Source: Verrucomicrobiaceae bacterium
GTDB lineage: Bacteria > Verrucomicrobiota > Verrucomicrobiia > Verrucomicrobiales > Verrucomicrobiaceae
DNA: 64,000 nucleotides
Assembly: GCA_027486585.1 (NCBI GenBank)
Contig: JAIXOU010000100.1
Span: 248,001 to 312,000, forward strand
Direction: 5' to 3'
Within the stretch, counting starts at the first letter, position 1, and each line of letters starts with the position of its first letter. The position numbers and the translations under genes were made by a program. The notes beneath the pieces were generated by a model, which did no database searches, was not told where the DNA came from, and saw only the letters and a list, made by a program, of their open reading frames with translations. Positions 1-64,000 of the stretch are shown in pieces.

Positions 1-3000
1 CTTCTCGTGTGCCAGTCTGAGCAATTTTGAGCACGGTCAGAGCATCTTTATGACTGCGCGCTGCAATGCGAGCCAGCGTGGCATTGCTGGTGAGTCCGTT
101 CTCGATGTAGCTATCTTTGAAGACTTCTTGATGCCCGCCGAGGATATCGCCGAGATTGTAGGTGTCGGCGCGGTTTGCCAGCATGTCGGGCACCTGGAAT
201 TTGCCACCGACTTCGGTATAGGGATTGCCCGCCATCACCACAGCCACTTTGCGGCCGCGTAGGTCGTAGGTCTTTGCTTCGCCTTTGAAGACGCCTTCGA
301 TTTTGCGCGTGCCGTCGCACAGTGGGATGAACTTTTGCAAAAACTCGGGATTCGTATGCTGGATGTCATCGAGATAAATCATGACATTGTCACCCATCTC
401 AAAGGCGAGGTTCAGCTTCTCGATTTCTTCTCTCGCTGAGGCATTTCGTGCCTCACTTGGATCAAGCGATGTCACCTGATGACCCAATGCTGGCCCGTTG
501 ATCTTCACCAGCGTAATGCCGAGCCTACTGGCGATGTATTCCATCAGCGTCGTCTTGCCATAACCCGGTGGTGAGATGAGCAACAGCATGCCCATGCGAT
601 CCGTGCGAGTGTCCTTGCCTGCGGCACCGAGTTGCTTGGCCAAATTCGCGCCGATGAGCGGTAGATACACCTGATCGATCAGGCGGTTCCGCACAAACGA
701 ACTGAGCACGCCTGCCTTGAACTGATCCAGCCGCAGATCCTTCCTTCGCGCTTCCGCTAATGAGTGCTTCAGCTTTTGGAAGGCCGTAAAGGCAGGCACG
801 ACTTCGCTTTCATAGCTTTGCAGGCGTGTGGTGAACTCATGGTAATCGAGTTCCATCTTTGCCTCGCTGATTCGACCATGCGTGCCAGTGAAGCCGCTAA
901 TCGTCACGCGAGAGACAGGCTCTGTGGGCGTTGCGGCAGGTGATTGATCGTTGGTGACGACCATCGCCGCCGTTTCGATTAACACCCCACGATCCGCATT
1001 CGGATTCAGGGCCGTCAGCCACTCCAAGGCAATCTCAAAGGCCAGCAGCGGCTGTGCGGCGAGATCGCTCATCGTTGCTTCGAAGTCCTTAGTTGCCCGT
1101 TTAGCGGTCAGCTCCTTTCGGAATGATTTCAAAAGCTCCACAGCTGAGGCCGAACGCGTGAAGTAGGTCTTGGACTGCAATTCATCTAGCAAGCACGCAC
1201 TGATTTGGCGTGTGAAAGCTCGCGGGAGCGTCCTGGAGTGCGCCGGTCCTCCGGCGCTTTCGGATGTTCCACAGCCTGCGGAAAGCTCCAGAGGGCTGGA
1301 GCACTCCAAAACGCTGCCGCGCTGTTGCAGGCTCAAAAAGCTATCGACACGCTTCGTCAGTTCGTCATCGCTGCTTGCATTTGAGACACCCAGAAGCTCA
1401 TGCATTCGGCCTTTGGATTGCATCCGAGCTGCGAGAGCCTTTTTATCTGCATCTTCAGTCCAAGCATGCCAGAACAGCCGAGCATAACCGCGTGCGGCTG
1501 GTGAATGCCTCAGCAGACCAAGGGCAGCCTGCATCTCCCGCAGTGGCTTCAAAAGCAGCGAGGCATCGTGGTCATGCACGCCCTTGGTGTAGCCTTCATC
1601 ATAGCGTTGGGCAATGAAAGCAGACACATCGTCGCTACTAGTCTTCAGCATCTGCCACGCGAGATATTCAGCGCGATAAACCTGCTCATTCTCCGAGACG
1701 ACGGCTTGATCCCAGACACTGCGCTGGTTTTCCAGCTCGGCGTTCTCGACTTTCTCAAAGAAGCGCGTGCCGGTGAGGTGAAAGGCTAATCCGCCTTCAC
1801 GCGGCAAGATAGCCAGCTCAAGCGGCTGCTTGTTCACACTGAATTGATGCTGTCCGAGTTGGATCAAATCTCCGCCACCAACAAAGATCTCCGACTTATC
1901 GCGGATCTGCTTCAGCGAGTCTTGCTGCACGGTCTTCAATCGCGTTCCCAGTTCATCAGCCCGCACGCTGTCGCCGAGCTTGCGAAGTTCTTCGATGAGG
2001 TCGCGCAGCTTGGCTACCATGGCATCCGCAGCGAGCCAGGCGTGGACTTCCTCCGGCTTGGCAAAATTGGCCAAACGATTGCGAATGCTCGTCAGAATGC
2101 GCTCTGCGGACTGCCCAAGGCTGCCACAGCGGCGATTCAGTGCGTCGGTGAGGCTTTGACGACGAGATTCAAAGGCGGTCTGCACTTCCTCGCGCTTCTT
2201 GATCAACTCAGTAGCGTAGTCATCGAAGTCAGAGAACTTGGTCTCCATCTCCTCGATCTGCACCAGCACACGAGTGAGTGATTCATCACACTTTTCTGGC
2301 GTGGTGGCCACTTCGAGGTAGTTCAGCACGCTTTGACTGAGCAGGCTGAGCTGCGCCTGAAATTGCGCCGCACCTTCAGTCTTTGCGAGATCATTGCGGC
2401 GGTTCCTCAGAACACTGCGCACCTGATTGAGCTGTGCAAAGAGCGTGCTGATACCCTCGATGATGCGGGTAGTCTCCGTGGCATCTTGAATCTTTAGGCC
2501 GCTGACGATGGCGGTGAGCATCTCCAGTTCACTGCTGGATTTCGCTAGTGCGTCTTCGACTTCTTGAGCCTCGGTGACCTTGGCCAACGTCGGGACACGA
2601 GCCTGTTGTTCGCTGATTTGTTTTCGATACGGATCGAGCGCTTCAGGCTTGAGCAGGAAGGCCACGCACTTGGCGCTGAGCTTGTCCGCTCCCTCGGCCG
2701 CCGACTTGTCCATCTGGTCGATCACTGCCGCATCGGTGTAGCGCACATCGCGCAGGGCGATGATTTGACCACGCAGCTCACGGAGTGTGGTTAAGAGCTG
2801 CACAAAGCCGAGGATATCGCTCGGATCGGTGTTTGCCGCAGAGCCGAGCGCCTTGTGCGACTTTTCTTGCAGCGCTGTGGTTTGGTCCGTAGCCGTCTTG
2901 CGCATTCGGCGTACTTTTTCAAACTCACCCAGAGCCGCCTCTGCGGTCGTTTTGACCTCGGTGAGTGCCTCCTTGAGATTGTGCGCCTCTTCTTTGCCTA

Positions 3001-4429
3001 CCCAAAAGTAACTGTCGGAAATATCGCCGCAGGAGCGCACGAGTTCGACATAAAGACCGGAGAAGGAGTCGTCCTTTGCCAGCAAGGTGAGCACACCTCG
3101 GCACTCAGCCATGGCGCGGACGATTTCAGCGTTGCCGATCTTGCTGAGAAAGGTCTGGGATGCCTTGGCCTCGCTGATATCGGCGGTGAGAAACGGCGTT
3201 CGCCAGATCTGAATGACGTGGTGCTTGCGTGGCTCTGCGTCGGCGTCAAAGAGGACGAGTTCGCCCGTGGGGAAGAGGCTGAAGCCATGGCATGGCTGCG
3301 GCGTGGCGATGCTCTGCGTGATGAGATTGTAGCTAAGAAGCAGGTAGGAGCCGCTCTCGAGATGCGAGAATACAAACAGCGTGTCTTCACCATTCGCAGC
3401 CGAGATGCGCTTCTCGAAACGCATCGGTGGTAAGCCTGTATCGAAGCGGCGCACCTCGCCGGTTTGCAGAACATAACCGTGAGGAAAGAGGATGCCATGA
3501 TCGTCCGGCAACAGCACGCAGCTTTCAGCAATGCTATCAATGCGATGTGCCTCTCTCGTGCGTTCATTGAAGACGAGGTGACGCCAGGTCTTCTCCTGAT
3601 ACGGCAGCACCTTCATCAAGATGAGGTTGCCGACGATGGCGTAATGCACTTCGGCATCGTCGAGTGTCTGGTCTTTGTTTTCGACCAGTTCGTTGTAGAT
3701 GCCTCGACCCGTGGCCGTGTTGTTTTCGACTTTGACCGTGAGGTCGCCGCCGATGGTCTCGACAAAAACACGGTCTTCGATGCTGATGTGCGGATGCTCA
3801 CCGTGGCGATACATGTCGCGCGTAGCCTTCTTCCAGACGAACTCCTGCGGCGTGGGAAAAATGAACTCGTGGTCGCTGCGGTTGCCGAGGTATTTCAGCG
3901 TGCCTTTTTCATCATCGACGAGCCATTTGAATGTTTTGACCTCCGTCGCCCGCTGTCCCACCTGAAAGCCCATGTAGAGGTGCGGACCGATGCGGTGAAA
4001 CTTCAGGAAGGTCGCATGTTTGTAGTAGTTGTAGAGGTATGTGAAGTCCTCCGCGAACTGAGCATCGCGAAGGATGGTATCTTTGTTGGTATGGAAGCTG
4101 TGATCACCATCCTGATAGTCCACCACCGCGAAGACATCCTCGATCTTCATCGTCGTGCGCAGCCCGAGATGGACATTGTAGCCAAACAAAAAGCGCTTCG
4201 GTCCAATCGCCGCCATATCACGCGGCACGCAGTTGTTATCCGTCGTGAGGCGCGTCGTCGTCAGAAGCGCCGTCTCGATACCACCGAACTCAGCTTTTCG
4301 ATCGTTGTTCAGAAGATCCAGCCGACGCTGGAGTTCAGTGCCGTGCTTGTTCAAGCGCTGACGAATGACTTCGTAAGCGCCAGCTTCGAGCTGGGGCGAT
4401 GTCTGGAGTGATGGAAGCGTTTCGGCCAT
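1..4429 (-). CDS. Giant AAA-type 'DNA repair ATPase' (DUF3686-like), C-terminus outside window
   Basis: The frame opens at an ATG read from 4429 (MAETLPSLQ) and runs without a stop to base 1, giving 1476 residues; the C-terminus lies outside. Residues about 1-500 are a beta-rich region, and about 500-1030 is rich in charged helix with coiled-coil character. A P-loop AAA module begins near residue 1280: Walker A PPGYGKT with Lys about 1292, then Walker B-like MIYLDDIQ near 1350 and an NPYTE sensor-like segment. This architecture matches the conserved proteins automatically named 'DNA repair ATPase' in Verrucomicrobia, Planctomycetes and Streptomyces; their biochemical role is not established. 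The AAA part resembles MoxR-like remodellers. Oddity: residues about 1037-1070 are encoded by a dispersed palindrome at 1221-1321. Family call is fairly secure, function unknown. Confidence 0.85.
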   Translation of the reverse strand, partial: MAETLPSLQTSPQLEAGAYEVIRQRLNKHGTELQRRLDLLNNDRKAEFGGIETALLTTTRLTTDNNCVPRDMAAIGPKRFLFGYNVHLGLRTTMKIEDVFAVVDYQDGDHSFHTNKDTILRDAQFAEDFTYLYNYYKHATFLKFHRIGPHLYMGFQVGQRATEVKTFKWLVDDEKGTLKYLGNRSDHEFIFPTPQEFVWKKATRDMYRHGEHPHISIEDRVFVETIGGDLTVKVENNTATGRGIYNELVENKDQTLDDAEVHYAIVGNLILMKVLPYQEKTWRHLVFNERTREAHRIDSIAESCVLLPDDHGILFPHGYVLQTGEVRRFDTGLPPMRFEKRISAANGEDTLFVFSHLESGSYLLLSYNLITQSIATPQPCHGFSLFPTGELVLFDADAEPRKHHVIQIWRTPFLTADISEAKASQTFLSKIGNAEIVRAMAECRGVLTLLAKDDSFSGLYVELVRSCGDISDSYFWVGKEEAHNLKEALTEVKTTAEAALGEFEKVRRMRKTATDQTTALQEKSHKALGSAANTDPSDILGFVQLLTTLRELRGQIIALRDVRYTDAAVIDQMDKSAAEGADKLSAKCVAFLLKPEALDPYRKQISEQQARVPTLAKVTEAQEVEDALAKSSSELEMLTAIVSGLKIQDATETTRIIEGISTLFAQLNQVRSVLRNRRNDLAKTEGAAQFQAQLSLLSQSVLNYLEVATTPEKCDESLTRVLVQIEEMETKFSDFDDYATELIKKREEVQTAFESRRQSLTDALNRRCGSLGQSAERILTSIRNRLANFAKPEEVHAWLAADAMVAKLRDLIEELRKLGDSVRADELGTRLKTVQQDSLKQIRDKSEIFVGGGDLIQLGQHQFSVNKQPLELAILPREGGLAFHLTGTRFFEKVENAELENQRSVWDQAVVSENEQVYRAEYLAWQMLKTSSDDVSAFIAQRYDEGYTKGVHDHDASLLLKPLREMQAALGLLRHSPAARGYARLFWHAWTEDADKKALAARMQSKGRMHELLGVSNASSDDELTKRVDSFLSLQQRGSVLECSSPLELSAGCGTSESAGGPAHSRTLPRAFTRQISACLLDELQSKTYFTRSASAVELLKSFRKELTAKRATKDFEATMSDLAAQPLLAFEIALEWLTALNPNADRGVLIETAAMVVTNDQSPAATPTEPVSRVTISGFTGTHGRISEAKMELDYHEFTTRLQSYESEVVPAFTAFQKLKHSLAEARRKDLRLDQFKAGVLSSFVRNRLIDQVYLPLIGANLAKQLGAAGKDTRTDRMGMLLLISPPGYGKTTLMEYIASRLGITLVKINGPALGHQVTSLDPSEARNASAREEIEKLNLAFEMGDNVMIYLDDIQHTNPEFLQKFIPLCDGTRKIEGVFKGEAKTYDLRGRKVAVVMAGNPYTEVGGKFQVPDMLANRADTYNLGDILGGHQEVFKDSYIENGLTSNATLARIAARSHKDALTVLKIAQTGTRE
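1221..1321. repeat. REP-like long imperfect palindrome inside the ATPase gene
   Basis: Two 41-base arms, 1221-1261 and 1281-1321, are inverted copies with about eight mismatches, separated by a 19-base loop. The left arm begins CGCGGGAGCGTCCTGGAG and the right arm ends CTCCAAAACGCTGCCGCG. It could fold into one long hairpin. It is read in frame by the minus-strand ATPase gene with no stop, adding about 34 residues rich in Ser, Gly, Cys and Pro that look unlike the flanking helical sequence. I recall similar GC-rich palindromes as dispersed intergenic repeats in Verrucomicrobia; that link is from memory and not verified here. Confidence 0.8.
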
Positions 4430-4437
4430 TAGGTAAT

Positions 4438-4593
4438 GGTATAAAGTTGCGGAAGCCCGTCGGGGTTTGGATTCATTGTGTCCCGACGGGACACCGTATC
4501 ATAGCGAAGGGTTGCGGCGAAGCCGCTACCCTGGAACGGGTTGCCGACGTCCATTGATTTTTGGGTGGAACCCCAACGGGGTTCCGTATCGGC
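4438..4593. repeat. REP-like hairpin array, left side of the RAYT gene
   Basis: Three compact hairpins lie between the ATPase start and the transposase gene: 4478-4494 (GTGTCCCG/CGGGACAC), 4508-4532 (AGGGTTGCGGC/GCCGCTACCCT, one mismatch) and 4567-4585 (GGAACCCC-AAC-GGGGTTCC). The first is followed by CCGTATCATAGCGAAGGG, a tail that recurs on the right side. The segment 4568-4593 is repeated in inverted orientation at 5117-5142 with one mismatch. At the outer edge, 4438-4446 (GGTATAAAG) matches the reverse complement of 5365-5373 at 8 of 9 positions, so the cassette may span 4438-5373. Confidence 0.75.
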
Positions 4594-4641
4594 TTCGCGG
4601 ATTTGCGCTTGCGATTTAGACGAAATGTCGAACGCTTCTTT

Positions 4642-5097
4642 ATGCCTCAATCGCTTGCCAACATGATCCTGCATCTCGTGTTCTCGACCAAGGACCGCGA
4701 GCCGTGGTTTACGGATACGGAGAAGATGAATGCTATGCACGGCTACCTCGGCGGCATTTCGAAGAAACTGGAATGTCCGACCATCGCCATAGGCGGTGTG
4801 GCTGATCACGTTCATATCTTGGCACGAATGAATCGCACGATGTCGTTGGCGGATTGGGTGAAGGAAATGAAACGAGCCAGCACTGTCTGGATTCGTGAGG
4901 AGTGGTCGGAGTTTGCCACGTTTCATTGGCAGGCGGGTTACGGCGCTTTTTCGGTGAGCCAATCGAACACGGATGCCGTGGTCGAGTATGTGCGGAATCA
5001 AGCCGAGCATCATCGGACAAAGTCCTTTCAGGATGAATACCGCGTGATGTTGCGCAAACATGGCATCGAATGGGATGAACGATATGTCTGGGATTGA
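4642..5097 (+). CDS. REP-associated tyrosine transposase (RAYT, IS200/IS605 Y1 family)
   Basis: A 151-residue protein starting at the ATG for MPQSLANMILH, which fits the usual N-terminus of Y1 transposases; earlier in-frame starts lie inside the flanking hairpins. Visible family marks are the HVHIL metal-binding HUH motif near residue 56 and a downstream helix with VEYVRNQAEHH that carries the candidate catalytic Tyr. The length matches stand-alone RAYT/Y1 proteins (about 140-180 residues). Such enzymes nick single-stranded DNA at structured ends and are thought to spread REP hairpins. The gene sits alone between inverted REP-like arrays and appears intact. Family call is strong; whether it is still active is unknown. 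Confidence 0.88.
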   Translation: MPQSLANMILHLVFSTKDREPWFTDTEKMNAMHGYLGGISKKLECPTIAIGGVADHVHILARMNRTMSLADWVKEMKRASTVWIREEWSEFATFHWQAGYGAFSVSQSNTDAVVEYVRNQAEHHRTKSFQDEYRVMLRKHGIEWDERYVWD

Positions 5098-5116
5098 GGC
5101 TCGTTTGTTTTGGTAA

Positions 5117-5373
5117 GCCGATGCGGAACCCCGTTGGGGTTCGGTAAGATGAAACATGGGGTGGTTTCCGGCATTCCAGGGAAGCCTCGCTATGGTTCGG
5201 CATCCCTTCGCTATGGTGCGGAAGCCCTTTGGGCTTCGAAATCCCCGTGTGCCAAAGGCACACCGCATCATAGCGAAGGGTTGGTGAGCCTGGGCGAACC
5301 TACCCTGGATGACCGAGCGACCCGCCCGCCCCCGAAAACAGGGAACCCCAACGGGGTTCCGTATCTTTATAAC
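5117..5373. repeat. REP-like hairpin array, right side of the RAYT gene
   Basis: Several hairpins follow the transposase stop: 5125-5142 (GGAACCCC-GTT-GGGGTTC), 5221-5237 (GAAGCCC-TTT-GGGCTTC), 5247-5263 (GTGTGCC-AAA-GGCACAC), 5277-5306 (AGGGTTGGT...ACCTACCCT, one mismatch) and 5342-5360 (GGAACCCC-AAC-GGGGTTCC). The stems differ in sequence but remain paired, and several are followed by CCGTATC or CCGCATC and TAGCGAAGGG. A short direct repeat TCGCTATGGT also occurs twice near 5188-5218. The array ends just before the stop of the flotillin gene at 5382. Confidence 0.75.
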
Positions 5374-5381
5374 GTCCGCGT

Positions 5382-7463
5382 TCATTTCTTCGCAGCCTTC
5401 GCTGCAAGCAATCCAGCCACCGTTTGCTCGGTCAGACCAAATCGGCTGGCGGCACCGATCATGCTGGTAAGTTTGTTCAGCGTGGTGGCGTCAGGATTGA
5501 GGCCAATCAGCTTCGCGAAGAGGGCTGACAAGGTCAGGTTTTTGGTGTCTTCGGCGGTGAGGCCAAACTGATCGACGATGGTCTTCAATTGGGCTTTGAA
5601 GTAATCAGGATCGCCATTGAAGAAGGTCTCCTTCACATCGGAAAGAGTGCGACTTCCTTCGACCATGCGGTCGATGGCGCGGGCGTTGCCGATGGCGTTG
5701 GTGATCTTGTCGAAGAACTGAGTTTCGCCGCCAACGATTTCGATCTTGGCGGATTTCATGGCTTCGCCGAGGACGCCGGCTTGGGCGGCAGCGATGTCTT
5801 TCTGGATATGGATCTCGGCTAGGGCGATGGCCTTGTCTTTTTCGAGTGTCAGCTTGAATTCCTCGTGCTCGCGACCGGCATTTTCGAGGAGCTTCATGGC
5901 CTGGGCCTTCTTGGTGATGCCATCAGCCTCTGCAGCGAGTTTAAGCTGCGTGATCTCGGCATCGACGGTGCCTTGCTTCTGCGAGGCTTCGGCTTTGGCG
6001 AGGGATACTTGAGCTTCACCGAGTCCAACGGCGGCGGAAGTGGCGGTTTTGCCTTCGGCGAGGGATTTTTCGGCAGCGGCATCCTTCGTAGCAGATTCTT
6101 GACGTGCGTCGGCCAAGGTGAGGATTTCCTGAGCGCGCAGTTCGGCAGATTGCTTGGAGGCTTCAGCGGCTTTGATGGAAGTGTAAGCAGCCTGGTCGGA
6201 AGCAAGGCGAGCGGCTTCTTTGGCGGCTTCGGCTTCTTTGATTTTCTGAATGAGTTGCTCTTGTGCGTTCTTTTCCGCGTTGGTCAGAGCGACTTGCTTC
6301 TCGCGGTCAGCCGTGGCGAAGGCTTCAGCGTCTTTCATCTTCTGCTGTTCGACGACGACGGTTTTTTCCAGAGACACACGATCTTTAATGACCTCTTGGA
6401 TATTCTTCTTCTCGATTTCGACGGCTTTTTCTTTTTCGATGCCTTTGAGCGTGGTTTGGCGTTCGCGGTCGATGATTTCCAAATCGCGATCACGGGTGAC
6501 GCGTTCGATTTCGACGGCATCCGTGCGCTCCTTGTTGCGCTGAGCGACAAGGACTTGTCGGTCTTTGTTCTGTGTGGCGATGGCGATCTCTTCATCAGCG
6601 GCAATGTTAGCGCGCTGGGACTTGAGGCGTTCTTCAGCTTGGACTTTCATGGTCTCTGCTTCTTCACGGGCGATGACACTTTGCACATCGCGCTTTTGCT
6701 TGGCTTCGGTTTCAGCAAGTTGGCGTTCGAGTTCAAGGACGGCTTCGCGAGCCTGCACGTCCTGCTGTTTGATCACCTTTTCTTTGTCGCGCTGAATGTT
6801 GTTCGCCAGTTTGGCCTGAGTGGCTGTGAGCTCGGTGATTTTTTTGATGCCTTCAGCGTCCAGGATGTTGTCTGGATCGAGGTTTTCCAGGCGAGTTTGT
6901 TCAAGGAAGTCGATGGCGCAGTCGTCGAGGGTGAAGCCATTTAAATCCGTGCCGATGACTTTCAAAATGCCACTCTTAAAGGTATCTCGTTCATTGTAGA
7001 GCTGCACGAAGTCGAAGCGCTTGCCGACTGTTTTAAGTGCTTCAGAGAATTTGGCGTCAAAGAGAACTCGGATCGTTTCCACGGTGCTTGCACGCACGCA
7101 GCCGATGGATTGAGCGACGCGCAGTACATCTTCTGGTGTTTTGTTGACGCGAACAAAGAAGGCGACCTTGATGTCGGCCCGCATGTTATCCATGCAGATA
7201 AGGCCCTCGATACCTTTACGCTCAATTTCAATGCGCTTCACGGAGATGTCCATATACTCGGCCTGATGGGCTACGGGAATGACGATCATGCCATTGAATG
7301 AAACTTTAGTGCCGCCAATGCCATTTCTCACGATGGCTTGCCCCTGCGTGACTTTGCGGAAGAAGCGTGAGAAGAGAATCAAGACGCCGAGGAAGATGCC
7401 AACGATGATGGCTCCGACGAGGAGACTGCCTTCGAGGATAATTGCTAGTGGGATGAGGTGCAT
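5382..7463 (-). CDS. yqiK: Flotillin-like SPFH/band 7 protein (YqiK family)
   Basis: A 693-residue membrane-scaffold protein. An N-terminal membrane helix (about residues 5-35) is followed by an SPFH/band 7 domain (about 45-200, with RNGIGGTKVSFNG and MRADIKVAFFVRVNK). A long charged coiled coil rich in Glu, Lys and Ala (about 215-560) follows, and then a flotillin-type C-terminal helix region. Flotillins oligomerise at the inner membrane and organise microdomains. The partner gene directly upstream (7491-8159) is YqiJ-like, the same pairing as E. coli yqiJ-yqiK. Length is slightly longer than E. coli YqiK. Cargo or physiological role cannot be read from sequence. Confidence 0.9.
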   Translation of the reverse strand: MHLIPLAIILEGSLLVGAIIVGIFLGVLILFSRFFRKVTQGQAIVRNGIGGTKVSFNGMIVIPVAHQAEYMDISVKRIEIERKGIEGLICMDNMRADIKVAFFVRVNKTPEDVLRVAQSIGCVRASTVETIRVLFDAKFSEALKTVGKRFDFVQLYNERDTFKSGILKVIGTDLNGFTLDDCAIDFLEQTRLENLDPDNILDAEGIKKITELTATQAKLANNIQRDKEKVIKQQDVQAREAVLELERQLAETEAKQKRDVQSVIAREEAETMKVQAEERLKSQRANIAADEEIAIATQNKDRQVLVAQRNKERTDAVEIERVTRDRDLEIIDRERQTTLKGIEKEKAVEIEKKNIQEVIKDRVSLEKTVVVEQQKMKDAEAFATADREKQVALTNAEKNAQEQLIQKIKEAEAAKEAARLASDQAAYTSIKAAEASKQSAELRAQEILTLADARQESATKDAAAEKSLAEGKTATSAAVGLGEAQVSLAKAEASQKQGTVDAEITQLKLAAEADGITKKAQAMKLLENAGREHEEFKLTLEKDKAIALAEIHIQKDIAAAQAGVLGEAMKSAKIEIVGGETQFFDKITNAIGNARAIDRMVEGSRTLSDVKETFFNGDPDYFKAQLKTIVDQFGLTAEDTKNLTLSALFAKLIGLNPDATTLNKLTSMIGAASRFGLTEQTVAGLLAAKAAKK

Positions 7464-7490
7464 AATGGATGAGTCTTTGGTGGTTAGTGT

Positions 7491-8159
7491 TTAGCTTTCA
7501 GAGGTGGGTGGTGTGCTTTCGATGAAGTAAAAAAGGTTGTCGGGACCTGGTGTGGTAACTTGTGCTTGAGTGCCTTTTGGGATGCTACCACTTAGTGTGC
7601 GGACATTGATGAGAAGCGGTGCGCCATTGGCGGTGATCTCTAATTGGCCGTAAGTTTCGTCAGCTTCCATGGAGACGACGATACCGATGCGACCCATGAC
7701 TTCTTCGGCTTCGGTGTCAGCATCTGCCATGGCGGCAAAAAGCTTGGCGACTGGCATGGTGGTGAGCTTGGTGGCAATAAGACTGCCTATCAGATTGGGC
7801 AGAAACAGCAGAAGTGCTTGGCCTGCACTGGCGGTGGGATTGTGCCATTCATTGAGGGCCAATGATCCTAACCATAAGAAGAGAATCATGAAGCTGAGCC
7901 AAACGACGATCGGAACCTGTGAGAAGCCGAGGAATCGGCCTGCTGTCAGCCAAGCTCCGCCCGTGCTGCTTGCGCCGTGAGCTAATGGGAGATCTGGAAT
8001 GCCATCTCCATCTACATCTAGATTGAAGTCATCTGGTATGTCTGTGTCAAAGTCGAGTGCGCCGAGAATAACAAGTGTCCAGTAACCTACAACCAATCCT
8101 AACAAAAGTGTCAGAAGGAGTTGATTTGGGCTGGTGGCTGCTTGGAAAAGTTCGAACAC
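7491..8159 (-). CDS. yqiJ: YqiJ-like membrane protein with C-terminal OB fold
   Basis: About 222 residues from a GTG start (VFELFQAATSPNQ); an alternative TTG start at 8198 would add 13 residues, and neither has a clear ribosome binding site. The sequence shows an N-terminal membrane helix, an acidic Asp-rich loop (DIPDDFNLDVDGDG), two or three further hydrophobic helices and a C-terminal beta-rich domain of NfeD/OB type (MGRIGIVVSMEADETYGQLEI). NfeD/YqiJ proteins are encoded next to flotillins and are thought to assist their assembly. It ends 27 bases before the flotillin start, so the two are likely co-transcribed. Confidence 0.82.
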   Translation of the reverse strand: MFELFQAATSPNQLLLTLLLGLVVGYWTLVILGALDFDTDIPDDFNLDVDGDGIPDLPLAHGASSTGGAWLTAGRFLGFSQVPIVVWLSFMILFLWLGSLALNEWHNPTASAGQALLLFLPNLIGSLIATKLTTMPVAKLFAAMADADTEAEEVMGRIGIVVSMEADETYGQLEITANGAPLLINVRTLSGSIPKGTQAQVTTPGPDNLFYFIESTPPTSES

Positions 8160-8306
8160 GTCGGGAGAATCAGCTGAATTGTTCGACCATTTAAGCAACC
8201 GCGACGAATGATAGCGATTACAAATTCAGGCTTTGAATCCAAAGCTTCAATTTCCTTTCGCCATCCTTAAGAAATCATTCTGAAGAAGTTTTGCGGTGAG
8301 CTGAAT

Positions 8307-11258
8307 TTAAGGATGCGTGATTGCTTCGTCTAAATTCAACGCTGCGCGGCTCACGGCGGACCAGAGGGATTCACCTTCGAGTTTCATGCTGCGCTGTTTT
8401 TGCAGAAAGCTTTTCAGAAGGATCATTTCATCTGATGACGCGAGGCGTGTGGTGCAACGACGGAAGATGTTGGTGAGGCGTTCATCGTCGGATTGGGATT
8501 CGGCCATGATTTGTTTGGCCATGGCTTGTGCGGCTTCCATAAACATTTGGTCGTTGAGCAGCGTCAGCGCTTGCAGAGGGCTGTTAGAGACATCGCGTCT
8601 GGCGAGGCAGGATTCGCCTGTTGGTGCGTCAAAGGTGGTGGCCATGGCAAACGGAGCCGTGCGCTTGGTGAAGGTGTAGAGGCTGCGGCGGAAGCGGTCT
8701 TCGCCTTCACTGATCTTCCATTCGATTTTACCATAGGCTCCTTCTGAGGTCACGCTGGCAGGTTGTGGCGGATAAACGCCTGGTCCACCCATTTTGGGTG
8801 ATAAAACGCCAGCAGCTTTTAAAGCGGAATCGCGGATGATTTCAGCATCAAGTCGGAAGCGTGAGCCGCGAGCGAGCAGGATATTTTCAGGGTCGCTCTG
8901 GAGGAGTTCGGGTGTGACGCGGGATGACTGTTTGTAGGTCGTGCTGGTGACAATCAGGCGATGCAGTTTCTTCATGGACCAGCCTTGCTTAACGAACTCA
9001 ATGGCAAGCCAATCAAGAAGTTCGGGATGCGAGGGAGGATCACTTTGATAGCCGAAGTCTTCGAGTGACTTGACCAAGCCGCGTCCAAAAAAAGCCTGCC
9101 ATTGGCGATTGACTGTGACGCGTGCAGTGAGTGGATTTTTGGCATCAAAAAGCCAGTTGGCGAAGCTGAGGCGATTGGCCGGCACCTCTTTGGGAAGTTG
9201 TGGCAGAAAGGCTGGAACGGCAGGTGGCACTTCTTCTTTGGGTTGAAGGTATTCACCTCGGTGATGCAGATGCGTGGGCCGTGGATTGGAGGCTGGACGC
9301 TCATTCATGACCAGCGTGGGCTGTCCTCGTGGTGGATTTTTCCGTGCGGCTAGTAGTGGGGCGACCGTCTGCTTCATCTCAGGCGCGGTTTCGAGAAAAC
9401 GATGCCGCAATACTTCGCGCTTCGATGAATCATTCGCGGCGAGTGCTTCTTCGATCTCCGCTGGATGTCCTGTTGCCTCGGCGTGATCACTAGTGGTCAC
9501 AGAGATGCGGAAGTGGCCGAGTGGACAGGCGAAGTGTTTTTCAAAGAGCATCTTCAACTCGAAGCCATCCGTGAGATCGACAGGTTGCTCAAAGTGAAAT
9601 ACGGCTGCGTGTTGCACGCCGTATCCGCCAAGCACCTGCCAACCGCTGGACATTTCTGAATCCAATGCGGCGCTGGCGTTGTTGGTTTTCCTGGGCTTCC
9701 GAGCTCCTTTAGCTTTCGCTTTTGGATTGGCTGCGGTGGCATCGCTGATTCGGTCTTCTTCTTGGTCATTGGTGGCTTCTGCGCCGACGATTTTGAGAGC
9801 TTGCCCCTTTTGAAAGCCTTTGATTTCACTGAGGAAAAATCCGCCGAGTGGTCCCTCGTAATTGGTTAAACCTGGGCCGTCATTGGGTAGGCTTGGATGG
9901 CTGGCTACTTCAAGTCGGATGGCGGTGACGCCTTTGATTGGTGCTTTGAAGCTTAGGTCATAAACATCGCTCTTGGAGATGTCGCCGCTGCCGAGGATGA
10001 AGCCGTTGGCCTGCTGTTCCAAGTGCGGCATAGTGGTTGCCATATTAGTGGGGCGGATGATTTCCCAATGCGAAGCGCTTTTTTGTTCTTCCGCCAGCCA
10101 TTCAGCGAAGCGTTTGTTCATGACCTTCGGGCCATCGGGGAACTTGGAGGGTAATGAGGCTTCAAGTTTGGCGATTCTTTGTGCCTGCGCTTTTTTTTGC
10201 TCTTCGATATCAGGTGTCGGGATGAAGTATGTAGGCTCGTTGGCATTGTTCAGCAGAGCCATGGTGCTGTAGTAGTCGGTGTGCAGGATGGGATCGTATT
10301 TATGAGTATGGCACTGACAGCAGTTCATGGTCAGGCCCATCCATGTGGTGCCGGTGACGCTGACTCGATCCACCATGGCGTAAAAGCGATACTCATTGGG
10401 ATCGATGCCGCCTTCTTCATTAAGCATGGTGTTGCGATGGAAGCCTGTGGCGATGAGGTCTTCGGAGGTGGACTTTGGCAGCATGTCGCCTGCGATTTGT
10501 TTGATGCTGAATTGATCAAAGGCCATGTCGTCATTCAGGGCTTTCACGACCCAGTCGCGGTAAGGCCAGATGCTGCGCGGACGATCTTTTTCAAAGCCGT
10601 TCGTATCGGCATAACGAGCCAAGTCTAGCCAGCGTCGTGCCCAGCGCTCGCCATAGTGTTTGGAAGCGAGCAGTGAATCCACGAGCTTATCATAAGCATC
10701 TGGTTTGGGGTCATTGACAAAGGCATCCGCTTCCGCAGGTGTGGGCGGCAAGCCGATGAGGTCCAGATAGAGGCGGCGAACGAGGGTGTAGCGATCTGCT
10801 TCTGGTGAGGGCTTTAGGCCTTCTTTAGTGAGACGATCCTGAATGAAGCTGTCGATGCTGGCTTTAGCATTAGTCGTGGCTTTCGGTGCGACGTAGGCCC
10901 AGTGCGCAGCGTAATTGGCGCCTTCGGCGATCCATTGTTTGAGGATGGCTTTGTCTTTTTCTGAAACGAACTTCTTTGTGTGCGGAGGCGGCATTTGCTC
11001 ATCTTCATCGGTGGAAAGCAGCCGCTTGATGATCTCACTGGCTTCGGGTTTGCCTGGGATGATAGCGAGTTCACCCGACTTGCCTCCGCCGAGAGCCGAT
11101 TCACGAAGATCCAGCCTCAACTTACCTTTTCGCCCATGTTCATCCATGCCATGACAGGCAAAGCATTGCTGTGCGAGGATGGGCCGCACTTCGCGGTTAA
11201 AATCGACGGCGAATGCAGAAGAAAGGCTGAGGCTGAGAACTGAGAAAAAGAATTTCAT
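8307..11258 (-). CDS. PSD1 / planctomycete cytochrome C domain protein (DUF1549-DUF1553)
   Basis: 983 residues from the ATG for MKFFFSVLSLSLSSAFA, which gives a proper signal peptide; the frame is open further upstream but would overlap the next gene. Domains in order: PSCyt1 with a haem-type CFACH motif (residues about 32-36) and RPILAQQC; DUF1549 (about 130-340, containing LYLDLIGLPPTPAE and a second CCQCH); an inserted beta-rich region (about 390-640); DUF1553 in the C-terminal third (NPLTARVTVNRQW, LLDWLAIEFV). Such proteins are abundant in Planctomycetes and Verrucomicrobia and are usually thought to take part in extracellular polysaccharide breakdown, but biochemical proof is thin. The usual DUF1501 partner is not adjacent here. 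Confidence 0.92.
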   Translation of the reverse strand: MKFFFSVLSLSLSSAFAVDFNREVRPILAQQCFACHGMDEHGRKGKLRLDLRESALGGGKSGELAIIPGKPEASEIIKRLLSTDEDEQMPPPHTKKFVSEKDKAILKQWIAEGANYAAHWAYVAPKATTNAKASIDSFIQDRLTKEGLKPSPEADRYTLVRRLYLDLIGLPPTPAEADAFVNDPKPDAYDKLVDSLLASKHYGERWARRWLDLARYADTNGFEKDRPRSIWPYRDWVVKALNDDMAFDQFSIKQIAGDMLPKSTSEDLIATGFHRNTMLNEEGGIDPNEYRFYAMVDRVSVTGTTWMGLTMNCCQCHTHKYDPILHTDYYSTMALLNNANEPTYFIPTPDIEEQKKAQAQRIAKLEASLPSKFPDGPKVMNKRFAEWLAEEQKSASHWEIIRPTNMATTMPHLEQQANGFILGSGDISKSDVYDLSFKAPIKGVTAIRLEVASHPSLPNDGPGLTNYEGPLGGFFLSEIKGFQKGQALKIVGAEATNDQEEDRISDATAANPKAKAKGARKPRKTNNASAALDSEMSSGWQVLGGYGVQHAAVFHFEQPVDLTDGFELKMLFEKHFACPLGHFRISVTTSDHAEATGHPAEIEEALAANDSSKREVLRHRFLETAPEMKQTVAPLLAARKNPPRGQPTLVMNERPASNPRPTHLHHRGEYLQPKEEVPPAVPAFLPQLPKEVPANRLSFANWLFDAKNPLTARVTVNRQWQAFFGRGLVKSLEDFGYQSDPPSHPELLDWLAIEFVKQGWSMKKLHRLIVTSTTYKQSSRVTPELLQSDPENILLARGSRFRLDAEIIRDSALKAAGVLSPKMGGPGVYPPQPASVTSEGAYGKIEWKISEGEDRFRRSLYTFTKRTAPFAMATTFDAPTGESCLARRDVSNSPLQALTLLNDQMFMEAAQAMAKQIMAESQSDDERLTNIFRRCTTRLASSDEMILLKSFLQKQRSMKLEGESLWSAVSRAALNLDEAITHP

Positions 11259-11325
11259 TTCGCTGATGATGATAGAACCTGACTCAGTGGTCCTTTTTTG
11301 CAGCCTTTTGATAAATCCTTTTCTG

Positions 11326-12390
11326 CTAGGCTTGTAGCAAAGCCTGCGCCTGCTGCACCCATTGATCGCGCTTGGCGCGGTCTTTAAAGGCAAGTAGCTC
11401 ACTGAAGGTTTCGACATCTGAATCTGTCCACGTGGCGATCTGTTGAAAGGTGCGGATGCCGTAGGCGTGGAGTTGAGTGTTGAGCACACCTTTGATGCCT
11501 TTGATTTTGGTGAGATCATCTTCCTGCGTCAGGCTAGCGGCCTGCTCTAATGCATGGCGTAGTGCCAACTGCTGACGTTGCAGTCGGTCGAGGGTGTTCT
11601 GGGCCTCGGCCACTTGGAGTTCACTGCGCTGTAAGCTTTTGTTGGCGAGTCCGAGACCGGCCGGATCGTTTGCTTTTTCTCGTAAGCGGCTGACTCGGCG
11701 TTGCCAGTCCTCATACTCCTGGCGCAGGGCGGAGAGTAAAGTTTGCTGAGTCGTGATCTCGATCGTGAGCCTGTCGAGGGTGGCCTGGGCATCTGTGGCT
11801 GGTTTGATGCTAGGGCTGGCTTTTCGTGGTGGGGCGATGGCGGGTGCCTTTGTTTTCTTGGGTTTTTCTGTGGGCTCGGTGATCGTGACGAAGGATTCTT
11901 TTGTAGGTGCAGGGTTGCTCGTGTCAGCCTGCTTTTTGATCCATTCTTGTTGCAGGCGCACTTGCTCACGGCGCAGGGCTTCGAGCTGAGCTTTTAATTC
12001 AGTAATCTCACTCTGCGCTGGCTGAAGAGCGGCACGTGCAGTGCTGAGATCTTCTTTGAGCTGATCGCTATCTCGCTTGGCTGATTTTAGATCATCGTGG
12101 ACGCGAATAAGCTCGCGCTCGAGGTTCCGGCGATGATCGTTGGCTTCTTGGAGATCGGACTCAATCTTCGCCTGCGTGGCGCGCAGCATTTGATCATTGG
12201 AAAGGGCTGCATCCCGCTGATCTTGCGCCACTTTCAGGGCCGCCGAATCAGCATCGATTCGAGCATCCAGAGTGGCGATGTCACGCTTGGCATTTTGTCC
12301 ACGCCAGCGCCAGCCGAGTGCGAAAAAGACGACGGCTGCGGCCAGAAGCAGCAGTGCCATTTGAAGTAAGAGCCAGAGGAATCCTTCCAT
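11326..12390 (-). CDS. Membrane-anchored coiled-coil protein with C-terminal helix-hairpin-helix domain
   Basis: 354 residues. An N-terminal membrane helix (about residues 4-26) ends in basic RWRGQNAK; a long coiled coil follows (about 35-145); then a Pro/Lys-rich linker (about 150-200), a second coiled coil (about 205-285) and a C-terminal helix-hairpin-helix module. In that module DDLTKIKGIKGVLNTQLH and YGIRTFQQIATWT resemble the HhH domains annotated as 'flap endonuclease-1-like 5' DNA nuclease'. Such modules may bind DNA or only mediate packing. It starts 6 bases after the stop of the BON-like gene, so the two are probably one transcript. No catalytic residues are recognisable. Confidence 0.75.
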   Translation of the reverse strand: MEGFLWLLLQMALLLLAAAVVFFALGWRWRGQNAKRDIATLDARIDADSAALKVAQDQRDAALSNDQMLRATQAKIESDLQEANDHRRNLERELIRVHDDLKSAKRDSDQLKEDLSTARAALQPAQSEITELKAQLEALRREQVRLQQEWIKKQADTSNPAPTKESFVTITEPTEKPKKTKAPAIAPPRKASPSIKPATDAQATLDRLTIEITTQQTLLSALRQEYEDWQRRVSRLREKANDPAGLGLANKSLQRSELQVAEAQNTLDRLQRQQLALRHALEQAASLTQEDDLTKIKGIKGVLNTQLHAYGIRTFQQIATWTDSDVETFSELLAFKDRAKRDQWVQQAQALLQA

Positions 12391-12396
12391 GGTGGG

Positions 12397-14058
12397 TTAC
12401 GGAGCAGACTCCTTTTTGGCGTTGATGGCTAGCTTTTTCCAGTGTTGGCGCAGATGATCAAAGCCGTCCCAAAAGGTGTCCTCGGCCATGGCTGCGGGGA
12501 AGTCGGTGGGTAGGATGCCTGATTTGGCGACGGCTCCTACTTGGTCGATGCCAGTGCTGGCAGGAATGGTTTTCCAGACAAGGCCAGGTGTCGCAAAGGC
12601 AATGCTGCCGGGACTGCCGACTTCTGGCAAAGGGGGCAGGCTGCGCAAAGTCTGCTGGATATCTGTGGAAGGGGCACAGGTGCCACGGACGAGCAGTGGG
12701 TCTGAGATGACGATAGCGTGGCCAGAATACTTTTGGCGCGCGGCTTCAATGAGTTGGGTGTGCAGCGATTCCTCAGCTAGTTGGCCTGCAAAGATGACTT
12801 TATCTGGTAGCAGGGTGAGTGTGAGGAAGCTCGGTTGTGCTCGGATTGGCAGGGTTGGGATGCCTTTGGTCTCTCCCTGAAGCCAGCCGATGACCATGCG
12901 GTGATCGTCTTGCAGCATATTAGCTGGTAGGTCTTTGGGGAGGTCTTCTTTCCAAGGCTGAGCGTCCGTGCCGACGATCCAGTCCACAGGTTTCCAGGCA
13001 TCGCCTGAGAGGCCAAGCATGAGGGATTTACCCTTGGTTTTTGAATCTTCATTGAGTGGGTCAGGCAGGAGTGCCGTGGTGATGGGGCCAAAGTCGGAGA
13101 CTGCGCGGCACTCTGGATTGATGCGCACGTCATCAATGACGCGCCACTCGGGGAAGCTGATGATGAGGGCATTGAGAAACTCACGTTTGATGCCGACTGT
13201 GGCAGTCTCTCCACGAACGAGTAGTCGGTTTTCCCGTGCTGCTAAAAAGAGGTGCGGCGGTGGTAGCTTGGCTTGGCGTGTGGTTTCCTCGGCCCGGCTG
13301 CGCTGTTCAGATTGATAGCGGCGGACGTTTTGGATGAGTGGTAAGATACTCTTTTCCCACTCTTGGCGGGAGATACCGATGGCGAGTGATTGCTCCATGA
13401 GTCGATCATCTTTGGCATCCGGCACCAGTCGCTGCCAGGGGCCGCCGAGACTGGCAATCTGAATTTGAGCACTATCTCCACCCTCTCGGGCATTTGGTAA
13501 GGGGATTTGGGCAAGTGTTTGTTTCAGGTCTGGGGCTTCGTCATGGAGTTCAGGGACGGCTTTGAGCTTACTTTCGATTCGTCCGCCTTTTGCGCCCCAG
13601 CGATCTTGAATCAGGCGGTAGAGATCCCGTGATTCGAACTCGGTGGCGGCAGCGCCAAGAAGCTGGCCGCGTGTGCCATTGGCAGCTAACAAGAGCCACC
13701 CGGGGGGGTAGGGGACGATCTCAAGTTCATCCACGACATGCTGCACAGGGTTCAGTTTGGCTGAAAGCGGGCCAACGCCACGGACTTCCTTTTCTGCTGC
13801 CGAAAGAATCTGCGCGCGCTGGTCTTCATGGCGCACTTGGCCTCTAAGAATGGCGCGCTGACCGTCGAATTGGACTTTCACTGCTTCGTAGCCGGTCGGT
13901 TTGCCCTTTAGAATAGCAGATGCCTGGACTTCAAGTTGACTCTGTAGGGCAGGTGCGACGACCATTCCGGCTAGAAGCCAGAATGCGAGAAGCCAGAAGC
14001 CAGCGATCATCCATCGCACACGAGTCATTTGCATTGAGTGCACAAGTAGCAGACGCAT
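12397..14058 (-). CDS. Membrane-anchored protein with BON-like repeats
   Basis: 553 residues from ATG (MRLLLVHSMQMTRVRW); a GTG at 14076 or an ATG at 14028 are alternatives. One N-terminal membrane helix (WMIAGFWLLAFWLLAGMVV) precedes a large presumably periplasmic part. Segments shaped like BON domains (helix-strand-strand, 'generate and label' motifs such as VQFDGQRAILRGQV) occur near residues 50-110, 265-315 and 420-465. BON domains are linked to phospholipid or osmotic-shock functions and are also found in OmpA-like proteins. It lies directly upstream of the coiled-coil/HhH membrane protein. Function is not assigned. Confidence 0.7.
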   Translation of the reverse strand: MRLLLVHSMQMTRVRWMIAGFWLLAFWLLAGMVVAPALQSQLEVQASAILKGKPTGYEAVKVQFDGQRAILRGQVRHEDQRAQILSAAEKEVRGVGPLSAKLNPVQHVVDELEIVPYPPGWLLLAANGTRGQLLGAAATEFESRDLYRLIQDRWGAKGGRIESKLKAVPELHDEAPDLKQTLAQIPLPNAREGGDSAQIQIASLGGPWQRLVPDAKDDRLMEQSLAIGISRQEWEKSILPLIQNVRRYQSEQRSRAEETTRQAKLPPPHLFLAARENRLLVRGETATVGIKREFLNALIISFPEWRVIDDVRINPECRAVSDFGPITTALLPDPLNEDSKTKGKSLMLGLSGDAWKPVDWIVGTDAQPWKEDLPKDLPANMLQDDHRMVIGWLQGETKGIPTLPIRAQPSFLTLTLLPDKVIFAGQLAEESLHTQLIEAARQKYSGHAIVISDPLLVRGTCAPSTDIQQTLRSLPPLPEVGSPGSIAFATPGLVWKTIPASTGIDQVGAVAKSGILPTDFPAAMAEDTFWDGFDHLRQHWKKLAINAKKESAP

Positions 14059-14163
14059 CGGCCTAGGCAATAGCACAATAGAGGAACCCAGTGGAGCAAC
14101 TTAGACAAAGAAACACTGAATAAAAACTCTGGAACATTGTGACAATACTGCTATACATGGCAC

Positions 14164-15258
14164 GTGCCTTTTCGCTTACCTTCCTCCAAAGTTAACTGGA
14201 CCAACAGCTCCTTTCTGACTTCAACCGCCGTTCTGACTTTCACCCTCATTCCGTGGTATTTATACAATTACGGGATCGACCTCTTCCAAGTGGTTATGTT
14301 TGTGGTGTTCTGCATCCTGACCGGACTCAGCATCACCTTAGGCTACCATCGCCTGTTCTCCCATTTGTCATTCAAGGCTAAATGGCCGGTGCGTCTCCTA
14401 ACTCTGATTTTCGGAGCCGCAACTTTTGAAAATCACGTCATCGCCTGGGCCTCTGATCACCGTCGTCATCATAAGTTCGTCGATCATGAAGGTGATCCCT
14501 ATGATATCTCCAAAGGCTTCTGGTATGCCCATATCGGCTGGATCATGTTTCGCCGTGAGATCGAACCGCCGTGGGATAATGTGCCTGATTTGATGCGTGA
14601 TCCGTTAGTGCGCTGGCAGCAGAAGTATTATGTGCTGATTGCTGTTACTGCTAGTTTTATCCTGCCTGCCTTCTTGGGCTGGCTGCATGATGGTGCCAGT
14701 GGTGCTATTTGCGGACTTCTGATCTCCGGTATCGCTCGTGTCACGGCAGTTCAGCATTCCACGTTCTTCATCAATTCCCTTTGTCACACTGTGGGAAGCC
14801 GCCCTTACTCCACCAATTGCAGTGCCCGTGACAGTGGATTCATGGCTCTCTTTACCTTTGGTGAAGGCTATCATAACTACCACCACGAATTCCAACACGA
14901 CTACCGCAATGGCGTGAAATGGTACCAGTGGGACCCAACTAAGTGGACTGTTTGGACACTCTCCAAGCTGGGTCTGACCAGTGACCTTCGCCGCGTACCT
15001 GATGAAAAAATCGTGCTTGCTGAAATCGCAGAAGCTCGTCGTCAGTTAGAAAAGCGCATTGCTTGCCCCAAAAATCCGCTCACGGATCGTCTGCGCGAGC
15101 TTTTGAGTGCCTCTGATGTTAAACTCCACGAGTGGTCCGAACGTTGGCAGTCCTGGAAACCCACGGAGCCTGAATGTTTTGAAGAACTTCGTCGGGGTCT
15201 CAAAGAGACTCGCGAAGAGATCCAACGTGCTTTTCAGTTGGTCTCGATGCCCTGTTAA
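14164..15258 (+). CDS. Acyl-CoA/acyl-lipid fatty acid desaturase
   Basis: 364 residues from a GTG codon (PFRLPSSKVNW); no purine-rich ribosome binding site is visible, and the ATG at 14157 is out of frame. Three histidine boxes of the membrane di-iron delta-9 desaturases are intact: HRLFSH near residue 62, DHRRHHKFVD near 100 and EGYHNYHHEF near 240. Four hydrophobic segments sit between them. The C-terminal 80 residues form a charged helical extension. The enzyme would introduce a cis double bond into acyl chains at the membrane, and monounsaturated chains are the substrate of the cyclopropane synthase encoded at 27336-28604. A strong terminator follows. Confidence 0.92.
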   Translation: MPFRLPSSKVNWTNSSFLTSTAVLTFTLIPWYLYNYGIDLFQVVMFVVFCILTGLSITLGYHRLFSHLSFKAKWPVRLLTLIFGAATFENHVIAWASDHRRHHKFVDHEGDPYDISKGFWYAHIGWIMFRREIEPPWDNVPDLMRDPLVRWQQKYYVLIAVTASFILPAFLGWLHDGASGAICGLLISGIARVTAVQHSTFFINSLCHTVGSRPYSTNCSARDSGFMALFTFGEGYHNYHHEFQHDYRNGVKWYQWDPTKWTVWTLSKLGLTSDLRRVPDEKIVLAEIAEARRQLEKRIACPKNPLTDRLRELLSASDVKLHEWSERWQSWKPTEPECFEELRRGLKETREEIQRAFQLVSMPC

Positions 15259-15285
15259 TCAGTAAAATCTCATTTTCAGTTTTTT

Positions 15286-15313
15286 AGCCCCCTGGTTTCA
15301 GGGGGCTTTTTTA
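15286..15313 (+). terminator. Rho-independent terminator after the desaturase gene
   Basis: Perfect 8-base stem AGCCCCCT (15286-15293) with AGGGGGCT (15300-15307), loop of 6, followed by a run of T up to 15313. It starts about 28 bases after the desaturase stop and separates that gene from the secretion operon. Confidence 0.92.
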
Positions 15314-15389
15314 TTTTCGGGCATTGAGCGGTGGATGTGGATCCGCCATTTCACAGGGGCTTGAGTTTCATGGTTCCTCGAAAGTAAGG

Positions 15390-15399
15390 TATTTATAAT
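15390..15399 (+). promoter_or_regulatory. Shared TATTTATAAT motif upstream of the type II secretion operon
   Basis: The exact 10-mer TATTTATAAT lies in an AT-rich stretch (about 15380-15478) 79 bases before the gspE start. The same 10-mer is found upstream of the choice-of-anchor-K-like gene and of the haloperoxidase-like gene. It may be a promoter or operator element. No well spaced -35/-10 pair is evident beside it. Confidence 0.35.
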
Positions 15400-15478
15400 T
15401 ATTTAGATATACTTAACACTTGCAATTTAAAGCATCAGTTATAATTTCTGGATTAATCCACCCAATCCTTTATAAATC

Positions 15479-17251
15479 ATGATGCCCTTGATCCAGCAAA
15501 TCCTCAGTGAGGCCGGCTGCGCGGAAAATCCCGCGGTCATCGAGGCTGTAGATGAGGCCTGTTACAACCAGACTTCATTTGTTGAAGCTGTGCTTGATGT
15601 TGAAGGGGTGCGTGAGCGTGACTTCCTCATGGCACTGGCCAATACGCTGAATCTTCCCTGGTGGGAAGCCAGTGCAGATCGCCCAGCTGAACCAGGACTG
15701 CGTCGTCACTTGCCAGCAGAGATCGCTCTGCGGCATCGTTTACTTCCCATTCTTTTTGAAGAGCCGAAAGAAGGTGATGAGACTCTCACGGAAACGCGTC
15801 TGCATTTGGCCACCTTTGATCCGCTGAATCTTGTCACTCATCAGCGCGTGGCCTCGGCCGTGAGTTACACCATTGTCTGGCATGTCGGTCAGCGCACACG
15901 TATTGCCGAAGGCTTACAAAAGCTTTATGGACTGGGTGCGGACACCTTTGAAAAGATTCTTCGTGGTCGTGCTGACTGGGGCAGTGAAGAGCTGGGTGAT
16001 GAGGTCACGGTCCTAGATGGCCCTGAGAACGAAGAAGCCAGTGTAGTCCGATTCGTGAACCAGATTCTGCGTCGTGGACTGGAGCAGCGGGCCACGGATA
16101 TTCATGTGGAGCCACAGCAGGATCGGCTGCGGATTCGTTACCGTATTGATGGCCGTTTGGAAGAGTTGGCTGTGCCTGAAAACATCAAGTCTCTGCAATC
16201 CAGTGTGATCGCCCGACTCAAGATCATGGCTCGGTTAGACATCGCGGAAAAGAGATTGCCGCAAGATGGACGTATCAATCTGGAGCTGGATGGCTCACCG
16301 ATTGACGTTCGTGTGGCTACGATTCCGAGTGTTGAAGGTGAATCAGTCAGCTTGCGTCTCCTGGCTCAGCAGGCGGTGACGATTGATCGCCTCGGCATGA
16401 CCGATAATGTCCGTCCGGTGGTGGATGAGTTGTTGAAGCTGCCGAATGGAATCATCCTGATCACAGGTCCGACAGGAAGTGGAAAGAGCACCACGCTCTA
16501 TGCTTATCTTACAGAGCTGAATCAGGCTCATCGCCGCATTGTGACGATCGAAGATCCTGTCGAATACAAGATGCCAGGAGTCGTCCAGATTGCTGTGAAG
16601 CCAGAGATCGGTCTCACCTTTGCCACCGGCTTACGCAGTATTTTACGTGGTGACCCAAATGTCGTCATGATTGGAGAAATGCGTGACCTTGAGACAACCG
16701 AGATCGCCATCCGCGCTGCTTTGACGGGACATCTGGTGCTCAGCACGCTGCATACAAATGATGCCATCGGTGGCATCACACGTCTGGTCGACATGGGAGT
16801 CGAGCCTTTCTTGGTCTCCAGTGCTGTGCGCGCCTTCTTTGCCCAGCGTCTTGTGAGAAAGCTCTGCCCTGCTTGCAAAAAGCCTGCTGAAGTTGAGCGC
16901 TCCTATTTGGAAGGCATCAATTTCCCCATCGGTGTGGCAGGGACCATCATGCGTGCGGTTGGCTGTGAAGCCTGCCGTGGCAGTGGTTATCAGGGGCGTC
17001 TTTCGATCTACGAGGTCGTGCTGGTCACTCATGCACTTCAGAATCTAATCAATGCACGCTCTCATCCTGAGGAGTTGCATCGTCAGGCCATGAAGGACGG
17101 CTTTATCCCCATGCGCGGTTATGGCTTCCAAAAAGTACTCTCAGGTGAAACGACCATTGAAGAAGTCCTCAGCGTCACCGCCATGGATCGGAAAGCCGAA
17201 GACATTGTCTCTGTCCGGCCTTCATCGGCTAAGCTCAAACACGCCGCTTAA
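15479..17251 (+). CDS. gspE: Type II secretion / type IV pilus assembly ATPase GspE (PilB-like)
   Basis: 590 residues, ATG preceded by an AT-rich leader. The N-terminal MshEN/T2SSE_N domain covers about residues 1-160. The P-loop ATPase core has Walker A GPTGSGKST (330-338), an Asp box (IVTIEDPVEYK), a Walker B region with Glu 400 (VVMIGEMRD) and a His box (TGHLVLSTLHT). Two CxxC pairs (Cys 463/466 and 496/499) form the zinc-binding C-domain typical of GspE and PilB. The protein powers pseudopilus assembly at the cytoplasmic face of the inner membrane. It heads a ten-gene same-strand operon. All catalytic motifs look intact. Confidence 0.95.
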   Translation: MMPLIQQILSEAGCAENPAVIEAVDEACYNQTSFVEAVLDVEGVRERDFLMALANTLNLPWWEASADRPAEPGLRRHLPAEIALRHRLLPILFEEPKEGDETLTETRLHLATFDPLNLVTHQRVASAVSYTIVWHVGQRTRIAEGLQKLYGLGADTFEKILRGRADWGSEELGDEVTVLDGPENEEASVVRFVNQILRRGLEQRATDIHVEPQQDRLRIRYRIDGRLEELAVPENIKSLQSSVIARLKIMARLDIAEKRLPQDGRINLELDGSPIDVRVATIPSVEGESVSLRLLAQQAVTIDRLGMTDNVRPVVDELLKLPNGIILITGPTGSGKSTTLYAYLTELNQAHRRIVTIEDPVEYKMPGVVQIAVKPEIGLTFATGLRSILRGDPNVVMIGEMRDLETTEIAIRAALTGHLVLSTLHTNDAIGGITRLVDMGVEPFLVSSAVRAFFAQRLVRKLCPACKKPAEVERSYLEGINFPIGVAGTIMRAVGCEACRGSGYQGRLSIYEVVLVTHALQNLINARSHPEELHRQAMKDGFIPMRGYGFQKVLSGETTIEEVLSVTAMDRKAEDIVSVRPSSAKLKHAA

Positions 17252-17288
17252 CGCCACTAAAGACTAACCACTTTTTCTTCCCCACCCC

Positions 17289-18527
17289 ATGCCCACTTTC
17301 GCCTACAGCGCTCATAGTCCTACAGGAGTCATCTCCGGTGAGATTGCTGCTGCCGACCGTGCAGACGCTATGTCCTTGCTTGGGAAGAAAAGGCTGAGTC
17401 CCTTCAAGCTAGAGCAGGCTGGCGCAGCGGGGCAGGCTGCACGCGCAGCGGCTAAAGAAGCCACCATCACAGCACAGACTGGCCCGATTAAATTGAAGTC
17501 TGCCCAGGTGCTCATGTTTGTCGAAGAGCTGTCCGATCTGCTCAGCGCAGGCATTCAGCTTGAGCCAGCACTCGCGACCATGGAGCGCCGTCGCGAACTC
17601 TCTGGTGTAAAAACTCTGGCCACAGCTCTGCGCACGAAGGTGCGTGATGGATTGCCCTTCTCAAAAGCTGTCGCCGCGACTAGTCCGAGCTTTGGCAATC
17701 TCTTCTGTGCTTTGGCCAATGCAGGTGAGGCTAGCGGCTCGCTCTCGTCCATCCTGAAGCGCCAGGTCGAGTATCTGCGCTCTCTCGCTGCGTTACGCAG
17801 TAAAGTGCTTTTTGCCCTGATTTATCCAGCTTTCCTCGTCACTGCGGCGATCTCGGTGACCTTGCTATTTGTCGTTTATCTCATCCCGCAGCTCATGGAG
17901 CTGATGGACAGTACGGGTGGATCATTGCCGATGGCAGCTCAGTTGATTTTGAAATTTAGCGACATCATCAAAAGCATCTGGTGGATGATTTTGATGGTCG
18001 TCATTGCAATTGTCATTGTGGTGAAATCCTGGCTGAAGCGACCTGAATCCCAGATCCCCTGGGCACGTTTTAAGCTGCGCCTGCCCTTGTTTGGCGAAAT
18101 TTTACGCACTCGTTATTATGTCCAGTTCCTGGAGACCATGGCCAATCTCTTGGGCAACGGTTTGCCCATGGTGCAGGCCATGCAGTTGACTCAGCAGGCT
18201 ATTGAAAATCCATATTTCAGGCAGCAATTCGATGGCGTGATGGGACTCGTCGCTGAAGGCATGAGCCTCTCCCGTGCGCTGGAGCGCAGCAACATGTTCC
18301 CTGCGCTCTTACTCGACATGGTGAACGTCGGTGAACAGACCGGAGATATGTCTGCGGCACTTGGTAAAGCTGCTGAACGTTTTGATCGTGAGTTGGGGAA
18401 GAAGATTGAGAAGCTCACCGCTTTGGCGCAGCCCGCCATCGTCTTTCTCATGGCCGGACTCGTTGGCGGTATGGCCTACCTCATGATGACTGCCATCTTC
18501 CAAACCATTGGAAACATTAGCAAATAA
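17289..18527 (+). CDS. gspF: Type II secretion inner-membrane platform protein GspF (PilC-like)
   Basis: 412 residues. Two repeated GspF domains (about residues 70-195 and 275-395), each a helical bundle, with membrane helices near 175-200, 225-250 and at the C-terminus (VFLMAGLVGGMAYLMMTAIF). The N-terminus MPTFAYSAHSPTG is the family's usual opening. GspF forms the inner-membrane core with which the ATPase interacts. It follows gspE after a 37-base gap. Length and layout are normal for the family. Confidence 0.95.
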   Translation: MPTFAYSAHSPTGVISGEIAAADRADAMSLLGKKRLSPFKLEQAGAAGQAARAAAKEATITAQTGPIKLKSAQVLMFVEELSDLLSAGIQLEPALATMERRRELSGVKTLATALRTKVRDGLPFSKAVAATSPSFGNLFCALANAGEASGSLSSILKRQVEYLRSLAALRSKVLFALIYPAFLVTAAISVTLLFVVYLIPQLMELMDSTGGSLPMAAQLILKFSDIIKSIWWMILMVVIAIVIVVKSWLKRPESQIPWARFKLRLPLFGEILRTRYYVQFLETMANLLGNGLPMVQAMQLTQQAIENPYFRQQFDGVMGLVAEGMSLSRALERSNMFPALLLDMVNVGEQTGDMSAALGKAAERFDRELGKKIEKLTALAQPAIVFLMAGLVGGMAYLMMTAIFQTIGNISK

Positions 18528-18553
18528 GCAAACCCCGAACCTAAACACTGATT

Positions 18554-18991
18554 ATGAAAAACACTCGCATCCATACCCCTCGCTCAAACAGCGGTTTTAC
18601 CCTCGTCGAGATCATGCTCGTTCTCGGCATCATCGCTCTGCTTGTCGGAGCAGGCATCTACTCATTGGGAGATGTCACCAGCTCAGGCAAGCGCACGCGT
18701 GCCAAGGCTGACTTGAACACTCTAACCGCAGCTCTGCGCGGTTACGAGGTCGATAACACCTTCCTGCCAACCACAGAACAGGGATTGATGGCACTGGTCA
18801 CCAAACCTTCATCACGTCCGACACCTCAAAACTGGACCAACAAGATGAAAAAGATGCCTTTGGATTCCTGGGGTAATCCCTATAACTACCGCCGTCCCGG
18901 GGCGAAGGATAAAGGTGGCTTTGATGTTTATTCATCAGGCCCAGATGGTCAGCCTGACACAGGTGATGATATCGGTAACTGGGACCTGTGA
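18554..18991 (+). CDS. gspG: Major pseudopilin GspG
   Basis: 145 residues. A short leader ends at the prepilin peptidase site (SGFTLVEIMLVLGIIALLVG, with the +5 Glu), followed by the hydrophobic N-terminal helix. The globular part shows the GspG signature LPTTEQGLMALV, LDSWGNPYNYR and the calcium-loop-like SSGPDGQPDTGDDIGNW at the C-terminus. GspG is the main subunit of the pseudopilus piston. The prepilin peptidase needed to process it is not encoded in this window. Confidence 0.95.
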   Translation: MKNTRIHTPRSNSGFTLVEIMLVLGIIALLVGAGIYSLGDVTSSGKRTRAKADLNTLTAALRGYEVDNTFLPTTEQGLMALVTKPSSRPTPQNWTNKMKKMPLDSWGNPYNYRRPGAKDKGGFDVYSSGPDGQPDTGDDIGNWDL

Positions 18992-19027
18992 TCGCCTCCG
19001 CCTGAAATGACGAATGCGTAAACACTC

Positions 19028-19516
19028 ATGACGAAGCTCCGCTCCATCTCGAAAGCAACGGATCCCGCGCCCTCAAAAGGACGCGGATTTTCCCGCGTTG
19101 ATCGATCTGGATTCACTCTCGTGGAGATCTGCATCGCCATGGGACTGTGCATGTTGTTGCTGGGCATCGCCACCCTTTCATTTACGGGGTTGCAGGATGA
19201 GGCCCGACTCAAGCGCAGCGCTTCAGAGATTGAAAGTACGGCTCGTCTGACCCTTCAGCAAGCCGTCATGGAGCAGCGCTTGATTGCGCTGGCTCTGGAC
19301 GGATCACTTGGCGGAGATGGCGGGCAGGTTCAAGTGAAGCGCGTGGGTGATAAAGCGTTTCGCAAAGCGGGCAAAGGAGAAACCTGGGAGTTCAGTCCCT
19401 CCGGTATTTGCGAGCCGATTGAAGTTCGTGTCACCAATTCAGGAGGCGTCATTGAACTGGCCTTTGATCCACTCACTGCCTGCGCTGTGCGCAAAAGTGT
19501 CATCGTGAATAGCTAG
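19028..19516 (+). CDS. gspH: Minor pseudopilin, GspH-like
   Basis: 162 residues with a long leader (about 30 residues) and the cleavage motif GFTLVEICIAMG followed by a hydrophobic helix. The rest is a beta-rich globular domain (LALDGSLGGDGGQVQVKRV) of GspH/FimT type. Its position directly after gspG supports the GspH assignment; by sequence alone it could be another minor pseudopilin. It ends 1 base before the next start. Confidence 0.8.
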   Translation: MTKLRSISKATDPAPSKGRGFSRVDRSGFTLVEICIAMGLCMLLLGIATLSFTGLQDEARLKRSASEIESTARLTLQQAVMEQRLIALALDGSLGGDGGQVQVKRVGDKAFRKAGKGETWEFSPSGICEPIEVRVTNSGGVIELAFDPLTACAVRKSVIVNS

Positions 19517-19517
19517 C

Positions 19518-19925
19518 ATGAAAACGCATTCACACCTCCCCAAACAAGGCTTTGCGTTGCTAGAGATCCTCATGGCCATGGCCTTGTTCAGCATTGTTGC
19601 TGTGGGCATGACAAAGGCTCTGGACCAAATCGCACAGACGACCAAACGCTCACGTCAGGAAGCTCAGGTGCTGCGTGTCCTAGAGTCTGTGTTGGCTGAG
19701 GTGGCTCACCAGCCTGAGCTGAAACCACGCAGCGTGACCTTTCCTAAAACGGCTGATGGGATTGATGCCAGCGCAGCTATCGAAAAAGTCCGCCTGTTCA
19801 CTCAAGATAAAGTCGAGTTAAACTCCATGTTTCGAGTCCGTGCTGAAGCCTGGCTGGCTGAAGGCAGCAAGCACAGCCTGAAGAGGCAGATGGAGACCTA
19901 TGTTTATTCACCCAACAGCCCTTAA
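19518..19925 (+). CDS. gspI: Minor pseudopilin, GspI-like
   Basis: 135 residues. The prepilin-like N-terminus reads GFALLEILMAMALFSIVAVGM, with the conserved +5 Glu; the usual FTL is FAL. The short globular domain contains repeated helical sequence ending YVYSPNSP. The assignment to GspI rests on operon position between the H-like and J-like genes and on length. It is nearly contiguous with both neighbours. Confidence 0.75.
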   Translation: MKTHSHLPKQGFALLEILMAMALFSIVAVGMTKALDQIAQTTKRSRQEAQVLRVLESVLAEVAHQPELKPRSVTFPKTADGIDASAAIEKVRLFTQDKVELNSMFRVRAEAWLAEGSKHSLKRQMETYVYSPNSP

Positions 19926-19929
19926 CCCG

Positions 19930-20622
19930 ATGAAGTCTTCGCTATCAGACTCTAAGTCGGCCCTGGGTCGATCTGGCTTTACCCTCATTGAGGTGATCTT
20001 GGCCATGGGACTGATCGGTCTTTTGCTGGGAGGAGTCTATAGTATTGCCAATGGGGCGTTACAACTTGGCACCTCGATGAATAAATCCCGCATCACCGAG
20101 ACGCGATTAACTAATTTTACCACTGCCTGGCGTGATTATCTGGAGAACCTGCCGCCGAACATTCGCTTTGGTTGTGGCCTACAAAAAGTGAAGCGTGGTG
20201 CTGGTGGCAATCTGCTCATCGAAGGTGGTCAGGTGCCCTTCATCTGGACTCAGCACGTGCGCTTGGCAGATGCTGTCGAGTTTGCCGTCGTGCGTGGAAA
20301 GGAAACGGGATCACTGCAACTCAATGTCCGTCATCTGAAGCGACTGGAAAAACCCAATACCTTTGATGCCTATGAAGACATCGCTGAGTTGCCATTGCTG
20401 GAAGGACTCAAAGAGTTTCGTTGGGATTTTTACGATCCTGAAAAGAAACGCTGGTTCACCACCTGGGACCCAGACAAGCGCCCTGCGCCACCGCTATTCA
20501 TGCGCCTGCACTTTCAGTTCACGAAAGACCCACGTCCCTATGAATTCACGTATTGGATTGCCAATGATCTGAGTCCCTCTGGCACACCTCAGCCACAGGA
20601 TCCGGCTACACAAAAAAGCTAA
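19930..20622 (+). CDS. gspJ: Minor pseudopilin, GspJ-like
   Basis: 230 residues from the ATG for MKSSLSDSK, four bases after the previous stop. The prepilin motif is SGFTLIEVILAMGLIGLLLGG. The globular part contains DVEFAV-like and LKEFRWDFYDPEKKRWFTTW segments, matching the tip pseudopilin GspJ. It overlaps the next gene by one base (TAATG arrangement), which supports translational coupling. Confidence 0.85.
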   Translation: MKSSLSDSKSALGRSGFTLIEVILAMGLIGLLLGGVYSIANGALQLGTSMNKSRITETRLTNFTTAWRDYLENLPPNIRFGCGLQKVKRGAGGNLLIEGGQVPFIWTQHVRLADAVEFAVVRGKETGSLQLNVRHLKRLEKPNTFDAYEDIAELPLLEGLKEFRWDFYDPEKKRWFTTWDPDKRPAPPLFMRLHFQFTKDPRPYEFTYWIANDLSPSGTPQPQDPATQKS

Positions 20623-21560
20623 TGAAGCATCTCTGCCCATCTTCAAATCGAAAGAAAGGCTCCGCGCTCATCGCGGTGTTCTGGATGATTGCGGTCATGG
20701 GCATGGTCGTTTTTGCTGGGGCCAAGGCACTGGACGCCGACACACGCTCCACTCGGGCCTTGCGTGGCCGCACCTTTGCCAAGCGCTTGGCTCAGATGGG
20801 CGTCGAAGTCGCTCGGCATCCCGCCATTCAGATGGATGATGGCTTGCTTCACTACACTAGTCCAGACGGCGGCGGCTACGATGTCAAACTCACCACTGAA
20901 GAAGCTCGGCTAAACATCAACGTGCTGCTCACTAGTGGCGATAAAGTTTTACTGCCGCGCCTCCTGACCTCCTGGGGGCTAAAGCCACAGCAGATTTCTG
21001 CTTTACAGGATGCTCTGCGTGATTGGGTGGATGCAGATGATAAAGTGAGCTTGAATGGTGCTGAAAAGCGCCTCTATGAAAAGGCTGGCTTTGATGGTAT
21101 GCCGTTTAATCGACCCTTTAAGGAGATCGAAGAAATGCTGATGGTTCGTGGCATGCCCGAGCTCAATGCCATGCGTCCAGACTGGCGTGAATGGTTCACA
21201 GTTCACGGTGATGGCCGAGTCGATGTCAATGATGCACGCGCCGAACTCATCGCTCTGATTGCCAATGTGCCGGTTGAGCGTGTAACACCTCTTCTGACTC
21301 TTCGAGTGGGTCGTGACGGGGCTCTGAATACGCGTGACGACAATAAAATTTCATCAGCCGTTCAGGTGGCGCAACTACTCGGCGTCTATCAGCCGCAGAC
21401 TGTTGAGACGCTGACTCGCTGGATTCAATTTACCGGTCCTATTCGTCGGATCGAGTGCACTGGCTACTATGGCGACGTTCGCCGTAGGCTCGTGCTCATC
21501 ATGCAAAATCAACAAGCGCTTTGGCGCGGAGAACTCCCTATTTATGGCTCGAACTCGTAA
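20622..21560 (+). CDS. gspK: Type II secretion minor pseudopilin GspK
   Basis: 312 residues. The N-terminal hydrophobic helix reads KKGSALIAVFWMIAVMGMVVFAG; the Gly-Ser-Ala-Leu-Ile opening replaces Phe-Thr-Leu and lacks the +5 Glu, as is usual for GspK. Two SAM-like helical subdomains follow (DALRDWVDADD; VDVNDARAELIALIANVPVERV), characteristic of GspK. It caps the pseudopilus with the I and J subunits. Its last 17 bases overlap the next gene. Confidence 0.88.
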   Translation: MKHLCPSSNRKKGSALIAVFWMIAVMGMVVFAGAKALDADTRSTRALRGRTFAKRLAQMGVEVARHPAIQMDDGLLHYTSPDGGGYDVKLTTEEARLNINVLLTSGDKVLLPRLLTSWGLKPQQISALQDALRDWVDADDKVSLNGAEKRLYEKAGFDGMPFNRPFKEIEEMLMVRGMPELNAMRPDWREWFTVHGDGRVDVNDARAELIALIANVPVERVTPLLTLRVGRDGALNTRDDNKISSAVQVAQLLGVYQPQTVETLTRWIQFTGPIRRIECTGYYGDVRRRLVLIMQNQQALWRGELPIYGSNS

Positions 21561-22764
21561 ACCTACTCATGACCTACTGCTTCCTGGAGCGGATGGCTGG
21601 ACACGCTGGACTGGCAGTGAAGGCAGCGCCTGTGAGCTTGCCGCCGACTTCGGTCACAGTTCAGGAGTTTTTCATAAAGACCAGCATCGTCGGATACTAG
21701 CTTTGCCTGCTTCTCATGTCTGGGTTTTACCCGCATGGTTGAATGGAGAATTGACCCACCTGCGTGACATGGCCAGTCTGCATCTGGAGCGTCAAGGCGT
21801 ACGTGTCACCGATCCTCAGCATGGTCTGCAAATCCAACCACTGCAGGAAAAAGACGGCGCACATCTGACCCGCGTGCTTGCTTTGAAAGACCTGCCAAAT
21901 ACCACGCTAGATCTGATACGCCTGCCGGACGAAGTCGTGCTCAGTGCTGCTTGCCGGCCACTGCCAGAGGACAGCATCATCATTCAGCGTGAGATGTCTC
22001 GCCTCGTTGTCACCATTACCCACGGCAAGGAGATCATCTATTGCAGCCCACTTTCGGCGCATCGTTTAAATGAACTCGCCCTGAGTGAACTCAATCATCT
22101 CTGCCTCCAGCTCGGCTTTCAGCGCGTGCTGGGTCGTGTGAACTCGATTGTCTTATGGCTGGAAGAGGATGGTGACCTCACTCAGATTGAGCGTGTCACT
22201 GGCCTGCCCGCACGTCGTGAGGAACAACCTGCACCGTTTATTCCTGCTCGCGGTCAGAGCACTCTGGTGCCTTCAGAAATTCTCGCTGCCCGCTTGCGTC
22301 AGCAATCCAAAGCCCGAACACGCGCCATCGCTCTTAGCGCAGGCCTCGCGATTGCTGCCTGTGTGGCCGTGATGGCGGTGATGATCAGCTATGCCGCACG
22401 GCAGCGCGACATGCTGCTGGAAGAGGTCGCTGATTTAAGTCCGCGTGCCTCTCAGGTGCTCGATCATAAAAAAAGCTGGCTAGAGGCTGCGCCTGCCGTT
22501 GATCCTAGTTATTTCCCAATGCAGGTCCTGCTAGATAGCATGACACCGACTTCTAGTGGCGAGGTGTCGTTAACCAACTTTGAGTGGAAACCAGACCGAC
22601 TCGTTCTCCGGGGGCGAATGCCGAGTGCCGCTCTGGCCCTACAATACGCCAATGAAATTACCGAGGTCGAAAACCTCACGCGTTACGCCTGGGAAACACC
22701 CGCACCGACCATCGCCAGTGATAACAGCGCCACCTTTGAACTTACCGGGGAGATTAAGCCATGA
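21544..22764 (+). CDS. gspL: GspL-like inner-membrane protein (PilM/PilN-like layout)
   Basis: 406 residues from the ATG for MARTRKPTHD inside the end of gspK. The N-terminal 250 residues form a cytoplasmic domain resembling the actin-like fold of GspL/PilM. One membrane helix follows (about 275-300, AIALSAGLAIAACVAVMAVMI), and then a periplasmic ferredoxin-like PilN-type domain (about 330-400). In T2SS, GspL links the ATPase to the platform. Primary sequence similarity is weak, so the call leans on layout and position. Confidence 0.75.
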   Translation: MARTRKPTHDLLLPGADGWTRWTGSEGSACELAADFGHSSGVFHKDQHRRILALPASHVWVLPAWLNGELTHLRDMASLHLERQGVRVTDPQHGLQIQPLQEKDGAHLTRVLALKDLPNTTLDLIRLPDEVVLSAACRPLPEDSIIIQREMSRLVVTITHGKEIIYCSPLSAHRLNELALSELNHLCLQLGFQRVLGRVNSIVLWLEEDGDLTQIERVTGLPARREEQPAPFIPARGQSTLVPSEILAARLRQQSKARTRAIALSAGLAIAACVAVMAVMISYAARQRDMLLEEVADLSPRASQVLDHKKSWLEAAPAVDPSYFPMQVLLDSMTPTSSGEVSLTNFEWKPDRLVLRGRMPSAALALQYANEITEVENLTRYAWETPAPTIASDNSATFELTGEIKP

Positions 22765-23357
22765 AGCGCAGTGAAAAAATTCTCTTAACCGTCTTTGGCC
22801 TTGTGTTCCTCATCATCATTGGTGGGGGCATGATTGCCTATGGCATCCAGAACTATCGCTCCATCCAGGACGAATCGGCCAGTCTGACTAAACGCATCTC
22901 CGAGATGAAGGCCGCCATCGCTGAAGGCAGTGAATGGCAGCGTCGCAGCGAGTGGCTGGACGAAAGCGTGCCAAGCTTCACCTCACGCCAGGAAGCCTCC
23001 TCACGTCTTCTCGACACCCTCCAAAAAGAAGCTGATAAAAATGCACTTACCCTTGCAGGGAAAGAGTTCATCGAAGAAGCCAAACCCCTGGGGCAAGATG
23101 GCCTGCCTGTGGAAGAGGAAGGTGGCTACTTTGATCAGGCATCAGTTAAGATCACCATTACCGGAACCAAGGAACAGGCTTTGTTTGGCTGGCTGCACGC
23201 TCTTCAGCAACCTAGTGCTTTTCTTGGCGTTACTCGGTTGCAATTGACCCCAAGTGGACAAGGCAAAACCGTCAATGCCGAGGTCGAGATCACCCAGTTC
23301 TATCGCGAAAAAGCCGCTGCAAAAATTACCAAAGCTGACATCGGAGAACGCCCATGA
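22761..23357 (+). CDS. gspM: GspM/PilO-like inner-membrane protein
   Basis: 198 residues, overlapping gspL by 4 bases (ATGA). A cytoplasmic tip, one membrane helix (about residues 8-30), a short coiled coil (about 35-60) and a ferredoxin-like domain (about 110-185, VKITITGTKEQALFGWLHALQQ) match GspM/PilO. It would pair with the L protein to form the periplasmic link of the platform. The call rests on layout and position. Confidence 0.78.
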   Translation: MKRSEKILLTVFGLVFLIIIGGGMIAYGIQNYRSIQDESASLTKRISEMKAAIAEGSEWQRRSEWLDESVPSFTSRQEASSRLLDTLQKEADKNALTLAGKEFIEEAKPLGQDGLPVEEEGGYFDQASVKITITGTKEQALFGWLHALQQPSAFLGVTRLQLTPSGQGKTVNAEVEITQFYREKAAAKITKADIGERP

Positions 23358-23944
23358 AACACCTGCTGACCTTACTGCTCACTGCCACCGTCGCCATTGC
23401 TGCTGAGCCCCCCGTGGCCTTTCCAGATCTTCAGCACTTTGCACCGCTCTGGGGGCGCTCGATCTTCACCACTCGTGATTTGCCATCCCCTGATGCGCCG
23501 ATTGGGCCTGTCTTTACTGACTCGTTAAGTCTGGCCGGGGTCTATGAAGTCGATGGTCAAGTCGTCGCGGTCATCGTGGATCGGAACACCTCACTCATTG
23601 ATGAAGCCAGGATCGGCAGTGAGAATGAAGCCGGTATCAAAATCCGCAAAGTACAACCAGGCGCCAGCATGGACAAGACCCGCATTCAACTTCAAAAAGG
23701 TGATCAAGCCGGTTGGGTCAGCTTTGCCGATGCCGCTCCCGCCGAGACAGTGGCCCCAGCCATTACGGGACAACAGCAGCCAGCCCAAAAGCAGCCTGCT
23801 CCCCCCGTGGCAGCGCAGCCCACGGCCTCTCCGCTGCTGCCAGCTTTGAATCAAGCACCCATTATGCCTCCGCCAACCGCTTCAGTGGCCACTCCTACCG
23901 CAACCACGGAGGCCCCAGGTGATGTGCCACTGCCTCCACCTTGA
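23354..23944 (+). CDS. GspC/PilP-like periplasmic secretion component
   Basis: 196 residues, overlapping gspM by 4 bases. A signal peptide (MKHLLTLLLTATVAIAAEP) is followed by a small beta domain (about 60-115; SLSLAGVYEVDGQVVAVIVDR) that resembles the HR domain of GspC and PilP, and then a Pro/Ala/Gln-rich disordered tail (about 125-196). GspC and PilP contact the outer-membrane secretin. No secretin gene (gspD) follows, so the channel must be encoded elsewhere. Assigned from position and domain shape. Confidence 0.62.
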   Translation: MKHLLTLLLTATVAIAAEPPVAFPDLQHFAPLWGRSIFTTRDLPSPDAPIGPVFTDSLSLAGVYEVDGQVVAVIVDRNTSLIDEARIGSENEAGIKIRKVQPGASMDKTRIQLQKGDQAGWVSFADAAPAETVAPAITGQQQPAQKQPAPPVAAQPTASPLLPALNQAPIMPPPTASVATPTATTEAPGDVPLPPP

Positions 23945-24005
23945 AGCCTGACCACGTAGAGAATTTGGTTGCCTGGTTTCATTTCGGGTGGGAGCTTTGC
24001 GCCGC

Positions 24006-24395
24006 ATGCTTGCCATCTTGGAGCTTTACCCCACCAACCCTTGGTCAGCCTTTGAGCTGCTCTTAGCTCTTCTCATCGGTCATGCCCTGTGTGATTTCCC
24101 CTTGCAGGGGGAGTACTTAGCCAATGGGAAAAATTGGCGTTTCCTCAAGCACCTTCAAGATCCTTCGCGCCCTCCACAAATTTGGGTCGCGTGTATGTCT
24201 GCCCATTGTCTGATTCACTCCGGTGCCGTCTGGATCATCACCGGGTCACCCTTGATAGCCGTGGCCGAATTTGTTATTCATTGGTGCATCGACGTGGCCA
24301 AATGCCGAGGCATGACCACCTTCAATCAAGATCAGTCTCTGCATGTTTTATGCAAAGTCGCTTATGTCGGGGGGTGGTGCTTTGGTCTTGTTTGA
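24006..24395 (+). CDS. DUF3307 family membrane protein
   Basis: 129 residues from ATG (MLAILELYP); a GTG at 23988 is an alternative. It has three or four hydrophobic stretches and the family motif HALCDFPLQGEYLA, followed by SAHCLIHSG and VIHWCIDVAK. DUF3307 proteins are small integral membrane proteins without known function. It lies 61 bases after the secretion operon and may be read from the same transcript. Nothing in the sequence suggests a role. Confidence 0.78.
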   Translation: MLAILELYPTNPWSAFELLLALLIGHALCDFPLQGEYLANGKNWRFLKHLQDPSRPPQIWVACMSAHCLIHSGAVWIITGSPLIAVAEFVIHWCIDVAKCRGMTTFNQDQSLHVLCKVAYVGGWCFGLV

Positions 24396-24502
24396 AAACG
24401 ATCCATTCAACGTTTTTGCAAAATAGTTCAAAATTTAAATCTCATGGAAATTGGTGGATCCGATTATCATTTTAGGAATCAACTCGTTGATATTATGATA
24501 AT

Positions 24503-24512
24503 TATTTATAAT
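24503..24512 (+). promoter_or_regulatory. Shared TATTTATAAT motif upstream of the choice-of-anchor-K-like gene
   Basis: Exact TATTTATAAT in a very AT-rich 130-base spacer, ending 16 bases before the start codon. It is identical to the copies upstream of gspE and of the haloperoxidase-like gene. Distance to the start codon differs among the three. Confidence 0.35.
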
Positions 24513-24528
24513 ATGGTTACATAAATAA

Positions 24529-25581
24529 ATGATGCGTTATCGAGTTCTGAATACTCTATTCCTGATGTTCGGGGCACTTGCTGCCCATGGACAGATTTTC
24601 TTCACGGGCTCTTTTGATGGTTCTTGGGAGAATCCTAAAGGCGATAGTGGCTTAGTGACAACGATTAGCAACGGCACGACTGCTACCTTTAGTCATGGCG
24701 AAACCAAACTTGATTTGGGTAATGGCGAGTTTCTAGAAGCAGGAACACGCAATATCCTAACTTACACTCCGATCAGCTTTCGTAATTCTGTTCCCGTCCA
24801 CTGGTTTCTCATCGGTGTGTTAGAAGTCCAAAATGGAACGACATTTTACAACAGTGAGGCCAGCGAGGTAACCTTGCACTTTGATGTCCCTTTGACCAAT
24901 CCGAAAAATCAATTTCAGGCTGACCTAAATTTAACTCTCACCTCAACAGAAAACTCGAGTGATCGAATTAGCAGTGCAGACATGATTGAGATCAAAAATC
25001 CGCTCATTTATGCCATGGCTGGCAGTTCGCGCTTAATTGTCAGATTCCGTTGGTCGCCTTTAGATACTGAATTGGGCTTCTCTCAAGGAGCACAATACTC
25101 AACTTATGAAGGGGCCACCTCAAAAGTGCAGCTCTATGTTAGTATCACAGAGGATCCCAGCTATAACGCGTATAATGCTTGGCGAATACAGCAAGGCCTG
25201 AATGGTGAGACAGGACAGATGGCTACGGATGACACCGATCAGGACGGCCTGAGTAATGACGAAGAATTTGTGTTTGGCGGAAATCCCCTAAGAAGTGATT
25301 CCGGCACCTATGGCCCAAGCTACACTCAAGGGAGTGATCATTTGAAACTTACTTATCACCAAAATGATGGCAGTCGGCCGTTAAAGAAAGTCTATCTAGA
25401 ATTCTCCAATGATTTAGTTTCTTGGGGGCGCCTATTGGTTCCGGATAAGAGCAGTCGATCTATTTTCAACGCCATCCTTTTCGATATTTCCGAAAACGGT
25501 GATTTGCCAAACAAAATCATTGTCACGATTCCCAGAGACCAATTTCCTAATTTTTTCGTGAGGCTGAAAATCGGCAATTGA
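24529..25581 (+). CDS. Secreted choice-of-anchor-K-like protein
   Basis: 350 residues with a signal peptide (VLNTLFLMFGALAAHG). The first two thirds match the choice-of-anchor-K pattern: FSHGETKLDLGNGEF, then VPVHWFLIGVLEVQNGTTF and a beta-rich repeat region. A Ca-binding-like DTDQDGLSNDEEFVFGGNP motif (about residues 240-258), common in Verrucomicrobia secreted proteins, precedes a small C-terminal beta domain. No VPEP motif or C-terminal membrane helix is present, so its anchor type is unclear; it may instead be a type II secretion substrate. That substrate idea is inference from the adjacent operon. Confidence 0.68.
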   Translation: MMRYRVLNTLFLMFGALAAHGQIFFTGSFDGSWENPKGDSGLVTTISNGTTATFSHGETKLDLGNGEFLEAGTRNILTYTPISFRNSVPVHWFLIGVLEVQNGTTFYNSEASEVTLHFDVPLTNPKNQFQADLNLTLTSTENSSDRISSADMIEIKNPLIYAMAGSSRLIVRFRWSPLDTELGFSQGAQYSTYEGATSKVQLYVSITEDPSYNAYNAWRIQQGLNGETGQMATDDTDQDGLSNDEEFVFGGNPLRSDSGTYGPSYTQGSDHLKLTYHQNDGSRPLKKVYLEFSNDLVSWGRLLVPDKSSRSIFNAILFDISENGDLPNKIIVTIPRDQFPNFFVRLKIGN

Positions 25582-25709
25582 ATCTATTCAAGGTGGAGTA
25601 ATGAACATTACTTCAAGTTCAGCTCGTCGTTCGTGACTATCCAGTGGCCGGAGACGGATGCAGTGGGTTCAATGACCAGTGAGTGTATCCAGCTCTTTGG
25701 CTAGGATGG

Positions 25710-26492
25710 CTACGTCTCGCCGCGCGGGGCTTTGGGAAACCAGGGGACGAAGGCGCTGGTGGTTTGTTGATACTGGCGGAAAGCGTCGCCTCGTTTTTGT
25801 AGGGAGAGTTTTTCGGTGAGGGGGATACCGGTGACGTTGAGCAAAAAATGTAGCATAGCTAATGGAGCGATGATGGCTGTCCAACCCCAGGTGGCAGGCA
25901 GGGCCATGAGAAAGAGTGCCCACCAGAGTAGGCTCTGGAAGAAGTAATTCGGATGGCGGCTGTAGCGCCAAAGACCGGCTTTGCAGATGCCGAGTGGATC
26001 GGTGTTTGTTTGCTTAAATCGGGCGAGCTGGGCATCGGCGATACCTTCACCGATGAGGGCCAATGCCCAGAGGCTGAGACCAATCCACTCCAGTAGGTGA
26101 AAGCTAAGTGAACTCTGCTGAGTGATGAGATAAACGGGAAGCATGAGCAACCAGACGAGCACTGCTTGGGCTAAAAAGAACCAGAAAAAGGCCTTGGGTG
26201 GATTGGCCTGCCATTTGTCCCGAAGCACAGCATAGCGCACATCTTCCTTGGGGTGATGGCTGGCCACGCGACGCCAGAGATGGATGCCAAGACGCAGACT
26301 CCAAGCGGCGACCAAGGCAGCGATAGCGTATCGACGTGTTAGCCAACCCGAGCCTGAAAAAGCCAGCCATACTGCCACGGGGGCAAAGGCGAGTGACCAA
26401 GTGACATCGACAAACGAGTAGTTATCCAGCTTCACGCTTAGCCACCAAGTAGCCAAGAAAAGGGCGATCAGGATGAGGGCTGCGATGATCAT
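25710..26492 (-). CDS. DUF1295 family membrane protein (steroid 5-alpha reductase-like fold)
   Basis: 260 residues with about six hydrophobic segments. The family motif GLWRYSRHPNYFFQSLLWW near residue 185, shared with isoprenylcysteine methyltransferases and steroid reductases, is intact. Reductase or methyltransferase activity on lipids is plausible. It is the last gene of the Cfa cluster, overlapping the DUF2062 gene by 4 bases. DUF1295 genes recur in such clusters in Proteobacteria, so a role in modified fatty acids is a reasonable inference. Confidence 0.85.
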   Translation of the reverse strand: MIIAALILIALFLATWWLSVKLDNYSFVDVTWSLAFAPVAVWLAFSGSGWLTRRYAIAALVAAWSLRLGIHLWRRVASHHPKEDVRYAVLRDKWQANPPKAFFWFFLAQAVLVWLLMLPVYLITQQSSLSFHLLEWIGLSLWALALIGEGIADAQLARFKQTNTDPLGICKAGLWRYSRHPNYFFQSLLWWALFLMALPATWGWTAIIAPLAMLHFLLNVTGIPLTEKLSLQKRGDAFRQYQQTTSAFVPWFPKAPRGET

Positions 26493-26989
26493 GGGGAGGC
26501 GGGAAGGGAACGTGAGTTTTTCAGTGCAGCTAATTTTTCAACGAGCAACTTGGTGACGAAGTAAATGATCAGTCCGACTGCGGGTGCGAGTAGGCACCAG
26601 ACGGCGATGCCATAAAGAGCGGTCATGCCGTAATCTCGAAAAAACGGCCCAGGCTCGGTAAAGAAGCGTTTCATCATTGTCGGGATGTGAATGCTCACGT
26701 GTGGCGCATTGAAGAGCCATTCACCAGCGCGGTAGAATCCCAGCAGGCTAGCCCACTGCATGGGGTAAGTTAGGGTTTTAAAGGCCTGCAATATCGGTTG
26801 ATTCAGCCTCAGAGGAACTCCGACGAGCAGGGTGAGCAGAGTGTTTGATCCCAAGATGGGAAAGACGCCCAGCGTGATGCCATAAGCGATGGCTTGGGCA
26901 ATTTTGGAGGGAGACACGCCCTGCGTCAGTTGCTGGAGAATGGGGCGAATAATCCAGCGCTGCCAAAGAGATGCCTTGGGCTCTGTCAT
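26489..26989 (-). CDS. DUF2062 family membrane protein
   Basis: 166 residues from ATG (MTEPKASLWQRW); the longer open frame would overlap the upstream gene extensively. The DUF2062 pattern is clear: GVSPSKIAQAIAYGITLGVFPILG at about residues 20-43, then LNQPILQAF and two or three membrane helices with YGIAVWCLLAPAVGLII near the C-terminus. The family has no proven function. Both ends overlap neighbouring cluster genes by 4 bases. Confidence 0.85.
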   Translation of the reverse strand: MTEPKASLWQRWIIRPILQQLTQGVSPSKIAQAIAYGITLGVFPILGSNTLLTLLVGVPLRLNQPILQAFKTLTYPMQWASLLGFYRAGEWLFNAPHVSIHIPTMMKRFFTEPGPFFRDYGMTALYGIAVWCLLAPAVGLIIYFVTKLLVEKLAALKNSRSLPASP

Positions 26990-27324
26990 TGAAGGTTCCT
27001 CCGAAGAAGCACCTCTTCTATCCGCGCGTTTAAGGGTACTCGGAACAGCTGAATGAGCACATAAATGGCCATGGCGATGTTCCCCAACAAAAGGATGGCG
27101 ACGAGCCAGGCGATGCGGGCCAGCCATGACACTTCTTTGTAAACCAGCCAGCAGTAGAAGGTGAGGAATCCCCAGTAAGCATCAAACAAGGTCGCGATGA
27201 ACCAGGGATGAGTCCAAGTTTCGTAGGGTAGTTTCCAGATCGGCACTTGTTTGCTAGCCCAAGTGGTGACGCAGAGCATGGACACCAAAATAAGCAGGAA
27301 AAAGAAGCGCAGGAAAAGGATCAC
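26986..27324 (-). CDS. DUF1475 family small membrane protein
   Basis: 112 residues from a GTG codon (ILFLRFFFLLILVSM), 11 bases after the cfa stop; the open frame extends upstream but only inside cfa. It has three membrane helices, with motifs TTWASKQVPIW, TLFDAYWGFLTFY and LLGNIAMAIYVLIQL that fit DUF1475. Members are commonly found beside cfa genes. The function is not known. Confidence 0.8.
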   Translation of the reverse strand: MILFLRFFFLLILVSMLCVTTWASKQVPIWKLPYETWTHPWFIATLFDAYWGFLTFYCWLVYKEVSWLARIAWLVAILLLGNIAMAIYVLIQLFRVPLNARIEEVLLRRNLQ

Positions 27325-27335
27325 AGTGTGGTCGG

Positions 27336-28604
27336 TTAATGGGCTGCCAGAGCGGTATTGTTTGGCCGCGTGTAGACGGCTTGGAAGACGCTGATGTTGC
27401 GTGTGGCAAAGGCAGCTTGGCAGTACTGAAGATAGAAGTTCCACTTGCGGATGAAGCGGTCGTCAAAGCCCTGAGACTTGACTTCATCAAGCTTGGCGTT
27501 GAAACGATCATGCCAATGGCCAAGAGTTTTGACATAACTGGCACCCAAGTCTTCCATGCCATGCAGGAACATGTCGCCGGTTTTATTCATGGACTCATTG
27601 ATGCGGCCCATGCTGAGCAGGAGTGAGCCAGGGAAGATGTGCTTTTGGATCCAATCCACGCCGCGTTTTAGGTTGGCGTAGCGGCAGTCTGGCACGGTGA
27701 TGACTTGGAAGGCTAGCAGGCCGTTGGGCTTGAGCACCTCGTGGCATTTGGCAAAGTAGGCATCGACATAGGCTTCGCCCACAGCTTCGAGCATTTCGAT
27801 GGAGGCGATTTTATCAAACTGACCCGTGACATGGCGGTAGTCTTGCAGGCGGATTTCAATGAGGTGATCCAAGCCTTCACGCTTTACTCGTTCCGTGGCG
27901 TATTTGAGCTGTTCTTCAGAGATGGTCAGGCATGTCACTCGGCAGCCATGCTCACGCGCTGCATGAGTGCAGAAGCCACCCCAACCGCAGCCGATTTCTA
28001 GAACGTGGTCGGTGGGCTTGAGTTCGAGTTTTTGGCAAAGCGCCTCATACTTGGCCCATTGGGCTTCCTCCAAAGTCTGGGCTCCGCTGCTGAATCGACC
28101 TGAGGAATAAGTCATGGTTTTGTCCAGCCAGAGACCATAGAAGTCGTTGCCCAAGTCATAGTGCTCGGAGATGTTCCGGCGGCTGGTGGTCACGCTGTTC
28201 GGACGCAGCAGATGCAGCACACGATTGTAGGCCTTCAGCAGATTGGTGCCGGCTAGTCGAGTGGAGGAAGCTTTACTTCCTTGGTTGGCGGCGATGTTTT
28301 GAATGAACCAGGATATGACGGCAGCAATGTTGTCAGTCTCCCAGTCTCCATCGACGTAGGCTTCTCCGAATCCAACATTTCCAAAGAGTGCGCATTGGCG
28401 AAAAAAGGCCCAGTTTTTTACTCTGACTTGGGTGGTGACGGGGCTTCTAGCATCACCGAGATGCTGCACGCTTCCATCGGGCAGAGTCATCTGCAGATGC
28501 CCTACTTTGAATTGCTTCAAAGTGCCCATAACGAGTCTCTCATAAAAGCCAGCTTTGCGGTTGGCGTTATGGGGTTGTGCTTGAGTGAGTGTGGAGGAGT
28601 TCAT
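27336..28604 (-). CDS. cfa: Cyclopropane-fatty-acyl-phospholipid synthase family methyltransferase
   Basis: 422 residues. The N-terminal domain (about 1-130) is followed by the catalytic signature HYDLGNDFYGLWLD (about 148-161) and the SAM-binding motif VLEIGCGWGGF (about 203-213), then EMLEAVGEAYVDAYF and a C-terminal helical region. It transfers a methylene from SAM to the cis double bond of phospholipid acyl chains. Related enzymes in some clusters instead methylate at the double bond on the way to branched or furan fatty acids, and sequence alone does not settle which. It overlaps the DUF1365 gene by 4 bases. Confidence 0.93.
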   Translation of the reverse strand: MNSSTLTQAQPHNANRKAGFYERLVMGTLKQFKVGHLQMTLPDGSVQHLGDARSPVTTQVRVKNWAFFRQCALFGNVGFGEAYVDGDWETDNIAAVISWFIQNIAANQGSKASSTRLAGTNLLKAYNRVLHLLRPNSVTTSRRNISEHYDLGNDFYGLWLDKTMTYSSGRFSSGAQTLEEAQWAKYEALCQKLELKPTDHVLEIGCGWGGFCTHAAREHGCRVTCLTISEEQLKYATERVKREGLDHLIEIRLQDYRHVTGQFDKIASIEMLEAVGEAYVDAYFAKCHEVLKPNGLLAFQVITVPDCRYANLKRGVDWIQKHIFPGSLLLSMGRINESMNKTGDMFLHGMEDLGASYVKTLGHWHDRFNAKLDEVKSQGFDDRFIRKWNFYLQYCQAAFATRNISVFQAVYTRPNNTALAAH

Positions 28605-29407
28605 GGTTCTGTGGGAGAGATGGAGCGGTGCGGACGATAGACACCGCGCTGGAGATCAGCGCGTGCCCCCTTCCGATAAACGTGCAGACCTTTCATCCAG
28701 AGGCGAAAAGCTTGCCAATGAATGAGAAAAATGACGCGAAGGGTCAGAAGTGGATATTTAAGTGCGCAGGTGAGCAGGGCCTTGTCTGTCAGTGCTCGGC
28801 GTTTTCCGGTAAGGCTGGTCAGGATGGCGCGATGATCGCCTTCACGATCATCGACATGGATTTCAAGATGTTCGGTCGGTAGGCGTAGTTTGAAGTCAAA
28901 CTTCAATTCAAGATCCAGAAACGGCGACACATAAAAATGCTTGGGTGTCACGAGTCGGAAGCGATCCTGAGCCAGTTCAGTGAGCACATACGGTTTTTGC
29001 TCGTGGAAGGTATTGGTAACTTCTGCAACGGCACAGAGCGGTTGTTCATCGGCATCGAAGCAGTAATAGAAGCAGACTGGATTGAAGATATAACCAAGGA
29101 CTCTTGGGAAGGTCAGCAATCTGACCTTTGAAATGCGGCTGGTGTCCACGCCAGATTCTCGGATGATTTGGAGGACGTTCTCTTTGGTATCCTGACTGTC
29201 TTTGACGATGTGATCGATATCAAAAAAGGAGAACAGGGCACGGCGATTGCGTTTGAAAAATCGCAGGCGATCAGACAGCGCGTTTAGCTCGTCCAGATCT
29301 AGCCACAGATAAAAGACCTTGTAGTTAAACTGATGTTCTTTAGGCGTCAGACGATGGTGCATGACGCTGCACTCATAGATGGCGGAACTGGAGGCTGATG
29401 CTACCAT
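28601..29407 (-). CDS. DUF1365 family protein
   Basis: 268 residues. The family opening SAIYECSVMHHRLTPKEHQFNYKVFY is compressed at the N-terminus, followed by RVLGYIFNPVCFYYCFD and KHFYVSPFLDLELKF, all typical of DUF1365. The family almost always lies beside a flavin oxidoreductase and cfa. It overlaps the oxidoreductase stop by 7 bases and the cfa start by 4. No enzyme activity is assigned; a role in acyl-lipid modification is inferred from context. Confidence 0.88.
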   Translation of the reverse strand: MVASASSSAIYECSVMHHRLTPKEHQFNYKVFYLWLDLDELNALSDRLRFFKRNRRALFSFFDIDHIVKDSQDTKENVLQIIRESGVDTSRISKVRLLTFPRVLGYIFNPVCFYYCFDADEQPLCAVAEVTNTFHEQKPYVLTELAQDRFRLVTPKHFYVSPFLDLELKFDFKLRLPTEHLEIHVDDREGDHRAILTSLTGKRRALTDKALLTCALKYPLLTLRVIFLIHWQAFRLWMKGLHVYRKGARADLQRGVYRPHRSISPTEP

Positions 29408-30684
29408 GGCTCCTCTCCCAGGAGATCGCGGCAGACATTCACAGCGGACATGAAGCCATCTTCATGGAAGCCGTAGCGCGTCCAGGCACCACAGAAATAA
29501 GTCGTTTGATCAGCTGAGATTTGATTCAGTTCAGCCACTCTTTTTTGGGCAGCCACAGCATGCACATCAAAGAGCGGATGCTCATAGTTGATTCGCTTGA
29601 TGACCTTGGCGGGATCGATGGCATCTGCTCCGTTGATACTGACAAAGTAGTTTGTTTTTTCTGAGACGCCTTGCAACAGATTCATCCAGTAATGCGTGCT
29701 CGGCTGGATGACGCCCTGCTTATCAAATTCGATGTGGTAGTTCCAGGAGGCCCAGCACTTTTTTGTCTTCGGCATGAAGCGATCATCGGTGTGCAGTGTA
29801 GCAATATTGGGCTGGTATTTGAAAGCAGGCAGGATCTCCATTTCGAGCGGAGTGGGATCGGCCAGCATCTTCAGAGTTGTCGGCGTATGAGTGGCTAGGA
29901 TGACCTTATCGAAGGTCTCCACTTCTTGATTCTTGGCATAGACGAGAGCTTTTCCATCGCGTCGTTCAATGCGTTCGATAGGTGTATTGAGACGGATACG
30001 ATCACGGAAAGGTGGCACTAACTTGCGCACGTATTGCCGGCTGCCATCCACGACCGTCCACCAGGGGTGGCGTGCGTTCATGCCGAGAAACCCATGATTG
30101 TACCAAAAATGCATCAGTGTCTGAGCTGGGAACTCTAGCATTAACTCAGGCGGCGTGGACCAGACGGCGCTGCCCATGGGAATGATGTAGAGATCTAGGA
30201 AGTCCTGTCCATAACCCCGTGCTGCCGCATACTGTCTTAGCGTCATGCCTTCGACTTGCGGATCATTCATGGCTTGGATCGTCTCCTCATTGAAACGCTT
30301 GATCTTCAGCAGGAACTTCCAGAAACGCGGGCTGACCAGATTGCGGCGTTGACCAAAGATGGTGTCCAGGTTTTTGCCGTTGTATTCGTAGCCGGTGGGA
30401 AGATGTCGCAGGCTGAAAGACATGTCTGTCCGCTTGGTCTCGACGCCTAGCTCGTTAAACAGGCGGCAGAGCAGGGGATAGGTTTGGTGATTGAACACCA
30501 TGAAGCCAGTATCAATGGGTAGCTCATGCCCGTCTTCAGTCACCGTGACAGTGTTGGTATGTCCTCCGATGTAGTCAGCCGCCTCAAATAACGTGATGTC
30601 ATGGCGCTGATGCAGGAAATGGGCACAGCCTAAACCAGAGATTCCGGTTCCGATGATGGCGATACGTTGACGTGGTATGGGCAT
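29401..30684 (-). CDS. FAD-dependent amine-oxidase-like oxidoreductase of the Cfa cluster
   Basis: 427 residues from ATG (MPIPRQRIAIIGTG). The dinucleotide-binding motif IGTGISGLGCAHFL is at residues 9-22, followed by EAADYIGGHTNTV and, at the C-terminus, FCGAWTRYGFHEDGFMSAV, the flavin-binding GG/ATG-like signature of COG2907 proteins. Members sit with DUF1365 and cfa. A likely role is oxidation or desaturation of lipid-bound acyl chains, but this is inference from neighbours and family. Confidence 0.9.
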   Translation of the reverse strand: MPIPRQRIAIIGTGISGLGCAHFLHQRHDITLFEAADYIGGHTNTVTVTEDGHELPIDTGFMVFNHQTYPLLCRLFNELGVETKRTDMSFSLRHLPTGYEYNGKNLDTIFGQRRNLVSPRFWKFLLKIKRFNEETIQAMNDPQVEGMTLRQYAAARGYGQDFLDLYIIPMGSAVWSTPPELMLEFPAQTLMHFWYNHGFLGMNARHPWWTVVDGSRQYVRKLVPPFRDRIRLNTPIERIERRDGKALVYAKNQEVETFDKVILATHTPTTLKMLADPTPLEMEILPAFKYQPNIATLHTDDRFMPKTKKCWASWNYHIEFDKQGVIQPSTHYWMNLLQGVSEKTNYFVSINGADAIDPAKVIKRINYEHPLFDVHAVAAQKRVAELNQISADQTTYFCGAWTRYGFHEDGFMSAVNVCRDLLGEEPW

Positions 30685-30758
30685 GGATAAAAGTGAGGCA
30701 CTATTGGTTCGACTCTGACGGCCTGTTGGATTCATCTCTTGTGGACGCAATCCGGGTT

Positions 30759-31283
30759 TTAAGGCGCGATGACGCGCTTATGAATGATCGTGCCGCTCAG
30801 CGTGGTTTGCCCCTGATCACCGGTGAAGGTGACCTCCGAGTGCAGTGTATTTTTATCCTCTGCTTTAAAGAAATCCTTGACGCTGATGCTGCTGGAACCA
30901 TTGCCTGTGATTGATTTCAGATCCATGACCTGGGTAACTTCAGAGACGCTGCCTTCGAATCGGATCGTTTGGCCGTCTCCACCGGTGAGCACGGCCTCGT
31001 AGCTATCGGTGGCCACATTATGAGTAATCGCCCAGGAGAATTTCTGGGTGTCTCCATTCATGGTGCGTGTGCCCTCGATGCTGAAGCTTTCGGCTGTCTC
31101 AGCCTTCCCAGACCAAGTTTCGGTGATCGTTACAAGATTATTGTTTTCTCCAGTCAGCTTACCCTCTGCCTGCCAGCTACCAGTGAGCTGCTTGAAAAAA
31201 GCATTTTGAGCTAGGTCGAGAGCCAGGAGTGAGTCGTAGCTGGCAAACACCCATAGGAGGCCGCAGAGAATCTGTGTTTTCAT
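30759..31283 (-). CDS. Secreted lipocalin-like protein at the head of the Cfa cluster
   Basis: 174 residues with a signal peptide (MKTQILCGLLWVFASYDSLLA) and a mature part of alternating beta strands. The strands start at FFKQLTGSWQAEGKLTGE and continue with TITETWSGKAE and SFSIEGTRTMNG, reminiscent of DUF1579/DUF3833-type lipocalin-like folds. It lacks a lipobox Cys, so it would be periplasmic. The next gene starts 74 bases downstream on the same strand. Membership in the cluster is plausible; the fold call is tentative. Confidence 0.6.
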   Translation of the reverse strand: MKTQILCGLLWVFASYDSLLALDLAQNAFFKQLTGSWQAEGKLTGENNNLVTITETWSGKAETAESFSIEGTRTMNGDTQKFSWAITHNVATDSYEAVLTGGDGQTIRFEGSVSEVTQVMDLKSITGNGSSSISVKDFFKAEDKNTLHSEVTFTGDQGQTTLSGTIIHKRVIAP

Positions 31284-31333
31284 AAGAGCCTCAGCTTAAC
31301 AGATACCGCTGCGCTAAAACAAGACTTGAATCA

Positions 31334-31999
31334 TCATTTACGTCGCCGCCGGAAGATCGTCGTGGCCGTGGTGCCAATGGCAAAAAGCAGGAATCGTGAT
31401 GGCTCGGGCACCGAGAATCCAGGGCTGCCTACATCCACTCCGGGTCCTAGGCCGCTTGTCTGCCCATTGGAAATAGCCAAGTAAGCGCCATTTTCACCAG
31501 CGACGCTTAGGCCAAGGCTATTTCTGAGTATATCCCATTCAAAAGATCTTCCCTGGGTCGCTGCGCCAAAGGTCACGGAGGTGACTTGAGTGTTTGTGTT
31601 ATCATAAATGTAGAGTCGATCTCCTGAAGCGAGGAAGTTAGGTGCTCCATTGCCTAGATTCACGACGGTGACACCTGATAGCCCCCAGTTTGAAATCCAT
31701 GAGCTTTCTGCGCTGACGGTCTCATTGGTAACGATGAGGCTGGTGCCTGCTTCAATGCTAGTCACGCTCCCAAAAGTTGCTGTTCCTGCTAGGTTGGATG
31801 AGCGGTCCCAGCTCCAACCAACGATGCTCACCAAAGTGGGGCCGGTATTGGTCAATTCAAACCAATCGGCATTGTTGGAGCCGCCGCCATGAGATGAAAA
31901 GCTCATGACCTCAGTAATGACGATGGCTCCTTGAATTGAGGTGTTAAAAAGAGGAAGGAACCAGCTGGCAATAAGGAAAATGAAGGTCTTGATTTTCAT
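31334..31999 (-). CDS. Lamin-tail-domain PEP-CTERM protein
   Basis: 221 residues. A signal peptide ([19 protein letters not shown]) is followed by a lamin-tail (LTD) beta sandwich: [35 protein letters not shown], and SLIVTNETV later on. The C-terminus is an exosortase signal: VPEPS, a membrane helix ([14 protein letters not shown]) and RRRRK. Such proteins are exported and cut by an exosortase. No exosortase gene lies in the window. It stands alone, with a 250-base gap to hemW. Confidence 0.85.
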
Positions 32000-32251
32000 G
32001 TCCTGAAGTTAATATGGAGTCTTTAATTTAGGAGTTCTTGGACTTTGTTGACTTGGATTTCAAGCGGATATCAGCTGATTTTATTGTGAAATACTTTGTG
32101 ATTAAGTTGTTATTTTAGGTCTTTCGATTGGATGTGAAAATTGAGTTTTGTGGTTAGCTAAAGCTCTGGAGTCGGGGCAAGACAGAGGATAAGCGGCCAA
32201 TGAGTTGATTCGGTGTTCGACTTTTGCGCGGTATCCGTCACCCTCTTGTCA

Positions 32252-33367
32252 GTGCATCATCTTTATCTTCACATCCCTTTTTGTCATCGAGTCTGCCCCT
32301 ACTGTAGCTTCTATAAGCACACGCCAGGGGCCACGCCGATGGGGGAGTTTGTGGAGGCAGTACTCAGTGAGGCCCGCAGACAACGTGAGCGCTATGAATT
32401 GAATTTTGAAACGGTCTATCTGGGCGGTGGCACGCCGACCGCACTGAGTGAGACGCATTTGGAAAAGCTTCTAACTGGACTTCGGGAGACTCTGGATCTG
32501 AGTAAGGCGAAGGAGTTTACCTGCGAGGTGAATCCGCGGACTGTCACAGAATCCAAGGCTGCCATGATGCGGGCTCAGGGCATTGACCGCATTAGCTTGG
32601 GGATTCAGGCCTGGGACGAGGCCACACTGAAGACTTTAGGACGTGATCATGCACCGGCGGATGCTGAGGAGACCTATCATTTACTGAGAGGCGCAGGTTT
32701 CCGCAGCGTGAATGTGGATTTGATGTTTTCGATTCCAGGTCAGAGTCTGGAAACTTGGCTGAGCACTGTAAAGCACACGATCTCATTGGGGCCGGATCAT
32801 ATTTCGGCTTACAATTTGAATTACGAGGAAGACACTGAGTTCTTTGAGCGACTCCATCGTGGGCAGTACCGTGAGGATCAGAGTCAGGATGCGGAGTTCT
32901 TTGATGGCGCACTCCAGTTGCTGCAAGGAGCCGGATACGAGCACTATGAGATCAGCAATTACGCGCGGCCTGGGCATCGCTCAGTTCACAATGAAAGCTA
33001 CTGGTTGGGGGAAGATTACCTGGGACTTGGGCCCAGTGCGTTTTCGACCTGGCAGAATCATCGCTGGCAGAACGTGCCGGACACGACGCGTTACTTGGAG
33101 ATCATGGCTGCCAATGAAGAGCCAGCCCTGCCTGGCGAGCACCTGACGGCGGATCAGCGTCGCACGGAGCGTTTTGGTCTGGAACTACGCACTGAGCGTG
33201 GTCTGCCGTATGCTCTAGTCCGCGAGACTGAGCAACGAATGGTGCAAATTTTACAAACAGAAGGTCTGCTGGAAGTCAAAGATGATCATATCCGACTCAC
33301 GCGAGTGGGGAAACCGCTGGTAGATTCAGTCGCGGTGGCTTTGCTCGGTGATGGAGAAACGGTCTAA
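32252..33367 (+). CDS. hemW: Radical SAM haem chaperone HemW (coproporphyrinogen oxidase-like)
   Basis: 371 residues from GTG (HHLYLHIPFC), chosen because the family begins immediately before LYIHIPFC; a GTG at 32213 would add 13 residues. The 4Fe-4S cluster motif CHRVCPYC is CxxxCxxC at residues 11-18. GGGTPTAL, ISLGIQAWD and YEISNYARPGHRSVHN are standard family blocks, and a C-terminal HemW domain follows. HemW binds haem and is not the true HemN oxidase. The gene converges on purK with a 4-base overlap. Confidence 0.9.
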   Translation: MHHLYLHIPFCHRVCPYCSFYKHTPGATPMGEFVEAVLSEARRQRERYELNFETVYLGGGTPTALSETHLEKLLTGLRETLDLSKAKEFTCEVNPRTVTESKAAMMRAQGIDRISLGIQAWDEATLKTLGRDHAPADAEETYHLLRGAGFRSVNVDLMFSIPGQSLETWLSTVKHTISLGPDHISAYNLNYEEDTEFFERLHRGQYREDQSQDAEFFDGALQLLQGAGYEHYEISNYARPGHRSVHNESYWLGEDYLGLGPSAFSTWQNHRWQNVPDTTRYLEIMAANEEPALPGEHLTADQRRTERFGLELRTERGLPYALVRETEQRMVQILQTEGLLEVKDDHIRLTRVGKPLVDSVAVALLGDGETV

Positions 33368-34515
33368 ATCATGCCCAGTGCACGTTTGATTTGCTGCGCT
33401 GATTCGAGGGCCTCTTCGATGCTCTCGCCTAGAACGTTGATGTGGCCCATTTTGCGTTTGGCGCGGGCATCGGCTTTCTCATAGAGATGCAGTTTGGCAC
33501 GGGGATGATTCAGCACAGGGGTCCAGTCAGGATGCACTTTGGGTTCCGGCCAGACATCTCCCAAGAGGTTGATCATGACGGAGGGCGTGTGCTGGCTGGG
33601 GTCGCCAAGACTGAGTCCGCAGATGGCGCGGAGTTGCTGTTGGAACTGGTTGGAAATACAGGCGTCAATGCTGTAGTGACCACTGTTATGAGGGCGTGGC
33701 GCGATCTCGTTGACGAGCACTCCCCCGTCTGCTTTGACAAACATTTCCACCGCCATGGTGCCGACATAATCCAGACCTGTGGCGACGGCTTCCCAGAGCT
33801 CCAGGGCCTGAACCTGGATGGCTGAATCGACCCGCGCTGGAGAGATGCTAAGGTCAAGGATGTGATGGGCATGCTCGTTTTCGATCACCCCATGGACGGC
33901 CATGCGACCATCGACACTGCGGGCACCGACCACGGAGATTTCACAGACAAAGGGCACCCATTGCTCGACGACAGCATGATGTCCTTCAAAGGCTTGCCAA
34001 GCGGAGGCTAGATCGGTGTCGGCAATCACTTTGCACTGGCCTTTGCCATCGTAACCAAAGGCTGCGGTTTTAATCACACAGGGGCGGCCCAGATCGCTGA
34101 CGGCTTGTTCTAACTCGGCCAGGTTTTCGACGATTCGGAACTCCGCACAGGCAATGCCTTGTTCACGGAGAAAGAGTTTTTCACGCTCGCGATGCTGCGT
34201 GGTATGGATGGCTTTCCGGCTAGGTCGCAGAGGCTTTTCGGCCTCGACTGCTTGCAAACAGACGTCAGGGATGTTTTCAAACTCGGCCGTGACGACGTCC
34301 ACCTTGGAAAGGAATCTGGCTAAGGCTGACTTGTCATCGTAGGCAGCATTGATCTCGAACGTGGCAAACTGGCCGGCAGGGCAACCGGGGCGTTCATCTG
34401 TGAAAATGGCCACTTGGTAGCCTGCTCGGCGGGCTTCAAGAGCAAGCATGCGACCGAGCTGGCCGCCGCCTAAAATGCCGATAGTGGATGGAGGAAGGAA
34501 AGGGGATTGGGGCAT
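33364..34515 (-). CDS. purK: N5-carboxyaminoimidazole ribonucleotide synthase PurK
   Basis: 383 residues with an ATP-grasp layout. The N-terminal domain opens GILGGGQLGRMLALEARRAGY; the ATP-grasp core has CVIKTAAFGYDGKGQ, and the metal-binding region has VNEIAPRPHNSGHYSIDAC. It carboxylates AIR using ATP and bicarbonate in de novo purine synthesis. It lies 7 bases downstream of purE, so the pair is an operon. Confidence 0.95.
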   Translation of the reverse strand: MPQSPFLPPSTIGILGGGQLGRMLALEARRAGYQVAIFTDERPGCPAGQFATFEINAAYDDKSALARFLSKVDVVTAEFENIPDVCLQAVEAEKPLRPSRKAIHTTQHREREKLFLREQGIACAEFRIVENLAELEQAVSDLGRPCVIKTAAFGYDGKGQCKVIADTDLASAWQAFEGHHAVVEQWVPFVCEISVVGARSVDGRMAVHGVIENEHAHHILDLSISPARVDSAIQVQALELWEAVATGLDYVGTMAVEMFVKADGGVLVNEIAPRPHNSGHYSIDACISNQFQQQLRAICGLSLGDPSQHTPSVMINLLGDVWPEPKVHPDWTPVLNHPRAKLHLYEKADARAKRKMGHINVLGESIEEALESAQQIKRALGMI

Positions 34516-34522
34516 AGCTAAC

Positions 34523-35017
34523 TTAAGCGTCTAATTCCTTCTGAGATTCCATTACCTTGGCCGTCTGGCGCTCGCGGAAGGCTTTCAGTTTCGCTGCTAG
34601 CTCAGGATTTTCATTGGCCAACATAGCGATGACGAAGAGACCCGCATTGGTGGCACCAGCATTGCCAATGGCAAAAGTAGCGACAGGGATGCCGCCGGGC
34701 ATTTGTACGATGGAGTAGAGGCTGTCCATGCCACTGAGAGCGCGACTTTGAACGGGGACTCCAAGCACAGGCAGCGTCGTCATGCTAGCTGCCATACCGG
34801 GCAGATGGGCGGCTCCGCCGGCACCGGCGATGATGCATTTTAAACCGCGTGACTCAGCGCTGGTGGCATAATCATAGAGAAGTTGAGGTGTGCGATGGGC
34901 GCTGACGACCTGCTTTTCATAAGGCACGCCGAAGTCTTCCAGAATTTGGGCTGCGTTTTGCATGGTGGGCCAGTCGGAGCTAGAGCCCATGATGATACCG
35001 ACGAGAGGGGAACTCAT
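34523..35017 (-). CDS. purE: N5-carboxyaminoimidazole ribonucleotide mutase PurE
   Basis: 164 residues from ATG ([17 protein letters not shown]). The class I PurE motifs are present: [22 protein letters not shown] and [12 protein letters not shown]. It converts N5-CAIR to CAIR and acts after PurK. The longer frame upstream would overlap the divergent pyrF region and lacks family sequence. The gene pair diverges from pyrF. Confidence 0.95.
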
Positions 35018-35104
35018 ATCTGAGCAAGTAACGCGGAGACTTCCTGAGTGCAACCTGCGCTTACGGTTTGCATCTGCGCGGCTGCCTTGCCATCGTCAGG
35101 ACGC

Positions 35105-35857
35105 ATGACCTTTCGCGAAAAACTAGAACAACGAATCGCCACTTCCCAGTCCAACCTCTGCGTCGGCCTGGACATCCGTGCTGAAGATGCCAGTGAGGCG
35201 ACAAAGCAGCAGATTATCCGTGTGATTGAGGAGACACTGCCCTATGCGGCTGCCTTTAAGCCTAATTCGGCCTACTTTGAAGCGCTCGGCTGGCGGGGAA
35301 TGCGCATGCTGAGTGAAGTTTTAAAGGTGATCCCTGCGGAAGTGCCAATCGTGCTGGATGTGAAGCGCGGGGATATTGGCGAAACCCAGGGCTATTATGC
35401 CAAAGCAGCCTTTGATGAGTTGGGCGTGGACTCTGTGACGCTGAATCCTTACATGGGTAGAGATACTCTGGAGCCGTTCCTGAAATATGCCGACAAGGGG
35501 CTTTATCTTCTGGGGGTGACCTCGAATCCTGGTGCAGCGGACATCGAACTGCAAAAAACAGGAGATCGCTATGTCTATGAAATCGTTGCGGAAATGACGA
35601 AATCGAGTCCCCAGGTAGGTCTCGTCATCGGACTGACCAATGCGGCAGAAGAGGTGCTGTCTCGCACGCCCGACGTTCCGTTACTTATTCCAGGGCTAGG
35701 TGCTCAGGGTGGGGATTTGGCCTCGCTGAAGGGCAGTGGACGCTCTGCGCCGCTGCTGATTAACGTTTCGCGCGGCATTCTATACCAAAACGACGGTAAA
35801 ACCTATGCTGAGCGCGCTCTGCATTGGCAGCAAAGCATCCAGCAGGCGCTGGGGTAA
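35105..35857 (+). CDS. pyrF: Orotidine 5'-phosphate decarboxylase PyrF (type 2)
   Basis: 250 residues from ATG (MTFREKLEQRIA). The signature DVKRGDIGETQGYYAKA holds the catalytic Lys-Asp network (DxKxxD); AFKPNSAYFE and VTLNPYMGRD fit the type 2 subgroup. It makes UMP from OMP. It is divergent from purE with an 87-base spacer that probably carries both promoters. Confidence 0.93.
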   Translation: MTFREKLEQRIATSQSNLCVGLDIRAEDASEATKQQIIRVIEETLPYAAAFKPNSAYFEALGWRGMRMLSEVLKVIPAEVPIVLDVKRGDIGETQGYYAKAAFDELGVDSVTLNPYMGRDTLEPFLKYADKGLYLLGVTSNPGAADIELQKTGDRYVYEIVAEMTKSSPQVGLVIGLTNAAEEVLSRTPDVPLLIPGLGAQGGDLASLKGSGRSAPLLINVSRGILYQNDGKTYAERALHWQQSIQQALG

Positions 35858-35868
35858 ATGTGTTATAG

Positions 35869-35878
35869 TATTTATAAT
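35869..35878 (+). promoter_or_regulatory. Shared TATTTATAAT motif upstream of the haloperoxidase-like gene
   Basis: Exact TATTTATAAT within TAGTATTTATAATAAAGC, 44 bases before the ATG. It matches the copies at 15390 and 24503. A related arrangement (TATTTCACAATAAA) can be read on the minus strand upstream of the lamin-tail PEP-CTERM gene, near 32080-32095. Confidence 0.35.
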
Positions 35879-35922
35879 AAAGCTTGATAAATTGACTTTT
35901 GGGCAGCATCTTTGGCTGGCTC

Positions 35923-37305
35923 ATGTCATTTTTACCAGTTACAACCCTACAAAGGCTCTGCGCTACAGGACTCATCCTGTGTGCTTTAGCGTCTTTTGGT
36001 CGTGCTGATATCATCAGTGACTGGACAGCCCAGGCGTTGGCGGGTGCTAGAAGTCAGAACGAGACGGAGGCTGAGGTGTCGCGAAATTTGGCGATGATGC
36101 ACACCGCCATTTACAATGCGGTAGAGGGCATCGCAGGGGATTACACGCTTTACACTCATGGTACCTACAGCGGACCTTCTGCGACCGCTGTCAGCAATTC
36201 CTCCTTGGAGGCAGCCGCAGCCTCGGCAGCCTTCACGGTTTTGCAGGATCTGTATCCTAGCTTGTCCGGCAGTTTTGCCACGCTTTACAGCAATCAGTTA
36301 ACGGCTATTGGCGATTCAGCCGCCAGAACCAATGGCGTGAATTTTGGAACCGTGGTGGGACAGGATATTCTGAATTGGCGGGCTAATGATGGTTCTGCAG
36401 ACGCCAATGATCCGCCGTATTCACCTGTTGGTAGCGTGCCTTATTGGAGCCCAACGGGACCGGCTTATGTCTCTGCCACGCAACCAGGGTGGGGGAACGT
36501 TTCCACGTTTGCGATTTCAGGAACGTCGGCCTACACAGGGAGTCTCGCTTCATCCTTAACGACTTACGTGGGGTCTGCTGAGTATGCTGCCGACTATAAT
36601 CAGGTCAAAGATCTTGGCAGTTCATCCAGCACAACTCGTACGACGGATCAATTGAACCAAGCCAATTTTTGGCAGGACAATGCCACTGGGACAACGAATG
36701 TGGCTATCTGGAATTCTCTGGCTGCAGATGTGGTCAACGCATCGTCTCTGACTCTTCAGGATTCGGCACGACTCTATGCTTCATTGAATGTGTCGCTGGC
36801 AGATACCGCGATTGTGGTTTCAAAGACGCAGTATGAGGTCGGCTTCTGGAGGCCTGAGACGGCCATTGAAAGTGGAGATGCTGATGGCAATGCGGCGACC
36901 ATTGCCGATTCCAACTGGGATCCACTCATTAGCCCAGCCAGCACGCCTTCGTATTTTAATACCTCAGCTGCCTTGGCCTCTGCCGCTGGATCTATTTTGA
37001 ATTCTTATATTTCGCCTATTACTCCGGTGATCGTTGGTAAGGACACCGATGGGGACGGAATCATCGATGTTTTCCTGACTTACAATAACCTTGAAGGTGC
37101 CATTGATGGTGCCAGTAATAGTGCCATTTACGCTGGGACTGATTTTAATAAATCGGTCGTAGATGGAGCGGCTTCAGGTTCACAAATCGCGAACACTGTT
37201 CTCAATACTCAGTTCACAGCTGTCCCTGAGCCAAGTGGTGCTTTGATGCTCGGCCTTTCAGGGGCCTGCTGGTTGATGCGCCGTCGTCGCGCAGGTCGGC
37301 GCTGA
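35923..37305 (+). CDS. Vanadium haloperoxidase-like PEP-CTERM protein with degenerate active site
   Basis: 460 residues from ATG (MSFLPVTTLQR), with signal peptide and a C-terminal exosortase signal (VPEPSGALMLGLSGACWLMRRRRAGRR spread over the last 27 residues). The fold is that of bacterial vanadium-dependent haloperoxidases (PAP2-like): MMHTAIYNAVEGI, DTAIVVSKTQYEVGFWRP and DPLIS align with family blocks. Arg 310 of WRP is kept, but the aligned Lys is Gln 303, the PSGH block reads YFNTS (344-348) and the RxxGGIHF block reads SAIYAGTDF (400-408). Vanadate and acid/base residues are thus mostly missing, so oxidase or phosphatase activity is unlikely. A structural or binding role is inferred. 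Confidence 0.85.
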   Translation: MSFLPVTTLQRLCATGLILCALASFGRADIISDWTAQALAGARSQNETEAEVSRNLAMMHTAIYNAVEGIAGDYTLYTHGTYSGPSATAVSNSSLEAAAASAAFTVLQDLYPSLSGSFATLYSNQLTAIGDSAARTNGVNFGTVVGQDILNWRANDGSADANDPPYSPVGSVPYWSPTGPAYVSATQPGWGNVSTFAISGTSAYTGSLASSLTTYVGSAEYAADYNQVKDLGSSSSTTRTTDQLNQANFWQDNATGTTNVAIWNSLAADVVNASSLTLQDSARLYASLNVSLADTAIVVSKTQYEVGFWRPETAIESGDADGNAATIADSNWDPLISPASTPSYFNTSAALASAAGSILNSYISPITPVIVGKDTDGDGIIDVFLTYNNLEGAIDGASNSAIYAGTDFNKSVVDGAASGSQIANTVLNTQFTAVPEPSGALMLGLSGACWLMRRRRAGRR

Positions 37306-37434
37306 GTGGGCTGAACTGATGTCTAAATGACATCCATGCTAGACAGTGAGCTTGGTGTCGTTTCAAATAGGCGTGCTGCGCTGTTTTAGTGCGGCACTTC
37401 TAACTCGACGCAACAAACAACGATATCCAAAAAC

Positions 37435-38298
37435 ATGGGCAAAATTACCTTTGGCTCCCAAGTCTATACCTGGTTCATGCAGGGCACTGGCAAGGGCTAC
37501 GACAATAAACTCGACCACATGATCAAGGTCGCCGCTGAAGCCGGTTTCACGGGCATCGAGCCCATGGTGCTGGAGATCTCCGAGAGTGCTCTCGGCTGCG
37601 GTAAATACTGGCTCGGTGACTTCTGTGACCCTAAGCGTCTCAAGGACGTGCTGGATGAGCACAACATGAAACTGGCAGGCCTAGCTCTCGTTTGCGCCTG
37701 GGATGGCGAAACTGAGGCTCCGAATGAAAAAGCAGCCGCAGATTTCACGCTCGACTTCCTCAAGCACTTCCCAGGCTCCATGCTTGGCACCGTTACTCTG
37801 CCAAGTGGTCGCAAAGACAATCTCCAGAGTCGCCGCCTGAACATCGCCAAAAACGTCAACGCCGTTTCCAAACGCGCCGCTGATCTGGGCATCAAGTGCA
37901 GCTATCATCCGAATAGCCCACCAGCTTCCCTCGTGCGCACTCAGGAAGACTATGATGTCGTCCTCAGCAGCCTCGATCCTAAAGTCACGGGCTGGACTCC
38001 CGATGTGGGTCACATCATTCGCGGCGGTATGGACGTCATTGCGACTCTGAACAAATGGCAGCATTTGGTGAATCACATTCATTACAAAGATTACTCCGGT
38101 AATGGCGCTGAACCTTGGGCTCAAATGGGCACCGGTAAGCTCGACTTCCATCGCATCACCGAGTGGCTCGTCGCTCGTGATTATGAAGGCTGGATCATCT
38201 GCGAAGATGAGGCCCATGTTGCTGTTGATGACCCAGATGGCGTCACCAAACAGAACGGCCAGTGGTGCAAGGATAACCTGCTTCCCATCGTGGCTTAA
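37435..38298 (+). CDS. Sugar phosphate isomerase/epimerase (xylose isomerase-like TIM barrel)
   Basis: 287 residues. TIM-barrel AP endonuclease-2 family: AEAGFTGIEPMVLE, LGIKCSYHPN, GWTPDVGHIIRGGMDV and HIHYKDYSGNG carry the usual metal-ligand positions (Glu, Asp, His, Asp) and EGWIICEDE supplies the late Glu. It probably acts on a sugar or inositol-like substrate, but which cannot be read. It stands alone, ending in a clear terminator. Confidence 0.88.
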   Translation: MGKITFGSQVYTWFMQGTGKGYDNKLDHMIKVAAEAGFTGIEPMVLEISESALGCGKYWLGDFCDPKRLKDVLDEHNMKLAGLALVCAWDGETEAPNEKAAADFTLDFLKHFPGSMLGTVTLPSGRKDNLQSRRLNIAKNVNAVSKRAADLGIKCSYHPNSPPASLVRTQEDYDVVLSSLDPKVTGWTPDVGHIIRGGMDVIATLNKWQHLVNHIHYKDYSGNGAEPWAQMGTGKLDFHRITEWLVARDYEGWIICEDEAHVAVDDPDGVTKQNGQWCKDNLLPIVA

Positions 38299-38316
38299 TT
38301 TTTGTCATCCTCACAC

Positions 38317-38348
38317 AGCCCTGCGGTGATAAATCGCAGGGCTTTTTG
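38317..38348 (+). terminator. Rho-independent terminator after the sugar isomerase gene
   Basis: Perfect 9-base stem AGCCCTGCG (38317-38325) with CGCAGGGCT (38335-38343), 9-base loop, followed by TTTTTGTTTT. It begins 18 bases after the isomerase stop and excludes longer starts for the next gene. Confidence 0.92.
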
Positions 38349-38430
38349 TTTTATGGGCACGATTTTGTGGACTTTATGGAACTTTGATATCCTTGCTGGC
38401 AATGCTGTATTTTCATGCTCAACTGCACGC

Positions 38431-39468
38431 GTGAATTTTCGTTTGTTCAGACTTTCTCTTCTGGCCGCTGCCATGCCTTTGGTCGCTGCGGCAGATATTA
38501 AATTGCCCGATGCTGCTGCGCCAACTGAGGCAGCGGCTAAGCCAACTTTGCCGCCTGCGGCCATCACGCCAGTAACTGCTACTCCTCCTGCTGCTGCACC
38601 CGTGGTGCCTGTTCCGGGCCCCTCTGCGGCAGTGCCTGCCAGTTCAGAGCCACCGCTGGAGATTCGCCGTGCCATTGCTGTGGATGAGAAGGCTCCTGTC
38701 GTCTCGCCTCCAGTTTCAAAAATCGTCTTCACTCGCTGTGAGGTGCCTGCCCCCGTCATTGCCATCACCTTTGATGATGGTCCAAACCCTGACCATACGC
38801 CGCGCCTTCTGGACATGCTGAAAGCGCGTAACATCAAAGCCACCTTTTTTATGGTTGGGCGCTGCGTTGTAACTTGGCCACACATTGTGAAACGCATCGC
38901 CGATGAAGGTCATGAAGTGGCCAATCATAGCTGGTCGCACCCGCTGCTGACCAGCCTCGGCAATACCAGTCTAGATTCACAGCTGCAGAAAACCCATGAC
39001 GCTATCATTAAAGCCTGTGGGAAAGCACCGCTGCACTACCGCCCGCCGTATGGGGCCATCGGCATGAGTCAGCGTAAGCGCATCCATGAAAAACTAGGCT
39101 ACTCGACGATCCTCTGGGACGTCGATCCCCTGGACTGGAAAACGCCGCGCAATTCCAAAAAGGTCGAGGACCGTATCCTCGCCAATACCAAGTCAGGCTC
39201 CATCATTCTGACCCATGACATCCATGGCACCACGGTCGATGCCATGCCCGCTACGCTGGATGCCCTCATTGCCCGCGGCTACCAGTTTGCCACCGTCAGT
39301 CAGCTCATTGAGCTGGAAAGAGAAACCGCCTCTACCGTCGTCGCCACCGCTCCAGCGCCTGTGCCACTCACTCCCGAGCCCACCATCCCCGTCGTGCCCA
39401 TGTCCACGCTACCGCCAGAAACGGTGGCACCTGCTCAGCCTGCCAAAGCCGTGAGTGTTGATGAGTGA
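38431..39468 (+). CDS. Secreted polysaccharide deacetylase (NodB/CE4)
   Basis: 345 residues from GTG (NFRLFRLSLLAAAMPLVAAA), which gives a good signal peptide and lies after the terminator at 38317; an ATG at 38353 is less likely. A Pro/Ala-rich linker (about 20-95) precedes the NodB domain: TFDDGPNPDH with metal Asp 116, HSWSH with His 166 and His 170, RPPYG and the HDIHGTTVDAM motif. It removes N- or O-acetyl groups from a polysaccharide, perhaps peptidoglycan or chitin-like, outside the membrane. A Pro-rich C-terminal tail follows. Confidence 0.9.
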   Translation: MNFRLFRLSLLAAAMPLVAAADIKLPDAAAPTEAAAKPTLPPAAITPVTATPPAAAPVVPVPGPSAAVPASSEPPLEIRRAIAVDEKAPVVSPPVSKIVFTRCEVPAPVIAITFDDGPNPDHTPRLLDMLKARNIKATFFMVGRCVVTWPHIVKRIADEGHEVANHSWSHPLLTSLGNTSLDSQLQKTHDAIIKACGKAPLHYRPPYGAIGMSQRKRIHEKLGYSTILWDVDPLDWKTPRNSKKVEDRILANTKSGSIILTHDIHGTTVDAMPATLDALIARGYQFATVSQLIELERETASTVVATAPAPVPLTPEPTIPVVPMSTLPPETVAPAQPAKAVSVDE

Positions 39469-39531
39469 CCTGATCCGCAAGAGCTGAGCTGATTGCTTGC
39501 AGATACCCTTGGTCTGGATCATCCAGTGTCC

Positions 39532-40368
39532 ATGCCTGATCCCACGACCCGCTTTGCCCCCAGCCCGACTGGCTGGTTGCATTTGGGCCATGCTTATGCG
39601 GCGCTGTTTGCTGCTGATCGCGCGAGGCAGGGACGCTTTTTGGTGCGGCTGGAGGACATTGATGGCACGCGAGTGCGGCCAGAGTATGAAACAGCGCTGT
39701 TTGAGGATCTAGCTTGGCTAGGCCTGCGCTGGGAGCAGCCAGTGCTGAAGCAATCGGATCATTTTGCCGATTATCGGGTCGGCTTACAGAAGCTGGATGC
39801 GCTGGGCCTGCTCTACCCCTGCTTTTGCACGCGGAAACACATACAGGAGGAGATCGCCCGCGCTGGACAGGCTCCTCATGGACCTGATGGTCTGCTTTAT
39901 CCCGGAACCTGTCGTCAACTCAGCGCCACTGAGCGTGCCGAGCGTCAGGGCAGGGGAGAGGCCTACGCACTGCGCCTGGATATCGCCAAAGCCATCGCCA
40001 TTGCTGGAAACGACCTTGCCTGGCAGGATCTAGCCCGCGGACAGTTCATAGCCACGCCTGAGATCTTTGGGGACGTGGTTCTGGCGCGTAAGGACACCCC
40101 AGCGAGTTATCATTTATCGGTCGTCATGGACGATGCTCGGCAAGGCGTCACACTGGTCACAAGGGGAGAGGACCTTCTGGAGGCGACGCATCTTCACCGG
40201 CTTTTAATGGAGCTCTTAAAACTGCCCGTGCCGCAGTGGGAGCATCATCGCCTGATCGTCGATGAAAATGGTCGCCGTCTGGCCAAGCGGGACGATGCCC
40301 GCTCTCTGCGAGCGCTGCGTGAGGAAGGTTGGACGCCGGAACGTGTTCGGGATTCCTTGGGATGCTGA
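39532..40368 (+). CDS. gluQ: Glutamyl-Q tRNA(Asp) synthetase GluQ
   Basis: 278 residues from ATG (MPDPTTRFAPSPTG). The class I motif HLGH is present, together with the GluQ zinc-site pattern CFC...YPGTC (Cys pair near residue 100 and one near 125) and GRRLAKR in place of KMSKS. It lacks the anticodon-binding domain of GluRS, as expected. It loads Glu onto queuosine of tRNA-Asp. The following gene starts 58 bases downstream on the same strand. Confidence 0.93.
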   Translation: MPDPTTRFAPSPTGWLHLGHAYAALFAADRARQGRFLVRLEDIDGTRVRPEYETALFEDLAWLGLRWEQPVLKQSDHFADYRVGLQKLDALGLLYPCFCTRKHIQEEIARAGQAPHGPDGLLYPGTCRQLSATERAERQGRGEAYALRLDIAKAIAIAGNDLAWQDLARGQFIATPEIFGDVVLARKDTPASYHLSVVMDDARQGVTLVTRGEDLLEATHLHRLLMELLKLPVPQWEHHRLIVDENGRRLAKRDDARSLRALREEGWTPERVRDSLGC

Positions 40369-40426
40369 GAAGGTTGTTGGCCGTACTTGCTTAAATCCAA
40401 CGCTGCCCATTAATTCCCCTATCGCT

Positions 40427-41893
40427 ATGCCACAGCCCTCGGGCATCACCCCGCCAGCCACAGACATCGTCACCCTCAGTCTCATCTCGCATACCAATGC
40501 AGGAAAGACCACGCAGGCCCGCACCCTTTTGAGACGTGATGTCGGTGAGGTCCGGGATGCCGCCCACGTCACTCTTTTTAATGAGTCCTACACGCTCATC
40601 GAGCATGACGCGCGGATGCTTCGCCTCTGGGATACACCCGGCTTTGGTGACAGTGCGCGGCTGCTGAAGCGGCTGCAGCGGGAGAAAAATCCCGTGATCT
40701 GGTTCCTCTCACAAACTTGGGATCGGATCAGAAAGAAGCCGCTTTGGTGCAGTCAGCAAGCTTTAAAAAATGTGCGCGACGAGGCGGACGTCGTCCTTTA
40801 TCTCGTGAATGCCACCGAGCCGCCAGAAGTCGCCGCCTACATCAAGCCTGAAATGGCCATTCTGGGTTGGGTAGGTAAACCCGTGCTGGTGCTGCTGAAT
40901 CAAACGGGCCCAGCTCAAGATCCCAGCATCGAGGACACAGAAGTACAGGCTTGGAAGGAGCATTTCAGCCAGTATGACTTCGTTCGTGACGTCATTCGCC
41001 TAGACGCCTTTGCCCGCTGTTGGGTTCAGGAGGATCGGCTCATGGAGACGCTGGCACCGCTGATGAGCGATCTGAAATCAGAGCCCTTCAAGCAACTCAA
41101 GCGCGCTTGGCACCAGCGCAATCTCACGATTTTCCGCCAATCCAGCCGCGTGCTTTCAGAATTGCTCACCGCCGCTGTGGTCGATGGTGTTGAGGTTCGT
41201 AGTGAGACCTTGATGGAAAAAGTCGGCATTGGCCGCACTGAATTGAATAAGGAATACCAGGATGCCCGCGAAAAGCTCGCTGCACGTCTGGCAGATCGTA
41301 TCGTCTCGACCACGAATCGACTCATTGAAATCCACGGGTTACAAGGAGAAGCCGCACGTGCACTTGGCAATCTGACTCGTGAGCAATTTCACACACCGCA
41401 GCAGGTACCAGAAGCCATTTGGAGTGTGCTCGGTAGCGCCGCCGGTGGCGCGATGGGGGGATTGATCGCCGATCTTAAAATGGGCGGCATGACCTTCGGT
41501 GGCGGGGCTCTTGTCGGCGGACTTGCCGCAGGCATTGGTGCCTATGCCTTGATCAAAAGCTACAATCTCGTCCGTGGCAATGATCATCGCCTGCACTGGT
41601 CACGCGAGCATTTCCGTGAGCAGGTGCGCTTGGCCATGCTCACTTATTTGGCCGTGGCGCACTTTGGTCGTGGTCGCGGAGAGTGGCAGGAAAGCGCCGA
41701 ACCCGCGCATTGGAACAGCGTCGTCACCGTGGTCCTTGATGAGCATCAAATCGGCATTGAACGCCTCTGGAAAGAGGGCGTGGAAAAAGGCGCTCTTCCC
41801 GCAGCCCTCTCGAAAACCGCGCAATCGCTCATTTACGATTGTCTCTCCTGCGTTCTGGTTCGCCTCTATCCCCAAGCTGAGCTGGATCTGTAG
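40427..41893 (+). CDS. DUF3482-type GTPase
   Basis: 488 residues from ATG (MPQPSGITPPATD). An N-terminal TRAFAC-class GTPase domain shows P-loop SHTNAGKTT (about 22-30; first Gly of GxxxxGKT replaced by Ser), the G3 motif DTPGFGD near residue 65 and a weak G4 LNQTG. The remainder matches DUF3482: a helical middle region and a Gly-rich membrane-like segment (SAAGGAMGGLIADLKMGG, near 345-385). Function unknown; probably membrane-associated. Convergent with the downstream hypothetical gene. Confidence 0.82.
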   Translation: MPQPSGITPPATDIVTLSLISHTNAGKTTQARTLLRRDVGEVRDAAHVTLFNESYTLIEHDARMLRLWDTPGFGDSARLLKRLQREKNPVIWFLSQTWDRIRKKPLWCSQQALKNVRDEADVVLYLVNATEPPEVAAYIKPEMAILGWVGKPVLVLLNQTGPAQDPSIEDTEVQAWKEHFSQYDFVRDVIRLDAFARCWVQEDRLMETLAPLMSDLKSEPFKQLKRAWHQRNLTIFRQSSRVLSELLTAAVVDGVEVRSETLMEKVGIGRTELNKEYQDAREKLAARLADRIVSTTNRLIEIHGLQGEAARALGNLTREQFHTPQQVPEAIWSVLGSAAGGAMGGLIADLKMGGMTFGGGALVGGLAAGIGAYALIKSYNLVRGNDHRLHWSREHFREQVRLAMLTYLAVAHFGRGRGEWQESAEPAHWNSVVTVVLDEHQIGIERLWKEGVEKGALPAALSKTAQSLIYDCLSCVLVRLYPQAELDL

Positions 41894-41920
41894 TGCCCTA
41901 AGCCTTCGTTCCGGCCGTTC

Positions 41921-43468
41921 TCACTTCGCAGGCTCGTAGCGCCAGGTCCAGTCGCCTTGGTAGTCAGCCGAGCGAGGTGAAGCGTCTTTCTTTTTCTGCG
42001 GCTTCTCTGCTGCCAGAGCCCCATCGTCATCTTGGCCATCAGGCCCTGAGTGCCACAGACGGTAGCGGCCATCTGCACTCGGACGGTAGTGCATCGGCGT
42101 TCCGTCAAAGGCGGTGATGGATGTGTTGGCGAGGTCTGCGAGCTTCGTTGGGTAGCTGCCATGCTTGAGGAAATGCAGTTCCAGCGCACAGGCGATCAGG
42201 ATCTGAAGTCTCGTGTTTTCAGCTAGAGCGCTGCTCCTTTTGACCTGACCCATGGCGGGAAAGGCAAATCTTGCCAGCAGGTTATCAGGTCGGCGCAGAA
42301 GGTTCTGACTCTTCACCCATACGTCCAACGGGTCAGGCACGACGAGCGCGGTCTTCAGTCCTTGATCGCGATTCGGTCGCACGAGCTGTTCCCACTCTGC
42401 CTGCACAAGACTCGTTTTCATGTGAGTGAAGAACCCCGTGGGAATGCTGAGCATGAGGGCGCTTTCAAAGGCTGATGCCCTGGATTGGCCATCATTATTG
42501 ATCACCGAGAAGTATTCGGAAGCGCGCGATGGATTATGCTCCAAAAAATCACCCATATCCGCACCGCAGGCCAGCTCGCCACGCGAAGCCTGGAGCAAGC
42601 TGGCGGGGAGGTCGAGACCTTGAAAACCCTGCTGCAAAGTCTGGATCATCTCGGCTGTCAGCACACGCTTCTGCATCAGTCCCCAGGTCAGTTCGACGCC
42701 CACCTGCTGAAGGTTAATACCTACCAGATGACCGATGAGGAAAGGTTCATGCAGAGCACCTTCTGCCAGTCGGAGGATGGCAATGACATCGCTCACTGCT
42801 GCGGCAGGATCACCCGATTCCAGGCAGGCGAGGCCATGGAGCCTCAGGGCACGACTCAGATACTGTACGTTGGCGTAATGGGGTACAGCAACTGTAAACA
42901 GGTTCTCCGGCAGGTCGGCAGCATCCCAACGTGGCAGGAACTCGACTTTGGAACGATTGCGCGCAGTTTCTACAAGCTGGGTGAGCATGGGTAGGTGCTG
43001 CTCCAGGGCATGTCGCAATGCTTTGGCATCGGCATTTGGCGGAAGTGAGAGATGCTTCTGTTCGCGCAGGGCTGTGATGATCTGGGATAGATCGGGCGAC
43101 TGCGCCTTTCTCAGCGCTTCAGAGGTAAAGGCCTTATTCACACGATCATGGTTGAGGAACTCGCAGGACTGCTTGATGGCATCGCGCTTCGCTTGAGCGG
43201 CTTTGGCAGCTGGGCTGTCTCCTGGCGCGATGCGTATGCCATTCAGTGGCTCGATGGCAGCGAAGTTCTGCGCTTCCGCGATGGGCGGCGGCAGGAGCTT
43301 GAGGAGATCGAGTGTCTCACCCTCGGCATCGAGTTCGGCTTTGAGGCGCAACCAACGGCGTTGCCCCGTCCAGCTCAGCACGACGGCGAGCAGAACCCAG
43401 AGGGTGATTAGAGTGATAAGTGTCCAGAGAAGGCGACGAAACCAGAGACGTTGTAAAAGTGAGGTCAT
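41921..43468 (-). CDS. Single-pass membrane protein encoded with an ECF sigma factor
   Basis: 515 residues. One N-terminal membrane helix (about 12-33, LLWTLITLITLWVLLAVVL) and a large helical outer part. The C-terminal 100 residues (GSYPTKLADL, FDGTPMHYRPSADGRYRLW, SGPDGQDDDG) resemble the C-terminal block of GspG-type pseudopilins and of many Verrucomicrobia secreted proteins. It is the last gene of a three-gene set: sigma factor, 94-residue membrane protein, this protein. I do not recognise the family. It could be the sensed or regulated envelope component. Confidence 0.72.
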   Translation of the reverse strand: MTSLLQRLWFRRLLWTLITLITLWVLLAVVLSWTGQRRWLRLKAELDAEGETLDLLKLLPPPIAEAQNFAAIEPLNGIRIAPGDSPAAKAAQAKRDAIKQSCEFLNHDRVNKAFTSEALRKAQSPDLSQIITALREQKHLSLPPNADAKALRHALEQHLPMLTQLVETARNRSKVEFLPRWDAADLPENLFTVAVPHYANVQYLSRALRLHGLACLESGDPAAAVSDVIAILRLAEGALHEPFLIGHLVGINLQQVGVELTWGLMQKRVLTAEMIQTLQQGFQGLDLPASLLQASRGELACGADMGDFLEHNPSRASEYFSVINNDGQSRASAFESALMLSIPTGFFTHMKTSLVQAEWEQLVRPNRDQGLKTALVVPDPLDVWVKSQNLLRRPDNLLARFAFPAMGQVKRSSALAENTRLQILIACALELHFLKHGSYPTKLADLANTSITAFDGTPMHYRPSADGRYRLWHSGPDGQDDDGALAAEKPQKKKDASPRSADYQGDWTWRYEPAK

Positions 43469-43484
43469 GGGGTGAAGAGGTGGG

Positions 43485-43769
43485 TTAATTTAAAGCGAGG
43501 AGGGACTGCATGAGCTCGGCACGCTGCAGCATGGCATCCGCATTCAGAGTTGGGGCAGGTGCCGCAGATTCTGAGGCCGCCGGCGTGGTGAAATGCAGGA
43601 CCAACACGGCGGCCCAGGCAAGTCCCCAACCAACCACAAGCCAGCGCGGCGGTGCTCGCCGAGACAGAAGCGGAGAGCTTTCCAAACGCGTCAGCATCTC
43701 CTCACGCCACTCCGGCGGCAGTGGCTGGAGCTGAAGCGATGAGAGTTTGGATTCGAGGTCTTCTTTCAT
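43485..43769 (-). CDS. Small membrane protein, candidate anti-sigma factor
   Basis: 94 residues; cytoplasmic N-terminal part (MKEDLESKLSSLQLQPLPPEWREEMLTRLES spread over 31 residues), one membrane helix (about 42-62, WLVVGWGLAWAAVLVLHF) and a short outer tail. It overlaps the ECF sigma stop by 4 bases. This layout suits a small anti-sigma factor, although no zinc motif (HxxxCxxC) is seen and the N-terminal part is short. Role inferred from position. Confidence 0.65.
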   Translation of the reverse strand: MKEDLESKLSSLQLQPLPPEWREEMLTRLESSPLLSRRAPPRWLVVGWGLAWAAVLVLHFTTPAASESAAPAPTLNADAMLQRAELMQSLLALN

Positions 43770-44275
43770 GGCTGGATTTCGTCGTAGAGCGGACGCAGGA
43801 GCGTGCGCAGTTTGTCAATGGCGTAGCGGTAGCGGCTGGCTGCTGTGTTGAGAGGGATGCCCTGGGCTTCGGCGATCTCCTCAAAGGTGAGCCCCTGCCA
43901 GAGCTTCAGATGGGCGACACTGCGCTGCTCAGGCGGCAGTTCATCAAGAGCAGCCTGCACTCGCAGTGCGAACTCGGCTGTATCGGGATCGGCTGCTCTT
44001 TGGAAAAGAGGTTGCGGCTCTGAGGCACTGCGCTCTTCCGCGCTGCGGCGTGTGTGGTGACGGCGAAGCCAATCAAGCGTCATGTTGTGTGCCAGCCGCG
44101 TTAGCCAGGCCCGTTCACTTTCCACGACAGGCAGCCCTTGGTGCTGGAGCTTGAGGAACAACTCCTGAAGCAGATCTTTTGCCTCGGCCTCTGATTTCAG
44201 CATGCCAACGATGTAATGAAACAAGCCCGCCGCGTGGGCATCGTAAAGTTCAGAGATCTGGCGGGCGGTGAGCAT
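43766..44275 (-). CDS. ECF-type RNA polymerase sigma factor
   Basis: 169 residues from ATG (MLTARQISELYDAHA); earlier in-frame starts lead only into unrelated sequence. Region 2 (LYDAHAAGLFHYIVGML, AKDLLQELFLKLQ, AWLTRLAHNMTLDWLRR) and region 4 (LDELPPEQRSVAHLKLWQGLTFEEIAEAQGIPLNTAASRYRYAIDKL as a block near 110-155) are both complete. It would direct transcription of an envelope-related regulon together with the two membrane proteins encoded downstream. Target promoters are not evident. Confidence 0.9.
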   Translation of the reverse strand: MLTARQISELYDAHAAGLFHYIVGMLKSEAEAKDLLQELFLKLQHQGLPVVESERAWLTRLAHNMTLDWLRRHHTRRSAEERSASEPQPLFQRAADPDTAEFALRVQAALDELPPEQRSVAHLKLWQGLTFEEIAEAQGIPLNTAASRYRYAIDKLRTLLRPLYDEIQP

Positions 44276-44532
44276 CGTGTCACCGAGAGGACGCAGCAGA
44301 ACCTGAGATTTGTCTAACGAAGCTGCAAAAAGAAAACGGTCGCGGTGTATCGGGAGATAATCGTGGCTAGGTGGGCGGAAACCTCCACAGATGTCAGGTC
44401 TTCGGAAGGCGTTCTGGTCCGCCATTATCCTCAAGGTGAGTTGGATTGATAAATCTGCATGAAAAAGTAAAAAAGGCGTTGCGCATTGTGTCACTCTTTG
44501 CCACCATAGCAGCCCGCCAAATTGGTGGACAT

Positions 44533-44605
44533 GGCCCGATAGCTCAGTTGGTAGAGCAGTGGATTGAAGATCCTCGTGTCGATGGTTCGAATCCGTCTCG
44601 GGCCA
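44533..44605 (+). tRNA. tRNA-Phe (GAA)
   Basis: 73 bases fold into a standard cloverleaf: acceptor GGCCCGA with TCGGGCC, D arm GCTCAGTTGGTAGAGC, anticodon loop TTGAAGA (anticodon GAA), variable GTGTC and T arm GATGG-TTCGAAT-CCGTC with discriminator A. CC follows but then T, so the final CCA is not fully encoded. The anticodon stem GTGGA/TCCTC has one T-T mismatch. Phe identity elements look normal otherwise. Confidence 0.95.
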
Positions 44606-44629
44606 CCTTTTTCAAACGAAAAAGGTGGC
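44602..44629 (+). other. Perfect hairpin that includes the tRNA-Phe 3' end
   Basis: GCCACCTTTTT (44602-44612) pairs exactly with AAAAAGGTGGC (44619-44629) around a 6-base loop. The first four bases belong to the tRNA acceptor and discriminator. There is no following T tract, so on this strand it is not a classic terminator. Confidence 0.7.
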
Positions 44630-44879
44630 GTCATGTTCAGGTGCCTTTCGGACTTATAGGCCAGAATGCCCATGAACAGCGCGGCGCAGCGAAGTTAGGT
44701 ATTCCCGATTAACTCTGCTCGGCTTCGTCAGAAGGTAAATGGGTTCGTGGGTTAGGAGCCTTGCCTCGAAGAATGTCCAGTCTGTTGGCGGGGCGTCGGA
44801 TGCCAAAAAGTCGGGTATGGTGAAGGCAGTTCGCCGAGGTCGCGACAAAAAATCAACTGGCCACTCGGTCAGACGCTCC

Positions 44880-45902
44880 TCAGTCGTTCTCAAGCTTGAA
44901 CAGGCCATGACTCAAGAGGCGGTTGAGCGCTTTGCGGTAGGGGCTGGGCATGGGGTGCTCATTGAGATCAGCTAGAGGAATGAAACGGTGGTTGCTGGGC
45001 CACTGGGATTCAGGGGTAGCGGTGCCGTCGTGGACCCAGAGGGTGACTTTATAGCGGGTGATGCCGTAGCTGCTCTTGAGAAGTACGGCGGGTGGTTGGT
45101 CAAAAAGGCTGTCGGGCAGGGCAGGGAGCTTCCAGAGGCCGGTGCGGCGCTTGCCGGTTTCTTGCTCTAAGAGGATGCTGTTGCCTTGGCGGATAAAGAT
45201 CACGCGCTCGGTGACAGCTGTGATTTCTGTTCTTACCGATTTGATAGGCAGGGATTCTGGATCGCTAGCCTGGCAGTAATCCTTGATCGGGCAGTCTGGG
45301 CAGGCGGGCTTGGTGGGTTTGCAGAGGGATTGGCCAAGCTCCATGAGCGCTGAGTTGAAAGCCCGCGGATCATCCGTGCTAGTGACGAGTTCTTTGGCCC
45401 GATCCCAAAGACGTTTGTTGCCGAGGGTTGAGTCAATGGGTGTGGGATCATTGTCGATCCGTGAGAGAACGCGGGCCACATTGCCATCGACGATGGGTTC
45501 ATTTAGGCCAAAGGCAAAGCTGCTGACGGCTCCGGCCGTGTAGGGGCCGATACCGGGTAGGCTGCGGATGGTGACGGGATCGTTCGGAAAGATGCCAGCA
45601 TGATCTTGGAGGATGATTTGCGCCAGCTTTTGCAGGTTCCGCGCACGTCGATAATAGCCGAGTCCTTCCCAGGCGCTCAAGACGTCAGCTTCGTTGGCTG
45701 AAGCTAGCGTTGGGATATCAGGAAAGCGGGCTAACCAACGATGATAATATCCACGATCTAAAACAGTGGTGATCTGTGTCTGCTGGAGCATGACCTCTGA
45801 CACCAGAATGGCATAGGGATCATGGGTTTGCCGCCAGGGATAGTCACGTCCATTTTGGCGGAACCAACTGACGAGTGAGCTGGTGATGGCGCTGGCAGAC
45901 AC
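44880..45902 (-). CDS. mutY: Adenine DNA glycosylase MutY
   Basis: 340 residues. Helix-hairpin-helix/Gly-Pro-Asp motif LPGIGPYTAGAVSSFAFG followed by catalytic Asp 139 (VDGNVARVLSR), Glu 36 in EVMLQQTQ, and the 4Fe-4S cluster Cys 194, 201, 204 and 210 (C-x6-C-x2-C-x5-C). A C-terminal NUDIX-like domain (residues about 230-335) includes GKRRTGLWKLP. It excises adenine opposite 8-oxoguanine. It lies downstream of the divergent tRNA-Phe gene. Confidence 0.94.
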   Translation of the reverse strand: MSASAITSSLVSWFRQNGRDYPWRQTHDPYAILVSEVMLQQTQITTVLDRGYYHRWLARFPDIPTLASANEADVLSAWEGLGYYRRARNLQKLAQIILQDHAGIFPNDPVTIRSLPGIGPYTAGAVSSFAFGLNEPIVDGNVARVLSRIDNDPTPIDSTLGNKRLWDRAKELVTSTDDPRAFNSALMELGQSLCKPTKPACPDCPIKDYCQASDPESLPIKSVRTEITAVTERVIFIRQGNSILLEQETGKRRTGLWKLPALPDSLFDQPPAVLLKSSYGITRYKVTLWVHDGTATPESQWPSNHRFIPLADLNEHPMPSPYRKALNRLLSHGLFKLEND

Positions 45903-45926
45903 GCGGCGGGTCAGATGAGAGTCAGC

Positions 45927-48182
45927 TTACGGAGCGGCTGTTTTAGTTGCGGCAGTGTTTTCCAGCAGCTTTTCCAGCGCCTGATCGGGAGCCACGCCTT
46001 TGCTGATCGCGGTCTCGTAGGAACTCTTGGCTTTCTCCCATTGAGGCGGATCCCAGGTGGCATAGACGACAGCTAGATTGAAGTGAGCTTCACCATAGTT
46101 TGGGTCGATGGCGATGGCGGTTTTAAACTCGCGTTCAGCACGGCTGAGGAAGTTCAGTTTGTTTGAGATGATGCCCAGGTAGTGATGGCTGCGTGCATTC
46201 TTGGTGTTGACGGCCACGTTCTTTTCAAAGGCTGCCAGGGCGTCATTCCATTTCTCTTGTTTGAAGTAGGTGATGCCGAGATGAAAGGCGGCTAATTCAT
46301 TCTTGGGATCTAGGACCAGGCACTTTTTCAGGGCTGTTTCAGCCTGGTCATACTTCTGTTCACGTTCCCGCGAGTAGCCAAGTCCAACAAGAGCTTCTGT
46401 GTTCTTGGGGTCAGCGCGCAGGGCGTCTTCATAGAGTGAGGCAGACTCATTGAATTTTTTGGCGGCAAAGGCTTCACTGGCTTTTGCGAGGAGTGAATTC
46501 AGTGGGTTGGCGGACTCGCCAGGCTTGGAGACGCGGGCGATTAAGGTGCCTTGGATGCTATTGGCGCTCAGCATTTCCTGCACGGCAGGATCGGTGAAGA
46601 GTTTTTCCTCAGCCGGGCTAAGTGACATACGGGAGTTCTTGAGTTCCTCGACCTGCTGAAGGAGCTTTTGGGATACGCCTTCCATCTTTTGTAATTCGGT
46701 GATGACGATGTCTTTGGCCTGTTGTTGGCGATATTGGCTGCGTAGTTGGCGCATGACGATCTCACGCAGGGTGGAGTTTTCCTGGGCCAGCTCTGGGGAC
46801 ATGGCTGATTTGTCTTTGTCCTCTTGGAGCGTTTTGAGTTGGAGCGTCAATTCAGCGACCTGAATCTGGTAGGTGCTGCTTTGTTGGCGGAGGGCGGCCA
46901 TTTCTCCCTGAAGTGTGGTGACTTGTCCACGTAGGGTGGCGATCTCTTGATCCTTGCGACTGCCGTCTGCCTTCAGGCTAACAATCTGTTTTTCAGCCGT
47001 TTCGAGTTCCTTTTTCAGGCGCTCATTGTCCGTCAGCAGTTTTTGCATTTCGGCGCTGGCTTTGGCATTGGGGCCCTTGGCTTTGAGCGCATCGATCTCG
47101 GTTTTCATGCCCAGGTTTTGGGCGCTGAGTTCATTGACCTTTTTGCTGTTTTCAGCACTGGCGATTTTTGCGACCTCCAGTTCTTTGGTTAGTTTTTCAG
47201 CCTTCTGACTCATCTCGGCACTGGTGGTCTTGGCGGCATTCAGCTCCTTGGTCATAGACTCGGTCTTCTTGGCCAGTTCATCGCTGGTTGTTTTGGCGCT
47301 GTCGCGTTCTTTGACCAGCGCTTCACGCTCAGAGAGTAGTTTATTCCGCTCGCCTTCGACGACGATGATTCGTTCCGTAGCATCATTCAGCTTGATGCTG
47401 GCGTCCTTGCTCGCGTTTTCAGCAGCAGCGATTCTTTGGATGACTTTTTTGTATTCGATTTCAATGCCGATCTTTTCTTTGGTCAGAACATCCAGTTGGG
47501 CCTGAGTTGCACGGCCTGCGGCGACCTCGGCGCGCATGGCTTGGATGGATTCTTCCAGTTTCGCGGTCTTTCCTTCCAGGGCCTGCTTATCAGCGCGGGC
47601 TGTGGTGATCTCACCGGAGGCCCACTGATACCATTGCTGCCATTTGGAAAGGTCCACCTGCATCTGGCCATTTTGGTTTTCCAATTGGGTGACGCGTTGG
47701 CGCATGTTTTGTTCCCATTGGGCGATGGCTTCACTGAGGCTCGGCACGGAGCTCATGCTGCCGCTGATCGGTTGTCCAGAGACGGTGCCAGGTGTGGGAA
47801 TGGGAGCAGGGGCTCCGCCAAAGATGGTCGCAGGCACTGCCGTGGGTTGCATGGCTGCGGTTGCTGCTGCGGCAGGCATGGATTGCTTGGCCGTGACGCG
47901 TGCGATGGCTTGTTCTGTCAAGGATCGGCGATTGCTGATCATGCCGGGCTGCCAGCTGGGGTTCGACTGCGAGACGCTGTCAAAGATCTGCTGCATCTGC
48001 TGATAGAGCGAGAGAGCACCCGCAAAGTTGCCTTCCTTTTCCATCTTCTCGGCATCATTTTTCATGAGATAACCTCTGAAAAATTGCTCAGAAGATTCGG
48101 TGTCGCTGCTGCTTTGAGCATGGACAGGCACGCTCAATAAAAATAGAGCGAGAGCCAGGAGGGCGGGGGGGCAGAACTTCAT
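45927..48182 (-). CDS. Secreted coiled-coil protein with C-terminal TPR repeats
   Basis: 751 residues. Signal peptide (LLALALFLLSVPVHAQ), an N-terminal helical hairpin (about 30-80; AEKMEKEGNFAGALSLYQQM), a low-complexity Ala/Pro segment (about 100-140) and a long parallel coiled coil (about 150-500; many KTTSDELAKK-like heptads). The C-terminal third carries four or five TPR units (about 590-735; NTEALVGLGYSREREQKYDQAE). Such proteins act as periplasmic scaffolds. No catalytic domain is visible. It lies 24 bases upstream of mutY on the same strand. Confidence 0.8.
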   Translation of the reverse strand: MKFCPPALLALALFLLSVPVHAQSSSDTESSEQFFRGYLMKNDAEKMEKEGNFAGALSLYQQMQQIFDSVSQSNPSWQPGMISNRRSLTEQAIARVTAKQSMPAAAATAAMQPTAVPATIFGGAPAPIPTPGTVSGQPISGSMSSVPSLSEAIAQWEQNMRQRVTQLENQNGQMQVDLSKWQQWYQWASGEITTARADKQALEGKTAKLEESIQAMRAEVAAGRATQAQLDVLTKEKIGIEIEYKKVIQRIAAAENASKDASIKLNDATERIIVVEGERNKLLSEREALVKERDSAKTTSDELAKKTESMTKELNAAKTTSAEMSQKAEKLTKELEVAKIASAENSKKVNELSAQNLGMKTEIDALKAKGPNAKASAEMQKLLTDNERLKKELETAEKQIVSLKADGSRKDQEIATLRGQVTTLQGEMAALRQQSSTYQIQVAELTLQLKTLQEDKDKSAMSPELAQENSTLREIVMRQLRSQYRQQQAKDIVITELQKMEGVSQKLLQQVEELKNSRMSLSPAEEKLFTDPAVQEMLSANSIQGTLIARVSKPGESANPLNSLLAKASEAFAAKKFNESASLYEDALRADPKNTEALVGLGYSREREQKYDQAETALKKCLVLDPKNELAAFHLGITYFKQEKWNDALAAFEKNVAVNTKNARSHHYLGIISNKLNFLSRAEREFKTAIAIDPNYGEAHFNLAVVYATWDPPQWEKAKSSYETAISKGVAPDQALEKLLENTAATKTAAP

Positions 48183-48237
48183 GGGAGGTGGATTTTAATG
48201 GGAACGGCGACTTTTGTAAATAGTCCTGTCAAAAACC

Positions 48238-50130
48238 TCAAACATTCATGGCGGCACGGATCGCCTCCAGTTCGTCCCAGCGCAGGTAAAGTCGTGCGAC
48301 TTCGGCTTTTGCCGCCTCCAGGTCGTCGCTGAATTTCGACGCTTCCTGGGATCGGGTAATGTAGAACGAGGGGTCATTCAGTGTGGCATCCAGGGTCTGA
48401 ACGCGCTCTTCAGCGGTGGCAATAGTCGCCTCCATGGCTTCAAGTTCAGCGGTTTCCTTGAAGCTGAGCTTCCTTGGTTTTGGTTTGGGGGCGGTAGATG
48501 CGGATGGCGCTTTTTCCACTTTCACGGGTTCGACCCAAGCTTTCAGTCGAGCTTCACGCTCACGGCGTTTTTCCAGATAGTAGCTGAAGTTACCCTCCTG
48601 CACATGCACTCCAGCAGGTTCAAAGGCGATGATTTGATCACAGACACGATCCAAAAAGTAACGGTCATGGCTTACTACAATAACGCTACCGTCGAAGTTA
48701 CTGACCGCTTCTTCCAGGATGCGCAAGCTTTGCAGATCGAGATCATTGGTCGGTTCATCCAGCACGATGACGTTACCGCCGCGTTTCAGAACCTTGGCCA
48801 GCATGAGTCGGGCGCGTTCGCCTCCTGACAGGCGGTCCACGCGTTCATTGGTGCGGTCGTCATTAAAAAGGAAACGACGTAGATAGCTGCGGGCGCTGAG
48901 TTTTTGGGTGCCAAAGAAGACGGTTTCATCCTGATCGGCGACTTCTGCCAGAACGGTGCCATTGCCTGCGAGCTGCATGCGGGCTTGGTCGATGTAGTTA
49001 AAGGCAACCTTTTTCCCAATCGTGATCCGACCTTCCTCTGGCATGCGTTCTCCCATACACAGGCGGATGAGGGTGGTCTTGCCTGCGCCATTGCGGCCGA
49101 CGATGCCGGTGCATTGTCCAGGTTTCAACGAAGCTGTGAGGTGGCGGAAAAGCCAGCGTTCTTTGCCAAATTCATCGGTCACTGATGCGCCGACTTCATC
49201 TAAATCGACGGCAATGTTTCCCATGGCTACGGCAGGGGGCAGTAGCAGATCCATTTCACGTTCTTCGACAGGGGCTTCCAGGCCTTCGATGGCATAAAAA
49301 GCATCCAGTCGGCTGCGCTGCTTGGTGCCGCGAGCTTTGACGCCTGCGCGCACCCATTCCAGTTCCGTTCTAAGGAAGCGCTGACGGCGGCGCTCAGCCT
49401 GCTCATTGATCTGCTGGCGTGCGGCTTTGCTTTCTAGATAGGCGGTGTAGTTGCCTTCGTGAGAGTAACAGCGTCCATCTGATAACTCGAGGATGCGCGT
49501 GGCAATCACATCTAGGAAGTAACGGTCATGGGTGACGAAAATAACGACACCAGGGAAGCTGCGCAGATACTCTTCCAGCCAGCGGATGGATTCTGAGTCC
49601 AGATGATTCGTCGGCTCGTCCAGCAGGAGCAATTCAGGCTGGGCGATCAAAGCACGGCACAAAGCCACACGGCGTTTTTCTCCACCTGAAAGGGTCCCAA
49701 CTTGAGCATCAAGCGGTGGCGCAGACAGTGCTGTGGTGATGGACTTGATGCGTGAGTCGAGATTCCAGCCATCGGCGGCCTCGATGTGATGCAGAATGTC
49801 TGACAGCTCAGCCTCGCTGCCTTCTCCGGCTTCGTAGCGCTCGATCATGCTCACCAGATCGGCCACCCCGGACTGGATGTTTTGCAGGACATTCAGGTTC
49901 GGGTCGATCTCAAATTCCTGGGGAAGGTAACCGACACGTAATCCGCGCTGGATGGATAGGTCGCCCGTATCGGCACGCTCTACCCCCGCTAGGATTTTCA
50001 GCAGGCTTGTCTTTCCGCAGCCGTTGCGGCCCACGAGGCCGACCTTTTCGCCCTCATTAACGGCGAGAGTGATGCCTTCAAGGAGACGTTGATTACCGTA
50101 GCTGAGGGTGAGTTCGTTGGCAGAAAGCAT
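48238..50130 (-). CDS. uup: ABC-F ATPase, Uup type
   Basis: 630 residues from ATG (MLSANELTLSYGNQ); an in-frame ATG at 50217 would add a 29-residue Pro/Gly-rich leader. Two ABC domains: Walker A GRNGCGKTS with LSGGEKRR, and Walker A GRNGAGKTT with LSGGERAR; both Walker B regions end LLDEPTNHLD or VLDEPTNDLD. The interdomain linker and a C-terminal coiled coil (about 560-630, LSFKETAELEAMEATIA) match Uup. Soluble ABC-F proteins act on ribosomes. No membrane segment. Confidence 0.92.
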   Translation of the reverse strand: MLSANELTLSYGNQRLLEGITLAVNEGEKVGLVGRNGCGKTSLLKILAGVERADTGDLSIQRGLRVGYLPQEFEIDPNLNVLQNIQSGVADLVSMIERYEAGEGSEAELSDILHHIEAADGWNLDSRIKSITTALSAPPLDAQVGTLSGGEKRRVALCRALIAQPELLLLDEPTNHLDSESIRWLEEYLRSFPGVVIFVTHDRYFLDVIATRILELSDGRCYSHEGNYTAYLESKAARQQINEQAERRRQRFLRTELEWVRAGVKARGTKQRSRLDAFYAIEGLEAPVEEREMDLLLPPAVAMGNIAVDLDEVGASVTDEFGKERWLFRHLTASLKPGQCTGIVGRNGAGKTTLIRLCMGERMPEEGRITIGKKVAFNYIDQARMQLAGNGTVLAEVADQDETVFFGTQKLSARSYLRRFLFNDDRTNERVDRLSGGERARLMLAKVLKRGGNVIVLDEPTNDLDLQSLRILEEAVSNFDGSVIVVSHDRYFLDRVCDQIIAFEPAGVHVQEGNFSYYLEKRREREARLKAWVEPVKVEKAPSASTAPKPKPRKLSFKETAELEAMEATIATAEERVQTLDATLNDPSFYITRSQEASKFSDDLEAAKAEVARLYLRWDELEAIRAAMNV

Positions 50131-50259
50131 GAGATGAGGAGCAGGGGGGTGCCCTCCATGCACCAGACCTGAGGGTTTGCCAAGGACAGGTGATGTTTCT
50201 GAAACATCACTCGACAATTCAATGGGCGTCAGATTTAATCAGACACCTCTTTTTTACCT

Positions 50260-51357
50260 ATGCGTCAATACGATCTCATCGAGTACCTTTCCATGGCCAT
50301 GCAGGCTGGAGCCTCAGATTTACACCTTTCCGCAGGTGCAACTCCCATGATGCGTCTGCATGGACGCATGACCCCAGTCACGGATGAAGTCATGGATGCG
50401 CTGGATGTTCGCGAACTCGTTCTGGGTGGTTTAAAAGACACGCAGCGCGCGAAGTTGGAAGAAGATTGGGAGCTGGACTTCGCCATTGAGGTGGAAAATC
50501 TGGGCCGTTTCCGTGGTAACGCCTGCTTTGCCATGGGCCGGATCGAGGGCACGTTCCGTTACATCCCAGACACGATCCCAGAACTGACACAGCTGGGCCA
50601 CGGTCCGACCGTGGAGCGTTTTTGTGAGCTGAAAGATGGGCTTATCCTCATCACGGGCGTCAGCAACAGTGGTAAAACCACGACTCTTTGCAGCATGACC
50701 CAAACAATCGCCCGCCAGCGCTCTTGTAACATCGTCACCATCGAGGACCCGATCGAGTTCGTCTTTAGCCATGGCCACGGTCTCATCCGCCAGCGGCAGG
50801 TGGGCTTTGATACGCATGAATTTGCCCGTGCCATGAAAAGCGCCCTGCGTCAGGACGTGAACGTCATCACCGTCAGTGAGCTGCGTGATATGGAGACCAT
50901 GAAAGTGGCTCTCACCGCCGCAGAGACGGGCCATCTAGTCATCAGCACTCTGCACACCATGGATGTGCCCAGCACGATCACACGTATCTTGGACAGCTAC
51001 CCGAAAGAGCAGCAAAACTATGTGGCGGCTCAGCTCAGTCACTGCCTGCGTGGGGTCATCAGCCAGCATCTGATTCGCCGTCCAGATGGTGAAGGCCGCG
51101 TGATGGCGACGGAGGTCATGACCATGAATCACGCCATCGGTGGCTGCATTCGTGACCAGCGCCTTCAGCAGTTGCCTAGCTTGATTCAAATCGGTGGCCG
51201 TGATGGCATGCATACGATTGATGACAGTCTGCTGCATCTGCTCAGCTATGACTTCATCGCGCTAGACGATGCTAAAGCGCACTGTCGTGACTTCGGCTTC
51301 ATCAAATCTGGTTATGATAAGCTCATGCACGAGCGTAACGGAGGCAAAAAGCGTTAA
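50260..51357 (+). CDS. pilT: PilT-like twitching motility ATPase
   Basis: 365 residues. The N-terminal PAS-like domain opens MRQYDLIEYLSMAMQAGASDLHLS spread over 24 residues. In the ATPase core Walker A is GVSNSGKTT (133-141), the Asp box is IVTIEDPIEFVF, Walker B Glu is at 207 (ITVSELRD) and the His box is TGHLVISTLHT. These are PilT/PilU-type retraction ATPase motifs, but the P-loop and Walker B neighbours deviate from the usual GPTGSGKST and VGEMRD. The AIRNLIRE tail motif of PilT is not evident. folB follows after 2 bases. Confidence 0.88.
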   Translation: MRQYDLIEYLSMAMQAGASDLHLSAGATPMMRLHGRMTPVTDEVMDALDVRELVLGGLKDTQRAKLEEDWELDFAIEVENLGRFRGNACFAMGRIEGTFRYIPDTIPELTQLGHGPTVERFCELKDGLILITGVSNSGKTTTLCSMTQTIARQRSCNIVTIEDPIEFVFSHGHGLIRQRQVGFDTHEFARAMKSALRQDVNVITVSELRDMETMKVALTAAETGHLVISTLHTMDVPSTITRILDSYPKEQQNYVAAQLSHCLRGVISQHLIRRPDGEGRVMATEVMTMNHAIGGCIRDQRLQQLPSLIQIGGRDGMHTIDDSLLHLLSYDFIALDDAKAHCRDFGFIKSGYDKLMHERNGGKKR

Positions 51358-51359
51358 TC

Positions 51360-51719
51360 ATGAGTGTCGAAACCGCAGATTGCATCCACATTCAGGGGCT
51401 TGAATTGCCAGTGCGCATCGGTGTGCCCGACGAGGAACGCGCTGGCTGGCAGACGCTTCAGGCGGACATCACGCTTCGGCTCCTGGGGCGCTGTGAAGAC
51501 ATGCAGGACGATTTGTCGAAGACGGTCGATTACGCCGCTGTGGCTCTGGATTTACGGACGCTCGCTGCGGTCCGCCCGCGTCAATTGATCGAGACGCTCG
51601 CCTCTGAAATCGCCAGTTTTCTTTTATCCGAATACGCCATTGCTTCAGTGAGCATTCAGCTCAGGAAGCGAATTCTGCCTGGTTGCGACTTTGTCGCGGT
51701 CAGTCTCACGCGTCCGTGA
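51360..51719 (+). CDS. folB: Dihydroneopterin aldolase family protein (FolB-like)
   Basis: 119 residues, starting 2 bases after the PilT-like gene. FolB/FolX tunnelling fold: IHIQGLELPVRIGVPDEERAGWQTLQAD at the N-terminus (about residues 9-36), SKTVDYAAVALDLR in the middle and RKRILPGCDFVAVSLTR at the end. It should act on dihydroneopterin in folate synthesis. The pairing with a pilus ATPase is odd but likely an incidental operon. Confidence 0.85.
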   Translation: MSVETADCIHIQGLELPVRIGVPDEERAGWQTLQADITLRLLGRCEDMQDDLSKTVDYAAVALDLRTLAAVRPRQLIETLASEIASFLLSEYAIASVSIQLRKRILPGCDFVAVSLTRP

Positions 51720-51735
51720 GGCGTTTGAGGCTGGC

Positions 51736-52062
51736 TTATTTGGGGGCTTCGGTTGATCCAGAGATAACCCATGATTTTTGTTTCGGCGTCCGCAGCGTTG
51801 TGTAGCCGTTTTTCTTTCGGAAGTCGTCAAAGGCAATGTCTGAGCCGTCAGCTTTCATTTGATGCACCATGCGCAAGAGCTCGCCTAACCGGCCTTTAGG
51901 AAAGCCTGCCTTATTGGCAAACCAGCCCAAATACTCGGCGGGGATATCATAGATGGGGATACCATTCGGCGGAAAGTGCTGCGGACCATACTTGCCAAAG
52001 GGCATGGTGGTGCGACCGATCTCTGCAAGATCGGCTCTCATGCGCTCGGCCAGATCATTCAT
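51736..52062 (-). CDS. DUF3820 family protein
   Basis: 108 residues. The sequence TTMPFGKYGPQHFPPNGIPIYDIPAEYLGWFANKAGFPKG (about residues 18-57) carries the DUF3820 signature MPFGKYKGxxL..LP..YL.WF in modified form. The family is described as a putative quorum-sensing-regulated virulence factor, but evidence is weak. It lies 11 bases downstream of the symporter gene. Confidence 0.8.
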   Translation of the reverse strand: MNDLAERMRADLAEIGRTTMPFGKYGPQHFPPNGIPIYDIPAEYLGWFANKAGFPKGRLGELLRMVHQMKADGSDIAFDDFRKKNGYTTLRTPKQKSWVISGSTEAPK

Positions 52063-52073
52063 GACCTCGGTGA

Positions 52074-53417
52074 TCAGGCATCTAGTTTTTCGCCTTCGGA
52101 TTTGGCGATGATGACCGCTCCGACAGTGTCACCAAAGACATTGACTGTGGTGCGGGCCATATCTAGCGGCCGATCGATGGTGAGGATCAGACCGAGTGAG
52201 GCTTTGATCATGTCTTCGGTAAAACCGGCATTTTGCATGATGATGATGATGGCCACTAGGCTGGCAGCTGGGATGCCTGCCACACCGATACTGGAAACAA
52301 GGGCCAGAAGCACGATGATGAACTGCTGAGATAGGGAAAGATCAATGCCCAGCACCTGCGCCGCAAAGACGACCACGACACATTCATAGAGCGCTGTGCC
52401 ATTCATGTTCACTGTGGCACCAAGTGGGATCACGAAGCTGCCGACGCGCTCGGACACTTTGGCTTCCTCGAGCACGCAGCGCATGGTCACAGGAATGGTC
52501 GCGGTTGAAGAAGCGGTTGAAAAGGCCATCAGCATCGAGTCGCTCATGTTCCGGAAGTGCTGTAAAGGTGGCACACCAGCGGCCTTTAAAGCCAACGGTA
52601 AAATGATGAACGTGTGCAGAGCCAGGGCACTGATCACTGTCAGCACGTAAGGAACGAGGTTCTGTAAAATGCCGATGCCGACCTCGGCGATGGCGGGAAT
52701 GACCAGGCAGAAAACAGCAATGGGAGTGAACTTCATGACCCACGTGGTGATGAGCGTCATCACGTCTGTCAGTTGGTTGAAAAGGTCCCGCAGAACGGTG
52801 GGCGGGCCTCCAGGAACCAGCACCATGGCTACAGCAAAGAGGATGCTGAAGAAGATGATGGCTAAAAGATCACCCTCCGCACAGGCCTGAATGACATTGG
52901 TCGGAATCGAGCGGCTGACAATGTCTAAAAGAGAGCTGGCTCCACCCTCAGCTTTTTTCATCACATTACCGATCTCCGCAGCATTCTTGCTGCCCAGCGC
53001 CGACTCCATGGCTGCCTTCAGTGTGGGGTTGGATTTCCCGTCGATTAGGCCGGGCTGGATCGTATTGACCATGAAAAGTCCGACGCATACGGCAACGAGG
53101 CTGCCGAGGATGTAATAAGCCCAGGTTTTGAGTCCCATGCGGGCAAAGCCATCGAGCGACTTGAGTCCGGCGATCCCACTGATGATGCTGGCTACGACGA
53201 GTGGCACGATGACCATCTTTAATCCACGCAGGAAGAGGTCTGAAATGAAGCGGCAAACTTCTAGAATGGCAGTGACCCAGCCTGGGGCCGCGGCTCCATT
53301 GGCGGGATGGCTGAACTGCTGAAGAATGATTCCAACTACGGCACCTGCGATGAGGGCAATAACGATTGGCCAATGCTGATGGCCATGAGACGATTTCTTG
53401 GATTCAGGCGGGGACAT
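52074..53417 (-). CDS. Dicarboxylate/amino-acid:cation symporter (SDF family)
   Basis: 447 residues with about eight membrane helices and two hairpins. The serine-rich hairpin STASSTATIPVT (about 305-316) and the following NMNGTALYE (about 345-353) are the substrate and Na-binding signatures of the DAACS/GltP family. It co-transports glutamate, aspartate or C4-dicarboxylates with Na+ or H+. Substrate cannot be fixed from sequence. The first 20 residues (SPPESKKSSHGHQH) are a hydrophilic extension. Confidence 0.93.
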   Translation of the reverse strand: MSPPESKKSSHGHQHWPIVIALIAGAVVGIILQQFSHPANGAAAPGWVTAILEVCRFISDLFLRGLKMVIVPLVVASIISGIAGLKSLDGFARMGLKTWAYYILGSLVAVCVGLFMVNTIQPGLIDGKSNPTLKAAMESALGSKNAAEIGNVMKKAEGGASSLLDIVSRSIPTNVIQACAEGDLLAIIFFSILFAVAMVLVPGGPPTVLRDLFNQLTDVMTLITTWVMKFTPIAVFCLVIPAIAEVGIGILQNLVPYVLTVISALALHTFIILPLALKAAGVPPLQHFRNMSDSMLMAFSTASSTATIPVTMRCVLEEAKVSERVGSFVIPLGATVNMNGTALYECVVVVFAAQVLGIDLSLSQQFIIVLLALVSSIGVAGIPAASLVAIIIIMQNAGFTEDMIKASLGLILTIDRPLDMARTTVNVFGDTVGAVIIAKSEGEKLDA

Positions 53418-53490
53418 GCGTTATGGATATGCCCTGTCTGGAATCAAACGGCAACCAAAGAAGTGCGCTTCACCTACTTTGGTGAGGTTC

Positions 53491-54933
53491 TTACACACTG
53501 GATTGGCGCTTGGAGAAGAACAAGCGGGCGCTTTCGGCCACGCCATAGGCGCTTTCTTGCTGCGTCAGTTCATCGGTCAGGATGCGCAGGTCAGCGACCG
53601 ATTTATAGATCGGGGCGCGTTCTTGGATGAGGCGGTGCAGCTTGACGATAGGCGGCTCCTCTCCCCGCAGCAGAGGGCGGTCATTGTTTGAGGCGGTGCG
53701 GCGGGCTAGCAGCTCTGTGCTGGCCTCTAGCCAGGTGATAAAGCCCAGGTGCTTGAGCAAAGGCAGATTCACTGGCTGGGTAATGATGCCGCCGCCGGTG
53801 GCAATGACGGTGTGCTTGCGACCTAACAGCTGGCGTAATACGGCTGACTCGCGCCGGCGGAAGCTGGCCTCTCCTTCACGGGCGAAAATATCTGGGATGG
53901 AGCAGCGAGCCTGATCGGTGATCAGATGATCGGTGTCCACAAATTGAAAGCCGAGTTTGTGTGCCACGATGCGGCCGACGGTGGACTTACCGCTGCCCAT
54001 GAGTCCGATCAGAATGATGTTTTCAGCGCGGTGCAGTGGCTGCTCTTCTGTATCGGTGACGAGACTGAGGATTGACGAAACCAGATCGGGATCGTCTTGC
54101 AGTGCGCTAAAGTAGTCCGGGAATTGCGGGGACCAACCCGTGGCGCGCAGTTTGCCGTTGCAGACGTGTTTATGCGTCCAGCCACGTTTGCGGGCAGCGT
54201 CTGGCGGCTTGATGCCTGGGGCAGGGAGATTGAATAAAGCAGCCAGTTTCAGCAAACAATCATGCTGAGTCATCTTGGCATCATCGACGACGTTGTAGAT
54301 GCCAGTGAGCTTTTGGGTGAGCAGATGCACGAGAGCGCTGGCGGCATCGTCGGCGTGGATTTGATTGATCAGACGCCCCTCAGGTGCGCCTTCATTGATC
54401 TCGATACCGCTGCTGCCTTCCAGCAGATTTTTCAGCAAAAAAGATCGACCCGCCCCATAGATACCTGCGAGTCTGGCGACGGCTCCTTGATGATTGAGCG
54501 CTAGGTTTTCGGCTTCGCGTAGCAGTCTGCCGGTTTCCTTCGGGGGCTCAGCAGGACTGGTTTCATCCACAGTGCTGCCATCTATCTGGGGGTAAACGCT
54601 GGTGCTGCTGGTGTAGAGTGGCCAGGCTTCAGGAAAGCTGGCTAGCAGGTGCTTCATGCCATCGACATAGACGGCCTGATACATCTCCGCACCACCTTTG
54701 CTGGAGCTGGCGCAGTGAATGAAGGCATCGATGGCACCGATTTGCTTTCTCAGGTCAGAGACATCGGCTGCGGAGGCGATATTGCATGCTAGCACTTTCC
54801 AAGGCTTCTGGGCACTGAGGCGTGCAGCAGACTCGAGTGAGTGGGTAATGCCGAAGACCTCATGGCCTGCGGCGTGAAAGAGGTCTGCCGCACGTTCGCC
54901 GACGAAACCACAGCCAATGAGCAGGATCTTCAT
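53491..54933 (-). CDS. aroK: Fusion of atypical SDR (YeeZ-like) and shikimate kinase
   Basis: 480 residues in a single frame. Residues 1-290 form a Rossmann-fold NAD(P)-binding protein like YeeZ (IGCGFVGERAADLF at 6-19; TSSTSVYP near 108; YNVVDD near 213), where the classic catalytic Lys of SDRs is not at the usual site. Residues about 305-475 form a complete shikimate kinase: Walker A GLMGSGKST (310-318), VDTDHLI, EASFRRRES and ATGGGII near 378. The kinase part should phosphorylate shikimate. What the reductase-like half does is unknown. Overlaps the amidase gene by 4 bases. Confidence 0.9.
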   Translation of the reverse strand: MKILLIGCGFVGERAADLFHAAGHEVFGITHSLESAARLSAQKPWKVLACNIASAADVSDLRKQIGAIDAFIHCASSSKGGAEMYQAVYVDGMKHLLASFPEAWPLYTSSTSVYPQIDGSTVDETSPAEPPKETGRLLREAENLALNHQGAVARLAGIYGAGRSFLLKNLLEGSSGIEINEGAPEGRLINQIHADDAASALVHLLTQKLTGIYNVVDDAKMTQHDCLLKLAALFNLPAPGIKPPDAARKRGWTHKHVCNGKLRATGWSPQFPDYFSALQDDPDLVSSILSLVTDTEEQPLHRAENIILIGLMGSGKSTVGRIVAHKLGFQFVDTDHLITDQARCSIPDIFAREGEASFRRRESAVLRQLLGRKHTVIATGGGIITQPVNLPLLKHLGFITWLEASTELLARRTASNNDRPLLRGEEPPIVKLHRLIQERAPIYKSVADLRILTDELTQQESAYGVAESARLFFSKRQSSV

Positions 54934-56282
54934 GAGGGGCGATTGGTCTGGTAGTAGGCTAGCAGTCCTTTGACGATGCCGTTGATATAGTCCTCAATGG
55001 CACTGGTAGTGAGCTTTCCGCCGATGAGTGTGAGACCGAGGAAGTGCTCGCACAGCAGACGGCGATAGGTTTCCTCATGATTCATGACAAACGGTTCCAA
55101 ATAGACGACAGGACATTCATACAAGCGGTTAGCTAGCAGGTTCCGTGCATAAACATACGGGTTCTTTCCGGCATGACGCGCATTCGGTGTCGTGTAAACA
55201 TAAGCAGGTAATCCCGTCGTCTGACTCATCGTCGCGGCGATGGCTGTTGCCAGCGGGATTTCCTCTTCATGAGTGCGAGATAGCAGGCGCTGGAGCATCT
55301 GAAAGCGCACGTCTTGCTGCTGGAGTTCGACCGGCGCATAGCAGCCGTTGACGAGGATGTGCAGATGATTCTTGGGGGAGAACTGAGGCGCGGTCGCATC
55401 GCCCCAGGCCTCGGCATTGAAATGCAGGCAGAGCACGAGGTCGGGCTTGATCTGCTGATTCACCCGCTCCGCACGGGCATGGATCTCGCTGACACGATAA
55501 AAGAGTTTTTCACTCTGCCATTGAACCGTCAGCAGTTTGGCATCTCCAGTTAGGCCGGCGTAGGTCGGGGCTGGTTTGGGAAAGCCAGCCTCGGTTAGCA
55601 CGGCCAAAGCTTCTGTCTGGAGGTCTTCGGGACGTTTCTTGGTCACTGGCTCGGCCGTTTCACGCACCAAGGTGGCCACGGCCCCCAAGGCCATGAGTCG
55701 CTCTTTCAGGATCTTGGCGGTCAGAAGTGAAAGATCACCCTCGCGGATGGATTCACCCGCTTTAAAGCTTAGCATGCGCTCTTCCATGGTGGCATAAGCT
55801 CCGCCGATGTGGCCGGGGTCGATGGCGATGACGAGATCGCTTAGCGGTGGACGTTTGCCCTGCGCTGGCAAGTCGTGTGCACGGCGCCAGGATGCTTTGA
55901 AGGTGTTTTTGGATTTTTCACCCGTGGCTAAAAAAGGCACGGTTGCCGTAGATTCTTTGGCTTGGCCCGTTGGGATGCTGATGGCTGTGTCCCTGATTTG
56001 AAAAGGGGGGGGCATGGCATTTGCCTCTGAATAGATCTCGCTCCAGGCTGCTTCGAATTCAGTCTTGGTCATCGTTTCAGCAAAGACTTCCAGCTTCTTC
56101 CAGTCTGGTTCTTTTCCCAGCGCGCTGAGCTTGCTGAGCGCTGTAGAATCAGTGTTCGAGGGCGTGACTGCGCCAATGACCGGAGACGGACTGGGCGCGA
56201 CGGCCTGAGCGCTAAGCTCAGCGCGGGTAAAGAGGAAAGCCACAGCCAGCAAGAGGCCTGACGAAAGGAATGGAGACAACAT
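54930..56282 (-). CDS. N-acetylmuramoyl-L-alanine amidase (Amidase_3, secreted)
   Basis: 450 residues. Signal peptide (SSGLLLAVAFLFTRAELSAQA), then about 130 residues of linker, then an Amidase_3 domain. Zinc ligands are visible as IDPGHIGG (His near 155), ERMLSF and LCLHFNAEAWG (His near 290), and the late catalytic Glu in VVYLEPFVMNHEE. The enzyme cleaves the amide between MurNAc and L-Ala in peptidoglycan. The insertion between ligands is longer than in AmiC. A 55-residue membrane ORF lies just upstream. Confidence 0.88.
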   Translation of the reverse strand: MLSPFLSSGLLLAVAFLFTRAELSAQAVAPSPSPVIGAVTPSNTDSTALSKLSALGKEPDWKKLEVFAETMTKTEFEAAWSEIYSEANAMPPPFQIRDTAISIPTGQAKESTATVPFLATGEKSKNTFKASWRRAHDLPAQGKRPPLSDLVIAIDPGHIGGAYATMEERMLSFKAGESIREGDLSLLTAKILKERLMALGAVATLVRETAEPVTKKRPEDLQTEALAVLTEAGFPKPAPTYAGLTGDAKLLTVQWQSEKLFYRVSEIHARAERVNQQIKPDLVLCLHFNAEAWGDATAPQFSPKNHLHILVNGCYAPVELQQQDVRFQMLQRLLSRTHEEEIPLATAIAATMSQTTGLPAYVYTTPNARHAGKNPYVYARNLLANRLYECPVVYLEPFVMNHEETYRRLLCEHFLGLTLIGGKLTTSAIEDYINGIVKGLLAYYQTNRPS

Positions 56283-56372
56283 GCGCGCAGATTAGGGCGC
56301 AGTCATCAAATGGCAAGACTTCGCATCAATCTGCCGCGTGAAACCGGAGAGGATTTGATCTCGATGGACCCA

Positions 56373-56540
56373 TCAAGGCGACGTCGCACCAGCCTGCGCC
56401 TTTTCAGGTACTCGCTCAAAATGGGTGCCTTTGGCCAGGACATAATAAAAGCCAAAGATGCTGCAGATAAGTATGAGCAAGGCCAGCAGCGACCACAGAC
56501 CTGGCAGCCAGGGTGGGTTGAGTCTGCGGCGGCGTGACAT
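56373..56540 (-). CDS. Small single-pass membrane protein between hisH and the amidase gene
   Basis: 55 residues from ATG (MSRRRRLNPPWLPGLW) to a TGA. It starts 9 bases after the hisH stop and reads continuously. A basic N-terminus (RRRRL) is followed by a hydrophobic segment (about 14-36, GLWSLLALLILICSIFGFYY) and a polar tail ending GATSP. The layout is a type II single-pass protein. I recognise no family. Its tight position in a same-strand run supports it being real. Confidence 0.55.
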   Translation of the reverse strand: MSRRRRLNPPWLPGLWSLLALLILICSIFGFYYVLAKGTHFERVPEKAQAGATSP

Positions 56541-56549
56541 GGGGTGGTG

Positions 56550-57176
56550 CTAGAGACGCGCAGCTAAGGTGGCGACGGAGTTTTTTAGCAAGGTGAGTCC
56601 CGCTTCCTGACTTTTTTCGGGGTGGAACTGCACTGCCATCAGCTTTTCTTTGGCAATGCCGGCAATGAAAGGCACACCATACTCCGTGCGGCAGAGGGCC
56701 AGCGATTCATCGGCCACGTCTGGATAGTAGCTATGCACAAAGTAAAGGTGCGCTGGATCAGGCAGGCCGTTCCACCAGGCGGATTGGCTGGCTTCCCAAT
56801 GGACCTTGTTCCAGCCCATGTGAGGGATTTTCAGACCTTCACCCGCTTGGAATTTACGCACGCGGCCTGGGGCCACGCAGAGTCCTTCCACGCCAGGGCA
56901 TTCTTCGCTGGATTCAAAGAGAAGCTGGTAGCCGAGACAGATGCCGAGGTAGGGTCGCTCAGCCTTTAGCCATTCCTTGAGAGGGTCCCAGAGATGAGTC
57001 TCTTTTAAAATGCGCACGCTGTCGCCGAAAGCTCCCTGACCTGGAAACACAAGCACGTCGATATCGTCAAAAGCCTTGGGCTCGGTGACGAGCTTGGCTT
57101 CCGTGCCGATAGCTTTGAAGGCATTTAATACGCTGCGGAGATTCCCAGCGCCGTAGTCTAACACACCTAGATTCAT
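56550..57176 (-). CDS. hisH: Imidazole glycerol phosphate synthase glutaminase subunit HisH
   Basis: 208 residues. Class I glutamine amidotransferase: nucleophile Cys 80 in YLGICLGYQLLF, and His/Glu in VQFHPEKSQ near residue 188. It supplies ammonia to HisF in histidine synthesis. It starts 3 bases after the hisB stop. HisF and HisA are not in the window. Confidence 0.95.
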   Translation of the reverse strand: MNLGVLDYGAGNLRSVLNAFKAIGTEAKLVTEPKAFDDIDVLVFPGQGAFGDSVRILKETHLWDPLKEWLKAERPYLGICLGYQLLFESSEECPGVEGLCVAPGRVRKFQAGEGLKIPHMGWNKVHWEASQSAWWNGLPDPAHLYFVHSYYPDVADESLALCRTEYGVPFIAGIAKEKLMAVQFHPEKSQEAGLTLLKNSVATLAARL

Positions 57177-57179
57177 GAG

Positions 57180-57782
57180 TTAGAGAACGTCCTTGGTGCT
57201 AGGGATACCGATCACACGCGGATCGTGGCGGGTGGCCACGTCCAGCGCACGGGCGAGGCCTTTGAACATCGCCTCAGCCATGTGATGGGCATCGCGTCCG
57301 CGACGGATCTCGACATGCAGGGTAGCCAGCAGGCCGGAGCTAAAGGCGCGCATGAATTCTTCCACCAACTGAAAGCTGAATCGATTGATGCCACCAATGG
57401 CTTCGACACGTTCTGGCGTGTGGTAGCTCAGGAAAGAACGACCACTGAGGTCGATGGCCACCTCGGCGAGCGTTTCATCCATAGGCAACAGCCAGAAACC
57501 ATAGCGCGTGATGCCGGCTTTATTGCCCAGAGCTTCGCGGAAGCATTGTCCCAGGACGATGCCCGTATCTTCCACCGTGTGGTGATAATCCACCGCGATG
57601 TCCCCCACGACTTTCACCTTCAGGTCAAACAGACCATGCTTGGAGAAAAGAGTGAGCATGTGGTCAAAAAAAGGCACACCTGTATCGATCTGCGACTGGC
57701 CAGAACCATCCACGATCAGCTCGATCTGGATGTCTGTCTCAGCGGTCTTGCGGTGCTGCTTCGCGGTGCGGGTTGTTTGCAT
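57180..57782 (-). CDS. hisB: Imidazoleglycerol-phosphate dehydratase HisB
   Basis: 200 residues. The two metal-binding His motifs are intact: DYHHTVEDTGIVLGQ near 70 and GRDAHHMAEAMFKGLARAL near 165, with FDHMLTLFSKHG between. It is the stand-alone dehydratase form without the histidinol phosphatase domain. It heads the run hisB-hisH-55 aa ORF-amidase-SDR/AroK. Confidence 0.95.
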   Translation of the reverse strand: MQTTRTAKQHRKTAETDIQIELIVDGSGQSQIDTGVPFFDHMLTLFSKHGLFDLKVKVVGDIAVDYHHTVEDTGIVLGQCFREALGNKAGITRYGFWLLPMDETLAEVAIDLSGRSFLSYHTPERVEAIGGINRFSFQLVEEFMRAFSSGLLATLHVEIRRGRDAHHMAEAMFKGLARALDVATRHDPRVIGIPSTKDVL

Positions 57783-57848
57783 GGTCTTCAGTTAACATCG
57801 GGTGCCGTGTCAGGTCAACGTGCTGATGCAGCAGAATCGGGGTGGCTT

Positions 57849-57912
57849 GGTTCGTCGTTCGTGGTTTTTTACCTGTGTATTGACTGCGCCCAAGCCCAAC
57901 GAACGAAGAACC
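57849..57912. repeat. Inverted repeat in the hisB / histidine phosphatase spacer
   Basis: GGTTCGTCGTTCG (57849-57861) and CGAACGAAGAACC (57900-57912) are inverted copies with one mismatch around a 38-base spacer. The 219-base region between hisB and the phosphatase gene holds no other feature I can support. A similar CGTCGTTCGTG string occurs near 25625. Confidence 0.45.
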
Positions 57913-58001
57913 TCCAAATTCTGGTCTCCATCTCTCCATCTTCGATCCACCGTCCCTTCCAGACTTGCAGGTGGGGCGAGTCCGCGCCATGGAATGGGGT
58001 C

Positions 58002-58640
58002 TTGAAATCCCATCTGCCCAATCATCCCACCACGCTTTATCTCATCCGCCATGGCGAGGTGGAGGAGCGCTATCATAAAGTCTTTGGCGGTAGCCGGATC
58101 GATATGGCGCTGTCGCCTCTGGGATTGAAACATGGTCAGGCCGTGGCGCAGTGGCTGAAGGACACGAAAATCGACGCGATTTACGCTAGCCCGATGCTGC
58201 GGGTGCAGCAGACGCTGGCCCCTTTGGCTGAGCAGCGCGGTTTAAAGCCGACCTTGATCCCTGACCTGCGTGAGGTGGATTTCGGTGACTGGACGGGGCA
58301 CCATTGGGAGGGTGTGAAGGAACATTTTGGCGTGAGCGCGTTTGATTGGCTGGAGATCATCGAGACGCAGGGGATCGCCAATGGCGAATCTGCGGCTGAA
58401 TTGACCCAGCGGGTGCAGCCTGCACTGCTCCAAATATTGCAGAATCACCCGCATCAAAGCGTGGCCGTCTTTTGTCATGGCGGCATCATCCGCGTGATCC
58501 TGGCCCTGATGCTGGAGCAGCCGCTGCGTCACATGGCGCATTTTAACATCGAGTATGGCAGCATCACCGTGGTGGAAGTGCAGCCTGAAAAGAAACATGC
58601 TTTCGAGATCGAACTGATGAATTATTGTCCGCCTGTTTGA
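58002..58640 (+). CDS. Histidine phosphatase family protein (phosphoglycerate mutase-like)
   Basis: 212 residues from TTG (KSHLPNHPTTLYLIRHGE), the only in-frame start close to the conserved N-terminus. The catalytic LIRHGEVEERYHKVFGG and late CHGGIIRVIL motifs are present, with LREVDFGDWTG typical of the alpha-ribazole phosphatase/PhoE-like branch. It acts through a phosphohistidine. Substrate is not determined. An open frame reaches upstream through hisB antisense, but without family sequence. Confidence 0.85.
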   Translation: MKSHLPNHPTTLYLIRHGEVEERYHKVFGGSRIDMALSPLGLKHGQAVAQWLKDTKIDAIYASPMLRVQQTLAPLAEQRGLKPTLIPDLREVDFGDWTGHHWEGVKEHFGVSAFDWLEIIETQGIANGESAAELTQRVQPALLQILQNHPHQSVAVFCHGGIIRVILALMLEQPLRHMAHFNIEYGSITVVEVQPEKKHAFEIELMNYCPPV

Positions 58641-58699
58641 TCCTTCATGGCGCTTGCAGACGCCGCTCTCTGCCCTGACTACTAGATCCCACGTTTCAC

Positions 58700-60103
58700 A
58701 TGTTCTCACTCCTCACCGACAAACTCGAAGATACTTTCCGCAAGCTGCGCGGACTGGGCAAAATCAGCGAATCCAATGTGGCTGATGCCATGAAGGAGAT
58801 CCGCATGGCTTTACTGGAAGCGGATGTGGATTTTAAGGTAGCCAAGGATCTGATCGAAGCGATCAAGACTCGGGCGCTAGGTGAAGAGGTGCTCAAAACG
58901 GTGAGTCCTGGTCAGCAGATCGTCAAAATCTTCAATGATGAATTGGCGAAGATCCTGGGTGGTGGTGCCACCGACCTGGACCTGAGCCCACCGCAGCGCA
59001 TTCTCATGGTGGGTCTGAATGGTGCGGGTAAGACGACGACCTCAGCCAAGCTGGCCAACTGGCTGAAAAAGCAGGGTAAACGTCCACTGCTGATCGCCTT
59101 GGACCTTTATCGCCCAGCGGCTGTCACTCAGCTGCAAGTGCTGGGGCAGCAGCTCGGTGTGCCAGTCTGTGTGCCACCCGTGGGTGAAACCGATGTCGTT
59201 AAGGCGACGAAGGCGGCTTTGAAATGGCTGGAAGATCAGGGCAGTGGAATCGCTATTTTTGATACGGCAGGACGCCAAGAGATCGATGAAACCTTGCTGA
59301 GCGAGCTGAAAAAGGTTCGTGATCTGGTGCAGCCGCGCGAGACCCTTCTAGTGGCAGATGCGGCGACGGGGCAGCAGGCGGTCAGTGTGGCCACGAAGTT
59401 TCATGAGACGGTGACGATTACCGGTCTGATCATGACCAAGCTGGACGGGGATGCCCGCGGTGGTGCCCTGCTTTCCATGCGTCAGGTCACAGGCTGCCCA
59501 GTGAAGTTTCTCGGTGTGGGTGAAAAGGTGGATCAGCTGGAGGTCTTCCACCCGGACCGCATGGCCCAGCGCATTCTTGGCATGGGCGACGTGGTGAGTC
59601 TGGTGGAGAAAGCGGCTCAGGAGATCGATGAAAAAGAGGCCATGGGTATGATGCGCCGCATGGAGGAGAACAAGTTTGACCTGACGGATATGCTCAAGCA
59701 GCTAAACTTCATGAAGAAGCTAGGCCCCCTGGAAGGGTTGATGGGCATGATCCCAGGCATGAGCAAACTTAAAAACATGCCTGGTGTGGATGACAAGCGC
59801 ATGAAGCATACGGAAGCGCTTATCCTATCAATGACGCCGAAAGAGCGTCGGAATCCAGGCATCATCAATGGCAGTCGTCGCAAACGGATTGCTCAAGGCA
59901 GTGGCCGTCCCGTGATGGAGGTGAATCAGCTTTTGAAGCAGTTTGAAATGATGAAGCAAATGATGTCGAACAAAGGCGCGATGGCTCAGATGGCGGGTGG
60001 TCTTTTTGGCGGTGGCGGAGGCATGCCACAACTGCCTAAAGGCATGATGCCTGGCAAAATGCCGAAGAGTAAATTTGGCAAAGGCTTCCGCCTCGGTGGT
60101 TAG
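58700..60103 (+). CDS. ffh: Signal recognition particle protein Ffh
   Basis: 467 residues. N domain helical bundle (about 1-95), G domain with GLNGAGKTT (about 105-113), DTAGRQ and TKLDGDARGG, then a Met-rich M domain (about 300-440, MMRRMEENKFDLTDMLKQ, GSRRKRIAQGSG). It binds 4.5S RNA and signal sequences and docks on FtsY. A Gly/Met-rich C-terminal tail is present. No 4.5S RNA gene is seen nearby. Confidence 0.97.
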   Translation: MFSLLTDKLEDTFRKLRGLGKISESNVADAMKEIRMALLEADVDFKVAKDLIEAIKTRALGEEVLKTVSPGQQIVKIFNDELAKILGGGATDLDLSPPQRILMVGLNGAGKTTTSAKLANWLKKQGKRPLLIALDLYRPAAVTQLQVLGQQLGVPVCVPPVGETDVVKATKAALKWLEDQGSGIAIFDTAGRQEIDETLLSELKKVRDLVQPRETLLVADAATGQQAVSVATKFHETVTITGLIMTKLDGDARGGALLSMRQVTGCPVKFLGVGEKVDQLEVFHPDRMAQRILGMGDVVSLVEKAAQEIDEKEAMGMMRRMEENKFDLTDMLKQLNFMKKLGPLEGLMGMIPGMSKLKNMPGVDDKRMKHTEALILSMTPKERRNPGIINGSRRKRIAQGSGRPVMEVNQLLKQFEMMKQMMSNKGAMAQMAGGLFGGGGGMPQLPKGMMPGKMPKSKFGKGFRLGG

Positions 60104-60115
60104 TGTCTGATCCTT

Positions 60116-61408
60116 CTACCAGTGCCGTTTGGCAAACTTCAAATACTGCTGCCAGTCGTAGTCGGTGACGTCGTGTTTTCCCGTGCGGATGTGATAGGCG
60201 ATGGCATCGCCGACGGGGGAGTCGATGGCGGGTTGCTCGGTCACGCCGTAACCTTTTTTACCCAGGAGGGCATACACGGGTTCTGCATGCAGACCGCTGA
60301 GGAACTCGCCTTTGGGATCCGCCCAGGTATCCTCGACCGCGCTGGCGATGTAGATCGGGCGTGGTGCCGATAGGGCAATGAGCATGTGTTTGTCGATCGG
60401 ACAGGCGGCTTCATGATTGGCATAGTTGGTGTAGGTCTTGGTGAACCAATGCGGAAACGCTTTGGTGATGACAGCCGTGGTTTCACCAATGTTCCGGCGC
60501 ATGATGGCAGCGCCACCTTCACCGGAGTTGTTGGAGATGACGACGCCAAAGCGCTGATCCTGCGCACCTGCCCAGAGAGAGGTTTTGCCCAGTCGGGAAT
60601 GACCGATCACCGCGAGCTGTTTGGCATTCACGTCGGCATCTGTTTCTAGGTAATCGGCGATCCGGCTCAGGCCCCAGGCCCAGGCCCCAATAGCGCCCCA
60701 ATCACCGTTTTTCCAGTCGGTAGCGGCCCCGTCTTGGCTGAGCACCGCGCGTAGGCCTTCCTTCCAGCCTTCAGCCTGATCAGGTTCGACATCTCCATAG
60801 TAATAGCTGGCCACAGCACATCCTTGATCGAGGATCATCTCCAGCGGCCAGCGGCTGCTTTCACTGCCACGGCTGGCGTCGGTGGCACGATTGTTGATGA
60901 TGCTTTTATCTTTGCTGGCGCGCATCCAGCGGGTGGAAAGAGGGATGTCCGTTTCTGGGCTGACGGCATGGTTGCCATTGAAACTTGGGCCGACAAAACA
61001 AGGGGCCGGTTTGCCCAATCCATTCGGTGTGTAAAGCATCACATCCATGCCTGCCCAAGCTGGATGCTCGGGTAGGGAGATGTGGATGAGTTTGCGGGTA
61101 GCCTTACCACCAAGAGCGTCTTTTTTGACCTGAGTGACTTTGAAGTCCACCTTTCCCCAGGTGGCGGCTGCTGGGGTTTTGCCAAAGACATGCTGCTCAA
61201 AAAGAGCCATCACCTCAGGGCGACGGATTTGGGTCCACTCGTCAGCGGTCGTCACGGCTTTACCGGCCTGTGTTTTGAGCAGTTCCGGCAGGGTGTAGGG
61301 CAGGATCTTGGATTCGTCGTAGTTTGCTAGTTTTTGCTGAGCTTCAGCGAAATCTTCACCGACGAGGAGAGCTGAGATCATGAGGAGAGAAAGCAGATGG
61401 CGGGGCAT
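60116..61408 (-). CDS. CE15-like glucuronoyl esterase (secreted alpha/beta hydrolase)
   Basis: 430 residues. N-terminal signal peptide (HLLSLLMISALLVGEDF). The alpha/beta-hydrolase nucleophile is in VIGHSRLGKTS (Ser 271), matching the CE15 pattern G-x-S-R-x-G-K; NNSGEGGAA near 290 follows as in that family. The late catalytic His lies near the C-terminal third (CPIDKHMLIAL). CE15 enzymes cleave ester links between glucuronoxylan and lignin. That substrate is typical of the family, not proven here. It converges on ffh. Confidence 0.88.
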   Translation of the reverse strand: MPRHLLSLLMISALLVGEDFAEAQQKLANYDESKILPYTLPELLKTQAGKAVTTADEWTQIRRPEVMALFEQHVFGKTPAAATWGKVDFKVTQVKKDALGGKATRKLIHISLPEHPAWAGMDVMLYTPNGLGKPAPCFVGPSFNGNHAVSPETDIPLSTRWMRASKDKSIINNRATDASRGSESSRWPLEMILDQGCAVASYYYGDVEPDQAEGWKEGLRAVLSQDGAATDWKNGDWGAIGAWAWGLSRIADYLETDADVNAKQLAVIGHSRLGKTSLWAGAQDQRFGVVISNNSGEGGAAIMRRNIGETTAVITKAFPHWFTKTYTNYANHEAACPIDKHMLIALSAPRPIYIASAVEDTWADPKGEFLSGLHAEPVYALLGKKGYGVTEQPAIDSPVGDAIAYHIRTGKHDVTDYDWQQYLKFAKRHW

Positions 61409-61469
61409 GGATCTTCTATCAACGAACCTTCACAGTCGTTTCCATCGGTTATCAGCCAGCTTTTGTAAC

Positions 61470-62552
61470 TCAGCCCAACTTGGCCAAGCTGTCATCCAGC
61501 GCTGCGATCACGGTGCTGATGCTGGCTTCAGTCTCATCACCCATGTTGCTGATGCGGAAGGTTTTGCCTTTCAGCTTTCCGTAGCCACCATCGATGATCA
61601 TGCTGTGGTTCTTCTTGAGAAGACCAATAAAGGCTGCCACATCAATGTTCTTGTTATTGGCGACGCAGGTCAACGATTTGGAGCGGTAACCTTCTGGGGC
61701 AAAGAACTCAAAGCCATTGCGGCTCACCCAGTCGTGCACCATGCCGTTGAGTTTAGCATGGCGGGCAAAGCGGTTGTCGATGCCTTCGGCAAAGATCTTT
61801 TGTAGCTGATGACGCAGGCCGTAGATCAGGCTGATGCAGGGCGTGCTTGGCGTCATGCTTTTTTCACCGTTGGACTGGAACTCCAAGAAGTCGAAGTAAT
61901 AGCCGCGATCGTTGATCGTGGCGGCGCGAGCCATGGCGGCTTCAGAGGCGGTGAAAAGTGCCAGTCCTGGGGGCATGGCTAGGGCTTTTTGGCTGCCGGT
62001 CAGTAGGACATCAATGCCCAGTTCATCAAAATTCACGGGCACCGTGGTGAAGCCGGAAACGCTGTCCGTGATGAACATGACGTCAGGATACTTTTTCTTC
62101 AGGGCTGCAATTTCGGCAATCGGGCTGAGCACGCCCGTGGAGGTCTCATTGTGAATGAAGGTCACGGCGTCGAACTCACCGGTGGCCAGACGTTTGTCGA
62201 TTTCAGCAGCCAGGATCGGTTGACCCCATTCCACTTGATAAGCTTCGGCTTCCTTGCCGCAGCGTTTGGAGACGTCCAGCCACTTGTCAGAAAAGGCGCC
62301 ATTGCAGCAATTGAGGACCTTTTTCTTCACCAGATTACGGATGGCTCCTTCCATCACACCCCAAGCGGAGGAGGTGCTGAGAAAGACCTGCTGCTTGGTG
62401 CCAAAGAGCGTCTGCAGCATGGGTTGGATTTCTGCATAGAGATCCTGGAAGCCTTTTCCACGATGTCCCATCATGGGCTGTGCCATGGCGGCAAATGTAT
62501 CTGCGCTGACTTCGATCGGACCTGGGATGTAGAGTTTAACGTGGGTGCTCAT
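61470..62552 (-). CDS. Class V aminotransferase (alanine-glyoxylate / serine-pyruvate type)
   Basis: 360 residues. PGPIEVS (11-17) opens the PLP class V fold, with HNETSTG near 134, Asp 163 in FITDSVSGF and the Schiff-base Lys 189 in LTGSQKALAMPPG. It transfers amino groups between serine or alanine and glyoxylate/pyruvate-like keto acids; the exact pair is not determinable. It starts alone after a 330-base gap and lies 61 bases upstream of the CE15-like gene on the same strand. Confidence 0.9.
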   Translation of the reverse strand: MSTHVKLYIPGPIEVSADTFAAMAQPMMGHRGKGFQDLYAEIQPMLQTLFGTKQQVFLSTSSAWGVMEGAIRNLVKKKVLNCCNGAFSDKWLDVSKRCGKEAEAYQVEWGQPILAAEIDKRLATGEFDAVTFIHNETSTGVLSPIAEIAALKKKYPDVMFITDSVSGFTTVPVNFDELGIDVLLTGSQKALAMPPGLALFTASEAAMARAATINDRGYYFDFLEFQSNGEKSMTPSTPCISLIYGLRHQLQKIFAEGIDNRFARHAKLNGMVHDWVSRNGFEFFAPEGYRSKSLTCVANNKNIDVAAFIGLLKKNHSMIIDGGYGKLKGKTFRISNMGDETEASISTVIAALDDSLAKLG

Positions 62553-62882
62553 GGATTGGGGGAAGGGGATACGGCCGCAGCCGAGAAAAGAGCGCAGAGA
62601 TTAGGGCAGGAAAGTGTGCTGGCAAGAGAAGAGAATGGTAGGGCGCTTAGTGGTTCCTGGACTCCATTTTCATCTGAGGCCTTTCGCAGGCCTTGTGGCC
62701 TCATGGCGACAGGCTGGGGCCGTCCGCCCTATCTCAAGGACGTTTTGGCCAAAGTAGGGCCTTCCGATTCAGCGCGGTCGCTGCACCTGGGATCGTGAGA
62801 CTTCCCGAAGAGTCACCCCAAACGCATCGCTTTATTCAAGTTCTCAGCCAATAGCTTGTCACAAGATCTTGATTTCAAGGGA
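62553..62882. other. 330-base spacer with short palindromes, no gene seen
   Basis: I see no convincing gene. The spacer contains nested GGCC-type palindromes: GAGGCC (62676-62681) with GGCCTC (62697-62702) and two AGGCCT copies between them. Short complementary strings TAGGGCG (62639-62645) and CGCCCTA (62725-62731) bracket about 90 bases. It could be a degenerate REP-like element plus the promoter of the aminotransferase gene. Confidence 0.4.
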
Positions 62883-64000
62883 TCATTTTTTCTTGGCCAT
62901 GACCGTTAACCAAGGCTGGGTGTCGGTCATAATAAGCAGATCACCGCGCGGTTCTGTGAAGGGAATGCTGTAGATTGCCAGTGTGGTCTGCGCCGCATCG
63001 GGCAGGCTAGTTGTGAGTTCGACTGCAAATGGAGCTTGGCTGGGGGCAGCGTCTGGTGTTGCTGAAAGGGTGAGTTTTACCTCGCCACCTTTTGCTGGCA
63101 CATCTATCACCGCGCTGGTCACTCCTGCCGGTAGTTTAACGGCACGCGCTTGGATTTTCCCTGTAAACGAGCCGGACGTTTTGACATTAATCTTTAAGTC
63201 GGCGGTTTTTCCAGGCTCTAGTTGATAAGCGTGGGTGTCGAGTGTTGCGGTGAGCGATGGGGTAAAGGCTTTGATGGACAGCTCATACAGGTGATCAGAA
63301 CTGCCATGACGAAATCGGTCAGCGATGACGAGCTTATAAGTGCCATCTTTCGGAGATTTCCAGTGCATGTCTGGATCTTGCTTCTCTTTTTCAGTGTCGT
63401 CGGCCTGCTTCAAGATTTTTCCGTCAGCGTCTTCTAGGCGCATGGTAACGTCTAGCGGACTATCGATGGCTTGGGCGCGAATGGTGATCTGAAGGTCATC
63501 ATCTTTCTTGGTGATAAAATGAAAGACGTCCTCTTCTCGGGGCTTGGCAATGCAACCATTGAAGAGTGCTGGTATAATGAGTTCCTTGGGTTCACTCACA
63601 GCCAACTTTTTGGGTGGCTCCTCGGTTACGGTGAGACGATAAACATGATTGGCGCTTCCTTGAAAGGCTACGTCGGCTGCAGGTGGATGAGCGAAAGCAA
63701 AGACTTGCAGGAAAAACAGACCGTCTACCTTGGAGTTGTAATGAATGATCGGATCGAGATTTTGCGTGTCATGACTGGCTGCTACCTCAAGCCCGTTTTC
63801 ATTGAGAAGCCGCAGCGCTGGATCCATCGGAGAGCCCAGCGCATAGCCATGAAGAGTTGCATGGATTGGCTTATCCTTTCGCACACGGATCGGATGTGTA
63901 TCGACATCACCACTCTTTCCCAGCACTCCATTGAGGGTGATATCCATGCCTGCCTCGGCGATTTTGGCGTCAGAGAGGGAGTCATTTGGTTCTTTTTCGA
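62883..64000 (-). CDS. PPC-domain protein, N-terminal part outside window
   Basis: At least 372 residues are in the window, open to its right edge; the sequence EKEPNDSLSDAKIAEAG at the edge is the typical start of a bacterial pre-peptidase C-terminal (PPC) domain, so the gene starts beyond 64000. A second PPC-like unit (near residue 150 of the visible part, EEDVFHFITKKDDDLQITIRA) follows, then an Ig-like beta domain (LEPGKTADLKINVKTSG) and a short C-terminus. Such proteins are secreted and common in Planctomycetes and Verrucomicrobia, often with a peptidase or WD40 domain upstream. That missing part decides the function. Confidence 0.82.
   Translation of the reverse strand, partial: EKEPNDSLSDAKIAEAGMDITLNGVLGKSGDVDTHPIRVRKDKPIHATLHGYALGSPMDPALRLLNENGLEVAASHDTQNLDPIIHYNSKVDGLFFLQVFAFAHPPAADVAFQGSANHVYRLTVTEEPPKKLAVSEPKELIIPALFNGCIAKPREEDVFHFITKKDDDLQITIRAQAIDSPLDVTMRLEDADGKILKQADDTEKEKQDPDMHWKSPKDGTYKLVIADRFRHGSSDHLYELSIKAFTPSLTATLDTHAYQLEPGKTADLKINVKTSGSFTGKIQARAVKLPAGVTSAVIDVPAKGGEVKLTLSATPDAAPSQAPFAVELTTSLPDAAQTTLAIYSIPFTEPRGDLLIMTDTQPWLTVMAKKK

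Follow-up and report, generated by a model that had tools for sequence, protein, structure and literature searches.

The stretch of DNA analysed here (hereafter the window, 64,000 nucleotides) belongs to the genome of a Verrucomicrobiaceae bacterium and opens with a large minus-strand gene (2-4429), assigned by Pfam to DUF3686, DUF7902 and an AAA ATPase, which runs off the window. Within this gene, at 1221-1321, lies a REPIN-like palindromic element, here named family A, which has no strand assigned and consists of two inverted units. The first unit (1221-1261, plus strand) reads CGCGGGAGCGTCCT-GGAG-T-GCGCCGG-TCCT-CCGGCGC-TTTC, with its GGAG tag at 1235-1238 and its stem at 1240-1246 / 1251-1257, and the second (1281-1321, minus strand) reads CGCGGCAGCGTTTT-GGAG-T-GCTCCAG-CCCT-CTGGAGC-TTTC. 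On the minus strand, the interval 1220-1321 supplies 34 codons of the ATPase (residues 1037-1070), as judged from the open frame, its translation and the comparison of orthologues. Two overlapping open reading frames (1170-1487 and 1264-1617) were rejected as genes, being a consequence of the element staying open in most frames. The ATPase gene is adjoined by a plus-strand Y1_Tnp (RAYT/IS200-like) transposase gene (4642-5097), recognized by Pfam, whose flanks lack a family-A unit. According to the repeat listing, other palindromes, of the GGAACCCC..GGGGTTCC type, lie on one side of it (4448-4595) and matching ones on the other (5115-5365), neither group with a strand assigned. With a different palindrome family (GGAACCCCAACGGGGTTCC) on both sides, this gene forms a REPtron-like unit of its own.

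The earlier note on this DNA had described two 41-base inverted arms around a 19-base spacer, and its coordinates are exact: 33 of the 41 positions of 1221-1261 agree with 1281-1321 once the latter is reverse-complemented. This is the top 41-nt inverted repeat in the 64-kb window when spacers of 3-60 are considered; five length-matched first-order Markov sequences gave 24-27 matches, and the binomial expectation is about 7e-7. A profile scan of the window for family-A units retrieved only these two. For the family as a whole, a set of 84 copies was assembled from L001, L002, L003, L063 and 80 fetched regions, the latter being the best-ranked among the matches listed for the 34-residue peptide, with contig-end copies and copies already in the set omitted. 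Stacking 83 of these copies gave a length of 101 bp from CGCG to CGCG, with edges sharp to about one base and nearly flat flanks. The unit follows the layout CGCG-NN-AGCGTYYT-GGAG-T-7-bp stem-4-nt loop-stem-TTT, which is unchanged when the stems vary in pairs (GCTCCAG/CTGGAGC, GCGCCGG/CCGGCGC, GCGCTGG/CCAGCGC). In the six frames, 81, 61, 72, 73, 80 and 78 of the 84 copies are free of stops. Since the arms are inverted and in register, frames +0 and -1 yield similar peptides (R-x-SVLEC...TLxR) whichever way the element lies. At four separate loci, namely L004 (C137 of the window's own genome), L148 and L389 (G012), and L209 (G029), family-A units also carry another repeated stretch of about 60 nt (ACCGGAGCGCAGCGGAGATAG...), always immediately following the TGGA of the tag; it is either a site-specific nested insertion or a variant unit.

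Dispersal of the element, which had earlier been only inferred, was found when the genome was searched for the 101-base unit. Family A is present at ten loci of this 6.5-Mb genome, the window copy included, the nine others being at C147, C92, C137, C68, C41, C33 (two), C82 and C83; the C137 and C68 copies have diverged (84% and 81% over part). The units are single at C82, tail to tail at C83 and separated by longer spacers at C33 and C41. The pattern GGAGTGC-N14-26-GCTTTC occurs 16 times in this genome versus 2 times for the reversed control, and 12 of the 16 matches are hairpin units while four (C32, C39, C67, C131) are not. Across the Prosthecobacter/Brevifollis-like genus, 38 of 48 genomes match the 101-bp DNA wholly or partly (E <= 1e-6), and the 34-residue peptide is matched in at least 34 of the 48 (E <= 0.001). 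Order-wide, the DNA is matched in 46 of 239 genomes, eight of them outside the genus (four in the same family and four in other families). Family-A copies were also seen at equal or nearly equal distance from one gene in six genomes (L143, L145, L149, L153, L155 and L183), which is an intergenic site occupied across species.

In the host gene, the minus-strand frame runs through the element without an internal stop, over 1476 aa in the window and 1714 aa in the contig, and residues 1037-1070 are encoded by the element (RGSVLECSSPLELSAGCGTSESAGGPAHSRTLPR), in line with the claim that the palindrome keeps the frame open and adds these residues. A scan of 35 genus genomes gave an ATPase match in 21, with the site covered in 18. 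The full element was found at the same codon in two of these 18, namely the genome of the window (G000) and G001 (JAIXYN010000020.1, by coordinates), while G005 (by coordinates Brevifollis gellanilyticus NBRC 108608) carries, in frame, one unit with both sides of a stem pair changed and a degraded second half. The loop of G029 holds a different palindrome pair, GGATGCCCTCATCCGC and GCGGACGAGGGCGTCCGC. No element was recognised in 14 of the 18 orthologues, G004 having a 6-bp hairpin there, and three more named records (L253, L256, L264) also lack it. The nearest named orthologue records are from Prosthecobacter, Brevifollis, and Verrucomicrobiaceae or Verrucomicrobia MAGs, with one labelled Akkermansiaceae. 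The corresponding segment measures 255 nt in G000 and G001 versus 159 nt in the nearest empty group, a difference of +96 nt that is five below the element length. The alignment thus bears out the suspicion of an insertion, in a loop of variable length; in what was searched, no distant orthologue had the same residues without the palindrome, and further copies of the repeat exist in the genome.

The position of the insert was also examined in a fold model of ATPase residues 900-1230, built from 60 aligned sequences (pLDDT 88, pTM 0.84). The modelled insert (138-171 of the fragment) sits in a loop between helices 123-139 and 171-186, which agrees with the earlier description of an otherwise helical region. 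Most of it is held by blocks 141-150, 151-160 and 161-170, with pLDDT of 54, 48 and 58, a low confidence that is partly expected because few aligned rows contain the insert. Judging from this model, it is probably a disordered bulge of 34 residues. A sequence search of the PDB with the ATPase returned weak AAA and RuvB matches only. We conclude that the element was truly inserted in the ATPase, into a loop that lies between two helices and varies in length.

In-frame insertion has been tolerated many times, the window copy being one example. An open frame of at least 85 aa on both sides of the element was found at 18 of the 80 fetched loci, while 61 of the 80 copies are without one. Pfam was run on eight of the 18 open-frame loci and on two genes of the window's own genome. 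Coding frames are supported for at least ten of the 80 copies, distributed over five genes (seven read in +0/-1 and three in -0), and nine open-frame loci are further candidates. Family A is in frame in three genes of the own genome and in five genes of the sister species. The element lies inside the SNF2 domain of an SNF2 helicase in G029 and G068, and inside the HHH_6 match of DNA polymerase III alpha in G068. In BlaR1/M56 proteins, the insert is within the Pfam match in G008, while in G011 and G029 the match starts at or just before the insert end; the M56 protein of G068 also carries the element, as seen from the site comparison. An ADH plus GFO/IDH protein of G011 (L138) has the insert between domains, and the C147 and C83 copies of the own genome are in DUF7133-cytochrome c proteins. 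L141 gave no Pfam match, but its counterpart L142, 92% identical to it, shares the insert. At L017 (G000:C83:11176-11278), tail-to-tail units were observed open in frame in a DUF7133/HEAT/cytochrome c gene. When the SNF2 protein was compared with the solved structure 1z63, the match split at query residues 466 and 498 while the chain went from 80 to 83, and therefore the insert expands a very short turn. This turn follows what we take to be the Walker A helix.

The distribution of the ATPase insert over the genus is difficult to explain by descent alone. When the loop is left out of the tree, G000 and G001 group in separate supported clades (99/98 and 99/94), with G001 branching from within a set of species that lack the element. 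Between their copies, 2 of 79 family-invariant and 10 of 23 family-variable positions are different, compared with mean differences of 2.7 and 11.6 for random pairs of family-A copies; the two therefore look like two draws from a mobile population, or like copies homogenised with it. In the surrounding coding sequence, by contrast, 21 of 41 and 28 of 39 fourfold-degenerate codons differ in the 300 nt on either side and 60 of 133 further right (the left-far window, 300-1200 nt from the element, was excluded owing to an indel that puts it out of register). A single ancestral insertion without further events is hard to reconcile with this tree and the preserved sequence: the two copies are better preserved than one old neutral insertion would allow, so that recurrence or homogenisation must be added.

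Other loops give a similar picture. The palindrome pattern seen in the ATPase loop of G029 occurs five times in that genome (two of them being the ATPase site), 11 times in G011, six times in G068 and once in G016, and was found neither in the other six of the ten genomes searched nor in the reversed control. At the SNF2 site, 29 of 30 loci gave the turn (L378 did not). The loop holds family A in G068 and G029, single family-B hairpins in G006, G011, G027 and G033 (perfect) and in G016 and G026 (imperfect), a similar but degraded stretch in G007 that was scored as family B in the tree, a GTAG-tagged REP hairpin in G008 and an insert without a perfect hairpin in G015. The other 18 loci have no insert, G000 and G061 showing an incidental hairpin of native sequence. 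Allowing up to three mismatches, the GTAG hairpin recurs twice more in G008, twice in G011 and once in G015, the other copies having a paired stem change, and the reversed control gave no match. In a quick tree, family A at this site requires at least two changes over the starred branches, and the G029 copy is nested among family-B carriers. The M56 site, covered in 13 of 18 matched genomes, carries the element in one orientation in G008 and in the opposite one in G011, G029 and G068, with degraded copies in G012 and G001 and none in seven genomes. Either separate arrivals or inversion in place can produce opposite orientations, and the presence of different families in one loop is a firmer sign of repeated arrival.

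We are thus inclined to add to our explanation that REPs return to the same protein loops, the G000 and G001 copies being separate events, either because such loops are tolerant or because insertion is favoured where an older REP or its footprint already lies. The separate clades, copies differing as random pairs do, the other palindrome family in the G029 loop with three more matches elsewhere in that genome, the four kinds of insert in the SNF2 loop, the changes required there by family A and the two M56 orientations all point in this direction. However, survivorship in a tolerant loop could alone produce the same picture, and in-place inversion of a palindromic element could yield both M56 orientations. 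An old insertion followed by many losses, with gene conversion between copies, could also account for the ATPase site. In this respect, four of six close relatives of G001 have LPxA, and two have PPQA, in place of the LPRA with which the element would end, and G021 shows a full match to the last 11 nt of the element; these observations, made by eye, may represent a footprint or chance. A stronger version, that REPs home to REP-marked sites or footprints, so that a loop once struck becomes a heritable docking site at which families replace one another, seems to us a speculative and rather unlikely extension. If it were true, helicases, membrane proteases and ATPases would have the same loop rewritten again and again.

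Regarding classification, family A is a GGAG-tagged REPIN-like doublet. It resembles the REPINs and RAYTs of Bertels and Rainey (2011, PMC3116915) in having two inverted REP units able to form a hairpin, a short spacer, dispersed copies in one genome and a non-autonomous nature, and in that Y1 genes of the genus bear hairpins of similar layout. It differs in the tag (GGAG instead of GTAG), in that no cognate RAYT was found in the Y1 loci scanned, and in that REPINs are described there from extragenic space, whereas family A is partly inside genes, including the window copy and the supported coding copies. The CGTC REPs, defined in Di Nocera (2013, PMC3733652) by a CGTC tag that ends an 8-9 bp stem with mostly an AT-pair start and a CCA tail, were rejected, since in family A a CGTC (often CGTT) stands seven bases away from a 7-bp GC-rich stem. 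Assignment to the GTAG REPs was rejected as well, as most units have GGAG, a tag absent from those given there (GYAG, GYRG, GTRG, GTMG, GTGG). The same source reports intragenic GTAG and CGTC REPs, including in Opitutus terrae of the Verrucomicrobia, and REPs at about the same site in recB of two Xanthomonas species. Our family is like these in forming in-frame REP dimers, there commonly of 20-30 residues and also in replication and repair genes, but it has another tag and belongs to another family, and here different families share one loop across one genus. The Rickettsia palindromic elements (PMC10969869) likewise occur as in-frame insertions in genes of unrelated kinds, each giving a characteristic peptide; compared by description rather than by sequence, they measure about 150 bp as opposed to 101 bp. 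The expectation that REPs avoid coding sequence therefore stands as a trend, but not as a rule, given the intragenic REPs and in-frame Rickettsia elements that these two papers report (PMC3733652, PMC10969869).

The long inverted ends and mostly fixed length of family A are also what a MITE of a DDE insertion sequence would show. Single units, tail-to-tail units and longer spacers at C82, C83, C33 and C41 do not fit such an origin, and target duplications are unconvincing: over 64 border offsets, the maxima were 12 of 83 copies for 2 bp, eight for 3 bp and three for 4 bp. For 2-bp duplications, one or two offsets exceeded all 20 shuffles (best 10 versus at most 7), a result uncorrected for the number of offsets tried. 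A DDE-type MITE was accordingly rejected, and we regard it as improbable.

As for the mobiliser, the Y1 gene at 4642-5097 was rejected as that of family A, since no family-A unit lies beside it and its flanks hold another palindrome. Y1 genes number 14 in this genome and 51 in eight relatives (E <= 1e-8), 30 of the latter being given loci, and 20 regions were fetched. Three or more GGAG hairpins were present in six of these 20 regions (four in L336, 13 in L341, three in L342, five in L343, seven in L344 and four in L351) and one each in L338 and L339; none occurred in twelve, which include all three regions of this genome. One spacer base and a 7-bp stem are combined with 4-nt loops in L336 and L351 and with 3-nt loops in L341, L342 and L344, and the L343 hairpins lack the spacer base. 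In L341 (G001) and in L344 and L343 (G011), the Y1 genes were observed inside arrays of GGAG hairpins, the L341 orientations differing in their stems. When the perfect 7-bp hairpins of 50 non-overlapping Y1 loci were sorted by the tag that stands one base before them, GGAG ranked first (39 of 422, in nine loci only) and CCAG second (22); GGAG likewise ranked first in the flanks of 80 elements (11 of 158). Its hairpins are about four times as dense at Y1 loci as in element flanks (0.20 versus 0.05 per kb), but their share among tags is similar (9% versus 7%). Among the Y1 loci scanned, which cover some of the Y1 matches, no Y1 gene had whole family-A units alongside; two partial matches (model positions 1-21 of 43) occurred in L236 and L238, and none in the 20 fetched regions. 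Mobilisation by a RAYT is therefore inferred from layout, in that GGAG hairpins of the same layout beside some Y1 genes of the genus suggest it.

The earlier note had regarded the palindrome as domesticated, possibly as a linker, or else as tolerated after insertion. Retention of the 34-residue peptide as a help to the ATPase, for example as a spacer, could be argued from its presence at the same codon in two species and from the in-frame half retained by Brevifollis gellanilyticus. However, the peptide is simply what the element encodes, since the C147 copy, in an unrelated gene, specifies one 94% identical to it; the SNF2 and pol III copies are read in another frame, the model leaves the insert unstructured, one orthologue has a decayed half and 14 of 18 have no recognised insert. 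We thus consider domestication very improbable, and the data fit tolerance. An assembly or sequencing artefact, which might be suspected because the genome is in 147 contigs and many records of relatives are MAGs, hardly deserves credence given the insert at the same codon of G001 and the decayed half there in Brevifollis gellanilyticus NBRC 108608.

Taken together, we hold with good confidence that a non-autonomous REPIN-like doublet, probably Y1-mobilised in trans, landed in a loop of the ATPase and that the frame was tolerated. According to this scheme, family A would be a REP doublet whose units each combine a GGAG tag with a single spacer base, a stem of 7 bp and a loop of 4 nt, spreading through the genomes of the genus, probably by means of a Y1 (RAYT-like) transposase acting in trans. 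It would have landed in the DUF3686/AAA ATPase, in a variable loop flanked by two helices, where the host frame presumably survived because the element is almost stop-free in every frame and the net length change is a multiple of three. If translated in the cell, the outcome would probably be a disordered 34-residue bulge, presumably of no benefit to the host.

Elements of this kind are already known, namely as intragenic REPs and as Rickettsia palindromic elements (PMC3733652, PMC10969869). As far as open-access literature searches go, two things are new, a REP family with a GGAG tag in this genus and the occupation of the same protein loops by different REP families. In that literature, no paper was found that joins a GGAG tag with RAYT and REP, nor any on Opitutus and repetitive extragenic palindromic sequences or on same-position insertion; for REPINs in Verrucomicrobia only PMC3733652 was relevant by title, and for palindromic repeats in Prosthecobacter none. 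In-frame palindromic elements were known earlier from Rickettsia and some REP-rich genomes. Here, one genus displays filled, half-decayed and empty states of single sites, as well as different REP families at one codon, and thus two questions become testable, namely whether REPs select where they insert and whether such inserts ever turn into useful parts of proteins.
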